A stretch of DNA of 53,067 bases from Mycobacterium sp. Marseille-P9652. Its GTDB lineage: Bacteria > Actinomycetota > Actinomycetes > Mycobacteriales > Mycobacteriaceae. Shown here one piece after another: positions 1-53,067 of this stretch; positions within the stretch are counted from its first letter, which is position 1, and the number at the start of each line of letters is the position of its first letter. Under the pieces are notes generated by a model. That model ran no database searches. It saw only the letters and a list, made by a program, of their open reading frames with translations, and was not told where the DNA came from. The translations under genes were made by a program, and so were the position numbers. The stretch is from NCBI RefSeq assembly GCF_902652685.1, contig NZ_CACRUY010000037.1, forward strand, positions 1 through 53,067, given 5' to 3'.

Positions 1-551
1 ATTGGGTGGTGGTGCTGGGCGCGGCCGTCGGCGCGGGGTCGGCGGCCGTCGACCTGGCGGTAGCGATGGGGGCACGCGTGCTCGCGGCGGCGTCGAGCCC
101 CGACAAACTCGCCCTGTGCCGGCAGCGCGGCGCGGAGGCGACCGTCGACTACGACGGCGAGGACTTGAAGTCGCGCATCCGCGAACTCACCGGCGACGCG
201 GCGCGGGTGGTCATCGACCCGGTCGGCGGGTCCTACGCCGAGCCCGCCCTGCGGGCGCTCAGCCGCGGCGGCACCTTCGTCACCCTCGGGTACGCGGCGG
301 GCATTCCGTCGATTCCGCTCAACCTCGTACTGCTCAAGGGAATCACGGTCCAGGGGATGGAGATTCGCACCTTCATGGCCGATCGTCCCGAAGACGCCGC
401 GCGGGACATGCGCGAGTTGTCGGACATGTTCGCCGCCGGTGAGGTGCGCCCTTACATCGGCGCGCGTTTCGCGCTGGACGACGCGGCGGCGGCGTTGCGG
501 CACGTGGCGGAGCGCAAGGTGCTCGGCAAGGTCGTCATCGACGTCGCGTGA
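1..551 (+). CDS. NADPH:quinone oxidoreductase, C-terminal part (truncated by window edge)
   Basis: Only the last ~183 residues are in the window; the frame is open at base 3 and the true start lies upstream. The visible part is the nucleotide-binding half of a zinc-independent medium-chain dehydrogenase/reductase. It has the glycine-rich turn VVVLGAAVGAG followed by an alanine-rich helix, a later VVIDPVGGSYAEPALRAL stretch, and the usual C-terminal element KVLGKVVIDVA. The family transfers hydride from NADPH to quinones or other enone acceptors in the cytosol. The substrate cannot be told from this fragment. It converges on the sulfatase-like gene, with only 19 bases between the two stop codons. 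Confidence 0.85.
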   Translation, partial: WVVVLGAAVGAGSAAVDLAVAMGARVLAAASSPDKLALCRQRGAEATVDYDGEDLKSRIRELTGDAARVVIDPVGGSYAEPALRALSRGGTFVTLGYAAGIPSIPLNLVLLKGITVQGMEIRTFMADRPEDAARDMRELSDMFAAGEVRPYIGARFALDDAAAALRHVAERKVLGKVVIDVA

Positions 552-570
552 CTAGCGCGAGCGGAACCAG

Positions 571-2445
571 CTACGGCGTCACGATGTTGAAGCGCGGGTC
601 GGGCTCGTCCAGCGCACCGAGGAAGGCCCCCAGGGCCGCCTGGTCCCCCGAAATCTCCACTCCCGGCGACGTGAAGTCCCCCATCGCGACCGTGAGGAGC
701 CGGGACTTGTTCTCCAGCTTGACCGTAACGGTCGCCGTCTGCGGATCCGCCGGCACCTTGCGATACACCAGCACGCCGTTGCGCAGCGCGAGCCGATAGT
801 TCACGGCCGCGTCGGCGAACGAGACGTCGACAGCCACGTCAAGGTCCCAGCTGCGGGGGCCGTTCACCCGGATGGCCAGGCTGTCGAAGATCTGCTCCGG
901 CGTCAGCTGGTTGAGCATGGACATCGACGCCGCCGTCGTCGCGGTGCCGAAGTTGCCGGTGCGCAGCTCCGCCGCGCCGCTGAGGAAGAAGTTGCGCCAG
1001 GTCGCGTTCTCAGCGCCGTAGGCCAGCTGCTCGAGCGTTTCGGCATACAGGGCGCGGGCCGCATCGTGCCCGGGTTCGGTGAAGGCCGCGTGGTCCAAAA
1101 GCGTTGCCGCCCAGCGGAAGTCGCCGATGTCGAACGCGGCCCTGGCAAGCTCTACGACACGGTCGAGGCCACCCATCGCCTCGACGTAGCGGGGCGCCAG
1201 CGCCTCGGGCGGATGCGGCCACAGCCGCCCGGGGTTGCCGTCAAACCAGCCCATGTAGCGCTGGTAGACGGCCTTCACGTTGTGGTTGACCGACCCGTAG
1301 TACCCGCGGGCGTGCCAGGCCCGCTCCAGCGCCGGGGGCATCTGAAACATCTCGGCGATCTCTACGCCGGTGTAACCCTGGTTCAGCAGTCTCAGGGTCT
1401 GGTCGTGCAGGTAGGCGTACAGGTCGCGCTGCAGCGACAGGTACTCGACGATGTTGTCCCGTCCCCAGGTCGGCCAGTGGTGGGACGCGAACACCACGTC
1501 GGCGCGGTCGGCGAAGGTGTCGATCGCCTCGGTGAGGTAACCCGACCACGCGTGCGGGTCGCGAACCAGCGCCCCGCGCAGCGTCAGCAGGTTGTGCAGG
1601 TTGTGGGTGGCGTTCTCGGCCATGCACAGGGCGCGGAATCGCGGGAAATAGAAGTGCATTTCGGCCGGCGCCTCGGTTCCGGGCGCCATTTGGAACTCGA
1701 TCTCCACCCCGTCGATCGTGTGCGTCTCGCCGGTCCGCCGGATGTCGACGGTCGGGACGATGACGGCAACCTCGCCGGTGGACGTGGCCTGCCCGAGTCC
1801 GCAGCCGACCTGATCCAGCGGCCCGCGCGGCAGCATCGTCCCGTACATGTAGGTGGCCCGGCGCGCCATGGCCGTCCCGGCGTAGACGTTCTCCTGAACG
1901 GCGTGCTCCACGAAGCCCTCGGGCGCCAGCACGGCGACCGCGCCGGAGTCCACGTCGGCCTGCGAGGTGACACCCAGCACGCCCCCGAAGTGATCGACGT
2001 GGCTGTGGGTGTAGATCACCGCGACGACGGGCCGGTCGCCGCCGCGGTGCTCGCGATACAGGTTCAGCGCCGCGGCGGCCACTTCGGTGGACACCAGCGG
2101 ATCGATGACGATGATCCCGGTGTCCGTCTCGACGAAGGTGACATTCGAGAGATCGAGCCCGCGGACCTGGTAGATGCCGGGCACCACCTCGTAAAGCCCC
2201 TGCTTCGCGGCCAGGGTCGACTGCCGCCACAAGCTCGGATGCACCGACGTCGGCGCCGGGCCGCCCAGGAACGAATAGGCGTCGTTATCCCATACCACTC
2301 GGCCGTCGGCCGACGTGATCACGCACGGGGACAGCGCGGCAATGAATCCACGATCGGCATTGTGAAAATCTCTGTCGTCGTCGAATGGCAGCGCGTGATC
2401 GCGGTGTGCAGACTCGATGACCGGGGATGGGGCTTTGTGGTCCAC
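571..2445 (-). CDS. Alkyl/aryl-sulfatase of the metallo-beta-lactamase fold (Rv3762c type)
   Basis: A ~624-residue class III alkyl-sulfatase (SdsA1 family), which hydrolyses long-chain alkyl sulfates using a two-zinc centre. The zinc-ligand motif THSHVDH lies at about residues 146-152, and further family motifs AENATHN and ASHHWPTWG follow. After the catalytic domain come the helical dimerisation region and a C-terminal SCP2-like lipid-binding domain (about 500-624), as in the family. The length is usual. The start is uncertain: a TTG lies two codons further upstream (2451), and no Shine-Dalgarno sequence precedes either. No signal peptide is visible, so it is probably cytosolic. It is divergent from lpqH. 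The physiological substrate in mycobacteria is not known to me. Confidence 0.9.
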   Translation of the reverse strand: MDHKAPSPVIESAHRDHALPFDDDRDFHNADRGFIAALSPCVITSADGRVVWDNDAYSFLGGPAPTSVHPSLWRQSTLAAKQGLYEVVPGIYQVRGLDLSNVTFVETDTGIIVIDPLVSTEVAAAALNLYREHRGGDRPVVAVIYTHSHVDHFGGVLGVTSQADVDSGAVAVLAPEGFVEHAVQENVYAGTAMARRATYMYGTMLPRGPLDQVGCGLGQATSTGEVAVIVPTVDIRRTGETHTIDGVEIEFQMAPGTEAPAEMHFYFPRFRALCMAENATHNLHNLLTLRGALVRDPHAWSGYLTEAIDTFADRADVVFASHHWPTWGRDNIVEYLSLQRDLYAYLHDQTLRLLNQGYTGVEIAEMFQMPPALERAWHARGYYGSVNHNVKAVYQRYMGWFDGNPGRLWPHPPEALAPRYVEAMGGLDRVVELARAAFDIGDFRWAATLLDHAAFTEPGHDAARALYAETLEQLAYGAENATWRNFFLSGAAELRTGNFGTATTAASMSMLNQLTPEQIFDSLAIRVNGPRSWDLDVAVDVSFADAAVNYRLALRNGVLVYRKVPADPQTATVTVKLENKSRLLTVAMGDFTSPGVEISGDQAALGAFLGALDEPDPRFNIVTP

Positions 2446-2551
2446 CGCCAATACGATGCCATTAAAGGCGCTTCGGGGAAGTGGCCGACGAATGGAAGTT
2501 GATTTCTCAGGACCCTAGACCTGGCGTCCAGTTAACCCGCATACTGCCCAT

Positions 2552-2575
2552 CGGTCCGTCAAAGACGACGGACCG
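2552..2575. promoter_or_regulatory. Inverted repeat in the lpqH leader region
   Basis: A perfect 9-bp inverted repeat, CGGTCCGTC (2552-2560) and GACGGACCG (2567-2575), separated by the 6-base spacer aaagac. It ends 24 bases before the lpqH start codon. It could be an mRNA stem in the 5' leader or a protein-binding site; the sequence alone does not decide. Confidence 0.5.
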
Positions 2576-2599
2576 CAGCGATCGGGCAAAGGAGAACAG

Positions 2600-3055
2600 G
2601 TGAAGCGTGGACTGACTGTTGCGGCGGTCGGAGCGGCCATTCTGGCCGCCGGCATCTCGGGGTGTTCGAGTAACAAGGGCACCACGGTCTCGGGTAACGG
2701 CGTCACGGCCAGCACCGGCGGCACGACGAAGGTCATCATCGACGGCAAGGACCAGAACGTCCAGGGCAGCACCGTCTGCACCAAGGCCGCCGGCAACGTC
2801 ACCATGGCTGTCGGTGGCAGCAACACCGGCATCAGCGTCGTGCTCACCGACGCCAACCCGCCCCAGGTGAAGGCCGTCCAGCTCGGCAATGTCAACGGTG
2901 TGACGCTCCAGTACGCACAGGGTGGCCAGGGCAACGCCTCGGCGACGAAGGACGGCAACACCTACAAGGTGACAGGCAACGCGACCGGTGTCGACATGGC
3001 CAACCCGATGCAGACGGTCAACAAGCCGTTCGAGATCGACGTGACCTGCTCCTGA
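2600..3055 (+). CDS. lpqH: LpqH, 19-kDa lipoprotein antigen
   Basis: A 151-residue lipoprotein that matches LpqH, the abundant mycobacterial surface lipoprotein and TLR2 agonist. It has a lysine/arginine n-region (MKRG), a hydrophobic core and the lipobox ISGC, which puts the lipidated cysteine at residue 22. A Ser/Thr/Gly-rich linker ([16 protein letters not shown]) and a small beta-rich domain follow. Two cysteines beyond Cys22 could form a disulfide. The GTG start at 2600 is supported by the strong Shine-Dalgarno sequence aaaggag at 2588-2594. The position between the sulfatase gene and tcrY matches M. tuberculosis. An inverted repeat lies just upstream and a strong hairpin just downstream. 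Confidence 0.97.
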
Positions 3056-3058
3056 CGT

Positions 3059-4591
3059 TCACGCGTGCGGTTGCCACCCGTTGAGTGGCAACCGCACCGT
3101 GAACTCCGTGTGCCCGGGTGAACTGTTCACCGAGATGGTTCCCTGATGCGCCTTGACGACCGCCGATACGATCGCGAGGCCGAGACCGGTGCTGCCCCCC
3201 TTGCGGGAGCGGGAGGAATCACCGCGGGCGAACCGCTCGAACACCTCGGATTGCAGCGCGGGCGGGATGCCGGGCCCGTTGTCGATCACCTGCAGCACGC
3301 TGTGCGACGGCTCGGTGGTCAGGCGCGTCGTCACGACAGTGCCCGCGCCGGTGTGGACGCGGGCGTTGGCGAGCAGGTTGGTCAGCACCTGGTGTAGCCG
3401 CGCCGCGTCGCCCGGCACCACCACGGGTTCTTCGGGCAGGTCGAGCTGCCACTGGTGGTCCGGCCCCGCGACGTGCGCGTCGTTGACCGCGTCCACCGCC
3501 AGCCGCGACAGGTCCACCGGTTCGCATTCCAGGGGCCGCCCGGAGTCCAGCCGGGCCAGCAGGAGCAGGTCTTCGACCAGCTGCGTCATCCGCTGCGTCT
3601 CCGACGCGACCCTGCTCATGGCGTGCGCCACCGCCTCGCGGTCGTCGCCCATGCGTTGGGTGAGCTCGGTGTAGCCGCGGATGGCGGCGAGCGGGGTTCG
3701 CAGCTCGTGGCTGGCGTCGGCGACGAACTGGCGCACCCGGGTCTCGCTCGCCTGCCGCGCCGACAGCGCCGCCGCGATGTGGTCGAGCATCCGGTTGAAC
3801 GCCCACCCGAGTTGGCCGACCTCCGTCCCCGGGTTGGCGTCGGAATCGGACACCCGCACCGGCAGTTCAACCTCGCCGCGGTCCAGCGGCAGTTCGGCGA
3901 CCCGGGTCGCCGTCTGCGCGACGCGGCGCAGTGGCGCCAGCGCGCTGCGGATGATGATGGCTCCCGCGGTCGTGGCGGCGGCCAGCGCGACGACGGTGAC
4001 GATGCCGAAGATGACCAGCATCCGCATCAGCGTGGCGTCGATGTTCGCCATCGAAAGGCCGGTGACAATGACGTCTCCGCCGCTGCGGCTGGGTGCCGCG
4101 ACCACGCGGTATCGGCCCAGCCCGTCGAGATTTAGGGTCTCCGGCTTGCGGCTGCCGGCGATAGCCTCCAGTTGGTCCTGCGCCTTGGGCGTCAGGCCCG
4201 CCCGGGCGCCGCTGCTGGTGAGGTAGCCGGCGTCGACCGTCCTACCGTGATCGACGATCGCGGCCACCATGCCGGTCGGCTGACCCGGCGCATCGAGGAA
4301 CCAGGGACCCGGCCCGGGCCTCGGGTAAAAGGGCGGGTCGCGGCGCGGACCGGCCCGGTTGTGTTCGCGATGGATCAGCGCCGAACGTTCGGAGGCGCTT
4401 GCCAGCTGGCCGTCGAGCTGGGCCTTCAGGTGGTGCAGCAGCGCCAGTTCGGTGACGGCGGTGATGCCGATGCACACGACCGCCAGCACGACGACCTGCC
4501 CGACGAGCAGCCGTAAGCGCAGCGACCAGACCTTGCGATCGCTGCTCGCCCGTTGTCGCGACCCGCTCCTAGCGGGCCGGCTTGAGGACAT
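3059..4591 (-). CDS. tcrY: TcrY, sensor histidine kinase
   Basis: A 510-residue membrane histidine kinase, partner of TcrX. The order is: basic N-terminus, TM1 at about 24-48, an extracytoplasmic sensor region at about 50-188, TM2 at about 190-215, HAMP, a DHp helix with the phospho-acceptor His295 in FVADASHELRTPLA, then the HATPase domain with an N box (LLANARVHT) and glycine boxes (DNGPGIP, STGLGLAI). TcrY autophosphorylates and passes phosphate to TcrX. Its start overlaps the tcrX stop region by 23 bp, so the two are co-translated. It is somewhat longer than M. tuberculosis TcrY (about 475 residues); the extra is in the N-terminal tail, so a later start is possible. Confidence 0.95.
   Translation of the reverse strand: MSSSRPARSGSRQRASSDRKVWSLRLRLLVGQVVVLAVVCIGITAVTELALLHHLKAQLDGQLASASERSALIHREHNRAGPRRDPPFYPRPGPGPWFLDAPGQPTGMVAAIVDHGRTVDAGYLTSSGARAGLTPKAQDQLEAIAGSRKPETLNLDGLGRYRVVAAPSRSGGDVIVTGLSMANIDATLMRMLVIFGIVTVVALAAATTAGAIIIRSALAPLRRVAQTATRVAELPLDRGEVELPVRVSDSDANPGTEVGQLGWAFNRMLDHIAAALSARQASETRVRQFVADASHELRTPLAAIRGYTELTQRMGDDREAVAHAMSRVASETQRMTQLVEDLLLLARLDSGRPLECEPVDLSRLAVDAVNDAHVAGPDHQWQLDLPEEPVVVPGDAARLHQVLTNLLANARVHTGAGTVVTTRLTTEPSHSVLQVIDNGPGIPPALQSEVFERFARGDSSRSRKGGSTGLGLAIVSAVVKAHQGTISVNSSPGHTEFTVRLPLNGWQPHA
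3065..3097 (+). terminator. Hairpin terminator of lpqH, inside the 3' end of tcrY
   Basis: A perfect 13-bp stem, GTGCGGTTGCCAC (3065-3077) and GTGGCAACCGCAC (3085-3097), with a 7-base loop. It begins 10 bases after the lpqH stop codon. No T-run follows, as is common for mycobacterial hairpin terminators. The stem is also the coding sequence for the last residues of the convergent tcrY gene. Confidence 0.75.
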
Positions 4592-5309
4592 AACCCGCGC
4601 CGCGCAGCGTGTGAATCATGGGCTCGCGCCCGTTGTCGATCTTCTTGCGCAGGTAAGAGATGTAGAGCTCGACGATGTTGGAGCGGCCGCCGAAGTCGTA
4701 GCTCCACACCCGGTCGAGGATCTGCGCCTTGCTGAGCACCCGCTTGGAGTTGCGCATCATGAACCGCAGAAGTTCGAACTCGGTGGAGGTCAACGAGATC
4801 GGTTCGCCGCCGCGCGTCACCTCGTGACTGTCCTCGTCGAGCACCAGGTCGCCGACGACCAGCTGCGCGCCGCTGTCGACGGTGGTCACGCCGGTGCGCC
4901 GCAACAGGGCGCGCAACCGCAGCACCACCTCTTCGATGCTGAACGGCTTGGTGACGTAGTCGTCGCCCCCGGCGGTGAGCCCCGCGATCCGGTCCTCGAC
5001 CGAGTCCTTGGCCGTCAGCAACAGCACCGGCAGTTGCGGGTTCTCCTCGCGCAGCTTGTGCAGGACGTCGAGCCCGCTCATGTCGGGCAGCATGACGTCG
5101 AGGACGACGACGTCGGGCCGCTGCGCCCTGGCGGCGGCGATGGCCGACGAACCGTCCCCGGCGGTGGCGATGTTCCAACCCTCATATCGCAGCGCCATCG
5201 ACACCATTTCGGCGAGCACGCTCTCGTCGTCGACGACGAGCACGTTGATCGGGTTGCCGTCGGCGCGGCACATGACAACCCGCTCGACGGAAGCCCGGGA
5301 TTGCGTCAC
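4569..5309 (-). CDS. tcrX: TcrX, OmpR-family response regulator
   Basis: A ~246-residue response regulator with a receiver domain (acidic pair Asp27-Asp28, phospho-acceptor Asp71 in VVLDVMLPD, conserved Lys in VTKPF) and an OmpR-type winged-helix DNA-binding domain ending in TLRGAGYVLKPAR. It acts as the transcription factor of the TcrXY system. I chose the GTG at 5309 because a GATACT hexamer lies 6 bases before it and the length is close to the known protein (234 residues). An ATG at 5273 is the alternative. The open frame continues upstream to 5486, but that extension runs through a hairpin and is not protein-like. Confidence 0.93.
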   Translation of the reverse strand: MTQSRASVERVVMCRADGNPINVLVVDDESVLAEMVSMALRYEGWNIATAGDGSSAIAAARAQRPDVVVLDVMLPDMSGLDVLHKLREENPQLPVLLLTAKDSVEDRIAGLTAGGDDYVTKPFSIEEVVLRLRALLRRTGVTTVDSGAQLVVGDLVLDEDSHEVTRGGEPISLTSTEFELLRFMMRNSKRVLSKAQILDRVWSYDFGGRSNIVELYISYLRKKIDNGREPMIHTLRGAGYVLKPAR

Positions 5310-5371
5310 AGCTTTAGTATCCGCCGTCGGCTTGGCCGATGCTATGGCGCTGCTGTGTGCGGGCTGTGAAA

Positions 5372-5402
5372 GATCGCGTGGCCGCCGGGCGGCCACGCGA
5401 TC
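5372..5402 (-). terminator. Long hairpin terminator downstream of the 51-residue membrane protein gene
   Basis: A perfect 15-bp inverted repeat, GATCGCGTGGCCGCC (5372-5386) and GGCGGCCACGCGATC (5388-5402), with a single central base. It lies 20 bases beyond the stop of the minus-strand gene ending at 5422 and upstream of tcrX. It would stop transcription of the small-gene pair before tcrX. Confidence 0.7.
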
Positions 5403-5421
5403 CCCGTCAGTGCTGCGCGGT

Positions 5422-5577
5422 CTAATACCAATACCGGCGGCCGGCGACCGGGCGGCCAACCGAGCCCATGATCCAGAGCACCGCACCGATGACCAGTAAG
5501 ACGATGCCGAGCACCCAAAGCAGATGGATGCCGAAAACGAATCCGAGAATCAATAAGACGATGCCGAGAATAATCAT
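5422..5577 (-). CDS. Small membrane protein, DUF6131-like
   Basis: A 51-residue protein made of two closely spaced hydrophobic segments (IILGIVLLILGFVFG at about 2-16 and LLWVLGIVLLVIGAVLWIMG at about 19-38) and a short basic-aromatic tail ending RRYWY. This layout is typical of the small DUF6131-type membrane proteins common in mycobacteria; function unknown. The ATG at 5577 follows a good ribosome-binding sequence (aaaggaag, read on the minus strand). The open frame continues upstream but overlaps the neighbouring gene and has no start with an RBS. It probably shares a transcript with the gene at 5604-5834. Confidence 0.8.
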   Translation of the reverse strand: MIILGIVLLILGFVFGIHLLWVLGIVLLVIGAVLWIMGSVGRPVAGRRYWY

Positions 5578-5603
5578 GACAACTTCCTTTGCGATGAGGG
5601 GAT

Positions 5604-5834
5604 TTAGGCCGCGAGGCCACTGGGCATTGAACTCGGTTGCGGCACGTGGCAATCCTTGACCTTTGGGTTCACACCCGCGTAATTCAAGGGCCCCGCGACC
5701 ACGGTTAACGCGATGTTTCCGGCTGTGACACAACTCGTTGAGCCGCCCTTGAAGTAATCACGCTGATACGCCGCGAAAACCCCAATGAGCAGCCACACCA
5801 GAACAATCGTGCCGATTATTCCGCTGCCACGCAT
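5604..5834 (-). CDS. Small single-pass membrane or secreted protein
   Basis: A 76-residue protein beginning MRGSGIIGTIVLVWLLIGVFAAYQRDYF. It has one N-terminal hydrophobic segment (about 5-22), which is either an anchor or a signal peptide, followed by a small outside domain with two cysteines (in TSCVTAG and KDCHVP). I do not recognise the family. The ATG at 5834 follows ggaggt at a good distance; an in-frame ATG four codons earlier is possible. A SigF-like promoter lies upstream. The DUF6131-like gene follows 26 bases downstream, so the two probably form one unit. Confidence 0.75.
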   Translation of the reverse strand: MRGSGIIGTIVLVWLLIGVFAAYQRDYFKGGSTSCVTAGNIALTVVAGPLNYAGVNPKVKDCHVPQPSSMPSGLAA

Positions 5835-5878
5835 GGTGACCTCCATTGTTCGAGAAAGATTTCCCGTGCGCCTAGCGT

Positions 5879-5902
5879 TACCCATTGCACTCACGTCTAA
5901 AC
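5879..5902 (-). promoter_or_regulatory. Possible SigF-type promoter
   Basis: On the minus strand the sequence reads GTTT, 15 bases, GGGTA. This fits the mycobacterial SigF pattern GTTT-N15-17-GGGTA. It lies 45 bases before the start codon of the 76-residue membrane protein gene. Small membrane proteins are common SigF targets in mycobacteria, which agrees with the genes downstream. Confidence 0.5.
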
Positions 5903-5939
5903 ATGGACGGCGGCGCTGTATTCGAAACGCAACCGCGTT

Positions 5940-6350
5940 TCAGGAGTTGGCGGCGAGCCACGCCGCCGCCCGCCGGTTCGACGCTCGCGACAGCCAGGCG
6001 TCCTGGATGAGCTCGGCCAGTTCCGCGCTGGTGATCTCCGCCAGCCGGCAGGCGCGCACCAGGACGGACGGATGGCCGTCGAAGCGGTCCGTGGTGAAGA
6101 AGGGCGATCCGGGATCCTGGATGAGCGCCAGCTTGTCGCTCTCGGATTCGACCCAGAGCATGATGACGTCGTCATATGGCCGGCCGGTGTCCGGGTCGGA
6201 CGCGTCGGGTTGCGGAGTGCGGAAGAACACGAACGACTTTCCGCCCACCTGATAGATCGGGTTGCCTTTGGGGCCTTCCACCCGCTTGACATGCGGCATC
6301 GACGCGGCGATTCGATGCACGTCGGTCACGGTCGCGGGCCGCTCGGCCAT
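5940..6350 (-). CDS. MmcQ/YjbR-like protein
   Basis: A 136-residue protein of the YjbR (CyaY-like fold) type. Features include an N-terminal helix with MPHV, the strand KSFVFFRTP, the segment VIMLWVESESDKLALIQDPGSPFF with its typical conserved DP, then a helix ending in LIQDAWLSRAS. YjbR proteins are small DNA-binding-fold proteins of unclear role. The start at 6350 is chosen because a TAATGT -10 hexamer (6358-6363, minus strand) lies 7 bases upstream, which suggests a leaderless mRNA. The open frame upstream of it has no homology that I recognise. Confidence 0.8.
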   Translation of the reverse strand: MAERPATVTDVHRIAASMPHVKRVEGPKGNPIYQVGGKSFVFFRTPQPDASDPDTGRPYDDVIMLWVESESDKLALIQDPGSPFFTTDRFDGHPSVLVRACRLAEITSAELAELIQDAWLSRASNRRAAAWLAANS

Positions 6351-6452
6351 GCCGCCGACATTACCGGCCGGTGTCGGCAGCGTGCCCAGTCGCATTGCCG
6401 CGAACGGAGATTGAACGTATCGCGCCGGAGGATTCGGGGTACGCGTTGCACT

Positions 6453-7280
6453 GTGACCGACACCCTGTTCGCCGATGTCTCCGAGTTTCAGGTGCCGGTG
6501 AACGACTCGTACCCGTACCGGGTCCTGTCGATCCGGGTCTGCGACGGCACCTACCGCGATCACAACTTCGCGGCGAACTACGCGTGGATGCGCGCGGCCC
6601 TCGACAGCGGACGGCTGACCTTCGGAATCGTGTACACCTACGTGCGGCCCAATTGGCTGGACAACGCCAACACGGTGCGTTCGATGATCGATGCCGCGGG
6701 TGGTCTGCACCCCCGAGTCGCGCTGATGCTCGACGTGGAGTCGGGCGGCAACCCGCCCGGCGATGGGTCGGACTGGATCAACGGCGTGTATTGGAACCTC
6801 GCCGATTACGCCGGCAATCCGGCGCGAATCATCGGTTACGCCAACAGTTATGACTTCTTCAACATGTGGCGGATTCGCCCGGAGGGGCTGCGCATGATCG
6901 GTGCGGGTTACGGGTCGAATCCGAATTTGCCCGGGCAGGTGGCTCACCAATACACCGACGGCACCGGATTCAGCCCCAACCTCCCGCAGGGCTGTCCGCC
7001 CTTCGGTCACTGCGACATGAACTCGGCCGACGGGCTCACGCCCGAGCAATTCGCCGCCGCGTGCGGCATCACAATGATCGGAGGATGGCTGATGGCGCTC
7101 ACCGACGCCGAACAGGCGGAATTGTTGGCTAAGGTCCGCGACATCTGGGACCAGCTGCGGGGACCCGACGGCGCGGGCTGGCCGCAGCTCGGGCAAAACG
7201 GCCAGGGCCAGAACCTCACGCCGGTCGACGCGATCGCGGCGATCAAGCAGGATGTGGAAGGCAGGGTCTCGACGGCGTAG
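6453..7280 (+). CDS. GH25-like lysin-type protein (phage endolysin relative)
   Basis: A 275-residue protein whose first ~215 residues look like a glycoside hydrolase family 25 (muramidase) barrel. It opens with FADVSEFQVPV, has the acidic pair Asp94/Glu96 in LMLDVESGG, later has AHQYTDGTGF, and closes with HCDMNSADG, where GH25 enzymes often have a related CD-N element. The tail (LTDAEQAELLAKVRDIWDQLRG) resembles tails of mycobacteriophage lysins and tail proteins. There is no signal peptide, so export to peptidoglycan would need another route. No other phage genes are nearby, so this looks like a single resident gene. The GTG at 6453 is my best start; no clear RBS is seen. Confidence 0.7.
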   Translation: MTDTLFADVSEFQVPVNDSYPYRVLSIRVCDGTYRDHNFAANYAWMRAALDSGRLTFGIVYTYVRPNWLDNANTVRSMIDAAGGLHPRVALMLDVESGGNPPGDGSDWINGVYWNLADYAGNPARIIGYANSYDFFNMWRIRPEGLRMIGAGYGSNPNLPGQVAHQYTDGTGFSPNLPQGCPPFGHCDMNSADGLTPEQFAAACGITMIGGWLMALTDAEQAELLAKVRDIWDQLRGPDGAGWPQLGQNGQGQNLTPVDAIAAIKQDVEGRVSTA

Positions 7281-7295
7281 CGCGCCGGCCGAGCC

Positions 7296-8240
7296 TCAGT
7301 TCGTGCGCCGCTGCGCGGACACGAAAAGCGTTGGCGGCATGGAGTCCTCGGAGCCGGCCGGCATCTCGCGCGCATAACGCGCCATCAGCTCCGGGAAGGT
7401 CTGAGCGGACACATCCCAGCCATGCTCGCGCAGCCACGCGTCGACGGGCGTGCGTTCCTCGGCATACCAGAGGTCGTCGAAGTCCGTGATCTCGGCGTCG
7501 ACCAGCCTGGCCGCCGCGGCCCGCATCCGCCGCATGTCGTCGCGTTGCCGCCGGACCAGCTCCGGGTCGGTGAAGCCCGCGCCGGGTACGTTCGAGGCCA
7601 GCCAACTGCCGGGCGCGCTCAGCGCGTGGATGCGTTCGAACAACAGGTCCTGTGCCTGTGCCGGCAGATAGCGGACCAGGCCCTCGGCCGACCAGGCCGC
7701 CGGTTTTGAAGGGTCAAACCCCGCCTCCCGCAACGCCTTCGGCCAGTCCTGTCGGAGGTCTATCGGGACGTTTACCAGGTGAGCCGCCGGTTGCGCGCCG
7801 TGGTCTCGCAGCGTGTGGGTCTTGAACTCCAGCACCTTGGGCTGGTCCAGTTCGTATACGACGGTTCCGTCGGGCCACGGCAGCCGCCACGTCCGGGCGT
7901 CGAGCCCGGACGCCAGGATCACGACCTGCCGCACTCCGGCATCGGCCGCGCCGAGGAAGAACTCGTCGAAGAACGCCGTCCGCGTGGCCATGAAGTCGAT
8001 CATCAGCTGGATGCGCGCGTGCACCTCGGGCTCGAGCTCGATCGCCTTGGCCAACAGGTCGGGCCTGGTGTAGATGCTCCACAGGCCCTCCCCCGCGGCG
8101 TCGACGAAGACCCGCGCGAAGGGGTCGTTGATGAGCGGGTTGTCGCTCTCGGTCTCCGCGGCGCGGGCCGCGGCCACCCCGACGGCGGTGGCGCCCACGC
8201 TTTGAGTGATGTCCCAGGAATCGTTGTCGGTGCGCGGCAT
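7296..8240 (-). CDS. Class I SAM-dependent methyltransferase, TIGR00027 family (Rv3767c type)
   Basis: A 314-residue member of the mycobacterial TIGR00027 methyltransferase family. Family hallmarks are the N-terminal [25 protein letters not shown], the SAM-binding stretch [21 protein letters not shown], the [11 protein letters not shown] motif and [19 protein letters not shown]. Members are assigned as O-methyltransferases by homology; substrates are mostly unknown, and SAM-fold proteins of this family are greatly expanded in mycobacteria. The start at 8240 fits the conserved N-terminus. The gene converges on the GH25-like gene and is divergent from the NTF2-like gene. A 12-bp palindrome lies 17 bases upstream of the start. 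Confidence 0.93.
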
Positions 8241-8256
8241 CGCCCTTGTCCCCTCC

Positions 8257-8268
8257 ACAACTAGTTGT
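8257..8268. promoter_or_regulatory. 12-bp palindrome between divergent genes
   Basis: The perfect palindrome ACAACTAGTTGT lies in the 96-bp gap between the divergent methyltransferase and NTF2-like genes. It has an AACnnGTT core like that of TetR/KstR-type operators, but the outer T and A of the KstR motif are missing. No regulator gene is adjacent. Confidence 0.4.
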
Positions 8269-8336
8269 CCGCACCATTCTTCCAGTCCGGTGCGCCTAGG
8301 CTCTGTCCGGAGACGGTTCGATCGTGAGGAGTGGCG

Positions 8337-8684
8337 ATGGCGCGTTCCCCGCAGGAAGTGTTCGCCCACCATGGGAAGGCGCTGGCGGCGGCCGATTTGG
8401 ACGAGATCGTCGCCGATTACGCGGACGACGCCGTCGTGATCACCCCGGCCGGTGCCGCGCGCGGCCGCGACGGCGTCCGGGGGGCCTTCGCCACGTTGCT
8501 GGCCGACCTCCCCAACGCGCGGTGGAACCTCAAGAACCAGGTGTTCGACCGCGACGTGCTGTTCCTCGAGTGGGCCGCCGATTCGGATCTCAGCCGGGTC
8601 GACGACGGGGTCGACACCTTCGTGTTCCGGGACGGCATGATCTACGCGCAAACCGTCCGCTACACCGCGCGGCCCAAGTCCTGA
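8337..8684 (+). CDS. SnoaL/NTF2-like protein
   Basis: A 115-residue small protein with the cone-shaped NTF2/SnoaL-like fold: N-terminal helices ([31 protein letters not shown]), then alternating beta strands ending in [17 protein letters not shown]. The family includes cyclases, isomerases and ligand-binding proteins; the substrate cannot be inferred. I chose the ATG at 8337 over the GTG at 8331 because gagga sits 6 bases before the ATG and directly abuts the GTG. A TAGGCT hexamer (8297-8302) could be its -10. It ends two bases before the kinase-like gene, so the two form an operon. Confidence 0.85.
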
Positions 8685-8686
8685 CC

Positions 8687-9718
8687 GTGGAGCACGTCGA
8701 TCTCGGCGCCGTCGCCGACTGGATGACCACGCAGGGCCTGGGCGAGGGCCCGCTCGAGGACGTCGCCACCGTCACCGGCGGAACACAGAACGTGATGTTG
8801 CGCTTCACGCGGGCGGGCAGACCCTACGTGTTGCGCCGCGGACCGCGCCACCTGCGGCCCCGGAGCAACAGCGTGATTCTGCGCGAGACGAAAGTGCTTG
8901 CCGCCCTGGCGGGTTCGGACGTACCGCACCCCCACCTGATCGCCACCTGCGACGACGTGAACGTCCTCGGGGATGCGGTCTTCTACCTGATGGAGCCGGT
9001 CGACGGATTCAACGCGGGCGAAAGCCTGCCCCCGCTGCATGCCGGTGACGCCGACGTGCGGTTCCGGATGGGGCTGTCGATGGCCGACGCGCTGGCGAAG
9101 CTCGGCGCCGTCGACCATGTCGCGGTAGGCCTCGCCGACTTCGGCAAACCGGCCGGCTTCCTGGAGCGGCAAGTGCCACGGTGGCTTTCGGAGCTGGATA
9201 CCTACAGCGAATACGAGAACTACCCGGGCCCGCAGATTCCCGGCGTCGACCAGGTGGCGGCCTGGCTCGAGGAGCGGCGGCCGACGAGCTGGAAGCCCGG
9301 CATCATGCACGGCGACTACCACGCCGCCAACGTGATGTTCTCCCGCACCGGGCCCGAGGTGGTCGCCATCGTCGACTGGGAGATGTGCACGATCGGCGAC
9401 CCGTTGCTGGACCTGGGCTGGCTGCTGGCCACGTGGAAACAGCCCGACGGCGCCAGCGTGTTCAGCCATGCGCTCGGCGGCCAGGACGGGTTGGCCGGCA
9501 CCGACGACCTGCTCCGGCAGTACGCGGCCAACACCACCCGCGACCTCACGGACATCACCTGGTACACCGTGCTGGCGTGCTTCAAGCTGGGCATCGTGAT
9601 CGAGGGCACCTTGGCCCGCGCGTGCGCGGGCAAGGCCGAGAAGGCGGTGGGCGACCAACTGCACGCGGCCACGGTCCACCTCTTCGAACGGGCGCTGGCC
9701 CTGATCGACGCGGCCTGA
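8687..9718 (+). CDS. APH-fold phosphotransferase (ACAD10-like kinase domain)
   Basis: A 343-residue protein with the aminoglycoside phosphotransferase / choline kinase fold. The catalytic loop [12 protein letters not shown] has His208-Gly-Asp210, and [20 protein letters not shown] carries the metal-binding Asp230. The N-lobe has VLRRGPRH with the likely ATP-binding basic residue. Proteins of this type are related to the kinase domain of human ACAD10 and are often encoded near acyl-CoA metabolism genes. Some mycobacterial relatives are annotated as FadE36 although they lack an acyl-CoA dehydrogenase domain. The likely role is phosphorylation of a small hydroxylated metabolite; the substrate is unknown. 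The GTG at 8687 follows the preceding stop by two bases. Confidence 0.88.
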
Positions 9719-9761
9719 CGTCCGGCGGCCCGCCGCCCAGCGCGCTCCCAGAAAACGCCGT

Positions 9762-9767
9762 TACCAT
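9762..9767 (+). promoter_or_regulatory. -10 hexamer TACCAT of a likely leaderless transcript
   Basis: TACCAT lies 8 bases before the GTG start at 9776 and fits the mycobacterial TANNNT -10. Transcription would begin at or next to the start codon. No ribosome-binding sequence is present. Confidence 0.5.
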
Positions 9768-9775
9768 CTCCTGTC

Positions 9776-10282
9776 GTGCCGCCCTACCCCGAGGAACCCG
9801 ACTTCTACTCCGAGCCCACGCAGGCCGCGCGCTACGGCGTCTACTACGACAGGGAGCCGGAACCGCCCCAACCTCCGCCGACGCCCTGGTACCGCCGCCC
9901 GGCGGCGCTCGTCGCGGCCGGCGCGATCGGGGTTGTCGTCCTGGGCGCGGCGGCGTTCGGCGTGATCAAGCTCGCGACCGGGTCACCCGCGCCCGCTCCG
10001 GCGGCGACGACCACGACGACGGCACCCACGACGACCGTGACCACGGTGACCACCACGACCCCGCAGCCGACCCGGCATCACGGCGGAGGCGGCGGTGGCG
10101 GCGCGCCGACCCAGACCGTCACGGAGACGGCCCCGCCGCCGAGCACCGACACCCCCACGACGACCGTCCCGCCGAGCACCGACACCCCGACGACGACGGT
10201 GCCACCCAGCACCGAGACCAGCACGGTCACCCAGACCGTGACGGTGCCGCCGCGCTGGGGGGCGTTCCAACCGCGCCCGTAG
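9776..10282 (+). CDS. Single-pass membrane protein with Thr/Pro-rich outer domain
   Basis: A 168-residue protein: a Pro/Tyr/Glu-rich cytoplasmic N-terminus (about 1-39), one transmembrane helix (about 43-66, AALVAAGAIGVVVLGAAAFGVI), then an extended region rich in Thr, Pro and Gly. That region has a seven-glycine run and repeats of PPSTDTPTTTV (two and a half copies). This is a typical layout for a mycobacterial membrane-anchored protein with a cell-wall-spanning, possibly O-mannosylated stalk. I do not recognise a named family. The end GAFQPRP is followed 64 bases later by the next gene. Confidence 0.8.
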   Translation: MPPYPEEPDFYSEPTQAARYGVYYDREPEPPQPPPTPWYRRPAALVAAGAIGVVVLGAAAFGVIKLATGSPAPAPAATTTTTAPTTTVTTVTTTTPQPTRHHGGGGGGGAPTQTVTETAPPPSTDTPTTTVPPSTDTPTTTVPPSTETSTVTQTVTVPPRWGAFQPRP

Positions 10283-10333
10283 CGGCGGCCGGGGAAGTCG
10301 CGCGATACCGACACAATCTGGGCACCGGCCGGT

Positions 10334-10339
10334 TAGCCT
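10334..10339 (+). promoter_or_regulatory. -10 hexamer TAGCCT of a likely leaderless transcript
   Basis: TAGCCT lies 7 bases before the GTG start at 10347, with no ribosome-binding sequence between, which suggests a leaderless mRNA. Confidence 0.5.
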
Positions 10340-10346
10340 CCCACTC

Positions 10347-10967
10347 GTGGAAGTCGGCGATTCGGTCAGGCGCTCACTGGACCATTGGGAACGGCGGGAA
10401 TGGCACCCGGCGATGGTGCACGCATGCAATGCGGTCGACGGGACCGCGAAGCAGCGATATCCGCAGCTGGGCATCGCGAATCGGTTCAAGAGCACCATCC
10501 GCGATGCGCTCGACATCTTCGGCGTCATGGCGGCGCCGAGCGTCGACTTCCAACAGACCCGTTTTCCCATCGCGGTGAAGTCCGACCTGCCCGACGGCCG
10601 CCCCGACATCGCCGACGTCTTGTTCGGCATCTACCGCTGGAACCACGGCCACGAGGACGAACTGCCGAACGGCTACGAGCTGACCCCGCACGGGCCTCGC
10701 CCCTTGGGCTTGCACATCTGGCGCGAGGGCAAGATCCAGCTGCCGGCCGCGTCGGCGATCGGGTTGCTCGCTGTCGCCGTGTTCGCCCCGGAGAACAAGG
10801 GCCAGCAGATCCCCGACGGCTACACGCTCAGCTGGTTCCAGTACGTCTTCCCCATCTGCATCTGGTGGGGCTGGCAGGACCACTTCCGCGAGATCGTCGG
10901 CAGTTCCGAGATAGCCCGGTCGACACTCGACTTCGCCGAGTCGTGGGAGAACTGGACACCGGCCTAG
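10347..10967 (+). CDS. Conserved-looking protein of unknown function
   Basis: A 206-residue soluble protein that I do not recognise by name. It is rich in Trp and His: it begins with a helical segment (SVRRSLDHWERREWHPAMVHACNA) and has a central YRWNHGHEDELP and a hydrophobic later part (AIGLLAVAVF; YVFPICIWWGW). The helical N-terminus with an HACNAVDGTA element, and the Arg...His arrangement in YRWNHGH, loosely resemble HEPN-type proteins. The fold assignment is only a guess. The start is supported by the TAGCCT hexamer 7 bases upstream. The acetyltransferase gene follows 26 bases downstream. Confidence 0.75.
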   Translation: MEVGDSVRRSLDHWERREWHPAMVHACNAVDGTAKQRYPQLGIANRFKSTIRDALDIFGVMAAPSVDFQQTRFPIAVKSDLPDGRPDIADVLFGIYRWNHGHEDELPNGYELTPHGPRPLGLHIWREGKIQLPAASAIGLLAVAVFAPENKGQQIPDGYTLSWFQYVFPICIWWGWQDHFREIVGSSEIARSTLDFAESWENWTPA

Positions 10968-10993
10968 CGCGGTTCGGCTGGCACACTACGGGC

Positions 10994-11536
10994 ATGCGAC
11001 CGACCGGCGGCCTCGTGCGCCCGGCGTCCCCGGAGGATGCGGCGGCCTGCGTGGCGATCTACCGCCCCTACGTCGAGCAGACGGCGATCAGCTGGGAGAT
11101 CGAGGTCCCGGCCGTGAGCGAGATGGCGGCGCGCATCGCCGCGGCCCGCGCCACCCACGAGTGGCTGGTCCTCGAGGATGGCCACGGAGTCGTGGGCTTC
11201 GCGTACGGGCAGTCCTTCTACCGGCTGCCCGCCTTCCGCTGGTCGGCGCAGACGGGTCTCTACATAGAGGCCGGCCATCACCGCGCGGGCGGCGGCCGCC
11301 TGCTCTACACGCGGCTGCTGCACCGCCTTGCCGAGCGCGGCTACCGGCAGGCGCTGGCCGGGATCACCCAACCGAACGACGCCAGCAACGCGTTCCACCG
11401 ATCCTTCGGCTTCGAAGACGCCGGGCTGTATCGACGCGCCGCGTGGAAACACGACGCATGGCACGACATCGCGTGGATGCAGCTGGACCTGCTCGGAGCC
11501 GCCGGCTCGGGCGATCCGCCGAGCCCGATCGCGTAA
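10994..11536 (+). CDS. GNAT-family N-acetyltransferase, phosphinothricin-acetyltransferase-like
   Basis: A 180-residue GNAT protein. It begins like the PAT/MddA subgroup (VRPASPEDAAACVAIYRPYV, then TAISWEIEVP). The acetyl-CoA-binding region is altered around GLYIEAGHHRAGGGRLLYTRLLHRLAERG (the R/Q-x-x-G-x-G/A signature appears as HHRAGGG), and LAGITQPNDASNAFHRSFGFEDAGLYRRAAWK is the typical C-terminal half. The family acetylates the amine of phosphinothricin, methionine sulfoximine or related amino acids. The natural substrate here is unknown. The gene is in the same direction as the unknown gene before it and converges on the glycine-rich peptide gene. Confidence 0.88.
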   Translation: MRPTGGLVRPASPEDAAACVAIYRPYVEQTAISWEIEVPAVSEMAARIAAARATHEWLVLEDGHGVVGFAYGQSFYRLPAFRWSAQTGLYIEAGHHRAGGGRLLYTRLLHRLAERGYRQALAGITQPNDASNAFHRSFGFEDAGLYRRAAWKHDAWHDIAWMQLDLLGAAGSGDPPSPIA

Positions 11537-11567
11537 GCCGCCGCCTGTAGCCCGCTACGGCTTGGGG

Positions 11568-11714
11568 TCAGCGGCCTCCCCCGCCACCACCGCCGCCGCG
11601 GCCACCCGCGCCGCCGCCACCCAGACGGCCTCCGCCGCCACCACCGCCGAGGCGGCCACCGGCGCCGCCGCCACCCTGAAGGACCATCGTTTCCGCAGTG
11701 CTGAGTGTCATCAT
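11568..11714 (-). CDS. Small glycine-rich peptide of unknown function
   Basis: A 48-residue open frame: a normal N-terminal segment MMTLSTAETMVLQ followed by ~35 residues that are almost only Gly with evenly placed Arg (GGR and GGRLGGGG units). The start may be either of the two ATGs (11714 or 11711); no strong RBS precedes them. Its frame is distinct from the neighbours and fills the gap between the convergent acetyltransferase gene and the divergent DUF732 gene. It could be a real secreted or modified small peptide, or only a product of GC-rich repeats. I do not recognise a family. Confidence 0.45.
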   Translation of the reverse strand: MMTLSTAETMVLQGGGGAGGRLGGGGGGGRLGGGGAGGRGGGGGGGGR

Positions 11715-11815
11715 GGGCCGCAGGTTATCGCCGACCACCGCCCGTAACAACCAACGCAGTCTTACGGTTAGGCGACGCGGAGCGCACCGCTGCCTTTCCG
11801 CAGACGGGAGCACCC

Positions 11816-12163
11816 ATGACGTGGCCCACCCTGCGCATGTCGGCCCTGGTGCCGGCGTCATTGTTCGCGGCCCTGACCTGGACCGGGCCATCGGCGCACG
11901 CCGACCCCGACCCCGTCTCGGTGGCCGCCTACCTGCAAACGCTCGATCAAGCGCACATCCCGTACGACAACCCGGCCCAAGCGATCGATCTCGGCGACCG
12001 GGTCTGTCAGCAGTCGCGGGGTGGCACCGGCTTCGACGACGTCGCCCAATCCGTCATCGGTGAGGGCTTCACGCCGGGACAGGCCGGAATCATCATGGGC
12101 GCCGCCGCGGGGACGTTGTGTCCCGACATGCAACCCGCAATGGACCGCTGGAGCAACACCTGA
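11816..12163 (+). CDS. Secreted DUF732 protein
   Basis: A 115-residue exported protein with a signal peptide (MTWPTLRMSALVPASLFAAL through SAHA, cleavage after about residue 29) and a DUF732 domain. The domain shows the family pattern AYLQTLDQAHIPYDNPAQAIDLGDRVC and ends GTLCPDMQPAMDRW, with two cysteines likely to form a disulfide. DUF732 proteins are small, secreted, abundant in mycobacteria and of unknown function. The ATG is preceded by gggag at a suitable distance. It stands alone in this region. Confidence 0.88.
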   Translation: MTWPTLRMSALVPASLFAALTWTGPSAHADPDPVSVAAYLQTLDQAHIPYDNPAQAIDLGDRVCQQSRGGTGFDDVAQSVIGEGFTPGQAGIIMGAAAGTLCPDMQPAMDRWSNT

Positions 12164-12396
12164 ATTACGCCTCACGAGCTGTGCATCTGCACCAAAAGCC
12201 AACGCGAGGAGCGGAATCGAAATAGTGTGCGTCTGAAGATCGCACGGGGGAAACGTGGGGCGATCGGGTCGAGTGAGTCGTTGGAAACGCTGCTGCAGAC
12301 AACGACGGGATTGCGCTAACCGGCACCGAGGGGGAGCGAATCTTCTCAGGGAGAGTCCTCGCGTGGCCCCACGGGTTTGCTAGTAGGGAGACAGAT

Positions 12397-14184
12397 ATGT
12401 CGTATGTGGTCGCGGCGCCCGAATTGATCACGTCGGCGGCAACGGATTTGGCCGGTGTCGGCACGACGATCAACTCGGCCCGCGCGGCCGCGGTGACCCA
12501 GACGACGGGGGCGCTGGCCGCTGCTGAGGATGAGGTGTCAGCGGCGACCGCAAAGTTGTTCGGCAGCTATGCCCAGGAGTTTCACACGGTCCTCGCTCAG
12601 GCGGCCGCGTTTCCTGAGCAGTTCGCTGCGTCGTTAGCCTCGGCCGGGAACGCCTATCTGGCGGCCGAGGCCGCCAACACCAGCGCGATCTCGGGCGCGT
12701 TGGGGCAGCTAACCTTGCCCGTCCAGTCGTCGCTGGGTGGAGTTTCCTCCGCCCCCGCCGCACTCAGCCCTATGGCGGTGCAGCCAGCGTTGCAGGGGAC
12801 GACCATTGGTTTGTTCATGGGTGGCAGCGGCGACCCGCTCCCCCAGCTGTCGCCCGTGGCCCTCAGCTACATGAACCAACGCTTCAGCGTGCTTCCGGCG
12901 AATGCACGGGCCCTGTTTACCCCCGAGAACTTCTACCCGTTCACCGGGGTGAAGAGCCTGCCGTTGGATGTGTCGGTAAGCCAGGGCGTTCAGCTTCTCG
13001 ACATCGCCATCAAGCAGCAGATCGCTGCTGGAAACAGTGTTGCCGTTTTTGGGGGCTCGCAGAGCGCCATCATTTCCTCACTGGAAATGGACAATTTGGC
13101 GAATCCGTTGCTCAACCCGACCCCGCCGACCGCGAATCAACTCGGCTTCACCCTGCTGGGCGATCAAATGAATCCCAACGGCGGCGTGCTCGCGCGGTTC
13201 CCGGGCTTCGCGGCGGGTCAGCCACTACGGCTGCCGAGCCTGGGGATTACGTTCTATGGCGCGACGCCCTCAAACACCATCTACCCCACCGACATTTACA
13301 CGATGGAATACGACGGGTGGGCCGACTTCCCGCAGTACCCGCTCAATGTGATTTCGGACCTGAACGCTGTTGCCGGCATCTTATATGTGCACGGCGCCCT
13401 TGCGAGCCTCGATCCGTCGGCGCTTCCCCCTGGCTACACGATTCAACAATTGCCGACGTCGCCGGGCTACACCGGCGTTACCCACTACTACATGATGACC
13501 ACGCCTAACGGTCTGCCGCTGTTGAATCCAGTGCGGGCGATACCGGTCATCGGCAACCCGATCGCCGACCTGCTGCAACCGGATCTGACGACGATCGTGA
13601 ATTTGGGCTACGGCAACCCCGACTACGGGTGGAGCCAAGGGCCGGCGGATGTGCAAACCTATTTCGGGCTGTTCCCGGATGTCAGCCCACAGGTGATCGC
13701 TCAGCACCTGATCACCGGGGCACAGCAGGGAGCCACCGCCTTCGTGAGCGACATCCGCGCCGAAGCCTCGGGCTTCGCGCTGCCCGGCGTCTCGCCCTCG
13801 GTGGCATCGACGACCGCGACGGGCGGCGGGGGCCTGTCCCTGCCCGCGCTGGCGTCCGCGGTTGCGGCGGCCGTGTCGCCCGACAGCCTCATCGGGGGGA
13901 TCCAGGGGGCGATCACCGATGTCGCCACCGGGATCTCGGGTGCTTCCGCGAATCTGTACGCAAATGCGCTTCCGACGGCAGACATCCTGAATGACATGGT
14001 TACCGTGATCCCGGCCTATGACGCCGACCTCTTCCTGAGCGGAATCCAGCAAGCGCTCGACGGGAACGTTGTTGGTGGATTGCAATATGCGCTCGTTGCT
14101 CCGCTTGCCGCCGACGCGGGGTTGCTCACGCTGCTAGGTGGTTTTGAGCTCATGCTCGTGCTGGCAGCGCTCTACCCGGCTTAG
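12397..14184 (+). CDS. PE-family protein with PE-PPE serine-hydrolase domain
   Basis: A 595-residue protein. Residues ~1-93 are a PE domain (MSYVVAAPELITSAATDLAGVG ... YLAAEAANT), the export signal for type VII secretion, which normally pairs with a PPE partner. A linker follows, then a PE-PPE domain (about 150-390) with an alpha/beta-hydrolase-like fold and the GxSxS motif GGSQS at 219-223, nucleophile Ser221. The C-terminal ~170 residues are Ala/Gly/Ser-rich. Relatives such as LipY and PE16 hydrolyse esters. The ATG follows tagggag. No PPE or ESX gene is adjacent. The 233 bases upstream contain no gene. Confidence 0.9.
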   Translation: MSYVVAAPELITSAATDLAGVGTTINSARAAAVTQTTGALAAAEDEVSAATAKLFGSYAQEFHTVLAQAAAFPEQFAASLASAGNAYLAAEAANTSAISGALGQLTLPVQSSLGGVSSAPAALSPMAVQPALQGTTIGLFMGGSGDPLPQLSPVALSYMNQRFSVLPANARALFTPENFYPFTGVKSLPLDVSVSQGVQLLDIAIKQQIAAGNSVAVFGGSQSAIISSLEMDNLANPLLNPTPPTANQLGFTLLGDQMNPNGGVLARFPGFAAGQPLRLPSLGITFYGATPSNTIYPTDIYTMEYDGWADFPQYPLNVISDLNAVAGILYVHGALASLDPSALPPGYTIQQLPTSPGYTGVTHYYMMTTPNGLPLLNPVRAIPVIGNPIADLLQPDLTTIVNLGYGNPDYGWSQGPADVQTYFGLFPDVSPQVIAQHLITGAQQGATAFVSDIRAEASGFALPGVSPSVASTTATGGGGLSLPALASAVAAAVSPDSLIGGIQGAITDVATGISGASANLYANALPTADILNDMVTVIPAYDADLFLSGIQQALDGNVVGGLQYALVAPLAADAGLLTLLGGFELMLVLAALYPA

Positions 14185-14199
14185 GACATTTGCCCCGAT

Positions 14200-14214
14200 G
14201 CCCCGGTTCGGGGC
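14200..14214 (+). terminator. Hairpin after the PE gene
   Basis: A perfect 6-bp GC stem, GCCCCG (14200-14205) and CGGGGC (14209-14214), with a 3-base loop, 15 bases after the PE stop codon. No T-run follows. It is a plausible intrinsic terminator. The rest of 14185-14345 holds no gene that I can support. Confidence 0.45.
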
Positions 14215-14345
14215 TGGCGAGGCTGTCGAGAATTTTCCCTTCCGCTCGAGGGTGGGCTCCACCCCCACGCCGGTGCGATCGGCGTTCATCGCGATGAAGG
14301 GGTACCGGGGTTCTCGGGATACCGGACGTTTGCGCTGGACGTGAG

Positions 14346-14418
14346 CGCGCCCGAAGGGATTCGAACCCCTAACCTTCTGATCCGTAGTCAGATGCTCTAT
14401 CCGTTGAGCTACGGGCGC
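14346..14418 (-). tRNA. tRNA-Arg (anticodon ACG)
   Basis: Read on the minus strand, the 73-base sequence folds as a cloverleaf. The acceptor stem is GCGCCCG/CGGGCGC with discriminator G. The D-arm contains AGCTCAACGGATAGAGC, the anticodon loop is CTACGGA with anticodon ACG, and the T-arm contains GGTTCGAATCC. The 3' CCA is not encoded. ACG reads CGN arginine codons after A34-to-inosine modification. Confidence 0.95.
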
Positions 14419-14452
14419 CTGTGTTCAGTTGTGTTGGGCCCGAAGGACCCAG

Positions 14453-14541
14453 CGGAGGCGAGAGGATTTGAACCTCCGGTCCCCTTTGAGGGGGACAACT
14501 CATTAGCAGTGAGCCCCATTCGGCCGCTCTGGCACGCCTCC
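14453..14541 (-). tRNA. tRNA-Ser (anticodon GCT)
   Basis: An 89-base class II tRNA on the minus strand with acceptor stem GGAGGCG/CGCCTCC, anticodon loop with GCT (TGCTAAT), a long variable arm (GTCCCC...GGGGAC) and T-arm GGTTCAAATCC. It reads AGC/AGU serine codons. It is 34 bases from tRNA-Arg in the same direction; a joint transcript is likely. Confidence 0.95.
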
Positions 14542-14616
14542 ATCGGACTCTGAGGGTACCCGACCCCTGCAAGGTCTCCCGAAACCGCCGGAGGGTCAGC
14601 GTACACAGCGCCGACA

Positions 14617-14622
14617 TATGCT
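14617..14622 (+). promoter_or_regulatory. -10 hexamer TATGCT of hisC2
   Basis: TATGCT lies 6 bases before the GTG start at 14629. The short distance and lack of a ribosome-binding sequence suggest a leaderless hisC2 mRNA. Confidence 0.5.
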
Positions 14623-14628
14623 GTCGAA

Positions 14629-15693
14629 GTGACCGCCCGCCTGCGCCCCGAGCTGACGGGTCTGCCGGTCTACGTTCCGGGCAAGACGGTGCCGGGCTCC
14701 ATCAAACTGGCCAGCAACGAGACGGTGTTCGGGCCGCTGCCCAGCGTCCGCGCGGCCATCGAGAAGGCGACCGACGAGCTCCACCGCTACCCGGACAACG
14801 GCTGCGTCCAACTCAAGGCCGCACTGGCCAGGCACCTCGGACCGGAATTCGCCAGCGAGCGCGTCGCGGTCGGCTGCGGTTCGGTCAGCCTCTGCCAGCA
14901 ACTCGTTCAGATCACCGCGTCGCCCGGCGACGAGGTCATCATGGGATGGCACAGCTTCGAGCTCTACCCGCCGCAGGTGCAGGTGGCCGGCGCGACGGCC
15001 GTCAAGGTGCCGCTGCGCAACCACACCTACGACCTCGACGCGATGTTCGCCGCGATCACCGACCGCACGCGGCTGATCTTCGTCTGCAACCCGAACAATC
15101 CGACGTCGACCGTCGTGGAGCCCGACGCGTTGGTGCGCTTCGTCGAGGCGGTGCCCGACGACATCCTGATCGCCGTCGACGAGGCGTACGTCGAATACAT
15201 CCGCGACGGCATGCTCCCCGACAGCCTGGGATTGGTTCGCGACCACACGAACGTCGTTGTGCTGCGCACCTTTTCGAAGGCGTACGGGATGGCCGGCCTG
15301 AGGGTCGGCTACGCGGTCGGCGACCCCGGCGTCATCACGGCCCTGGATCGGGTCTACGTGCCGTTCTCGGTGACGAGCGTTTCGCAGGCCGCGGCCATCG
15401 CCTCGCTGGAGGCGGCGGACGAGCTGTTGCACCGCACCGACGCCGTGGTCGCCGAGCGTGTCCGCGTCCTCGCGGCGCTGCGTGACGCCGGCTACACCGT
15501 GCCACCGTCGCAGGCCAACTTCGTCTGGCTGCCGTTGGGCGCCCGCACAGCCGATTTCGTGGCGCGGGCCGCCGACGCGCGAGTGGTGGTCCGCCCGTTC
15601 GCGCCGGACGGCGTCCGGGTCACCGTCGGGGCACCAGAGGAGAACGACGCGCTGCTGCGGTTCGCCAGCGACTGGATCAAGGAGAGCGAATGA
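14629..15693 (+). CDS. hisC2: HisC2-type class I/II aminotransferase
   Basis: A 354-residue PLP-dependent aminotransferase of the histidinol-phosphate aminotransferase subgroup, placed as Rv3772 in M. tuberculosis. PLP contacts are visible: NPNNPT (Asn in 154-159), DEAYVEY (Asp184) and the Schiff-base Lys217 in TFSKAYGMAGLRVGY; the carboxylate-binding Arg lies near the C-terminus. The enzyme moves an amino group between glutamate and an imidazole or aromatic keto acid. The M. tuberculosis protein has been reported to act mainly on aromatic amino acids, so the name may be historical. The stop overlaps the next gene's ATG (ATGA), so they are translationally coupled. Confidence 0.92.
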   Translation: MTARLRPELTGLPVYVPGKTVPGSIKLASNETVFGPLPSVRAAIEKATDELHRYPDNGCVQLKAALARHLGPEFASERVAVGCGSVSLCQQLVQITASPGDEVIMGWHSFELYPPQVQVAGATAVKVPLRNHTYDLDAMFAAITDRTRLIFVCNPNNPTSTVVEPDALVRFVEAVPDDILIAVDEAYVEYIRDGMLPDSLGLVRDHTNVVVLRTFSKAYGMAGLRVGYAVGDPGVITALDRVYVPFSVTSVSQAAAIASLEAADELLHRTDAVVAERVRVLAALRDAGYTVPPSQANFVWLPLGARTADFVARAADARVVVRPFAPDGVRVTVGAPEENDALLRFASDWIKESE

Positions 15694-16151
15694 GTCTGGC
15701 CCGCAAGAGGTTCATCGAGTTCAAGGAACGCGGCGGCGACATCGGCGACGCCGAACTCGACGACTTCTGGTCGACCCTCGAGCCGGCGACCATCGACGGC
15801 ATGATCGGCGAGTGGAAGGGCGGCGAGTTCCGCACCGGCCACAAGATGAACGGTCAGCTGGAGAAGGCGGGCTGGTTCGGCAAGACCTTCACCTCGGCCG
15901 CCGACGTGCAGCCCCTGGTCTGCCTGGACGCCGACGGCAACAAGTTCTCCAACGTGGCGATGGGCAAGGGCGAGGCCAGCCTGTGGCTCGAGGAGTTCCG
16001 CGGCGAGGTCACCGCCACGATGGTCTACGACGGCCAGCCGGTGCACGACCATTTCAAGACGATCGACGACGACGCCGTGATGGGCATCATGAACGGCAAG
16101 GGCGTCCTCGACGGCGGCCGGTACTACTACTTCTACCTCGAACGGGTCTGA
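15690..16151 (+). CDS. GXWXG / DUF4334 domain protein
   Basis: A 153-residue protein with an N-terminal GXWXG domain (MIGEWKGGEF at about 38-47) and a C-terminal DUF4334 domain (FSNVAMGKGEASLWLEEFRGEVTATMVYDGQPVHDHF). These two domains usually occur together and probably form a small lipocalin-like beta barrel; the function is unknown. The ATG overlaps the hisC2 stop by 4 bases and follows aaggagag, so it is in an operon with hisC2. Confidence 0.85.
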   Translation: MSLARKRFIEFKERGGDIGDAELDDFWSTLEPATIDGMIGEWKGGEFRTGHKMNGQLEKAGWFGKTFTSAADVQPLVCLDADGNKFSNVAMGKGEASLWLEEFRGEVTATMVYDGQPVHDHFKTIDDDAVMGIMNGKGVLDGGRYYYFYLERV

Positions 16152-16158
16152 TCCCCCT

Positions 16159-16218
16159 CGAGCGTCACGCCAGCGTGGCGTTCGGCGCCGAGCGTAACGC
16201 CAGCGCGACGTTCGGCAC
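16159..16218. repeat. Two tandem 30-bp units between convergent genes
   Basis: Two adjacent copies (16159-16188 and 16189-16218) of a 30-bp unit starting cgagcgt, 26 of 30 positions alike. Each unit holds an inverted repeat; in the first this is acgcca-gcg-tggcgt. It fills the gap between two convergent genes, where it could act as a two-way terminator. A diverged pair with the same period starts at 34354 inside aftA. Confidence 0.8.
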
Positions 16219-16226
16219 CTTAAGGC

Positions 16227-16814
16227 TTAGGCCCGCGCCGGGTTGCGGCCGGTGAAGGCGACCAGCTGCTCGAGGGCGCCGGCGTCGTCGGGCACGTCGA
16301 CCGGGTCGTCGAATCCGGCCGCTGCGCGGATCTCCGGCCGGATCACCTGCCGCGCCAACCCGAGCACGTACTCGGACAGTGGTTCGGGGGCGTTGAGCTC
16401 ATGACCGACGGCCGCGGCGTAATCCCAAGCGTGGACCAGGAATTCGACCGAGAAGATGCCGCACGCCGTCTTGGCGGGCATCTCGCCCTTGCCGAACAGC
16501 ACCGTCCCGTCCAAGCCACGACGATGCCACGCGTCCAGCGCGGGCCGGGCCGCGGCGACGATCTGCCGCTCCACCGAATCGGTCTCGTCGCGCTCCGGTA
16601 TGTCGGCGCCGACCATGCCACCGAGCCCGGAGATCGACTTCAGCAGGTGCCCGGTGAGGGCGTTCACGTCGTACTCCGAGCACGGGGTCCGCTTGGTCAG
16701 GTCGTCGGCGGCGATCGGATGCACGACGCGCTGCAGAACGTTGAGCGTGTCCTCGGCGCTGTGAAGCTCATCGGTGGGCGGGGAATGGGGTCCGGGTCGC
16801 AGATCGGGAGCCAT
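16227..16814 (-). CDS. TIGR03086-family metal-binding protein (Rv3773c type; DinB-like)
   Basis: A ~195-residue protein of the mycothiol-dependent maleylpyruvate isomerase-like / DinB-like group. Motifs include LTKRTPCSEYDVNALTGHLL (typical TPC..W/YDV..L..H, with His a likely metal ligand) and FLVHAWDYAAAVG (second His). The group has a four-helix bundle with a three-histidine metal site; this subfamily has no established substrate. I chose the ATG at 16814; a GTG at 16823 is possible but would leave only 14 bases to the divergent echA21 start. Confidence 0.85.
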   Translation of the reverse strand: MAPDLRPGPHSPPTDELHSAEDTLNVLQRVVHPIAADDLTKRTPCSEYDVNALTGHLLKSISGLGGMVGADIPERDETDSVERQIVAAARPALDAWHRRGLDGTVLFGKGEMPAKTACGIFSVEFLVHAWDYAAAVGHELNAPEPLSEYVLGLARQVIRPEIRAAAGFDDPVDVPDDAGALEQLVAFTGRNPARA

Positions 16815-16825
16815 ATTTGCCACGC

Positions 16826-16831
16826 TACGGT
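16826..16831 (+). promoter_or_regulatory. -10 hexamer TACGGT of echA21
   Basis: TACGGT lies 6 bases before the ATG at 16838, with no ribosome-binding sequence between, consistent with a leaderless mRNA. Confidence 0.5.
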
Positions 16832-16837
16832 CTCGCT

Positions 16838-17662
16838 ATGGGCGATACCTACGAATCCGTCACCATCGAGACCAAAGACCAGGTCGCCCAGGTGACGCTG
16901 ATCGGGCCGGGCAAGGGCAACGCGATGGGACCCGCGTTCTGGTCCGAGATGCCGGAAGTGTTTGCGGCGCTGGACGCCGACCCCGACGTCCGGGCCATCG
17001 TCATCACCGGATCGGGCCGCAACTTCAGCTACGGCCTGGACGTGCCCGCGATGGGCGGCTCGTTTACTCCGCTGCTGTCCGGTGAGGCGCTGGCCGGTCC
17101 GCGCGCGGTCTTCCATGCGGAGATCAGGCGCATGCAGGGTGCGATCACCGCCATCGCTGATTGCCGGACGCCGACCATTGCCTCGATCCACGGCTGGTGC
17201 ATCGGCGGCGGCGTCGACCTGATCTCCGCGGTCGATATCCGCTACGCCAGCGCCGACGCCAAGTTCTCCGTGCGCGAGGTGAAGCTGGCGATCGTCGCCG
17301 ACGTCGGCAGCCTGGCCCGCCTGCCGCTGATCCTGGGCGACGGCCATGTGCGGGAGCTTGCGCTCACCGGCAAGGACATCGACGCGCAGCGCGCCGAGAA
17401 GATCGGCCTGGTCAACGACGTCTACGCCGACGCCGACGCCGCCGGCGCCGCGGCGCACGCCACCGCCGCAGAGATCGCCGCCAACCCGCCGCTGACCGTC
17501 CACGGCATCAAGGACGTCCTCGACCAGCAGCGGGTCTCGGCCGTCTCGGAGAGCCTCCGCTACGTCGCGGCGTGGAACGCGGCCTTCCTGCCGTCGAAGG
17601 ACCTCACCGAGGGCATCTCGGCGACGTTCGCCAAGCGACCGCCGCAGTTCACCGGCGAGTAG
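16838..17662 (+). CDS. echA21: Enoyl-CoA hydratase/isomerase family protein EchA21
   Basis: A 274-residue crotonase-fold protein, placed as Rv3774. The oxyanion-hole elements are present: NFSYGLDVPAMG (first) and IHGWCIGGGVDLISAVDIRYASADAKFSVREVKLAIVAD (second). The position of the catalytic Glu of true hydratases is held by Val in KLAIVADVG. The residue corresponding to the second acidic residue (Asp in the dienoyl-CoA isomerase branch) may be Asp in IVADVG. It therefore looks more like a delta3,5-delta2,4-dienoyl-CoA isomerase relative than a classical hydratase. It would act in beta-oxidation of unsaturated acyl-CoAs. The start is supported by the leaderless promoter arrangement. Confidence 0.88.
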   Translation: MGDTYESVTIETKDQVAQVTLIGPGKGNAMGPAFWSEMPEVFAALDADPDVRAIVITGSGRNFSYGLDVPAMGGSFTPLLSGEALAGPRAVFHAEIRRMQGAITAIADCRTPTIASIHGWCIGGGVDLISAVDIRYASADAKFSVREVKLAIVADVGSLARLPLILGDGHVRELALTGKDIDAQRAEKIGLVNDVYADADAAGAAAHATAAEIAANPPLTVHGIKDVLDQQRVSAVSESLRYVAAWNAAFLPSKDLTEGISATFAKRPPQFTGE

Positions 17663-17694
17663 GGCGCGCACGAAGCCGCCGGCGGGGCGGCACG

Positions 17695-17700
17695 TACCCT
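17695..17700 (+). promoter_or_regulatory. -10 hexamer TACCCT of lipE
   Basis: TACCCT lies 7 bases before the lipE ATG at 17708, consistent with a leaderless mRNA. gggg before the ATG is too close to serve as a ribosome-binding site. Confidence 0.5.
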
Positions 17701-17707
17701 CGCGGGG

Positions 17708-18952
17708 ATGGCTGAAATGACCCCCGACGGGAGAATCCGCGTCCCGTCCGACCTGGACGCCGTGACGGCGATCGGCGACGAAGACCACTCGGAGATCGAC
17801 ACCGCCGCCGTCGAGCGCATCTGGCGGGCCGCCCGGCACTGGTATCAGGCCGGTTTCCATCCGGCGATCGAGCTGTGTATCCGCCACCGCGGGCGCGTCG
17901 TCCTCAACCGCGCGATCGGCCACGGCTGGGGCAACGCGCCCACCGACCCGCCCGACGCCGAGAAGATCCCCGTCACCACCGACACGCCGTTCTGCGTGTA
18001 CTCGGCGGCCAAGGGCATCACCGCGACCGTCGTGCACATGCTCGTCGACCAGGGTGTCTTCTCGCTCGACGACCGCGTGTGCGAGTACATCCCCAGCTAC
18101 ACCAGCCACGGCAAGCACCGCACCACCATCCGCCACGTGCTGACCCACAGCGCGGGCGTGCCGTTCCCCACCGGACCGCGCCCGGACGTCACGCGCGCCG
18201 ACGACCACGAGTACGCCCAGCAGAAGCTCGGCGAGCTGCGGCCGCTGTACCGACCGGGCCTGGTGCACATCTACCACGCGTTGACCTGGGGTCCGCTGAT
18301 GCGCGAGATCATCTACGCGGCAACGGGCAAGGAGATTCGCGAGATCCTCGCCACCGAGGTCCTCGACCCGCTGGGCTTCCGTTGGACGAACTTCGGCGTC
18401 GACAAGAAGGACGTGCCACTGGTCGCGCCGAGCCACGCCACCGGCCGGCCGTTGCCGGCCCCGATCGCCCAGATCTTCCGCAAGGCGATCGGCGGCACCG
18501 TGCACGAGGTCATCCCGTACACCAACACGCCGATGTTCCTGACCACCATCATCCCGTCGTCCAACACGATCTCGACGGCGAATGAGTTGTCGCGGTTCGC
18601 CGAAATCTGGCGCCGCGGAGGCGAACTCGAGGGCGTGCGAGTGCTGCGCCCGGAGACCATGCGCGGTGCCGTCGCCGAAAGCCGGCGGCTGAGGCCGGAT
18701 TTCGCGGTCGGGCTGCAGCCCGCCCGCTGGGGCACCGGATACATGCTGGGCACCAGACGGTGGGGACCTTTCGGGCGCAACGCCCCCGATGCGTTCGGCA
18801 ACCTCGGCCTGGCCAACATCGCGATCTGGGCGGACCCGGCTCGCGCGCTGGCCGCCGGCGTGATCAGCAGCGGCAAGCCCGGACGCGACCCCGAACTCAA
18901 GCGCTACACCGCACTGATGGACACGATCGCGGCCGAGATTCCGACCGGTTGA
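17708..18952 (+). CDS. lipE: LipE, beta-lactamase-fold esterase
   Basis: A 414-residue serine hydrolase of the class C beta-lactamase/EstB family (family VIII esterases), placed as Rv3775. The catalytic SxxK is Ser99-Ala-Ala-Lys102 (YSAAKG); the Tyr motif is YHA in HIYHALTWGP at about 190. The late FGNLGLANIAIWADPA takes the place of the HxG/KTG region. No signal peptide is seen, so it is probably cytosolic or cell-associated. It hydrolyses esters by homology; the natural substrate is unknown. It follows echA21 by 45 bases with its own promoter-like hexamer. Confidence 0.9.
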   Translation: MAEMTPDGRIRVPSDLDAVTAIGDEDHSEIDTAAVERIWRAARHWYQAGFHPAIELCIRHRGRVVLNRAIGHGWGNAPTDPPDAEKIPVTTDTPFCVYSAAKGITATVVHMLVDQGVFSLDDRVCEYIPSYTSHGKHRTTIRHVLTHSAGVPFPTGPRPDVTRADDHEYAQQKLGELRPLYRPGLVHIYHALTWGPLMREIIYAATGKEIREILATEVLDPLGFRWTNFGVDKKDVPLVAPSHATGRPLPAPIAQIFRKAIGGTVHEVIPYTNTPMFLTTIIPSSNTISTANELSRFAEIWRRGGELEGVRVLRPETMRGAVAESRRLRPDFAVGLQPARWGTGYMLGTRRWGPFGRNAPDAFGNLGLANIAIWADPARALAAGVISSGKPGRDPELKRYTALMDTIAAEIPTG

Positions 18953-18981
18953 GGGCGCTCGACCGGGGGAACACTGCCGCC

Positions 18982-19173
18982 ATGGCTACATACCGAGTGC
19001 TGAACCCGAAGGGTGACGTCGTCGAAACCAAAGACATCGAAAGCGCCGACAAGGCGCACGCCTATTTCGCCGACAACGCGGTGCCGGGCAACGAACTTGG
19101 CTGGCGCATGGAGGTCGAGGAGAACGGCGAATGGCACTACTTCGACAACAGCGAAGGCGATCGCAGCTACTAG
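18982..19173 (+). CDS. Small conserved-looking acidic protein
   Basis: A 63-residue protein, MATYRVLNPKGDVVETKDIESADKAH... ending EWHYFDNSEGDRSY. It is short, acidic and predicted to be soluble, with a compact alpha/beta look. I do not recognise a named family. The ATG follows ggggga by about ten bases, and codon usage matches the neighbours. The lipE stop is 29 bases upstream, so it may be cotranscribed with lipE. Confidence 0.75.
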   Translation: MATYRVLNPKGDVVETKDIESADKAHAYFADNAVPGNELGWRMEVEENGEWHYFDNSEGDRSY

Positions 19174-19179
19174 TGTTTG

Positions 19180-19198
19180 TGCCCCGGCAGGCGGGGCA
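19180..19198 (+). terminator. GC hairpin between two genes
   Basis: A 7-bp stem, TGCCCCG (19180-19186) and CGGGGCA (19192-19198), with a 5-base loop, 6 bases after the small acidic protein gene and 11 bases before the next start codon. It may end the lipE transcript or act in the leader of the next gene. Confidence 0.4.
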
Positions 19199-19209
19199 AC
19201 CAACTACCC

Positions 19210-20316
19210 ATGGAATCCGAACGCTTCCGCAAGCTCCTTGACGCGCCGGGGCCTTTCGCCTCGGTCTACTTCGACGACTCGCACGACACCCACGACGCCG
19301 AGGCCCAGCGCGAGCTCAAGTGGCGGGCCGTCAAAGACGAACTCGAACAGCAGGGCGCCGGGCAGGCGGTGACCGATGCGATCGCGGACGCGGTCCTGAA
19401 CTCGCGTCCCCCCGTTGGGCGGAGCGGACGAGTGGTGATCGCCGGCGCCGGCGGGGTACTGGTCGACGAGCACCTGGCGCGGCCCGCGCCCACCAGCGTG
19501 GTCCGGGTCTCCGAACTGCCCTACCTCGTGCCCATTCTCGAGCAGAGTTTCGATCACCCCGACTACGTCCTGGTGGTCGTCGACCACAGCGGCGCCGACC
19601 TGACCACGAACATCGGCGGCACCCTGCACGCGGAGACCGTCGACGGTGGCGGCTACCCCGTGCACCATGCCGCCGGGGCCGAGACGTCCGGGTACGGCGA
19701 CCCGCAGTTGCGCACCGAGGAGGCCGCCCGCAAGAACTTGCGCGCGGTCGCAGACCGGGTCGCGGAACTCGTTGACGACAAGGGCATCAAGGTGATCTTC
19801 GTCGTCGGCGAGGTGCGCTCCCGGTCCGACTTCCTCGCGACGCTGCCCGGACGCCTGCACGAGCGGACGGTCGAGCTGGAGGTCGGCGCCCGGCACAGCG
19901 GACACCACTTCGGCGAGATCGAGCGGGCGATCGACGAGGAGCTGATCAAGCGCCAGCTGCGCGCGATGGACGATGCGGCGCAGCAGTTCAGTGCCGAAAT
20001 CGGCCGCGATTCCGGTCTGGCCGCCGAAGGCCTCGGGCCGGTCTGCTCGGCGTTACGGCAGGGCGCGGTCGAGACGCTGATCATCGGCGACGTCGGCGAC
20101 GCGACCGTGGTCGCCGACGAGGGCTTCACGACCATCGCCCCGAACGCGGACGTGCTGTCCGAGCAGGGCGCCTCCCCCGACAAGACCCTGCGCGCCGACG
20201 AGGCGCTGCCGATGTTCGCCGTCTCGATCGGGGCGGCGCTGGTGCGCACCGACGAACGCATCACCCCGGCCGACGGCGTCGCCGCCGTGCTGCGCTACGC
20301 CCCGACGCTGCACTAG
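19210..20316 (+). CDS. Rv2629-like protein of the bacterial eRF1-fold family (baeRF)
   Basis: A 368-residue protein similar to Rv2629. It has an N-terminal mixed domain (FASVYFDDSHDTHDAE...), a middle RNase H-like domain (YVLVVVDHSGADLTT... IKVIFVVGEVRSRSDFLATLPGRL), and a C-terminal domain of the L7Ae/eRF1-domain-3 type (CSALRQGAVETLIIGDVGDATVVAD). This matches the bacterial relatives of archaeo-eukaryotic release factor eRF1 and Vms1, which act on tRNA or stalled ribosomes. The GGQ-type motif of peptide release factors is not obvious. The start ATG at 19210 has no strong RBS. tRNA-Ser(TGA) lies just 4 bases beyond the stop on the other strand. Confidence 0.85.
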   Translation: MESERFRKLLDAPGPFASVYFDDSHDTHDAEAQRELKWRAVKDELEQQGAGQAVTDAIADAVLNSRPPVGRSGRVVIAGAGGVLVDEHLARPAPTSVVRVSELPYLVPILEQSFDHPDYVLVVVDHSGADLTTNIGGTLHAETVDGGGYPVHHAAGAETSGYGDPQLRTEEAARKNLRAVADRVAELVDDKGIKVIFVVGEVRSRSDFLATLPGRLHERTVELEVGARHSGHHFGEIERAIDEELIKRQLRAMDDAAQQFSAEIGRDSGLAAEGLGPVCSALRQGAVETLIIGDVGDATVVADEGFTTIAPNADVLSEQGASPDKTLRADEALPMFAVSIGAALVRTDERITPADGVAAVLRYAPTLH

Positions 20317-20320
20317 CGGG

Positions 20321-20407
20321 CGGTGGCGGAGGGATTTGAACCCCCGGACGGTGTTAGCCGTCTCTCGCTTTCAAGGCGAGTGCATTAGGCCGCTCTGCCA
20401 CGCCACC
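20321..20407 (-). tRNA. tRNA-Ser (anticodon TGA)
   Basis: An 87-base class II tRNA on the minus strand with acceptor stem GGTGGCG/CGCCACC, anticodon loop CTTGAAAG with anticodon TGA, a long variable arm and T-arm GGTTCAAATCC. It reads UCA/UCG (and other UCN) serine codons. CCA is not encoded. Confidence 0.95.
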
Positions 20408-20449
20408 ATGGACAAGGCTAGCTAAGGGTAACGGGGCGGACGCTGATAG

Positions 20450-20455
20450 TAGCGT
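20450..20455 (+). promoter_or_regulatory. -10 hexamer TAGCGT of the quinone oxidoreductase gene
   Basis: TAGCGT lies 7 bases before the ATG at 20463, consistent with a leaderless mRNA, and overlaps the alternative GTG at 20454, which argues against that start. Confidence 0.5.
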
Positions 20456-20462
20456 GGCCCAC

Positions 20463-21431
20463 ATGCGCGCGATCGTCGCCGAATCCCCCGACAAGCTGCT
20501 CTGGCAGGAAGTGCCCGACGTCTCGCCCGGGCCGGGCGAGGTGCTGGTCAAGGTGACCGCGGCCGGTGTCAATCGCGCCGACCTACTGCAGGCCGCCGGC
20601 AAGTACCCGCCACCACCCGGTGCCAGCGAGATCATCGGCATGGAGGTGTCCGGCGTGGTCGCCGACGTCGGCTCGGGTGTCACGGATTGGGCTGTCGGAC
20701 AAGACGTTTGCGCGCTGCTCGCCGGTGGCGGCTACGCGGAGTACGTCGCCGTTCCGGCCGGCCAGGTGATGCCGGTCCCCGACGGCGTCGACCTCGTGGA
20801 TGCCGCCGGCCTGCCCGAAGTGGCGTGCACGGTGTGGTCGAACCTGGTGCTGACCGCGCACCTGGGCAAGGGCCAGCTGCTGCTGCTGCACGGCGGCGCG
20901 AGCGGCATCGGCAGCCACGCCATCCAGGTGGCGCGCGCGCTGGGCGTCCGGGTGGCCGTCACCGCGGGCTCGGCCGAGAAGCTGGAGTTCTGCCGCGAGC
21001 TGGGCGCCGAGATCGTCATCAACTACCGCGACGAGGACTTCGTCGCGCGGCTGCGCGACGAAGGCGGCGCGGACGTGATTCTGGACATCATGGGCGCCGC
21101 TTACCTCGACCGCAACATCGACGCCCTGGCCACCGATGGGCAGCTCGTCATCATCGGCATGCAGGGTGGAATCAAGGGCGAGCTCAACATCGGCAAGCTG
21201 ATGGGCAAGCGGGCGCGGGTCATCGGGACCACGCTGCGGGCCCGGCCGGTGACGGGTCCGAACAGCAAGACGGAGATCGTGCAGGCCGTGATCGCCTCGG
21301 TGTGGCCGATGATCGCCGAGGGGCGGGTGCGGCCGATCATCGGAGCGCGCATGCCCATCGAGCAGGCGGCCGAGGCGCACCGAAAGCTCACGGCGAGCGA
21401 GGTCACCGGAAAGATTGTGCTGACGGTCTAG
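20463..21431 (+). CDS. NADPH:quinone oxidoreductase (QOR/PIG3 type, Rv3777)
   Basis: A 322-residue zinc-independent medium-chain dehydrogenase. The GroES-like N-half has VLVKVTAAGVNRADLLQAAGKYPPPPGASEIIGMEVSGVV, which is the PIG3/TP53I3-like signature. The Rossmann half has LLLLHGGASGIGSHAIQVARALG and EIVINYRDEDFVARL. Zinc-ligand cysteines are absent. It reduces quinones or related acceptors with NADPH in the cytosol. The protein is distinct from the truncated oxidoreductase at the window start. It converges on the NifS-like gene, with a large inverted repeat between the stops. Confidence 0.9.
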   Translation: MRAIVAESPDKLLWQEVPDVSPGPGEVLVKVTAAGVNRADLLQAAGKYPPPPGASEIIGMEVSGVVADVGSGVTDWAVGQDVCALLAGGGYAEYVAVPAGQVMPVPDGVDLVDAAGLPEVACTVWSNLVLTAHLGKGQLLLLHGGASGIGSHAIQVARALGVRVAVTAGSAEKLEFCRELGAEIVINYRDEDFVARLRDEGGADVILDIMGAAYLDRNIDALATDGQLVIIGMQGGIKGELNIGKLMGKRARVIGTTLRARPVTGPNSKTEIVQAVIASVWPMIAEGRVRPIIGARMPIEQAAEAHRKLTASEVTGKIVLTV

Positions 21432-21436
21432 CGGCC

Positions 21437-21498
21437 CGCCGAACGTGCAGCTATAGCGAAAATTCGCAAAATTTCTCGCACTGGCTGCACGTTCGGCG
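21437..21498. repeat. 15-bp inverted repeat with a nested hairpin between convergent genes
   Basis: The perfect arms CGCCGAACGTGCAGC (21437-21451) and GCTGCACGTTCGGCG (21484-21498) enclose an AT-rich 32-base centre. The centre holds its own hairpin, GCGAA-AA-TTCGC (21456-21467). It fits a two-way terminator, since both flanking genes end here. It also looks like a mobile or amplified intergenic palindrome. Confidence 0.8.
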
Positions 21499-21515
21499 AA
21501 ACGGCGCGAAACGGC

Positions 21516-22712
21516 TCAGCCGAAAGAGGCCAGCGCGCGCACCAACTGGTCCACCTCGGCGGTCGTCGAGTAGTGCGCCAGCCCGACGGTCACCGCGCCA
21601 CCGATGTCGTTGACGCCCAACACGTCGAGCGCCCGCGAACTTTCGTTGCAGACGGCCAGGATCCCGTTGTCCGCCAGGCGCTGCACCACCCGCTCGGCGG
21701 GCACCTCGTGCAGCGCGAAGCTGACCACCGGTATCCGGACCTCCGGACGGCCGATCACCATCACCAGGGGCAGCGATCGCAGCGACAACATGAGGTAGTC
21801 GAAGACTCGATTCAGGTACGTGGTCGCCGACTGCATGGACACCGACAGGCGCTCGCGACGGCTACCGCGCGCGGACTCGTCGAGCGCGGCCAGGTACTCG
21901 ATGCTGGCGACCACGCCCGCCAGCAGCCCGAACTGGTGCGCTCCGAGTTCGAGCCGCGCCGGGCCGGCCGCGTGCGGGTCGGTCGAGACCGCGCCGAAAG
22001 AGTTCAGCAGCGCCGGATCGCGGAACACCACCGCCCCGATCGGCGGCCCGCCCCACGCCTGGGCGTTCACGGCGACGACGTCGGCGTCGGTCTCCCGGAC
22101 GTCGAGCAACCGGTAGGGCGCCGCGGCGGAGTGGTCGACGACGACCAGGCCGCCCACGTCGTGCACCAGCTTGGTCATCGCCCGCAGGTCGGTCACCGTC
22201 CCGAGCGACGCCGAGGCGGAGGCGACGGCGGCCAGGCGGGTGGACTTGCCGACCAGGCTCTCCCACTGCCACGTCGGCAGCTCGCCGGTCTCGATGTCGA
22301 TCTCGGCCCACTTCACCTTGGCGCCGTAGCGGTGCGCGGCCCGCAGCCACGGTGCGATGTTCGCCTCGTCGTCCAGCCGACTGACGATCACCTCATACCC
22401 GAGGCCGGACCGCGACGACGACGCCTCCGCCAGTGACGACAACAAGATCGCCCGGTCGGCCCCCAGCACCACCCCCGCCGGGTCGGCGTTGAAGAGATCG
22501 GCCACAGCGGCCCGGGCCGCGTCCAGCACGGCGGCGCTGCGCTGCGACGACGGGTGCGCGCCGACGGTGCTCGGACCGGATCTGCGGAACGCCGTCGACA
22601 CGGTGGTGGCGACGGAGTCGGGGATGAGCATCCCGGACGGCGCGTCGAAGTGCACCCATCCGTCACCCAGCGACGGATGCAGTCCGCGCACCCGGGCGAC
22701 GTCGTAAGCCAT
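21516..22712 (-). CDS. Cysteine-desulfurase/aminotransferase class V fold protein lacking the PLP lysine (Rv3778c type)
   Basis: A 398-residue protein of the NifS/SufS (aminotransferase class V) fold, placed as Rv3778c. Family landmarks are present: an N-terminal YLDNA-like element (WVHFDAPSG), the [13 protein letters not shown] strand-helix, and Asp193 in [15 protein letters not shown], which contacts the PLP ring nitrogen. The segment that normally reads SGHKxxGP with the Schiff-base lysine reads [11 protein letters not shown] (216-226), so Ala219 stands where Lys is expected. It may bind PLP weakly, have lost catalysis, or use another chemistry. The ATG at 22712 fits the conserved N-terminus. 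It is divergent from the Rv3779-like gene. Confidence 0.88.
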
Positions 22713-22841
22713 GCCAGCCACCTTAGAGCTTCCGCATTTTGCGCGAAATTGCGACGGTAGCGGGTGCCTGGACAGGCCCCAACCGCTCCAGCCAAATGTG
22801 GCTTCCCCGAGCCAGGACACCCGGGCAGCCATACTAGTCCA

Positions 22842-24812
22842 GTGGGTCTCTGGTTCGGAACGCTGATCGCCTTGTTCCTGCTGATCGCGCCGGGGACGAT
22901 CGTCGCGCGGATCACTCAGCTGAGCTGGCCGGTGGCCGTGGCGGTGGGACCGGCGCTGACCTATGGCGTGGTGGCGCTGGCGATCATTCCCTACGGCGCC
23001 ATCGGGATTCCGTGGAACGGCTGGACCGCGCTGGCCGCGCTGGCGGTGGTGTGCGTGCTGATGACGGGGCTGCAACTGGTGTTCGCCCGCTACCGCGACG
23101 GCGACGCCGAGGCTCGCGGGATCGGCCGTCTGCCGGCTGCGGTCGTCGCCGCCGGTGTCGCGCTGGGCGCGCTGCTCATCATGTGGGCCGCCTACCGCGG
23201 GCTCAGACATTGGGAGTCCATTCCCAGCACGTGGGACGCCGTGTGGCACGCCAACGAGGTGCGCTTCATGCTCGACACCGGTCAGGCGTCGTCCACCCAC
23301 ATGGGCGAGCTGCGCAACGTCGAGACCCACCAGCCGTTGTACTACCCGTCCGTGTTCCACGCGCTGGTCGCGGTGTTCTGTCAACTGACGGACGCGGCGC
23401 CGACGACCGGCTACACGCTCTCCTCGGTCGCGGCGTCGGTCTGGCTGTTCCCGACGAGCGCGGCGATGCTCACCTGGCGCCTGATCCGCCCGGTGACGGA
23501 TCAGTGGCGCGCCGCGGGGGCCACGGCCACGGCGGCCGTGCTGTCGGCGTCGTTCACGTCGGTGCCGTACGTCGAGTTCGGCGTCGCCGCGATGCCCAAC
23601 CTCGCGGCCTACGGGGTGGCGGTGCCCACGTTCGTGCTGATCACGTCGACCCTGCGGCACCGCGACCGCATCCCGGCGGCCGTGCTCGCGCTGGTCGGCG
23701 TCTTCTCGGTGCACCTGACGGGCGGGTTCGTCGTCGTCCTGTTCCTGCTGGGCTGGTGGCTGCTCGACGCGCTGCGGCACCCGGTGCGCGGCCGCCTCCC
23801 CGACGCGCTGATCCTGGCCGCGATAGCAGTGCCGACCATGGCGGTCCTGGCGCCGCAGTTCCTGGGCGTGATGCGGCAGGCCGACATCATCGCCGGGCAC
23901 GCGTTCCCGAGCTTCAAGAGCGTCAAGCAGGGTGTCATCGACGCGCTGCTGCTGCACACCCGCCACCTCAACGACTGGCCCATCCAGTACTGGCTGGTGT
24001 TTCTGTCCTACGCCGGCATGGCGATCCTGCTGTACAAGCGGATCTGGTGGCCGGCCGCGGTCTGGCTGGTGCTGACCGTCGCGACCATCTATTCGGGCGC
24101 GCCGTTCCGCAATCCGCTCGGCCGCACCATCGAGGTGTTCAGCCAGTTCTTCTACAACGATCCGCGGCGCCTGACGGCCGTGGTGACCATGCTCATGACA
24201 CCGATGGCGGGCGTCGCACTGTTCGCCGGCGTCGTGCTGCTGGTAGCGGGGGCAAGGCGGGTCGCCGACCGTTTCAGACCCCTGCCGTCGCCCGTGTGGG
24301 TGGCGGCGACCGCAGGCGTGCTCGTAGTGGCGACGGTGCTCACCGCCCGCCACTACTTGTATCGGCACCTCGTGCTGTTCGGCGACAAGTACGACTCGGT
24401 GATCATCGACCAACGGGACCTGATGGCGATGGCGTACCTGGCGACGCTGCCAGGGGCGCACGACACCACGATCGGCGACTCCAACATCGACGGCACCGCC
24501 TGGATGTACGCGGTGGCCGACCTGCACCCGCTGTGGACGCACTACGACTTCCCGCAGCAGACCGGCCCGGGGTATTACCGCTACATCTTCTGGACCTCGG
24601 CGCGCAAGGGTGTGGCCGATCCGCGGGTGGTCGAGGCGGTTAAAGCGCTCAATATCAGGTACATCCTCACCAGCGCTCCCAACGTCAGAGGGTTCTCCAC
24701 ACCGGACGGACTAGTGTCATTGGACAAGTCCCCGTCGTGGGCGCTGATCTACGACAACGGCGGGGCGCGAATTTACGAGTGGCGCGGGAACACCCCGGCG
24801 CCGCGCCCCTAG
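22842..24812 (+). CDS. Polytopic membrane protein, Rv3779 type (polyprenyl-phosphomannose related)
   Basis: A 656-residue protein with roughly 10-13 predicted transmembrane helices and a C-terminal soluble domain (about 520-656), the layout of GT-C-type lipid-linked glycosyltransferases. An acidic motif after the early TM helices ([21 protein letters not shown]) could be the catalytic loop. The M. tuberculosis orthologue Rv3779 has been reported as a membrane protein needed for polyprenyl-phosphomannose formation, the mannose donor for lipomannan and related glycans. I accept that assignment by position and architecture only. The GTG at 22842 is preceded by CATACT 6 bases upstream, so the mRNA may be leaderless. 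Confidence 0.82.
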
Positions 24813-24834
24813 GACGGCGAAGGATGGTGACGGG

Positions 24835-25356
24835 TTGAGTATCGGCAACGACGACCAGGACGACGGCGTCGAGGTCATCGGCGGCGGCGTCGACCCCCGG
24901 ATCATGGTGGCCCGCGACGACGACCTCGACGACGACGAGCGCTCGCTGACCGACCTGGTGGAACAGCCCGCCAAGGTGATGCGCATCGGCACCATGATCA
25001 AGCAGTTGCTCGAGGAGGTCCGCGCCGCGCCGCTCGACGAGGCCAGCCGCAACCGACTCCGTGAGATCCACGCCACCAGCATCCGCGAGCTCGAGGGCGG
25101 CCTCGCGCCGGAGTTGCGCGAGGAGCTCGAGCGGCTCACGCTGCCGTTCGACGAAGGGTCCGCGCCGTCGGACGCCGAGCTGCGCATCGCGCAGGCTCAG
25201 TTGGTCGGTTGGCTGGAGGGGCTGTTCCACGGCATCCAGACCGCGCTGTTCGCCCAGCAGATGGCCGCGCGCGCCCAACTGGAGCAGATGCGCCAGGGCG
25301 CGCTCCCGCCGGGAATCGGCAAGCCGGGCCAGAGCGGGCACGGGCAGTACCTGTAA
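24835..25356 (+). CDS. bpa: Bpa/PafE, ATP-independent proteasome activator (Rv3780)
   Basis: A 173-residue protein that closely matches Bpa (PafE). It has an acidic disordered N-terminus, a helical core (LTDLVEQPAKVMRIGTMIKQLLEEVRAAPLDEASRNRLREIH ... AELRIAQAQLVGWLEGLFHGIQTALFAQQMAARAQLEQM) and the C-terminal HGQYL, whose GQYL motif docks into the 20S proteasome. Bpa forms a dodecameric ring that opens the proteasome gate for unfolded substrates without ATP. The TTG start at 24835 is chosen because no in-frame ATG or GTG lies nearby upstream; aagg lies about ten bases before it. It sits in the cell-wall gene block, as in M. tuberculosis. Confidence 0.95.
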   Translation: MSIGNDDQDDGVEVIGGGVDPRIMVARDDDLDDDERSLTDLVEQPAKVMRIGTMIKQLLEEVRAAPLDEASRNRLREIHATSIRELEGGLAPELREELERLTLPFDEGSAPSDAELRIAQAQLVGWLEGLFHGIQTALFAQQMAARAQLEQMRQGALPPGIGKPGQSGHGQYL

Positions 25357-25366
25357 GTAGCGAAAA

Positions 25367-26164
25367 GTGCCGGCTCCTCACATCGAGACGCGCGACGCGT
25401 GGGTCGAATTTCCCATCTTCGACGCCAAGTCACGCTCACTGAAGAAAGCGTTCCTGGGCAAGGCGGGCGGAACGATCGGCCGCAACAACTCCAACGTGGT
25501 GGTGGTGGAGGCGCTGCGCGACATCACCATGAGCCTCGAGCTGGGTGATCGAGTCGGCCTCGTCGGCCACAACGGCGCGGGCAAATCGACTCTGCTGCGC
25601 CTGCTTTCGGGCATCTACGAACCGACGCGGGGCTGGGCGAAGGTCACCGGCCGCGTCGCGCCCGTCTTCGACCTCGGCGTCGGCATGGACCCGGAGATCT
25701 CCGGTTACGAGAACATCATCATCCGCGGCCTGTTCCTCGGGCAGACCCGCAAGCAGATGCTGACCAAGGTCGACGAGATCGCCGAGTTCACCGAGCTGGG
25801 CGACTACCTGTCGATGCCCCTGCGCACGTACTCCACCGGGATGCGGGTGCGGCTGGCGATGGGCGTGGTCACCAGCATCGACCCCGAGATCCTGCTGCTC
25901 GACGAGGGCATCGGCGCGGTGGACGCGGACTTCTTGAAGAAGGCACAGTCGCGGCTGCAAAGCCTGGTGGAGCGGTCCGGCATCCTGGTGTTCGCCAGCC
26001 ACTCCAACGAATTCCTTGCCCGGCTGTGCAAGACCGCCATGTGGATCGACCACGGGGTGATCCGCATGTCCGGCGGCATCGAGGACGTGGTGCGGGCCTA
26101 CGAGGGCGAGGACGCCGCCCGCCACGTCCACGAGGTGCTGGCCGAAACGCGGAACGAGATATGA
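25367..26164 (+). CDS. wzt: Wzt, ATP-binding subunit of the galactan ABC exporter (Rv3781)
   Basis: A 265-residue ABC ATPase of the polysaccharide-exporter (Wzt/TagH) type. The Walker A is GHNGAGKST (about 68-76), the signature is YSTGMRVRLA, the Walker B is ILLLDEG and the switch His is in FASHSNEF. It lacks the extra C-terminal carbohydrate-binding domain of some Wzt proteins. With Wzm it flips lipid-linked galactan across the plasma membrane. Its stop overlaps the glfT1 start (ATGA), linking export with galactan initiation. The GTG start has no strong RBS; it lies 10 bases after bpa. Confidence 0.93.
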   Translation: MPAPHIETRDAWVEFPIFDAKSRSLKKAFLGKAGGTIGRNNSNVVVVEALRDITMSLELGDRVGLVGHNGAGKSTLLRLLSGIYEPTRGWAKVTGRVAPVFDLGVGMDPEISGYENIIIRGLFLGQTRKQMLTKVDEIAEFTELGDYLSMPLRTYSTGMRVRLAMGVVTSIDPEILLLDEGIGAVDADFLKKAQSRLQSLVERSGILVFASHSNEFLARLCKTAMWIDHGVIRMSGGIEDVVRAYEGEDAARHVHEVLAETRNEI

Positions 26165-27090
26165 GCGACACCGTCATCGCCGTCGTCGTGACCCACCGGC
26201 GCCCCGACGAACTGGCGAAGTCGCTGGACGCGGTGAGCTCGCAGGACCGGCCGCCCGACCATCTGATCGTCGTCGACAACGATTTTTCCGGCGAAGGCCC
26301 CGGCTCCGGGCGGGTTGCGGATTTGGTTGCTGCGCAACCCATTCCGTCGACCTACCTCGGGTCGCACCGAAATCTGGGCGGCGCGGGCGGCTTCGCGCTC
26401 GGCATGCTGCACGCGCTCGCGCAGGGCGCCGACTGGGTGTGGCTCGCCGACGACGACGGGCGCCCCGCCGACTCGCACGTCCTGCCGACCCTGCTGGCCT
26501 GCGCCGAGAAATACGGCCTGGCCGAGGTGTCGCCGATGGTGTGCAATGCCGATGACCCGCGGCGACTCGCGTTTCCATTGCGTCGCGGCGTCGTATGGCG
26601 AAGGTACGCAAGCGAACTGCGCACCGAGGACGGACAGGATCTCTTGCGCGGCATCGCGTCGCTGTTCAACGGGGCGCTCTTCCGGGCGTCCACGCTGGAG
26701 TCGATCGGCGTCCCGGACCTGCGGCTGTTCATCCGCGGCGACGAGGTCGAGATGCACCGCCGGCTGGTACGGTCCGGCCTGCCGTTCGGCACCTGCCTGG
26801 ACGCGGTGTACCTGCACCCGTGCGGCTCCGACGAGTTCCGGCCCATCCTGGGCGGCCGGATGCACACCCAGTACCCCGACGACGCCGCCAAGCGGTTCTT
26901 CACTTACCGCAACCGCGGCTACCTGCTGTCGCAGCCGGGCCTGCGCAAGCTGCTCCCCCAGGAATGGCTCCGGTTCGGCTGGTTCTTCCTGGTGACCCGG
27001 CGCGATCCCGACGGGCTGCGGGAGTGGATTCGCCTGCGCCGCTTGGGCCGTCGCGAGCAGTTCGGGAAGCCGGGAGGTTCTTCATCATGA
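26161..27090 (+). CDS. glfT1: GlfT1, galactofuranosyltransferase starting the galactan chain (Rv3782)
   Basis: A 309-residue GT2-family transferase with the N-terminal VIAVVVTHRRPDELAKSL, the DxD-type acidic triad Asp97-Asp98-Asp99 in WLADDDGR, and the later FIRGDEVEMHRRL catalytic-base region. GlfT1 adds the first two galactofuranose residues from UDP-Galf to the decaprenyl-PP-GlcNAc-Rha acceptor on the cytoplasmic side. The start ATG overlaps the wzt stop by 4 bases and the stop overlaps the wzm ATG in the same way, so the three are translationally coupled. Confidence 0.94.
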   Translation: MSDTVIAVVVTHRRPDELAKSLDAVSSQDRPPDHLIVVDNDFSGEGPGSGRVADLVAAQPIPSTYLGSHRNLGGAGGFALGMLHALAQGADWVWLADDDGRPADSHVLPTLLACAEKYGLAEVSPMVCNADDPRRLAFPLRRGVVWRRYASELRTEDGQDLLRGIASLFNGALFRASTLESIGVPDLRLFIRGDEVEMHRRLVRSGLPFGTCLDAVYLHPCGSDEFRPILGGRMHTQYPDDAAKRFFTYRNRGYLLSQPGLRKLLPQEWLRFGWFFLVTRRDPDGLREWIRLRRLGRREQFGKPGGSSS

Positions 27091-27917
27091 CTTTTGTCGA
27101 CGCGGCGGCGCAGTCGCGGACCCTCACCCGCGCCCGCGGCGACCTGGTCGACGGCTTCCGCCGCCACGAGCTGTGGCTGCACCTGGGTTGGCAGGACATC
27201 AAGCAGCGCTACCGGCGCTCGGTGCTCGGACCGTTCTGGATCACCATCGCGACCGGCACCACCGCCGTCGCCATGGGTGGGCTGTACTCCAAGCTGTTCC
27301 ACCTGGACCTGGCGGTGCACCTGCCCTACGTGACTCTCGGGCTGATCATCTGGAACCTGATCAACGCCGCCATCCTCGAGGGCGCCGACGTTTTCGTCGC
27401 CAACGAGGGTCTGATCAAGCAGCTCCCCACGCCGCTGAGCGTGCACGTGTACCGGCTGGTGTGGCGGCAGATGATCCTGTTCGCGCACAACATCGTCATC
27501 TACCTCGTCGTTGCGATGATCTTCCCCAAGCCCTGGTCGTGGGCCGACCTGTCGGTGCTTCCCGCGCTCGTCCTGATCGTGCTCAACTGCATCTGGGTGT
27601 CGCTGTGCTTCGGCATCCTGGCGACGCGCTACCGCGACATCGGCCCGCTGCTGTTCTCGGTGGTGCAGCTGCTGTTCTTCATGACGCCGATCATCTGGAA
27701 CGACGACACGCTGCGTCAGCAGGGCGCCGGACGCTGGTCGAAGATCGTCGAGCTCAACCCGCTGCTGCACTACCTGGACATCGTGCGCGCGCCGCTGCTG
27801 GGCGCGCACCAGGAGTTGCGGCACTGGGCCGTGGTGGTGGTGCTGACGGTCGTCGGCTGGCTGCTCGCGGCCGTCGCGATGCGGCAATACCGCGCGCGAG
27901 TGCCGTACTGGGTGTAG
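27087..27917 (+). CDS. wzm: Wzm, membrane subunit of the galactan ABC exporter (Rv3783)
   Basis: A 276-residue ABC-2 type permease with about six transmembrane helices. An N-terminal amphipathic stretch is followed by LGWQDIKQRYRRSVLGPFWITI, the typical start of O-antigen/teichoic acid exporters, and later by FFMTPIIWNDDTLR. It forms the transmembrane channel with Wzt for lipid-linked galactan. The ATGA overlap with glfT1 and the upstream gggagg RBS decide the start. The downstream genes differ from the M. tuberculosis order. Confidence 0.93.
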   Translation: MTFVDAAAQSRTLTRARGDLVDGFRRHELWLHLGWQDIKQRYRRSVLGPFWITIATGTTAVAMGGLYSKLFHLDLAVHLPYVTLGLIIWNLINAAILEGADVFVANEGLIKQLPTPLSVHVYRLVWRQMILFAHNIVIYLVVAMIFPKPWSWADLSVLPALVLIVLNCIWVSLCFGILATRYRDIGPLLFSVVQLLFFMTPIIWNDDTLRQQGAGRWSKIVELNPLLHYLDIVRAPLLGAHQELRHWAVVVVLTVVGWLLAAVAMRQYRARVPYWV

Positions 27918-28019
27918 GCCCGGTCCAGAATGGCGCCGAGCGTCGACTCGTTGTCGGGATTCGGGGCCGTTTGGCGCAACAAGTCGACGGTCGAACCCCC
28001 GAAGGAGGAGTATGCGTTC

Positions 28020-28238
28020 GTGAGCGACGCGTCGGCAGTCGGCTGCGTGGGGACGCTGACCGTGGCGACCCGCGGTGACCGCGGCGCGGGTGAGGTGCTG
28101 GTGACCGTGCGCGGATCGAAGGAGACCTTCATGGCATGGTCCGACGACCCGTTGCCCAAAGGCTCTCAGGTGCTGGTGGTCGAGGCGCGCGGCGCGCGCA
28201 CCGTGGTCGTCGAACCGTGGGAGCGGCGCCTCACCTGA
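28020..28238 (+). CDS. NfeD-like OB-fold protein (soluble, short)
   Basis: A ~72-residue protein with the C-terminal OB-fold pattern of NfeD proteins: [25 protein letters not shown]..., then [26 protein letters not shown]. The membrane segments of full-length NfeD are missing. It is followed by a flotillin-like gene; NfeD and SPFH/flotillin proteins are commonly paired and work together in membranes. I chose the GTG at 28020 because gaaggaggag (28001-28010) precedes it. An in-frame ATG at 27930 would add 30 residues with no recognisable domain and no RBS. Confidence 0.7.
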
Positions 28239-28294
28239 ATTGACGGCCCAATTCGCCTGGGATACAACAGCGAAACCCCGACAAGGAGTCGAAC

Positions 28295-29428
28295 ATGCTC
28301 GGTTACAAGGTCCCGGCCCCGGACGAGGCGATGCTCATCTCCGGCGGCCGGGCCAAAAGCAACGCCCCGTTCCGCGTCGTCACCGGCCACGGCGCCTTCG
28401 TCGTGCCGTTCTTCCGCAAAGCCCGCTTCCTGACGCTGGCCATGTGCGAATCCGAGGTCGGCGAGAAGTGCGTCACCCAGCAGGGCATCACGCTGAACGT
28501 CCGCGCCGTGATCGCCTTCAAGGTGGGCAACGACACCGAGAGCATCATCAGCGCCGCGCAACGGTTTCTGTCCGATCAGGACCAGATGGCCGTGCTGACC
28601 GGCCGGATATTCGCCGGCCACCTGCGCTCGATCATCGGCTCGATGACCGTCGAGCAGATCATCCGGGAACGCCAGAAGCTGGCCACCGAGGTGCTCGACG
28701 GCTCGAAGGAGGAGATGGCCCGGATCGGCCTGACCGTCGACGCCCTGCAGATCCAGTCCATCGACGACGACGGGCTCGGCTACATCAACGCGATGTCGGC
28801 GCCGCACAACGCCGCCATCCAGCAGCAGGCGCAGATCGCCCAGGCGCAGGCCAATCAGGCCGCCGCGGAAGCCGAGCAGGAATCACAGCGCAAACAGGCC
28901 GAGTTCGCGCGGCAGACCGCGATCGTCAAGGCGCAATACAAGGCCGAGGTCGACAAGGCTCAGGCGCAGGCCGGGCAGGCGGGTCCGCTGGCCGAGGCCG
29001 AGGCCCAGCGCGAGGTGCTGCAGATGAAGACCGAACTCGCCGAGCGCGCCGCCGAACTCCGTCAGCAGGAATTGGTCGCCGAGGTGATCAAGCCCGCGGA
29101 GGCCGAGGCCGAACGCGTCCGGATCATGGCCGTCGCCGACGCGGAGAAGATGAAGATCCAGGCCGAGGCGGCGGCGTCGCACAACCGCGTCGCCCTGGAC
29201 CGGATGCTCATCGACCAGCTGCCGCAGATCGTCGAGAAGGCCGCGCTGGGGCTGTCCAACGCCAACCTGACCGTGCTCAACGGCGCCGAAGGGCTCAGCG
29301 AGGTGGCCACCGGGCTGGTCGCGCAGGGCAAGGCCATCTTCGACGCGCTGCGCGGCGACGTCGTCGACTATTACGACGACGAACCGCCCGTATCGACGAA
29401 CTCGGATTCCGGCCACGCGACCCGCTGA
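28295..29428 (+). CDS. Flotillin-like SPFH-domain protein
   Basis: A 377-residue SPFH/flotillin-family protein with an N-terminal band-7 domain ([18 protein letters not shown] ... [19 protein letters not shown], about 1-165). A long coiled-coil region rich in Ala/Glu/Gln (about 170-300) follows, then a C-terminal part with [18 protein letters not shown]. There is no transmembrane helix, so membrane attachment would be peripheral, as in flotillins. The family scaffolds membrane microdomains. A good RBS (aaggag) precedes the ATG. The NfeD-like gene lies upstream in the same direction. Confidence 0.9.
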
Positions 29429-29430
29429 GG

Positions 29431-30351
29431 GTGTCGCCCCGTGAGCTGATCGTCCTGGGCACCGCCAGCCAGGTGCCCACCCGGCACCGCAACCACAACG
29501 GGTACCTGCTGCGCTGGGATGGCGAGGGGCTGCTGTTCGATCCCGGTGAGGGAACGCAACGCCAGATGCTGCTGGCCGGCGTGCCGGTGAGTGACGTAAC
29601 TCGCCTGTGCCTCACCCACTTTCACGGCGACCACTGTTTAGGCGTGCCCGGGATCGTGCAGCGACTGTCCCTCGACGGGATACCGCGCCCCGTGCACGCG
29701 CACTACCCGGCGTCCGGCCGGGAATTCTTCGAGCGCTTGCGGCACGCCTGCCTCTTCTACGACCGCGCCGACGTCCGCGAGCAACCGGTGGTCGCGGACG
29801 GCCCGGTGGCGACGGGCGCGTTCGGGGTGCTGGAGGCGCGCGCACTCGAGCACTCCGTCGACGCCGTCGGCTACCGGCTGACCGAACCGGACGGCCGCCG
29901 CTTCGTGCCCGAACTCCTGGCCCGCCACGGCATCGCGGGACCGGCCGTCGGCGAACTGGAGCGCGCCGGGTCCATCACGCTCGGGGGCCGAACCGTCGCG
30001 CTTTCCGACGTCACCGAACCCCGGCCCGGCCAGCGCTTCGCCTTCGTCATGGACACCCGGCTGTGCGACGCCGTGTTCGCCCTGGCCGAGGGAGCAGACA
30101 TGCTGGTCATCGAGGCGACGTTCCTGAGCGTGGACACCGACCTGGCTGTGCGCTACGGGCATCTGACCGCGCGTCAGGCGGCGCAGGCGGCGGCCGAGTG
30201 CGGGGTGCGGCGGCTGGTGCTCACCCACTTCTCTCAGCGCTACCCCGAGAGCCAACGTTTTCGCGACGAGGCGGCCGAGGTGTTCGGCGGTGACATCGTC
30301 GTCGCCGAGGATCTCGCCAAGATTCAAGTCCCCAAACGGCTTGCGGAATAG
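29431..30351 (+). CDS. Ribonuclease Z-like metallo-beta-lactamase protein
   Basis: A 306-residue MBL-fold protein of the RNase Z/ElaC branch. The zinc motif is HFHGDH (His63, His65, Asp67, His68) in [23 protein letters not shown] carries the bridging Asp, [17 protein letters not shown] the family HxTA element, and [10 protein letters not shown] the last His. RNase Z cuts the 3' trailer of pre-tRNAs lacking CCA, and the tRNAs in this window do lack encoded CCA. M. tuberculosis has its RNase Z at Rv2407, so this may be an additional copy. The GTG at 29431 follows the flotillin stop by two bases. Confidence 0.88.
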
Positions 30352-30424
30352 CACTGGCGGCGGCACCCCTCCGGTGTCACACTGGTACGCCACTTGGGCA
30401 AACTGGGCGAAAGGTCTCTTCGAC

Positions 30425-30904
30425 GTGAGCGACAAAAAGCGATCGGCGGCGGACGCGGGGCGCGCCAACCTCGCGGCGGAGCTGGAGCGACTGCGGCAGC
30501 GGCGGGAACGCCTCGAGCTGGAGGTCCGGGACGATCGCGGAATGGTCGGCGACCACGGCGACGCCGCCGAGGCGATCCAGCGGGCCGACGAACTGGCCGT
30601 GCTGGCCGACCGGATCAGCGAACTCGATCACCGGCTGCGGGAAGGGCCGTCGCACGCCCAGGAGTCCGAAGGCCTGCCCGGCGGCACCGAGGTCACCGTG
30701 CGCTTCCCGGACGGCGAGGTCGTCACGATGCAGGTCATCTCGATCATCGAAGAGACCCCCGCCGGTCGCGAGGGCGAGACGCTGACCGCCGGCAGCCCGC
30801 TGGGCCAGGCCCTGGCCGGGCACCAACCGGGCGACACCGTCACCTACTCCACGCCCCAGGGCGAGAATCAGGTCGAACTGATCTCGGTGAAGCTGCCCCG
30901 CTGA
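30425..30904 (+). CDS. Gre-factor homologue (Rv3788 type)
   Basis: A 159-residue protein with an N-terminal coiled coil (about 10-75) and a C-terminal GreA/GreB FKBP-like domain ([20 protein letters not shown] ... [23 protein letters not shown]). The coiled-coil tip reads [13 protein letters not shown] where GreA has the acidic DLSENAEY-type tip. The M. tuberculosis orthologue Rv3788 has been reported to enter the RNA polymerase secondary channel and inhibit transcription rather than rescue backtracked complexes. The GTG at 30425 fits the family start; the open frame upstream overlaps the RNase Z gene. Confidence 0.88.
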
Positions 30905-30925
30905 CACGCGGGGCGGCCACCACGC

Positions 30926-31041
30926 CGCCCGAGTGTGGGGTGGCGACCCGCTTCGACCGGCTACGCCGCCCTCGCGATCGCCACGCCCGAGTGTGGGGTG
31001 GCGACCCGCTTCGACCGGCTACGCCGCCCTCGCGATCGCCA
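30926..31041. repeat. Two perfect tandem 58-bp copies
   Basis: Units at 30926-30983 and 30984-31041 are identical over 58 bp (starting cgcccgagtgtggggtggcg). Each contains the inverted arms GTGGCGA and TCGCCA(C). The second copy ends two bases before the TAGACT -10 of the GtrA gene. It fits a minisatellite/MIRU-like VNTR between genes. Confidence 0.9.
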
Positions 31042-31043
31042 CA

Positions 31044-31049
31044 TAGACT
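31044..31049 (+). promoter_or_regulatory. -10 hexamer TAGACT of the GtrA gene
   Basis: TAGACT lies 7 bases before the ATG at 31057, with no ribosome-binding sequence, consistent with a leaderless mRNA. It directly abuts the 58-bp tandem repeat. Confidence 0.55.
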
Positions 31050-31056
31050 CGCCCCG

Positions 31057-31485
31057 ATGGCTGTCCCGACGCCCGATTCCGCGCCGCTGAGCGCGCAACT
31101 CAGCCTCAAGACGCAGGTCGTGCGTTTCGTGATCACCGGCGGGCTGGCCGGTGTCGTGGACTTCGGCCTCTACCTGGCGCTCTACAAGGCGGTGGGCCTG
31201 CAGGTCGACCTGTCCAAGGCCACCAGCTTCATCGTCGGCACCATCACCGCCTACCTGATCAACCGCCGATGGACGTTTCAGGCCTCCCCCAGCACGGCCC
31301 GGTTCGTCGCGGTCATGGTGCTGTATGCCGTCACCTTCGCGGTGCAGGTGGGGCTCAACCACCTCTCGCTCGCACTGCTGCACTACCGGGCGTGGGCGAT
31401 CCCCGTCGCGTTCGTGATCGCCCAGGGCACCGCGACCGTGATCAACTTCGTCGTGCAGCGGGCCGTCATCTTCCGCATGCGCTGA
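31057..31485 (+). CDS. GtrA-family membrane protein (Rv3789 type)
   Basis: A 142-residue four-helix membrane protein of the GtrA family: [73 protein letters not shown] and [25 protein letters not shown]. The motif around NRRWTF is typical. GtrA proteins are thought to help move polyprenyl-phosphate sugars across the membrane. Rv3789 has been linked with decaprenyl-phosphoryl-arabinose and with AftA. The position directly before dprE1-dprE2-aftA agrees. The leaderless-type promoter decides the ATG. Confidence 0.92.
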
Positions 31486-31503
31486 GCCCCCGCGGTTAAG
31501 CGG

Positions 31504-31509
31504 TAGCCT
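31504..31509 (+). promoter_or_regulatory. -10 hexamer TAGCCT of dprE1
   Basis: TAGCCT lies 8 bases before the dprE1 ATG at 31518, with no ribosome-binding sequence, consistent with a leaderless mRNA. It would give dprE1-dprE2-aftA-embC a promoter separate from the GtrA gene. Confidence 0.5.
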
Positions 31510-31517
31510 CTTTGACG

Positions 31518-32900
31518 ATGTCGAGCACCCCAGAAGTGATGGCTCCCGCCCGGCTGACCGGGTGGGGTCGAACCGCCCCGTCGGTCGCCGAGGTCCTGCG
31601 CACCGCCGATCCGGAGGTGATCGCCAAGGCCGTGGCGCGGGCCGCTGACCACGGCGCCAGGGGCGTGATCGCGCGCGGCCTCGGCCGGTCCTACGGGGAC
31701 AACGCGCAAAACGGCGGCGGCCTGGTGATCGACATGAACGCGCTGAACACCATCCACTCGATCAGCGCCGACACCCGGCTGGCCGACCTCGACGCGGGCG
31801 TCAACCTCGACCAGCTGATGAAGGCGGCCCTGCCGTTCGGGCTGTGGGTGCCCGTGCTGCCGGGCACCCGACAGGTCACCATCGGCGGCGCGATCGCCTG
31901 CGACATCCACGGCAAGAACCACCACAGCGCGGGCAGCTTCGGCAACCACGTCCGCAGCATGGACCTGCTGACCGCCGACGGCCAGATCCGCCGCCTCACC
32001 CCGACGGGCGAGGAGTCCGAGCTGTTCTGGGCCACGGTCGGCGGCAACGGGCTGACCGGGATCATCCTGCGGGCCACGATCGAGATGACGCCAACGGAGA
32101 CCGCCTATTTCGTGGCCGACGGCGACGTCACGGCCAGCCTGGACGAGACGATCGCCTTCCATAGCGACGGCAGCGAGGCCGACTACACCTACTCGAGCGC
32201 ATGGTTCGACGCCATCAGCGCGCCGCCGAAGCTCGGGCGCGCCGCGATCTCGCGCGGCCGGCTCGCGCGCCTGGACGAACTGCCGGCCAAGCTACGCCGC
32301 AGCCCGCTGAAATTCGATGCGCCGCAACTACTTACGCTGCCCGACGTGTTCCCCAACGGGCTGGCTAACAAGTACACCTTCATGCCCATCGGTGAGCTGT
32401 GGTACCGCAAGTCGGGCACCTACCGCGGCAAGATCCAGAACCTGACGCAGTTCTATCACCCGCTCGACATGTTCGGGGAGTGGAACCGGGCCTACGGCCG
32501 CGCCGGCTTCACCCAATACCAGTTCGTCGTGCCGACCACCGCCGTCGAGGAGTTCAAGGGCATCATCCGCGACATCCAATCCTCCGGGCATTACTCGTTT
32601 CTCAACGTGTTCAAGCTCTTCGGCCCGGGCAACCGCGCGCCGCTCAGCTTCCCCATTCCCGGCTGGAACGTGTGCGTGGACTTCCCGATCAAGGCGGGGC
32701 TGGGCGGGTTCCTCAACGAGCTGGACAGCCGGGTGCTCGAATTCGGCGGCCGCGTTTACACCGCGAAGGATTCCCGCGTGAGCGCCGACACCTTCCACGC
32801 CATGTACCCGCGCATCGACGAATGGATCGCCCTGCGCCGCAGGGTCGACCCGGCGCGGGTGTTCGCCTCCGACATGGCCCGACGTTTGGAGTTGCTGTAA
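31518..32900 (+). CDS. dprE1: DprE1, FAD-dependent decaprenyl-phosphoryl-ribose 2'-oxidase
   Basis: A 460-residue flavoenzyme of the VAO/GLDH family, nearly colinear with Rv3790. The FAD domain includes [43 protein letters not shown] and the substrate domain [18 protein letters not shown]. Cys386 in NVCVDFPIK corresponds to the Cys387 that benzothiazinone drugs bind covalently, so the drug-sensitive residue is present. DprE1 oxidises DPR to the 2'-keto intermediate, which DprE2 reduces to DPA, the only arabinose donor for arabinan. The ATG at 31518 is chosen over the TTG at 31512 because of promoter spacing. dprE2 begins right after the stop. Confidence 0.97.
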
Positions 32901-33662
32901 ATGCTTGACGCCGTGGGGAATCCACAGACCATCCTGCTGCTCGGGGGCACGTCGGAGATCGGCCTGGCCATCTGCGAGCGTTACCTTCGGGACGCGCACG
33001 CGCGCATCATCCTGGCCGCGATGCCCGGCGACCCGGGCCGCGACGCCGCGGTGGCCCAGATGACGGCCGCCGGCGCGAAGTCGGTGGAGCTCATCGACTT
33101 CGAGGCCACCGACCCCGATAGTCATCCGAAGACCATCGACCAGGCGTTCAGTGGCGGCGATGTCGACGTGGCGATCGTAGCGTTCGGCATCCTCGGCGAC
33201 GCCGAGGAGTTGTGGCAGAACCAGCGCAAGGCGGTGCTGGCTGCCGAAATCAACTACACCGCGGCTGTTTCCGTGGGAGTCCTACTCGGCGAGAAGATGC
33301 GCGCCCAGGGCTTCGGCCAGATCATCGCGATGAGCACGGTGGCCGGCGAACGGGTGCGGCGGTCCAACTTCGTCTACGGCTCCACCAAGGCAGGGCTGGA
33401 CGGGTTCTACCTTGGCCTCGGGGAGGCGTTGCGCGAGTACGGCGTTCGCGTCCTGGTGATCCGGCCCGGCCAGGTTCGCACCCGGATGAGCGCGCACATC
33501 AAGGAAGCCCCGCTGACCGTCGACAAGGAGTACGTCGCGAACCTCGCGGTGACCGCGGCCGCAAAAGGTAAGGAATTGGTTTGGGCACCAGCAGCATTCC
33601 GCTACGTGATGATGGTGTTGCGGCACGTCCCCCGGAGCGTCTTCCGCAGGCTCCCCATCTGA
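32901..33662 (+). CDS. dprE2: DprE2, NADH-dependent decaprenyl-phosphoryl-2-keto-erythro-pentose reductase
   Basis: A 253-residue short-chain dehydrogenase. The NAD-binding motif is [15 protein letters not shown] (about 10-24), the catalytic Tyr159-x-x-x-Lys163 lies in FVYGSTKAG with Ser145 upstream, and the tail [15 protein letters not shown] is basic. It reduces the DprE1 product to decaprenyl-phosphoryl-arabinose, completing the epimerisation. The ATG begins at the base after the dprE1 stop codon, so translation is probably coupled. The stop is two bases before the aftA start. Confidence 0.96.
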
Positions 33663-33664
33663 GC

Positions 33665-35599
33665 GTGCGCAACGCGCTGGCCACCCTGGGCCAGATGGCC
33701 GTCGCCGTCGCGGTCTCGGCCGTGGTCGCCGTGGTGTCCCTGATCGCCATCGCCGGCGTGCAGTGGCCCGCCTTCCCGTCGTCGAACCAACTCCACGCGC
33801 TGACCACCGTCGGGCAGGTCGGCTGCTTGGCCGGCCTCCTCGTCTCCGCCTGGCTGTGGCGGCGGGCACGCCGGCTCCCGGCCCAACTGTGCGCCGTGGT
33901 GTTCGTGTCCGCATTCACGGTGGTGACCCTGGGCATGCCGCTCGGAGCGACGCGGCTTTACCTGTTCGGCATCTCCGTCGACCAGCAGTTCCGCACCGAA
34001 TACCTGACCCGGCTCGCCGACAGTCCCGCCCTCCACGACATGACCTACCTCGGGCTGCCGTCGTTTTACCCACCCGGCTGGTTCTGGATCGGCGGCCGCG
34101 TCGCCGCGCTCGCCGGAGCGCCCGCCTGGGAGATCTTCAAGCCGTGGGCCGTCACCTCCATCACCCTCGCGATCGCCGTCGCGCTGGTGCTGTGGTGGCG
34201 GATGATCCGCTTCGAGTACGCGCTGATCGTCACCATCGCGACGGCGGCGGTGACGCTCGCCTACGGCTCCCCCGAGCCCTACTCGGCGATGATCACCGTG
34301 CTGCTGCCGCCGGTCCTGGTGCTGACCTGGTCGGGGCTGCGCGCCGGCGACCCCGAGCGTGACAGCACGGTCGCTCCCGACGCCGAGCGTGACGGCAGGG
34401 TCACCCTCGAACGGCCGGGCGGCGGCTGGGCGGCGGTGATCGGTGCGGGCCTCTTCCTCGGCTGGACGGCGACCTGGTATTCGCTGCTGTTCGGCTTCGG
34501 CGCGTTCACCGTCGCGCTGATGGCGCTGTGTCTGATGGGCGCGCGGTGGCGGCGCGACGGGTTCAGGGCCGCCGTCGACCCCCTGCGCCGGCTGGCCGTC
34601 ATCGCCGTCATCGCCGCGGCCATCGCCGCGACCACCTGGCTGCCCTTCCTGCTGCGCGCGGCCCACAGCCCGGTCAGCAACAGCGGAAGCGCCTTCCACT
34701 ACCTGCCCGCCGACGGCGCCGAACTGACCTTCCCGATGCTGCAGTTCTCGCTGCTCGGCGCGGTCTGCATGGTCGGCGCCCTGTGGCTGGTGGTGCGCGC
34801 CCGTTCCTCGGTGCGGGCGGGCGCCCTGGCCATCGGCGTGCTGGCGATCTACGTGTGGTCGCTGCTGTCGATGCTGACCACGCTGGCGCGCACCACGCTG
34901 TTGTCGTTCCGGCTGCAGCCGACGCTGAGCGTGCTGCTGGTCGCCGCCGGGGCGTTCGGCCTCATCGAGCTCACGCGGGCCTTGAGCTCGCGTGGCCGCG
35001 CGGTGCTGCCGGTGGCCGGCGCGATCGGGCTGACCGCCGTCATCGCGTTCAGCCAGGACATTCCCGACGTGCTGCGGCCCGACCTGGCGATCGCCTACAC
35101 CGACACCGACGGCTACGGGCAGCGCGGCGACCGCAGGCCGCCGAGTTCGGAGAAGTTCTACTCCGAGATCGATGCCGCGATCCAGCGGGTGACGGGCCGT
35201 CCCCGCGACCAGACCGTGGTGCTGACCGCCGACTACAGCTTCCTGTCCTACTACCCGTACTGGGGCTTCCAGGGCCTCACCTCGCACTACGCCAATCCGC
35301 TGGCCCAGTTCGACCTGCGGGCGGCGCAGATCGAGAAGTGGGCCGGCCTCAAGACCGCCGACGATCTCATCCACGCGCTGGACACCTGCCCGTGGCCGCC
35401 CCCGACCGTGTTCCTGATGCGCCGCGGCGCCAGCAACACCTACACCCTGCGGCTGGCCGAGGACGTCTACCCGAACCAGCCGAACGTGCGCCGCTATACC
35501 GTCGACCTGCGGGCGGCCCTCTTCAACGATCCGCGCTTCGCCGTCGAGAGCATCGGCCCGTTCGTGCTGGCCATCCGCAAGCCGGGGGCCGGACGATGA
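33665..35599 (+). CDS. aftA: AftA, arabinofuranosyltransferase priming the galactan
   Basis: A 644-residue GT-C membrane enzyme (Rv3792 type) with about 11-13 transmembrane helices and a C-terminal soluble domain (about 480-644). The loop after the first helices carries [13 protein letters not shown], an acidic GT-C-type site. AftA moves the first arabinofuranose from DPA onto the galactan chain. The GTG at 33665 follows the dprE2 stop by two bases. Residues about 230-250 ([20 protein letters not shown]) are encoded by a 30-bp tandem repeat and look like an inserted loop. The stop overlaps the embC ATG (ATGA). Confidence 0.95.
34354..34413 (+). repeat. Two in-frame 30-bp repeat units inside aftA
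   Basis: Units at 34354-34383 and 34384-34413 both begin cgagcgtgac and agree at 22 of 30 positions. The period of 30 keeps the reading frame, giving two copies of a P/A-E-R-D peptide. The start and period match the intergenic pair at 16159. Confidence 0.65.
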
Positions 35600-38500
35600 G
35601 CACCGACACCGCTGGCCGCACGGGTCCTGACACGGGGCCGCAAACGGCCGAAGAACTACGATCTACCTCCGTGAGCGACGCGGGCGGCAATTACCGGATC
35701 GCCCGACTGGTTGCCGTCGTCGCCGGCCTGCTGGGGACCGTGCTGGCGCTCGCCACTCCGTTGCTGCCCGTCAACCAGACGATGGCCCGCATCAACTGGC
35801 CGCAGAACGGCACGTTCGGCAGCGTCGACGCGCCCCTGATCGGCTACGTCGCGACCGACCTGACCGTCACCGTGCCGTGCCAGGCCGCGGCCGGGCTGGC
35901 CGGACCGCAGAACGCCGGCAAGACAGTGCTGTTGTCCACGGTGCCCAAGCAGGCGCCGAAGGCCGTCGACCGCGGCCTGCTGATCCAGCGGGCCAACGAC
36001 TACCTCGTGGTCGTGGTGCGCAACGTCGCGGTGGTCACCGCCCCGTTGAGCCAGGTGCTGAGCCCCGCCTGTCAGAAGTTGACGTTCACCGCGCACGCCG
36101 AGAAGGTCACCGCCGAGTTCGTCGGCCTCACCGAGGGACCCAACGCCGAACACCCCGGGGCGCCGCTGCGCGGCGAGAAGAGCGGCTACGACTTCCGCCC
36201 GCAGATCGTGGGGGTGTTCACCGACCTGTCGGGGCCGGCGCCGCCCGGGCTGAGCTTCTCGGCCACCGTCGACACCCGCTACAGCAGCAGTCCGACGCCG
36301 CTGAAGATGGCCGCGATGATCCTCGGCGTGGTGCTGACCGGCGCCGCCCTGGTCGCGCTGCACGTCCTCGACACCGCCGACGGCACGCGGCACCGCCGCT
36401 TCCTGCCGTCCCGCTGGTGGACGGTCGGCGGGCTCGACGCGCTCGTCATCGCCGTGCTGGTGTGGTGGCACTTCGTCGGCGCCAACACCTCCGACGACGG
36501 CTACATCCTCACCATGGCCCGCGTCTCCGAACACGCGGGCTACATGGCCAACTACTACCGCTGGTTCGGCACGCCCGAGGCGCCGTTCGGGTGGTACTAC
36601 GACCTGCTCGCGCTGTGGGCCCACGTCACCACCGCGAGCATCTGGATGCGGCTGCCCACCCTCGTCATGGCGCTCACCTGCTGGTGGGTGATCAGCCGCG
36701 AGGTGATGCCCCGCCTGGGTCACGCCGTCAAGAACAGCCGGGCGGCGGCCTGGACGGCCGCCGGCATGTTCCTGGCGGTCTGGCTGCCGCTGGACAACGG
36801 GCTGCGGCCCGAGCCGATCATCGCGCTCGGCATCCTGCTGACCTGGTGTTCGGTCGAACGCGCGGTGGCCACCAGCAGGCTGCTGCCGGTGGCGGCCGCC
36901 TGCATCATCGGCGCGCTCACCCTGTTCTCGGGGCCGACGGGCATCGCCTCGATCGGTGCCCTGCTGGTGGCGGTCGGGCCGCTGCTCACGATCCTGCACC
37001 GCCGGATCCGGCGGTTCGGCGCCCTCCCGCTGGTGGCTCCCCTGCTGGCGGCGGCCACCGTCACCGTCATCCTGATCTTCCGGGACCAGACCTTGGCCGG
37101 CGAGCTGCAGGCGACCGCGCTCAAGCGGGCCGTCGGACCCAGCCTGAGCTGGTTCGACGAACACATCCGCTACGAGCGGCTGTTCATGGCCAGCCCCGAC
37201 GGCTCGGTCGCGCGCCGGTTCGCCGTCCTGGGTCTGCTGATCGCGCTCGGCATCACGGTGGCGATGTCGTTGCGCAAGGGCCGGATCCCGGGGACGGCCG
37301 CCGGGCCTAGCCGGCGCATCGTCGGCATCACGATCATCTCGTTCCTGGCGATGATGTGGACGCCGACCAAGTGGACCCACCACTTCGGGGTGTTCGCCGG
37401 CCTCGCCGGATCGCTCGGCGCCCTGGCCGCCGTCGCCGTGACGGGCGTGGCGATGCGTTCCCGGCGCAACCGGACCATGTTCGCCGCCGCGGTGCTGTTC
37501 CTGGTGGCGTTGTCGTTCGCCAGCGTGAACGGCTGGTGGTACGTGTCGAACTTCGGTGTGCCGTGGTCGAATTCGTTCCCGCAATGGCACTACGGCTTTG
37601 CCACCATGCTGCTCGGGCTGACCCTGCTGGTGCTGCTGCTGGCCGCGTGGTTCCACTTCGTCGCGCCGGACAACGGGCCGTCCGCGCGTCCTCACGCGGC
37701 GCGGACGATCCGAATCATTCAGTCGCCCTTGGCCGTTGCCGCGTGGGCGCTGGTGGTGTTCGAGGTGCTGTCGCTGACCCTGGCGATGATCGACCAGTAC
37801 CCGGCGTGGTCGGTGGGCCGGTCCAACCTGGAGGCGCTCACCGGCAAGACCTGCGGTCTGGCCGAGGACGTGCTGGTCGAGCAGGATCCCAACGCCGGCA
37901 TGCTGGCCCCCGTGAGCACCCCGGTCGCCGACGCCCTCGGCGCCGGGCTCTCGGAAGCGTTCACGCCCAACGGGATTCCCGCCGACGTCCGCGCCGACCC
38001 GGTGATGGAACGCCCCGGCGACCGCAGTTTCGTCAGCGACGACGGCTTGGTCAAGAGCAGCGAGGCCGGCACCGAGGGCGGCACCAACCCGGCGCCGGGC
38101 ATCAACGGCTCGGTCGCCCAGCTGCCCTACAACCTCGACCCGGCCCGCACGCCGGTGCTGGGCAGCTGGCGCGCCGGCATCCAGGTGCCGGCCCACCTGC
38201 GGTCGGGGTGGTACCGGCTGCCGCCGCGCGACAAGTCCGGGCCGCTGCTGGTCGTCACCGCGGCCGGCCGCTTCGATCCCCGCGAGGTCCAGGTGCAGTG
38301 GGCCACCGACGACGAGGGCGACGCCGGGCACCCCGGCGGCTCCTTCCAGATGTCCGACGTCGGGGCGTCGCCGGCCTGGCGCAACCTGCGGTTGCCGCTG
38401 TCCGCCGTCCCCGCCGCGGCCACCCAGATCCGCCTGGTGGCCGACGACGAGGACCTGGCCCCCCAGCACTGGATCGCGCTCACGCCGCCGCGCATCCCGC

Positions 38501-38886
38501 AGTTGCGCACCCTGCAGGACGTGGTCGGTTCGAAGGATCCGGTGTTCCTGGATTGGCTTGTGGGGCTGGCGTTTCCGTGCCAGCGACCCTTCGGCCACCA
38601 GAACGGGGTGGACGAGACGCCGAAGTGGCGCATCCTGCCGGACCGGTTCGGCGCCGAGGCCAACTCGCCGGTGATGGACAACAACGGCGGCGGCCCGCTG
38701 GGCGTCACGGAATTGCTGGTGAAGGCGACCACTATCGCCACCTACCTGAAGGACGACTGGTCGCGCGACTGGGGGTCGCTGCAGCGACTGACGCCCTACT
38801 ACCCGGACGCGCAGCCCGCCGACCTGCAGCTGGGCACCGCGACGCGCAGCGGCCTATGGAATCCGGCGCCTTTAAGAAAGACTTAG
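35596..38886 (+). CDS. embC: EmbC, arabinosyltransferase for lipoarabinomannan
   Basis: A 1096-residue GT-C arabinosyltransferase. The N-terminal extracytoplasmic lectin-like domain contains [18 protein letters not shown]. The catalytic loop is [40 protein letters not shown], with the acidic pair Asp300-Asp301. A multi-helix membrane domain and a large C-terminal carbohydrate-binding domain (about 720-1096, ending [17 protein letters not shown]) follow. EmbC extends the arabinan of lipoarabinomannan using DPA. The ATG overlaps the aftA stop by 4 bases. Unlike in M. tuberculosis, embA does not follow directly. Confidence 0.97.
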
Positions 38887-38924
38887 CGCAAGAGTTCGGC
38901 GGAACGGACGCGGAGGGGGCCGCC

Positions 38925-39548
38925 ATGACCGCAACCCTGATGGACATGGCCCGCGCCGAGCGGGCCGACCTGGCGGACTTCCTGGCCACGCTGACGCCGC
39001 GGGACTGGGACACACCCAGCCTGTGCCAGGGGTGGACCGTCAAAGACGTTGTCGCGCACGTGGTCAGCTACGAGGAACTCGGGCCTCTGGGTCTGCTGGG
39101 GCGTTTCGCCAAAGGCCGGGTCGTGCGGGCCAATCAGGTGGGCGTCGACGAGTTCGCGACCCGCAGCCCCCAGGATCTACTGGAGTTCCTGCGGGCACAC
39201 CTTCACCCGCGCGGCCTCACAGCGGGCTTCGGCGGCATGATCGCTCTGGTCGACGGCACCGTTCATCACCAGGACATCCGCCGAGCGCTCGGCCGGCCGC
39301 GCGCCGTACCGGTCGATCGGCTCGAGCGGGTGCTGAGCTTGGTGCCCGGCAACCCCCGGCTCGGCGCCGGGCGCCGGATCAGGGGACTGCGGCTGCGCGC
39401 CACCGACCTCGGGTGGACCCACGGCCGGGGCGCGGAGGTGACCGGCCCCGGGGAGGCGCTGCTGATGGCCATGACCGGCCGTCCGGCGGCGCTGGCGGAC
39501 CTGGGCGGTCCCGGCCTGCCGACCCTCCGCCAGCGGTTAGCGAAATAG
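38925..39548 (+). CDS. Maleylpyruvate isomerase/DinB-like protein (TIGR03083 type)
   Basis: A 207-residue protein of the mycothiol-dependent maleylpyruvate isomerase-like group. The N-terminal helix LMDMARAERADLADFLATL is followed by WDTPSLCQGWTVKDVVAHVVSYEEL, where the His is a likely metal ligand, and by GTVHHQDIRRALGRPR with further His residues. The fold is a metal-binding four-helix bundle; the substrate is unknown. It lies between embC and embR, in the embC direction, 38 bases after embC with ggagggg as RBS, so it may be read from the embC transcript. Confidence 0.85.
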   Translation: MTATLMDMARAERADLADFLATLTPRDWDTPSLCQGWTVKDVVAHVVSYEELGPLGLLGRFAKGRVVRANQVGVDEFATRSPQDLLEFLRAHLHPRGLTAGFGGMIALVDGTVHHQDIRRALGRPRAVPVDRLERVLSLVPGNPRLGAGRRIRGLRLRATDLGWTHGRGAEVTGPGEALLMAMTGRPAALADLGGPGLPTLRQRLAK

Positions 39549-39550
39549 GT

Positions 39551-40681
39551 TCAGACGGAACGCATTTCGAAGCAGAACTCCTGGTTGCCGATCCTGATGC
39601 GGTCGCCGTCGGCCAGCGCAGCGCTGCCGCGAATGCGCTGGCCCTCCACCTCCACGCCGTTGGTGGACCGCAGGTCCGTGATGAGAAAGCCGGTTCCAGT
39701 GTCGGCGATGACGGCGTGGTGGCGGCTGACGTCGGTGTCGTCGAGCACGACGTCGTTGTCCGTGAACCGCCCGATCCGGGTGGTCGCGCCGCTCAGCCGG
39801 TACTCGCGACCGGCCCGGTCGCGCAGGAGCGCGACGGTGGACCCCTGTGCGGCCGCATCCTCCTCCGCGCGATAGGCGCCGCGCTTGTGGGTCGTCAGGG
39901 CGGCCAGGTTGGCGCCCAGCGGCTCCTGCCGCAGGATCCGCTCGTGCAGCGTCGTCACCGTCGGACCCGGGTCGATGCCGAGCCCCTCGGCCAGCGCCGT
40001 CTTGAGCCGCCGGTAGGCACCGAGCGCGTCGGACTGGCGCTCGGTGACGTAATACGCGGTGATCAGCTGCGCCCACAACGGTTCCCGGTAGGGGTGCTCG
40101 GCGGCGAGCGCCTCGAGCTCGCCGATCACCGCACCGGCGCGCCCGCACACGATCTCGGCCTCGGCGCGCGCGGTGTGGGCCGCCACCTTCTCTTCCATCA
40201 GTGCCGTGGCGAAGGGGTCGACGAAGGGGAAGTCGCGCAGGTCGTCCAGCACCGGCCCTCGCCATTCCGCCAACGCGAACGCGAAGTGGCTGCTGGCCTC
40301 CTCGAACTGCCCCGCGGCCGCGGCCTTGGTGCCCGCCGTCTTGGCCGCCAGGAACCGCCCCACGTCGCAGTCGGCGTCGGCGACGCTGAGCTGGTAGCCG
40401 GGCGGCGCGCTCGCCAGCACCTGATACGGGTCGACGCCCGCGGAACGCAGCAGCCGGCGCAAATTGGAAATGTGGGCCTGGATGCTGGGGCGCGCGGCCG
40501 GCACCGGGTCCTCGTCCCACACCCCGTTGATCAGCGACTCGACCGACACCGGCCGGTTGCGGTTGATCAGGAGCATCGCCATGACGGCCCGCTGTTTGGG
40601 CGGGCCGACCGGCACCCGCACCCCGTGGGACGTCATCAGCAACGGTCCCAGGACACCGAACCCGAGGCCTGAGTTCGTCAT
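39551..40681 (-). CDS. embR: EmbR, FHA-containing transcription regulator of the emb genes
   Basis: A 376-residue SARP-like regulator: an OmpR-type winged-helix DNA-binding domain (about 1-105), a bacterial transcriptional activation (BTAD) domain (about 105-250) and a C-terminal FHA domain (about 285-376). The FHA residues are visible: [14 protein letters not shown] and STNGVEV. In M. tuberculosis EmbR (Rv1267c, elsewhere in the genome) is phosphorylated by PknH and activates embCAB. Here it is divergent from embA and shares a 221-bp gap, the arrangement reported for M. avium. It converges on the preceding DinB-like gene with two bases between. Confidence 0.95.
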
Positions 40682-40902
40682 CGCGCCGCAGCCTTTCGTC
40701 GGGGCCGCCTTTGCCGGCCCGCGTTCCCTATTTTGACCGCCACCCGGGCCGCCGGGGCCGCATTCGCGGGCGGGCGGTCCGGCGATTCGCCACACCGGTG
40801 ACGCGCGCCCCCGGTTGGGGGCGCCGCGTTTCTCTCCAGCTCAGGGCCACGGCGGCCCTGCGTCCCCGATGCACAAAGCCGCTTCGCTTACGATCGACCC
40901 TC
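40682..40902. promoter_or_regulatory. Divergent embR-embA promoter region
   Basis: A 221-bp GC-rich gap between divergent embR and embA. It should contain both promoters and probably the EmbR-binding site. A TACGAT hexamer at 40889-40894, 8 bases before the embA GTG, fits a leaderless embA transcript. On the embR side gaaagg lies about 10 bases before the ATG. No separate gene is seen. Confidence 0.65.
40889..40894 (+). promoter_or_regulatory. -10 hexamer TACGAT of embA
   Basis: TACGAT fits the TANNNT pattern and lies 8 bases before the GTG at 40903. No -35 like TTGACA is seen, which is normal for mycobacteria and compatible with activation by EmbR. Confidence 0.5.
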
Positions 40903-43900
40903 GTGCCCCACGACCGAAATGAGCGATCCCTGCGCGTCTCGCGGTTGATCGCCGTGGTCGCGGGACTCGTCGGTCTGTTGCTGTGCGCCCTCGTTCCGCT
41001 GCTCCCGGTGCGGCAGACCACCGCCACCGTGCTGTGGCCGCAGGGCAGCACGCCGGACGGGCACGTCGCCCAGCTCACCGCCCCGCTCGTCTCCGGCGCG
41101 CCGCGGGCACTCGACATCTCCATCCCGTGCTCGGCGATCGCCACCTTGCCCCCCGAGGGCGGCCTGGTGGTCTCGACCCTGCCGGCCGGCGGGGTGGACA
41201 CCGGCAAGAACGGGCTGTTCGTTCGCGCCGACAAGAACGTGATCGTTGTGGCCTTCCGGGACTCGGTCGTCACCGTCGCCCAACGCCCGGCCGTGGCCGC
41301 GGGCGCCTGCAGCGTCCTGCACGCCTGGGGCAACGCGGGCGGGGTGGGCGCCGACTTCGTCGGCATCCCGGGCGCCGTCGGGACGCTCCCTGCGGAGAAG
41401 AAGCCTCAGGTCGCCGGTCTCTTCACCGACCTGAAGATGGCCCCGCAGCCGGGATTGTCGGCCCGCATCGACATCGACACCCGCTTCATCACCGCGCCGA
41501 CCGCGATCAAGACGGTCGCGATGGCCGTGGGCACGCTCGCCGTGCTCACCGCAATCGCGGCGCTGGCCGTGCTGGACCGGCGCAGCCGCGGCGGCGACAC
41601 GCTGCTCAACTGGCGTGCCCCGGCCGCGTGGCTGTCGCGCCACCGCACGGGCAGGCGCCGGCGCGCGGGGGTGGCCGTCTGGCTCGCGGACGCCGCCGTC
41701 ATCGCGACGCTCCTGGTCTGGCACGTCATCGGGGCCACCTCGTCGGACGACGGCTACAACCTGACCATCGCCCGCATCGCGCCCAGGGCCGGCTACGTCC
41801 CCGACTATTACCGCTACTTCGGAACCACCGACGCGCCGTTCGACTGGTATCTCGGCGTGCTGGCCCAGTTGGCGAAGGTGAGCACCGACGGCGTCTGGAT
41901 GCGACTGCCGGCAACCCTGGCCGGCATCTCCTGCTGGCTGCTGATCAGCCACTGGGCGCTGCGCCGGCTGGGGCCGGCCCGCGGCGGACTCGGGGCAAAC
42001 CGCGTCGCCGTGCTGACCGCGGGCGCGGTGTTCCTGGCCGCGTGGTTGCCGTTCAACAACGGGCTGCGGCCGGAGCCGCTGATCGCCCTCGGCGTCGTCG
42101 TCACGTGGGCGCTGGTGGAACGCTCGATCGCGCTGGGGCGGCTGGCGTCCGCGGCGGTCGCGATCGTGGTCGCCATGCTCACCGTGACGCTGGCGCCGCA
42201 AGGGTTGATCGGCCTCGCCGCGCTGCTGACCGGCGCCCGCGCGATCGCCCACCTGATCCGGCGGCGGCGGGCGACCGACGGTCTGGTGGCGCCGCTGGCG
42301 GTGCTGGCGGCGTCGTTCTCGCTGATCATGGTCGTGGTGTTCCGCACCGAGACGCTGGCCACGGTCGCCGAGTCGGCGCGCATCAAGTACAAGGTCGGGC
42401 CGACGATCGCGTGGTACCAGGACTGGCTGCGCTACTACTTCCTCACGGTGGAGAGCAACGCCGAGGGGTCGATGGCGCGGCGATTCGCGGTGCTCGTGAT
42501 GCTGCTGTCGCTGTTCGGGGTCCTGGTGGTGCTGCTGCGCCGCGGCGGCGTTCCGGGCCTGGCGAGCGGCCCGACGTGGCGGCTGATCGGCACCACGGCG
42601 ATCGGGCTGCTGCTGCTGACGTTCACCCCGACCAAGTGGGCGGTGCAGTTCGGCGCGTTCGCCGGACTGGCCGGCGCCCTCGGCGCGGTCGCGGCGTTCA
42701 CCTTCTCCCGGATCGGCCTGCACAGCCGCCGCAACCTGACGCTCTACGTCACCGCGCTGCTGTTCGTGCTCGCGTGGGCCACCTCGGGCATCAACGGGTG
42801 GTTCGAGGTCAACAACTACGGCGTCCCCTGGTACGACATCCAGCCGGTGATCGCCAGCCATCCGGTGACGACGATGTTCCTGGTGCTGTCGATCGCCACC
42901 GGCTTGCTGGCCGCCTGGTACCACTTCCGCATGGACTACGCCGGTCACACGGAGGTGAAGAACAACCGGCGCAACCGGGTGCTGGCGTCCACGCCGCTGC
43001 TCGTCGTGGCGACGATCATGGTGCTCGGCGAGGTCGGCTCGCTGGCCAAGGCCGCCGCCTTCCGGTACCCGCTCTACACCACCGGCAAGGCCAACCTGGC
43101 GGCCCTCACCTCAGGCCTCTCGCCGCACAGCTGCGCGATGGCCGACGACGTGCTGGCCGAGCCGGACCCCAATGCCGGCCTGCTGCAACCGGTTCCGGGT
43201 CAGCAGTTCGGGCCCGCCGGCCCGCTCGGCGGCGTCAATCCCGTCGGCTTCAAACCCGACGGCGTCGGCGACGACCTGAGGTCCTACCCGGTGGTGACCA
43301 AACCGGGCGTGGTGAACTCCGACGCCTCCCCCAACAAGCCCAACGCCACCATGAGTGACTCGGCGGGCACGGCCGGCGGCAAGGGCCCGGTGGGCGTCAA
43401 CGGCTCGCACGCCGCGCTGCCCTTCGGCCTCGACCCGGCCCGGACCCCCGTGATGGGCAGCTACGGCGAGAACTCCCTGGCGGCCACCGCGACCTCGGCC
43501 TGGTACCAGCTGCCGCCCCGGTCCCCGGACCGGCCGCTGGTGGTGGTCTCGGCGACCGGCGCCATCTGGTCGTACAAGGAGGACGGCACCTTCACCTACG
43601 GCCAATCGCTGAAGCTGCAGTGGGGGGTCGCCCGGCCCGATGGGACCACCCAGCCGCTCGCGGAGGTGCAGCCGATCGACGTCGGACCCGAGCCGGCGTG
43701 GCGCAACCTGCGGTTCCCGCTGGCCTGGGCCCCGCCGGGGGCCAACGTGGCGCGCATCGTGGCCTACGACCCGAACCTCAGCGCCGAACAGTGGTTCGCG
43801 TTCACCCCGCCGCGGGTGCCGGTTCTGCAGACGCTGCAGCAGCTGATCGGATCGCGCACCCCGGTGCTGATGGACATGGCGGTCGCCGCCGACTTCCCCT

Positions 43901-44220
43901 GCCAGCGGCCGTTCTCCGAGCACCTCGGCGTCGCCGAGCTTCCGCAGTACCGCCTTCTGCCGGAGCACAAGCAGACGGCCGCGTCGTCGAACGGCTGGGA
44001 GGCCGGCGAGGCCGGTGGTCCGTTCCTGATCACCCAGGCGATGCTGCGGACCTCGACGGTCGCGACCTACCTGCGCGGCGACTGGTACCGCGACTGGGGC
44101 TCGGTCGAGCAGTACTACCCATTGGTGCCGGCCGACCAGGCGCCGGACGCCGTGATCGAACAGGGTGTGATGACAGTGAACGGCTGGACCCGGCAGGGAC
44201 CGATTCGGGCACTCCCATGA
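40903..44220 (+). CDS. embA: EmbA, arabinosyltransferase for arabinogalactan
   Basis: A 1105-residue GT-C arabinosyltransferase. The order is: first TM helix with [27 protein letters not shown], the extracytoplasmic N-domain, the catalytic loop [40 protein letters not shown] with Asp282-Asp283, about a dozen more helices, and a C-terminal carbohydrate-binding domain. EmbA and EmbB form a heterodimer that builds the branched end of arabinogalactan arabinan from DPA. It has its own promoter region shared with embR. The stop overlaps the embB ATG (ATGA). Confidence 0.97.
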
Positions 44221-47200
44221 GCGTCACCACCGTCGAGAACCGCGAGGAGAAGGCACAACCGTCCGGGCCCCGCGAGGACGTGCGCACCACCCGCTGGGTC
44301 GCGACGATCGCCGGGCTGATCGGTTTCGTGCTGTCGATCGCCACGCCCCTGCTGCCCGTCGTGCAGACCACCGCGACGCTGAACTGGCCGCAAAACGGCC
44401 AATTGAACAACGTGACGGCCCCGCTGATCTCGCTGACGCCGGTCGACGTGACGGCGACCGTGCCGTGCTCGGTGGTGCGCGACCTGCCGCCCGAGGGCGG
44501 CGTCGTGCTGAGCACCGCACCCAAGAAGGGCAAGGACGCCGCGCTCAACGCGCTGTTCGTCGTGGTCGGCAAGCAGCGCGTCGACGTCACCGACCGCAAC
44601 GTGGTGATCGCCAGCGTGCCGCGCGACCAGGCCGCCTCCCCCCAATGCCAGCGCATCGAGATCAGCTCCACGCTTGCCGGGACGTTCGCCACGTTCGTCG
44701 GGCTGACCGACCCGGCCGGCAGGCCGGTGCGCGCCGGCTTCTCCGATCCCAACCTGCGCCCGCAGATCGTCGGGGTGTTCACGGACCTGACCGGTCCCGC
44801 TCCGCCCGGGCTGCAGTTCTCGGCGACCATCGACACCCGGTTCTCCACCACACCGACCACGCTGAAGCTCGCCGCGATGGTGCTGGCGATCGTCTCCACG
44901 ATCGTCGCGCTGATCGCGCTGTGGCGCCTCGACCAGCTCGACGGGCGCCGCATGCACCGGCTGATCCCGACCCGCTGGCGCAAGTTCACCCTCGTCGACG
45001 CGACCGTGATCGCCGGGTTCCTGATCTGGCACCTGATCGGCGCGAACTCCTCCGACGACGGCTACATCCTCGGCATGGCCCGGGTGGCCGACCATGCCGG
45101 CTACATGTCCAACTACTTCCGCTGGTTCGGCAGCCCGGAGGACCCGTTCGGCTGGTACTACAACCTGCTGGCGCTCATGACCCACGTCAGCGACGGCAGC
45201 CTGTGGATGCGGCTGCCGGACCTGGTCGCGGGACTCGTGTGCTGGCTGCTGCTGTCGCGTGAGGTGCTGCCGCGGCTGGGGCCGGCCGTGACCTCGAGCC
45301 TGGCCGCCAACTGGGCGGCCGGCCTGGTGCTGCTCACCGCGTGGATGCCGTTCAACAACGGGCTGCGGCCCGAGCCGATCATCGCGCTCGGATCGCTGGT
45401 CACCTACGTGCTGATCGAGCGCTCGATGTGCGCGTCGCGGCTGACGCCGGCGGCGCTCGCGGTGATCACCGCGGCCTTCACCCTCGGCGTTCAGCCCACC
45501 GGCTTGATCGCGGTGGCGGCGCTGCTCGCCGGCGGCCGCCCGATCCTGCGCATCCTGGTCCGGCGGCACCGCCTGGTAGGTACCTGGCCGCTGGTGGCGC
45601 CGATGCTGGCCGCCGGAACGGTCATCCTCACCGTGGTGTTCGCCGACCAGACGCTGTCGACGGTGTTGGAGGCCACCAGGATTCGCACCGCGATCGGCCC
45701 AAGCCAGGCCTGGTACACCGAGAACCTGCGCTATTACTACCTGATCCTGCCCACCGTCGACGGCTCGCTGTCACGCCGGTTCGGCTTCCTGATCACCGCC
45801 CTCTGCCTGTTCACCGCGGTGTTCATCATGTTGCGGCGCAAGCGGATTCCGGGCGTCGCACGCGGACCGGCGTGGCGCCTGATGGGTGTCATCTTCGGCA
45901 CCATGTTCTTCCTGATGTTCACGCCCACCAAATGGGTGCACCACTTCGGCCTGTTCGCCGCGGTGGGTGCGGCGATGGCCGCACTCACCACGGTGCTCGT
46001 CTCGCCGAAGGTGCTGCGCTGGGCGCGCAACCGGATGGCCTTCCTGGCGGCGGTGCTGTTCATCATGGCGCTGTGCTTTGCCACCACCAACGGCTGGTGG
46101 TACGTGTCCAGCTACGGCGTGCCGTTCAACAACGTGATGCCCAGGATCGCCGGATTCTCCATCAGCACAGGGTTTTTCATCCTGTTCGCGATCGCGGCGC
46201 TGTACGCGGTCTGGTTGCACTTCGTGTCCCCGGAGCACGGCGAGGGCCGGCTGGCGCGCGCGGTCACGGCCGCGCCCATCCCCCTGGCCGCGGGGTTCAT
46301 GGCGCTGGTGTTCACCGCGTCCATGGTGGCCGGCATCGTCCGCCAATACCCGACCTACTCCAACGGCTGGGCCAATCTGCGGGAGTTCAGCGGCGGCTGC
46401 GGGCTGGCCGACGACGTGCTGGTCGAACCGGACAGCAACGCCGGCTTCATGACGCCGCTGCCGGGCAATTACGGCCCGCTGGGGCCCTTGGGCGGCGTCG
46501 ACCCGACGGGCTTCTCGCCCAACGGCGTACCCGAACGCACCCTGGCGGAGTCCGTCGAGGAGACGCTGGTGCCGCAGCCCGGCACGGACTACGACTGGTA
46601 CGGGCCGACCAAGCTGACCACGCCGGGCATCAACGGGTCGCTGGCGCCGCTGCCCTACGGCCTCAACCCGGACCGGGTGCCGATGGCGGGCAGCTACACG
46701 ACCGGTCCCCAGCAGCAGAGCAGGCTGACGTCGGCGTGGTACCAGCTGCCCAAGCCCGACGACGGCCACCCCCTGCTGGTGGTTACCGCGGCGGGCAGGA
46801 TCACCGGCAACAGCGTCCTGCACGGGCACACCGACGGGCAGACCGTCGTGCTGGAGTACGGCAGGCCCGGCCCGGGCGGCGACATCGTGCCCGCCGGCCG
46901 CGTCGTCCCCTACGACCTCTACGGGGAGCAGCCGAAGGTCTGGCGCAACCTGCGCTACCCCCGGTCGCAGATACCCGCCGACGCCGCCGCCGTGCGGGTG
47001 GTGGCCGAGGACCTCTCGTTGACACCGGAGGACTGGATCGCCGTGACCCCGCCCCGGGTGCCGGAACTGCGGTCGGTGCAGGAGTACGTCGGGTCGTCGC
47101 AGCCGGTGCTCCTCGACTGGGCCGTCGGGCTGGCCTTCCCGTGCCAGCACCCGATGCTGCACGTCAACGGCGTCACCGAGGTGCCGAAGTTCCGCATCAC

Positions 47201-47453
47201 GCCGGACTACAACGCCAAGAAGCAGGACACCGACACCTGGGAGGACGGCGTCAACGGTGGCCTGCTGGGCATCACCGACCTGCTGCTGCGCGCCCACGTG
47301 ATGTCCACCTACCTGTCCCGTGACTGGGGCCGGGACTGGGGATCGCTGCGCAAGTTCGAAACCGTCGCCGATGCGCACCCCGCCCAGCTCGATCTCGGCA
47401 CGGCGACGCGCAGCGGATTGTGGTCGCCCGGGCCGATTCGCATCAAGCCCTGA
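44217..47453 (+). CDS. embB: EmbB, arabinosyltransferase for arabinogalactan and ethambutol target
   Basis: A 1078-residue GT-C arabinosyltransferase with the same architecture as EmbA and EmbC. The catalytic acidic pair is Asp280-Asp281 in [21 protein letters not shown]. Met287 in this segment corresponds to Met306 of the M. tuberculosis protein, the main ethambutol resistance position, so the sensitive-type residue is present. EmbB acts with EmbA on arabinogalactan. Translation is coupled to embA by ATGA. A small hairpin follows the stop. The end reads [18 protein letters not shown], as in the family. Confidence 0.97.
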
Positions 47454-47465
47454 GCAATTCAATCC

Positions 47466-47480
47466 GCCCGAATTACGGGC
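47466..47480 (+). terminator. Small hairpin after embB
   Basis: A 5-bp GC stem, GCCCG (47466-47470) and CGGGC (47476-47480), with loop AATTA, 12 bases after the embB stop and followed by aaatt. It is a weak but well-placed terminator candidate for embA-embB. Confidence 0.4.
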
Positions 47481-47550
47481 AAATTGACGCCGCAGTAATT
47501 GTCGCGAGCAGGTTTATTTTCGCCGAGCCGCGGTCAATATCTATTCCCGC

Positions 47551-47566
47551 TGTGATCTGGATTACA
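47551..47566 (+). promoter_or_regulatory. CRP-like operator palindrome
   Basis: TGTGATCTGGATTACA matches the CRP/Cmr consensus TGTGA-N6-TCACA at nine of ten conserved positions. It lies 21 bases before the ATG of the secreted protein gene, so it probably overlaps or follows the transcription start, which suits repression. The surrounding 47454-47587 region is more AT-rich than the neighbours and has no gene. Confidence 0.6.
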
Positions 47567-47587
47567 CCGAGGTCAAGGGGTGGCACG

Positions 47588-48082
47588 ATGCGCGCGAAGA
47601 CCTGTTCGGGAGCAATCGCCGCGATGGTGGTTCCGGCTACCACGTTGGGCGTCGCCGCGGCCGGCGCCGAGGGCGGCACGACGGTGGTGCTGGACGCGAA
47701 GCTGCGACGCTGCGACTTCAGCCTGGTGTCGACCGCGGCCTGGCTGCCGGCCACGCCGCTGGGCACCGGATCGGCCGCCATCCACCGCTCGGGGTCGAGC
47801 GCGGTCGCGGAAGTGCATCTGTGGGACGAACCGGAGCCCGGCACGCACTTCGACGTCGGACTGATCCAGGAGCCGCGGTCGGCCGCGGCGACCTGCGGCC
47901 CGGGGGACCCGGGCACGGCCTTCCGCGGCCTGGACACCGACGGTGCGGGCAACGGAACCGTGACCGTTTCCGACACCATTCGGCCCGGCACGACGGGCGT
48001 GTGGGTAATAGTCGAGCGGCCGAATCCCCACTCCCAGAATCCGGGCGAGTTCTACACGTCCGAATTCGTCGCGCCGGTTTAA
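47588..48082 (+). CDS. Secreted protein of unknown function
   Basis: A 164-residue protein with an N-terminal signal peptide (MRAKTCSGAIAAMVVPATTL..., cleavage near residue 27 after AAAGA). The predicted mature domain is beta-rich and contains two cysteines (RRCDFSL and AATCGPG), which may form a disulfide. Segments such as GSAAIHRSGSSAVAEVHLWD and GTVTVSDTIRPGTTGVWVIVERP suggest an immunoglobulin- or lipocalin-like beta fold. I do not recognise the family. A CRP-like site lies directly upstream. Confidence 0.8.
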   Translation: MRAKTCSGAIAAMVVPATTLGVAAAGAEGGTTVVLDAKLRRCDFSLVSTAAWLPATPLGTGSAAIHRSGSSAVAEVHLWDEPEPGTHFDVGLIQEPRSAAATCGPGDPGTAFRGLDTDGAGNGTVTVSDTIRPGTTGVWVIVERPNPHSQNPGEFYTSEFVAPV

Positions 48083-48145
48083 GCCGACGGCGGTATCGGG
48101 GCGCTCATCCGGCGTCCTCATGCCCTTTCCGCTGCCGCCTTCGGT

Positions 48146-48159
48146 TACCCCCGGGGGTA
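48146..48159. promoter_or_regulatory. CsoR-like perfect palindrome
   Basis: TACCCCCGGGGGTA is a perfect 14-bp palindrome in the 189-bp gap before the membrane protein-FHA-CRP operon. It resembles the G-tract operators (TACCC...GGGTA) of CsoR/RicR copper-sensing repressors. No CsoR gene is in the window. Confidence 0.4.
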
Positions 48160-48181
48160 GTCGGGCCGAATGCCCCGCCAG

Positions 48182-48201
48182 ACAGGGACTTCCGTCCCTA
48201 G
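48182..48201 (+). promoter_or_regulatory. DosR-like box
   Basis: The core GGGACTTCCGTCCC (48185-48198) matches the DosR (DevR) consensus GGGACTWWAGTCCC at 12 of 14 positions, with both GGGAC/GTCCC arms intact. Its centre is 80 bases before the ATG at 48272, leaving room for a transcription start about 40 bases downstream and a ~40-base leader. Confidence 0.55.
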
Positions 48202-48271
48202 CTCGGCGCGCGGCCCCGGTGGTCCGATGAGGGAGGTCGACGGCGACCGGCGGGGAGATGGAGGCACGGCA

Positions 48272-48742
48272 ATGAACGCTTCACCGCAGGCGTCACAGAC
48301 CGCTACGCGAATGTTCGCCCGTGTGCTCGGCCCCTTCCTCGTGATCGTCGACGTGACGGCCGTGGCGCGCGCCTCCGACATGCAGACCCTCCTGTCGCAG
48401 TTCGAGGCGAACTCGATGTGGACGTTCGTCACCGGTGCGTTCGTGCTCCTGTTCGGACTGATCGTCGTCGCCGGTCACCCCTACTGGCGGGGCGCCCCGG
48501 CGATCATCGTGTCCGCGCTGGGCTGGATGATCGTGCTGCGCGGCCTCATGCTGGTGGCGTTCCCCCGGGCGTTCGTCTGGGTGGCGGACAGCCTGATCGG
48601 CGCCGAGGCGTGCGGGGTTTCGCTCTGCATCGTCTTCGCCCTCGTCGGGCTGTATCTGACCGTCGTCGGGTGGGCCCCGTTGGCCAACCGGCCGACCACA
48701 TCGGCGACCGGCGCGACGCCGGGCCTCCCCCGGGCCGCGTGA
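48272..48742 (+). CDS. Four-helix membrane protein of unknown function
   Basis: A 156-residue integral membrane protein with four predicted helices: about 14-31 (LGPFLVIVDVTAVA), 47-67 (FVTGAFVLLFGLIVVAG), 73-95 (APAIIVSALGWMIVLRGLMLVAF) and 108-132 (VSLCIVFALVGLYLTVVGW). I do not recognise a named family. The ATG follows ggagatggagg. It is first in a tight group with the FHA and CRP-like genes (gaps of 10 and 19 bases), downstream of a DosR-like box. Confidence 0.8.
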   Translation: MNASPQASQTATRMFARVLGPFLVIVDVTAVARASDMQTLLSQFEANSMWTFVTGAFVLLFGLIVVAGHPYWRGAPAIIVSALGWMIVLRGLMLVAFPRAFVWVADSLIGAEACGVSLCIVFALVGLYLTVVGWAPLANRPTTSATGATPGLPRAA

Positions 48743-48752
48743 TCGGAGCACG

Positions 48753-49184
48753 GTGTCAACCTCACAGCAACCGCTTGCGGCCCGGCAGAGCCATGCCGCG
48801 GACGAGACCACCAGAGAAATATTCGACACCTCGGCGACCGTCGCGGAGGCGGCCGTCGAGGACCTCGGCACGCTGGCCAGCGGCCTCGGCGTGCTCGTCG
48901 TCAAGCGCGGCCCCAATGCGGGAACCAGGTTCCGGCTGGAGCACGCCGTCATGTCCGCGGGCCGGCACCCGGCCAGCGACATCTTTCTCGACGACATCAC
49001 CGTCAGCCGCCGGCACGCCGAATTCCGGAAGGACGACGACAGGTTCCGCGTAGTGGACCTGGGCAGCCTGAACAGCACCTACGTCAACCGCGAACCGGTC
49101 GACTCGGCGGTGCTGGCCAACGGTGACGAGGTCCAGATCGGCAACTTCCGCCTGGTGTTTCTCACGGGCCCGCTGCCGGAATGA
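48753..49184 (+). CDS. GarA-like FHA-domain protein (paralogue)
   Basis: A 143-residue FHA protein very similar to GarA (Rv1827/OdhI). The N-terminal tail carries DETTREIF (Thr19-Thr20), matching the ETTSVF phosphorylation site of GarA apart from one extra residue. The FHA domain (about 46-143) begins LVVKRGPNAGTRF and contains SAGRHPASDIFLDDITVSRRHAEF (Arg71, Ser85, His88) and NSTYVNREPVDSAVLANGDEVQIG (Asn107). GarA binds and inhibits 2-oxoglutarate dehydrogenase and adjusts glutamate enzymes unless phosphorylated by PknG or PknB. This copy sits beside a CRP paralogue. The GTG start lacks a strong RBS. Confidence 0.9.
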   Translation: MSTSQQPLAARQSHAADETTREIFDTSATVAEAAVEDLGTLASGLGVLVVKRGPNAGTRFRLEHAVMSAGRHPASDIFLDDITVSRRHAEFRKDDDRFRVVDLGSLNSTYVNREPVDSAVLANGDEVQIGNFRLVFLTGPLPE

Positions 49185-49203
49185 CGGCGAGGAGGAGGAA
49201 CTC

Positions 49204-49968
49204 ATGAGCGTGATGGCCGACGTCGAGTGTCCGGGAGTCCACCCCGTCCTCGCCGGAACCGGAATCCTGCGGCGGGTCCAACCCGACGACGCCTCCGCGC
49301 TGGTCGGCCGGCTTCGCCAGGCCGAGTTCCCGGCCGGCGAAACCATCTTCACCGAGGGCGAACCGGGCGACCGGATATACGTCGTCGTCACGGGCAGGGT
49401 CAAACTCAGCGTGCGCGGCCCCGGGGGCCGCACCAACCTTCGGGCGATCGTCGGCCCGACGGAAGTGTTCGGTGAGGTGGCCGTCTTCGACCCGGGCCCG
49501 CGCACCTGCAGCGCCACGGCGATCACCGACGTCGTCGCGATGTGGCTTGACCGGGCGACGCTGCGGGACTGGGTGGCGCACCGGCCGGCGTTCGCCGAGC
49601 AGTTGCTGTATGTGCTTTCCCGGCGGCTCCGGGACACCGACGACGATCTGGTCGAGCTGGTGTCCCGGGACGTCGCCGCCCGCGTGGCCCGGCAGCTGCT
49701 GCTGTTGGCCCGACGGTTCGGCGCGGCCGACGGCCGCGGGGTGCGCGTCGCGCACGAGCTCAGTCAGGACGAGATGGCGCAATTGGTCGGGGCGGACCGG
49801 ACCTCGGTCAACAGGGCACTGCGGGGCTTCGCGAGTCGCGGATGGATTGTGGTGGAAGGCAAGGCCGTCCTGATCCTCGACTCCGACGCGCTGACCCGCC
49901 GCGCCGCCGGCCGCGGCCCGGGGGCCCACTCGAGCCGGCGCCGCCGCCCGTTGCGCGCCACCGCGTAG
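49204..49968 (+). CDS. CRP/FNR-family transcription regulator (Cmr paralogue)
   Basis: A 254-residue regulator close to mycobacterial CRP (Rv3676). The cyclic-nucleotide-binding domain (about 14-125) has the phosphate-binding cassette FGEVAVFDPGPRTCSAT (Gly90-Glu91, Arg100-Thr101). A dimer helix follows, then a winged helix-turn-helix (about 185-230) with LSQDEMAQLVGADRTSVNRAL. There is no FeS cysteine set, so it is CRP- rather than FNR-like. In the recognition helix Rv3676 reads RETVNK whereas this one reads RTSVNR. The C-terminus has an extra basic tail (SSRRRRPLRATA). A strong RBS (gaggaggaa) precedes the ATG. Confidence 0.9.
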   Translation: MSVMADVECPGVHPVLAGTGILRRVQPDDASALVGRLRQAEFPAGETIFTEGEPGDRIYVVVTGRVKLSVRGPGGRTNLRAIVGPTEVFGEVAVFDPGPRTCSATAITDVVAMWLDRATLRDWVAHRPAFAEQLLYVLSRRLRDTDDDLVELVSRDVAARVARQLLLLARRFGAADGRGVRVAHELSQDEMAQLVGADRTSVNRALRGFASRGWIVVEGKAVLILDSDALTRRAAGRGPGAHSSRRRRPLRATA

Positions 49969-49982
49969 GGGGCACTGCGGTA

Positions 49983-49988
49983 TACCGT
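49983..49988 (+). promoter_or_regulatory. -10 hexamer TACCGT of the fadE35-like gene
   Basis: TACCGT lies 6 bases before the ATG at 49995, with no ribosome-binding sequence, consistent with a leaderless mRNA separate from the CRP-like operon. Confidence 0.5.
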
Positions 49989-49994
49989 CAACCC

Positions 49995-51767
49995 ATGAGC
50001 GACTACGCCGTGGAGGCCGTGGACCGACTGCCTTTTTCCACGCCGGAGAAGTCGCGGCGCTACCAGACGGAAAACTACCGCGGAGCGGTGGGCTTGAACT
50101 GGTATCGCACGGATCCCACGCTGCAGCGAACGATGGCGTACTACCTGCCCTCCGACGAGCTCGAGTTCGCCGAGCGGCACCTCACCCGCATCGGCGAGCT
50201 GATGGGCGGACAGGTCGCCCGGTGGGCCGACGAGACCGACCGCAACCCACCCCGGCTCGAGCGCTACGACCGGTGGGGACACGACATCAGCCAGGTCGTC
50301 ATGCCGGTGTCGTTCACGCAGTCCAAGCGCGCGGTCCTCGAGGCCCAGCAGGCCCTGCGCGCCGACGCGCGCGCGGCCGGGGTGAGCTCGGGGTTGACGC
50401 TGTTCGCGTCGAACTACCTGCTCGACCAGGCCGACATCGGGATGGGTTGCGCCCTGGGCACCGGCGGCGGAATGGTGCAATCGCTGGTCGCCGCCTACGC
50501 GCCCGCCGACGTGCGCGAGCACGTGCTGGCCAAGTTCGCCTCCGGCGAATGGGCCGGCGAGACCGCGCAGCTGCTGACGGAACGCACGGGCGGGTCCGAC
50601 CTCGGTGCGCTGGAGACGACCGCGACCCGCGCCGGCGACGCGTGGCTCCTGAACGGGTTCAAGTGGTTCGCGTCGAACTGCGCCGGGGAGGCGTTCGTCG
50701 TGCTGGCCAAACCCGAGGGCGCGCCGGACTCCTCGCGCGGCGTCGCGAACTTCCTCGTGCTGCGCACCCGGCGCGACGGCTCCCGCAACGGCGTGCGGGT
50801 GCGGCGGCTCAAGGACAAGCTCGGGACACGGTCGGTCGCGTCCGGCGAGGTGGAATTCGTCGACGCCGAGGCGTTCCTGCTCTCGGGCGAGCCGTCCGGC
50901 GAAGCGGGGCCGTCCGACGGCAAGGGCTTGGGCCGGATGATGGAGCTCACCAACGCCGCCCGCCTGGGGATCGCCCTGTTCGCGCTCGGCAACGCCCGCC
51001 GCGCCCTGGTCGAATCGCTCTGCTATGCCCGTGCGCGCCGGGCGTTCGGCGGCGCGCTGATCGACAAGCCCCTGATGCGGCGCAAGCTCGCCGAGATGAT
51101 CGTCGACATGGAGGCGGCGCTCTCGCTGGTGTTCGACGGCACCGGCGCCATCAACCATCGCCGGCCCGGCGGCATGCGGCAGCGCATCGCCGTGCCCGTC
51201 ACCAAGCTCAAGGTGTGCCGGCTCGGCATCACGGCGGCGTCCGACGCCATCGAGATCCACGGCGGCAACGGATACGTCGAAACTTGGCCGGTGGCAAGGC
51301 TTTTGCGCGACGCGCAGGTGAACACGATCTGGGAGGGGCCGGACAACATCCTGTGCCTGGACGTGCGGCGGGGCATCGAGCAGTCGCGCGCGCACGAGAC
51401 CCTGCTGGCACGCCTTCGCGACGCCGTCTCGGTGTCCGACGACGACGACACCACCCGGCTGGTCGCCGAGCGCATCGAGGATCTGGACGCCGCGATCACC
51501 GCTTGGTCCAAGCTCGACCGGGACGTGGGCGAGGCGCGCCTGTTCCCGCTGGCGCAGTTCATGGGTGACGTCTACGCCGCGGCGCTGCTCACCGAGCAGG
51601 CGGCGTGGGAGCGCGACACCGGCGGCGGTGACCGCAAGGCGCTGGTCGCGCGGCTCTACGCGCGGCGCTACCTCGCCGAGCGGGGGCCGCTGCGTGGCAT
51701 CGACGCGGAGTCCGACGAGGCCCTGGAGCGATTCGACGAACTGGTGGAGGGTGCATTCCATGACTGA
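49995..51767 (+). CDS. fadE35: Acyl-CoA dehydrogenase, AidB-like (FadE35 type)
   Basis: A 590-residue flavoprotein of the long (AidB-type) acyl-CoA dehydrogenase branch, placed as Rv3797. The FAD/substrate region has WAGETAQLLTERTGGSDLGALETTA and NGFKWFASNCAGEAFVVLAKPEG; the helical C-half has LCYARARRAFGGALIDKPLMRRKLAEM, AIEIHGGNGYVETWPVARLLRDAQVNTIWEGPDNILCLDVRRG. The IWEG...N..LDV signature is AidB-like. A ~150-residue C-terminal extension follows. It would oxidise acyl-CoAs, or, like AidB, bind flavin with a non-metabolic role. The stop overlaps the SRPBCC gene by 8 bases. Confidence 0.9.
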   Translation: MSDYAVEAVDRLPFSTPEKSRRYQTENYRGAVGLNWYRTDPTLQRTMAYYLPSDELEFAERHLTRIGELMGGQVARWADETDRNPPRLERYDRWGHDISQVVMPVSFTQSKRAVLEAQQALRADARAAGVSSGLTLFASNYLLDQADIGMGCALGTGGGMVQSLVAAYAPADVREHVLAKFASGEWAGETAQLLTERTGGSDLGALETTATRAGDAWLLNGFKWFASNCAGEAFVVLAKPEGAPDSSRGVANFLVLRTRRDGSRNGVRVRRLKDKLGTRSVASGEVEFVDAEAFLLSGEPSGEAGPSDGKGLGRMMELTNAARLGIALFALGNARRALVESLCYARARRAFGGALIDKPLMRRKLAEMIVDMEAALSLVFDGTGAINHRRPGGMRQRIAVPVTKLKVCRLGITAASDAIEIHGGNGYVETWPVARLLRDAQVNTIWEGPDNILCLDVRRGIEQSRAHETLLARLRDAVSVSDDDDTTRLVAERIEDLDAAITAWSKLDRDVGEARLFPLAQFMGDVYAAALLTEQAAWERDTGGGDRKALVARLYARRYLAERGPLRGIDAESDEALERFDELVEGAFHD

Positions 51768-52242
51768 GCGGATCGAGGTAAGTCGCACCATCAACGCGCC
51801 GGCGGCCGACATCTTCGCCGTGCTGTGCGACCCCCGGGGCCACGTCGCGATCGACGCGTCCGGGATGCTGCAGGACGCCGACGGAGACCCGGTGGGCGGC
51901 GTCGGCGACAGCTTCGTCGTGCACATGGATCGTGAGGCGCTCAACGATTTTCCGCAGCTGGGCAAGTACGACGTCACGGTCAGCATCACGGAGTTCGAGC
52001 CCGACCGGCTGATCGCCTGGACCATCCTCGGGCAGATCCGGCCCCAGATCGGTCACGTGTACGGCTACCGGCTGGAGCCCACCGACGACGCCGCCACGGT
52101 GGTCACCTCGTTCTACGACTGGTCGGGCATCGACGACAAGTGGCGGGCCGCCGGGATCTTCCCGGTCATCTCGGAGGACAAGCTTCGGGCGACGCTCGGC
52201 ATCCTCGACCGCACGGTGCGCCGCGGGTATCCGCGCGGGTAG
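51760..52242 (+). CDS. SRPBCC-family (START-like) lipid/ligand-binding protein
   Basis: A 160-residue SRPBCC/polyketide-cyclase-like protein: IEVSRTINAPAADIFAVLCDPRGHVAID at the N-terminus, a run of beta strands (SFVVHMDREAL, YDVTVSITEFEPDRLIAWTIL, HVYGYRLEPTDDAATVVTSFYDWSG) and a C-terminal helix (DKLRATLGILDRTVRRG). The fold makes a hydrophobic pocket; the ligand is unknown. It overlaps the end of the acyl-CoA dehydrogenase gene by 8 bases, so the two are translationally coupled and may act on the same ligand. Confidence 0.9.
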   Translation: MTERIEVSRTINAPAADIFAVLCDPRGHVAIDASGMLQDADGDPVGGVGDSFVVHMDREALNDFPQLGKYDVTVSITEFEPDRLIAWTILGQIRPQIGHVYGYRLEPTDDAATVVTSFYDWSGIDDKWRAAGIFPVISEDKLRATLGILDRTVRRGYPRG

Positions 52243-52465
52243 TCGCCCGGCGTCACAGTCGTCACTCCCGCACCGTCACCCCGGACGCACCTTCGCCACG
52301 GCGCAACGCTCATCCGGCTCTGTCGGTCTGCGCAACCGCTATTCAACGCGCGTCGAACTAAGTCCGGGTGGCTCCCAAACGGGGGTCGAAGGTCCCTAGC
52401 GGGGGGTGACTGCTCACGCGACGGTTACTGCGGTAGGTCAACCCGATCGGGCCGGGAGGACAACG

Positions 52466-53067
52466 GTGTCTTATGTGATCGCTGCGCCTGACGAATTTGC
52501 GTCGGCGGCAACAACTTTGGCCGGGCTGGGCTCGGACTTGGGTCAGGCGCATGCCGCGGCGGCGGCGTCGACCACGAGCGTTTTGGCCGCGGCTGAGGAC
52601 GAGGTGTCGACGGCGATTGCGGCGCTGTTCTCCAGCCACGCGCAGGAATTTCAGGCGCTCAGCGCGCGAGCGGCGGCGTTTCACGCCGACATGGTGCAGT
52701 CGTTGCAGTCCAGTGCGAGCGCTTACGCGGCCGCCGAGGCCGCCAATACGCTGCCGCTGCAGGCGCAGTCGATCGCGGATGACCTGTTTGGTCTGATCAA
52801 CGCTCCCAGCCTGACGCTGACGGGCCGGCCGCTCTTCGGCAACGGCGCAAACGGGGCGCCGGGTACCGGGCAGAACGGCGGCGACGGGGGCTGGCTCTGG
52901 GGCAACGGTGGCAACGGTGGTTCGGGTGCGCCCGGCGGCAAGGGCGGCAACGGTGGCTCGGCCTTGTTCTGGGGCTCGGGAGGCACCGGTGGCGCCGGCG
53001 GGGCCGGCGTGGCCGGCGGTAACGGCGGTAACGGCGGCGCGGGCGGGGCCAATGGTCTGTTCGGCGG
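52466..53067 (+). CDS. PE_PGRS protein, N-terminal part (runs off the window)
   Basis: The frame from the GTG at 52466 stays open to the window end (200 codons seen). It begins [20 protein letters not shown], a PE domain of ~93 residues with the usual [17 protein letters not shown] and [10 protein letters not shown] short linker holds [16 protein letters not shown], then Gly-Gly-X repeats ([31 protein letters not shown]) typical of PGRS domains. PE proteins are exported by type VII secretion. The start is set by ccgggaggacaac, a good RBS. The 223 bases upstream (52243-52465) hold no gene. The total length and C-terminus are unknown. Confidence 0.93.

Follow-up and report, generated by a model that had tools for sequence, protein, structure and literature searches.

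In a group of mycobacteria, a small operon with altered copies of the regulators GarA and CRP is probably switched on by DosR, the regulator responding to low oxygen, and may slow down central metabolism as oxygen becomes exhausted. The operon consists of a gene encoding a predicted membrane protein (mem), a GarA paralogue (garP) and a CRP paralogue (crpP), and this cassette is a real, uncommon combination of known parts. It is located in the window, i.e., the whole 53-kb stretch of DNA analyzed here, which represents one entire contig of a 5.70 Mb source genome in 128 contigs. Gene anatomy, conservation of the DosR box, clade structure and residue changes of both paralogues were established directly in the present analysis. 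Judged from these data, the operon very probably belongs to the DosR regulon; furthermore, we consider it rather likely that DosR thereby induces a mostly PknG-blind GarA together with a CRP of altered DNA specificity.

Gene organization of the locus

The genes are arranged on the + strand in the order upSec, mem, garP, crpP, followed by a fadE35-like gene starting at position 49995 (Table 1). Only 10 bases separate mem from garP and 19 bases separate garP from crpP. These gaps and the exact core found upstream bear out the earlier note, which had described three tightly packed genes behind a DosR-like box; mem, garP and crpP are presumably transcribed as one unit. No Pfam or NCBIfam match was obtained for upSec.

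Table 1. Features of the mem-garP-crpP locus in the window.
Feature	Position	Strand	Description
CRP-type site TGTGATCTGGATTACA ahead of upSec	47551-47566	+	Possible regulatory neighbor of crpP
upSec	47588-48082	+	Small protein, N terminus signal-like by eye; upstream neighbor of the operon, outside it
Candidate secondary DosR box	48163-48176	+	22 bp upstream of the exact core; 3 mismatches
DosR/DevR core box GGGACTTCCGTCCC, primary site	48185-48198	+	Exact core match
Candidate -10-like element	48226-48231	+	Position inferred from upstream alignments; GATGAG in the window, poor match
mem	48272-48742	+	156-aa predicted membrane protein; no convincing Pfam/NCBIfam model
garP	48753-49184	+	143-aa GarA/OdhI paralogue, FHA domain; GTG start
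crpP	49204-49968	+	254-aa CRP-family paralogue

A DosR core upstream of mem

The primary core GGGACTTCCGTCCC is separated from the mem start codon by 73 bases. It agrees at 12 of 12 fixed positions with the DosR core consensus GGGACTTNNGTCCC; the outer flanks of the box show a poorer fit to the 20-base DosR consensus. The whole 5.70 Mb genome contains three copies of the exact core, as compared to none of a reversed-pattern control. When up to one mismatch was allowed, 28 matches were obtained, some of them being one palindromic place counted on both strands, versus 7 for the control.

The second exact copy adjoins nitroreductase and DUF1918 genes; dosR and dosS, together with a gene for a universal stress protein, are located at a distance of about 5 kb. 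The third exact copy and a copy with one mismatch are located in a region harboring genes for a wax-ester/diacylglycerol acyltransferase and a ribosomal S30AE protein. Hence, the genome from which the window derives carries a DosR site beside dormancy-type genes. The DosR orthologue itself (L111:8043-8714) matched the solved DevR structure 3c3w with an E-value of 5.7e-114, and the adjacent GAF-domain kinase, a histidine kinase, is DosS-like. Inspection by eye of the region around the third exact core also revealed a universal-stress-like gene.

Conservation of the box in related promoters

From 50 embB-type loci, 36 distinct mem promoters of the embB-fadE35 locus were obtained, the window included. 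A DosR core with at most two mismatches was present in all 36 of them, with at most one mismatch in 22, and as an exact match in 21; the numbers expected from shuffled versions of the same promoters were 0.85, 0.05, and 0.00, respectively. Orthologous promoters share descent, therefore these 36 of 36 correspond to fewer than 36 independent events.

Six sets of control promoters were searched at the same threshold of two mismatches. The core was found in 0/13 promoters of canonical garA, 0/12 of canonical crp (crp1), 1/11 of the third garA, 0/11 of other CRP paralogues, 0/35 of fadE35, and 0/30 of upSec; at one mismatch or less, no site occurred in any of the six sets. The garP cassette thus differs from canonical garA by the presence of the box.

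In addition, mem genes at other loci were analyzed, a hand-picked set (L114-L124) made up of second mem copies plus some further loci; L123 represents an embB locus and was counted there. Nine of these 13 genes were preceded by a site with at most two mismatches and seven by one with at most one (expectation 0.20 and 0.05), and four had no site within two mismatches. Among eight cassettes lacking mem, a box with at most one mismatch was located ahead of garP-crpP or of crpP alone in six. The exceptions were L177, without a box at up to two mismatches, and L146, with one box containing two mismatches. Apparently, the box is mostly retained while the gene content behind it changes.

Base composition alone would yield about one exact core per genome, according to a rough estimate, and a functionless chance match had to be considered on these grounds. 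We rejected this explanation as scarcely credible because 36 of 36 related promoters contain the box within two mismatches as compared to 0.85 expected from shuffling, and because six of eight loci with changed gene content have kept it. Control of the operon by DosR, as put forward in the earlier note, is strongly supported by the conservation of the box, the control promoters, and the DosR orthologue encoded by this genome.

Promoter anatomy and candidate second sites

A weaker, candidate second site with two to three mismatches was detected 21-23 bp upstream of the primary one in 14 of the 36 promoters, including the window, a count made without a shuffle control; in the same comparison, the other 22 promoters had no second site with up to four mismatches at offsets of 18-30 bp. 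The DevR promoters described in the part of PMC3029386 consulted here contain closely packed primary and secondary sites which act cooperatively, the proximal one being located over the -35 region. The spacing of 21-23 bp found here would fit this close two-site arrangement. Upstream alignments furthermore showed GATAAA, GATACA or TATACA after the box in many relatives and GATGAG in the window.

The box may also be real and serve a different NarL/LuxR-type regulator, or persist as a conserved relic, in which case the genes would not be hypoxia genes. The genome does contain 22 GerE-domain matches, and the imperfect outer flanks of the box would agree with such an explanation; however, the same core precedes a dormancy-type gene near dosRS and also mem genes in other dormancy-like clusters, and the spacing of the primary and the candidate second box resembles that of DevR promoters. 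We regard this explanation as improbable and retain DosR as the probable regulator of the operon.

The CRP-type site ahead of upSec is the sole match with at most one mismatch within the window, and sites with up to two mismatches were found in 31 of 43 loci, again counted without a shuffle control. No CRP-type site with up to three mismatches was present between upSec and mem; the nearest one is that before upSec.

GarP, a GarA paralogue with an altered N-terminal arm

The garP gene had been described as a second copy of GarA. It is indeed a GarA paralogue, but the genome contains three GarA-type genes, namely canonical garA (71% identical to garP), a third copy (63%), and garP, which is therefore more than simply a second copy. 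The best matches of GarP among solved structures were GarA entries, the first being 2kfu ("Rv1827 pThr 22"). Against the NCBIfam OdhI equivalog, 193.8 bits were reached, 6 bits below the cut-off of 200. A tree was calculated with 51 rows derived from 54 GarA-type sequences; a branch with 98/93 support separated the 33 garP rows from garA and the third copies. By eye, canonical garA was seen to adjoin a MerR-type gene.

GarP resembles GarA (Rv1827)/OdhI in its FHA part, which is 69-82% identical to canonical GarA, and in the Arg, Ser and Asn residues of the phosphothreonine pocket, which are invariant in 33 of 33 garP. It differs by missing the OdhI cut-off, by the lack of the ETTS motif, and by the loss of the first threonine of this motif in nearly all members. 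The N-terminal arm is just 18-38% identical to that of GarA, and the Gly following the pocket Asn is replaced in many garP. According to the part of PMC10415282 used here, three basic residues of OdhI contact OdhA. When these were mapped by motif, Arg53 was found to be kept in 32 and Arg134 in all 33 garP; the position of Lys132 was occupied by Asn in 19 and by Arg in 14, and was thus changed in every member.

These differences could indicate that DosR controls the operon and that GarP is a retargeted FHA protein with other phosphothreonine partners, perhaps Mem or a kinase, instead of KGD and glutamate dehydrogenase (GDH). The divergent arm, the replaced Gly, the change of the KGD-contact Lys132 and the missed equivalog cut-off would all be in line with retargeting. 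We nevertheless consider it rather unlikely, as opposed to binding of the partners of GarA, in view of the well-conserved FHA part, the invariant pocket residues and the retention of Arg53 and Arg134.

The ETTS motif was present in 7/7 garA, 2/10 third-copy rows, and 0/33 garP. Reading of the alignment by eye revealed that 32 of 33 garP have lost the first threonine, the window copy (DETTREIF) being the sole exception with both threonines, and that the second threonine is retained in all 33; the residues following the motif are changed as well. A search for [ED]TT returned 2 of 33 garP; the match in L141 is located further downstream and is not equivalent in position. The threonine counts are based on this alignment and this search, the automatic motif pick being wrong in eight garP rows (six VTT, L028 and L010). 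Near the start codon, TTT was found in five garP rows and TT in one.

With the PknG-specific threonine lost in 32 of 33 members, garP looks partly uncoupled from PknG. The Ser/Thr-kinase control put forward in the earlier note hence has to be modified; the window copy, by keeping both threonines, may still be phosphorylated. A PknG-blind protein would accordingly fit the garP relatives better than the window copy, for which an escape from PknG is least certain.

Alternatively, GarP may simply raise the dosage of GarA while remaining under the usual kinase control, with the second threonine or an adjacent Ser giving full switching. This would be compatible with the universal second threonine, the intact pair in the window copy, and the TTT and TT stretches near the start codon. 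It is unlikely, though, given that the first threonine is lost in all garP but one and the post-motif residues are changed, and that M. smegmatis GarA variants without the PknG site are predominantly unphosphorylated. A GarP that mostly escapes PknG is the interpretation we follow below.

CrpP, a CRP paralogue with a changed recognition helix

CrpP scored above the Pfam cut-offs for both cNMP_binding (78.2 bits) and HTH_Crp_2 (53 bits). It is a CRP paralogue, as had been noted; the term "second copy of CRP" needs correction, since CrpP is just 53% identical to the canonical CRP of the genome. A set of 38 CRP-type sequences gave 34 rows (the trimming pattern did not capture L166 and L174, the others were duplicates), and the tree was built with 33 of them, one fragment being left out; these comprised 21 crpP, three canonical CRP, and nine other CRP paralogues. 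All 21 crpP were found on one side of a branch with 100/100 support. A placement of crpP among canonical CRP or among the nine other paralogues was rejected by this tree.

The Arg of the cyclic-nucleotide motif is retained in 20 of 21 crpP, and the C-helix position following Thr is in most cases occupied by Asp or Glu rather than Asn. The Glu of the recognition helix was found in none of the 21 crpP as compared to 12 of 12 other CRP rows; Val occupies this position in 14 crpP, Thr in 4, Ala in 2, and Ser in 1. The corresponding Glu of E. coli CRP recognizes the second G of TGTGA. Its replacement in crpP makes an altered site preference of CrpP likely. The suggested cAMP control is supported in part, namely by the conserved nucleotide-binding motif; the DNA-recognition Glu is replaced in all 21 crpP.

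CrpP shares the order of CRP domains and the cyclic-nucleotide motif with mycobacterial CRP (Rv3676) and M. smegmatis Crp2; a second CRP is already known from the genus. In the portion of PMC7739888 considered here, M. smegmatis Crp1 and Crp2 are reported to be 78% identical and to recognize the same TGTGA-N6-TCACA site, and a Crp2 counterpart is mentioned for M. avium. CrpP differs from mycobacterial CRP by its separate branch and the loss of the recognition-helix Glu, and probably from this Crp2 by the lower identity to canonical CRP (53% versus 78% between Crp1 and Crp2).

Proposed role of the operon

The binding of DosR and the functions of all proteins encoded at the locus are deduced here from sequence. 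Phosphorylated DosR would occupy the primary box. In this clade, it probably binds the weaker upstream site (distance about 22 bp) as well, and once bound, it would activate a single mem-garP-crpP transcript. Owing to its GarA-type FHA domain, GarP should bind the enzyme partners of GarA; it should hold the 2-oxoglutarate dehydrogenase KGD and, by analogy, may bind glutamate dehydrogenase and glutamate synthase. Most GarP copies lack the threonine through which PknG switches GarA off, so hypoxia would add a dose of GarA-like brake independent of a falling nutrient signal. From the retained pocket and contact residues and the mostly lost PknG threonine, we infer a GarA-like inhibitor that is dosed by DosR and mostly escapes PknG; the chances that GarP does act as an enzyme brake appear evenly balanced. 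CrpP, given its changed DNA-recognition helix, probably uses a different set of sites and would regulate sites other than those of CRP.

More tentatively, DosR could bring the braking of the TCA cycle by GarA under its own control through a paralogue without the PknG off-switch, coupled to a CRP paralogue with rewired DNA specificity which possibly reads the variant CRP site before upSec; this complete scheme is conceivable and still doubtful. If true, oxygen sensing by DosR would be directly linked to the 2-oxoglutarate node controlled by GarA, and there would be a testable answer to how the TCA cycle slows in dormant mycobacteria while nutrients and PknG signaling persist. It would also mean that DosR regulons acquire spare copies of global regulators. 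The term "dormancy module" used in the earlier note is a fair description of the combined GarA and CRP paralogues; a retuning of carbon and nitrogen flow, which the note had added, may follow by inference.

The operon resembles the DosR regulon of M. tuberculosis and further mycobacteria in having the same core, a candidate second box, DosR with a DosS-like kinase, and dormancy-type genes with a site. It differs from the DosR regulon of M. avium, for which Table 1 of PMC11876180 names no GarA or CRP paralogue; this table contains unnamed hypothetical proteins. In PMC11876180 (M. avium) and PMC10034137 (M. abscessus), neither GarA nor FHA nor Crp appears as a word in the main text. Likewise, among the papers listed for GarA with DosR/DevR or for GarA with paralogue, mostly from non-subscription literature, no title or abstract opening describes a DosR-controlled GarA or CRP paralogue.

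The mem family and its distribution

The 36 mem members align with 20 invariant columns. An AlphaFold model of Mem (mean pLDDT 82.9) is all-helical with six helices, four of them long and two short. The four long helices fit the four-helix membrane protein that had been predicted, and Mem may accordingly be inserted into the membrane. Assignment to a known family was not supported, Pfam and NCBIfam matches being weak and scattered over different families, and comparison of the model with solved structures using Foldseek gave no match (best E-value 0.66). The mem family thus represents an uncharacterized group of predicted membrane proteins, and in the promoters examined, a DosR box accompanies it in most cases; as a guess, Mem may have a putative role as an accessory membrane protein.

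Named genomes were scanned with short exact patterns taken from the Mem protein of the window, and 19 relatives were identified, all of them Mycobacterium; M. tuberculosis was absent among these 19 matches. upSec precedes mem in 19/19 of the named loci. Downstream of upSec-mem, both garP and crpP were found in 5/19, garP only in 13/19, and neither gene in 1/19, followed by fadE35. The genus was sampled with 396 genomes; 210 of these contained a match to the mem family, and mem, garP and crpP were located side by side in at least 14 of the 396, the window included. Values of dN/dS determined for 12 non-independent gene pairs ranged from 0.09 to 0.41, which suggests that these pairs are under purifying selection.

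A conserved CRP-type site upstream of upSec

The small gene with a signal-like N terminus that lies upstream of the operon, upSec, is preceded by a CRP-type site. A site search detected it with at most two mismatches in 31 of 43 loci, and the exact site was present in 19/43. Several loci carrying the CRP paralogue crpP, including the window, have TAACA or TTACA instead of TCACA in one half-site. As a lead from sequence and not a result, this variant might suit a CRP that lacks the recognition-helix Glu. However, six crpP carriers (L133, L141, L142, L143, L147 and L177) retain the exact site, and the variant occurs at L083, at which locus crpP was not found; both observations stand against such a fit.

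Two loci were exceptional. At L146 (G139), crpP follows embB and has Gln in place of the nucleotide-motif Arg; the best DosR box there contains two mismatches. At L177 (G046), a garP-crpP locus, only a short gap separates the gene pair from upSec, and a search for a DosR box within two mismatches found none.

Features and their positions
Feature	Position	Remarks
CRP-type site TGTGATCTGGATTACA	47551-47566 (window)	upstream of upSec; conserved at that place among loci
Third GarA-type gene (L128)	G000:C5:82793-83158 (window's own genome)	adjoining asparagine-synthase-like gene, by eye
DosS-like kinase and GarA-type gene at L114 (G281)	8164-10463	

Further GarA-type genes and mem relatives

Genes of the third GarA type kept the ETT motif in 9 of 10 rows, and no DosR core with ≤1 mismatch was found upstream of them (0/11 promoters).

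At L114, a gene for a DosS-like GAF histidine kinase is directly followed by another GarA-type gene. Two mem genes lie in this region too, as does a small subunit of the NiFe-hydrogenase type (Pfam Oxidored_q6). Inspection by eye adds genes that resemble those for nitroreductases and stress proteins. L114 is a second, separate link of a GarA paralogue to dormancy-type genes.

Relatives of the membrane protein gene mem are also plasmid-borne (records H1-H5), with two records each from Mycolicibacterium and Pseudonocardia; that of Rhizobium jaguaris gave a 41% match where no gene is annotated. The mem copy of M. aubagnense lies four genes away from a universal stress protein gene.
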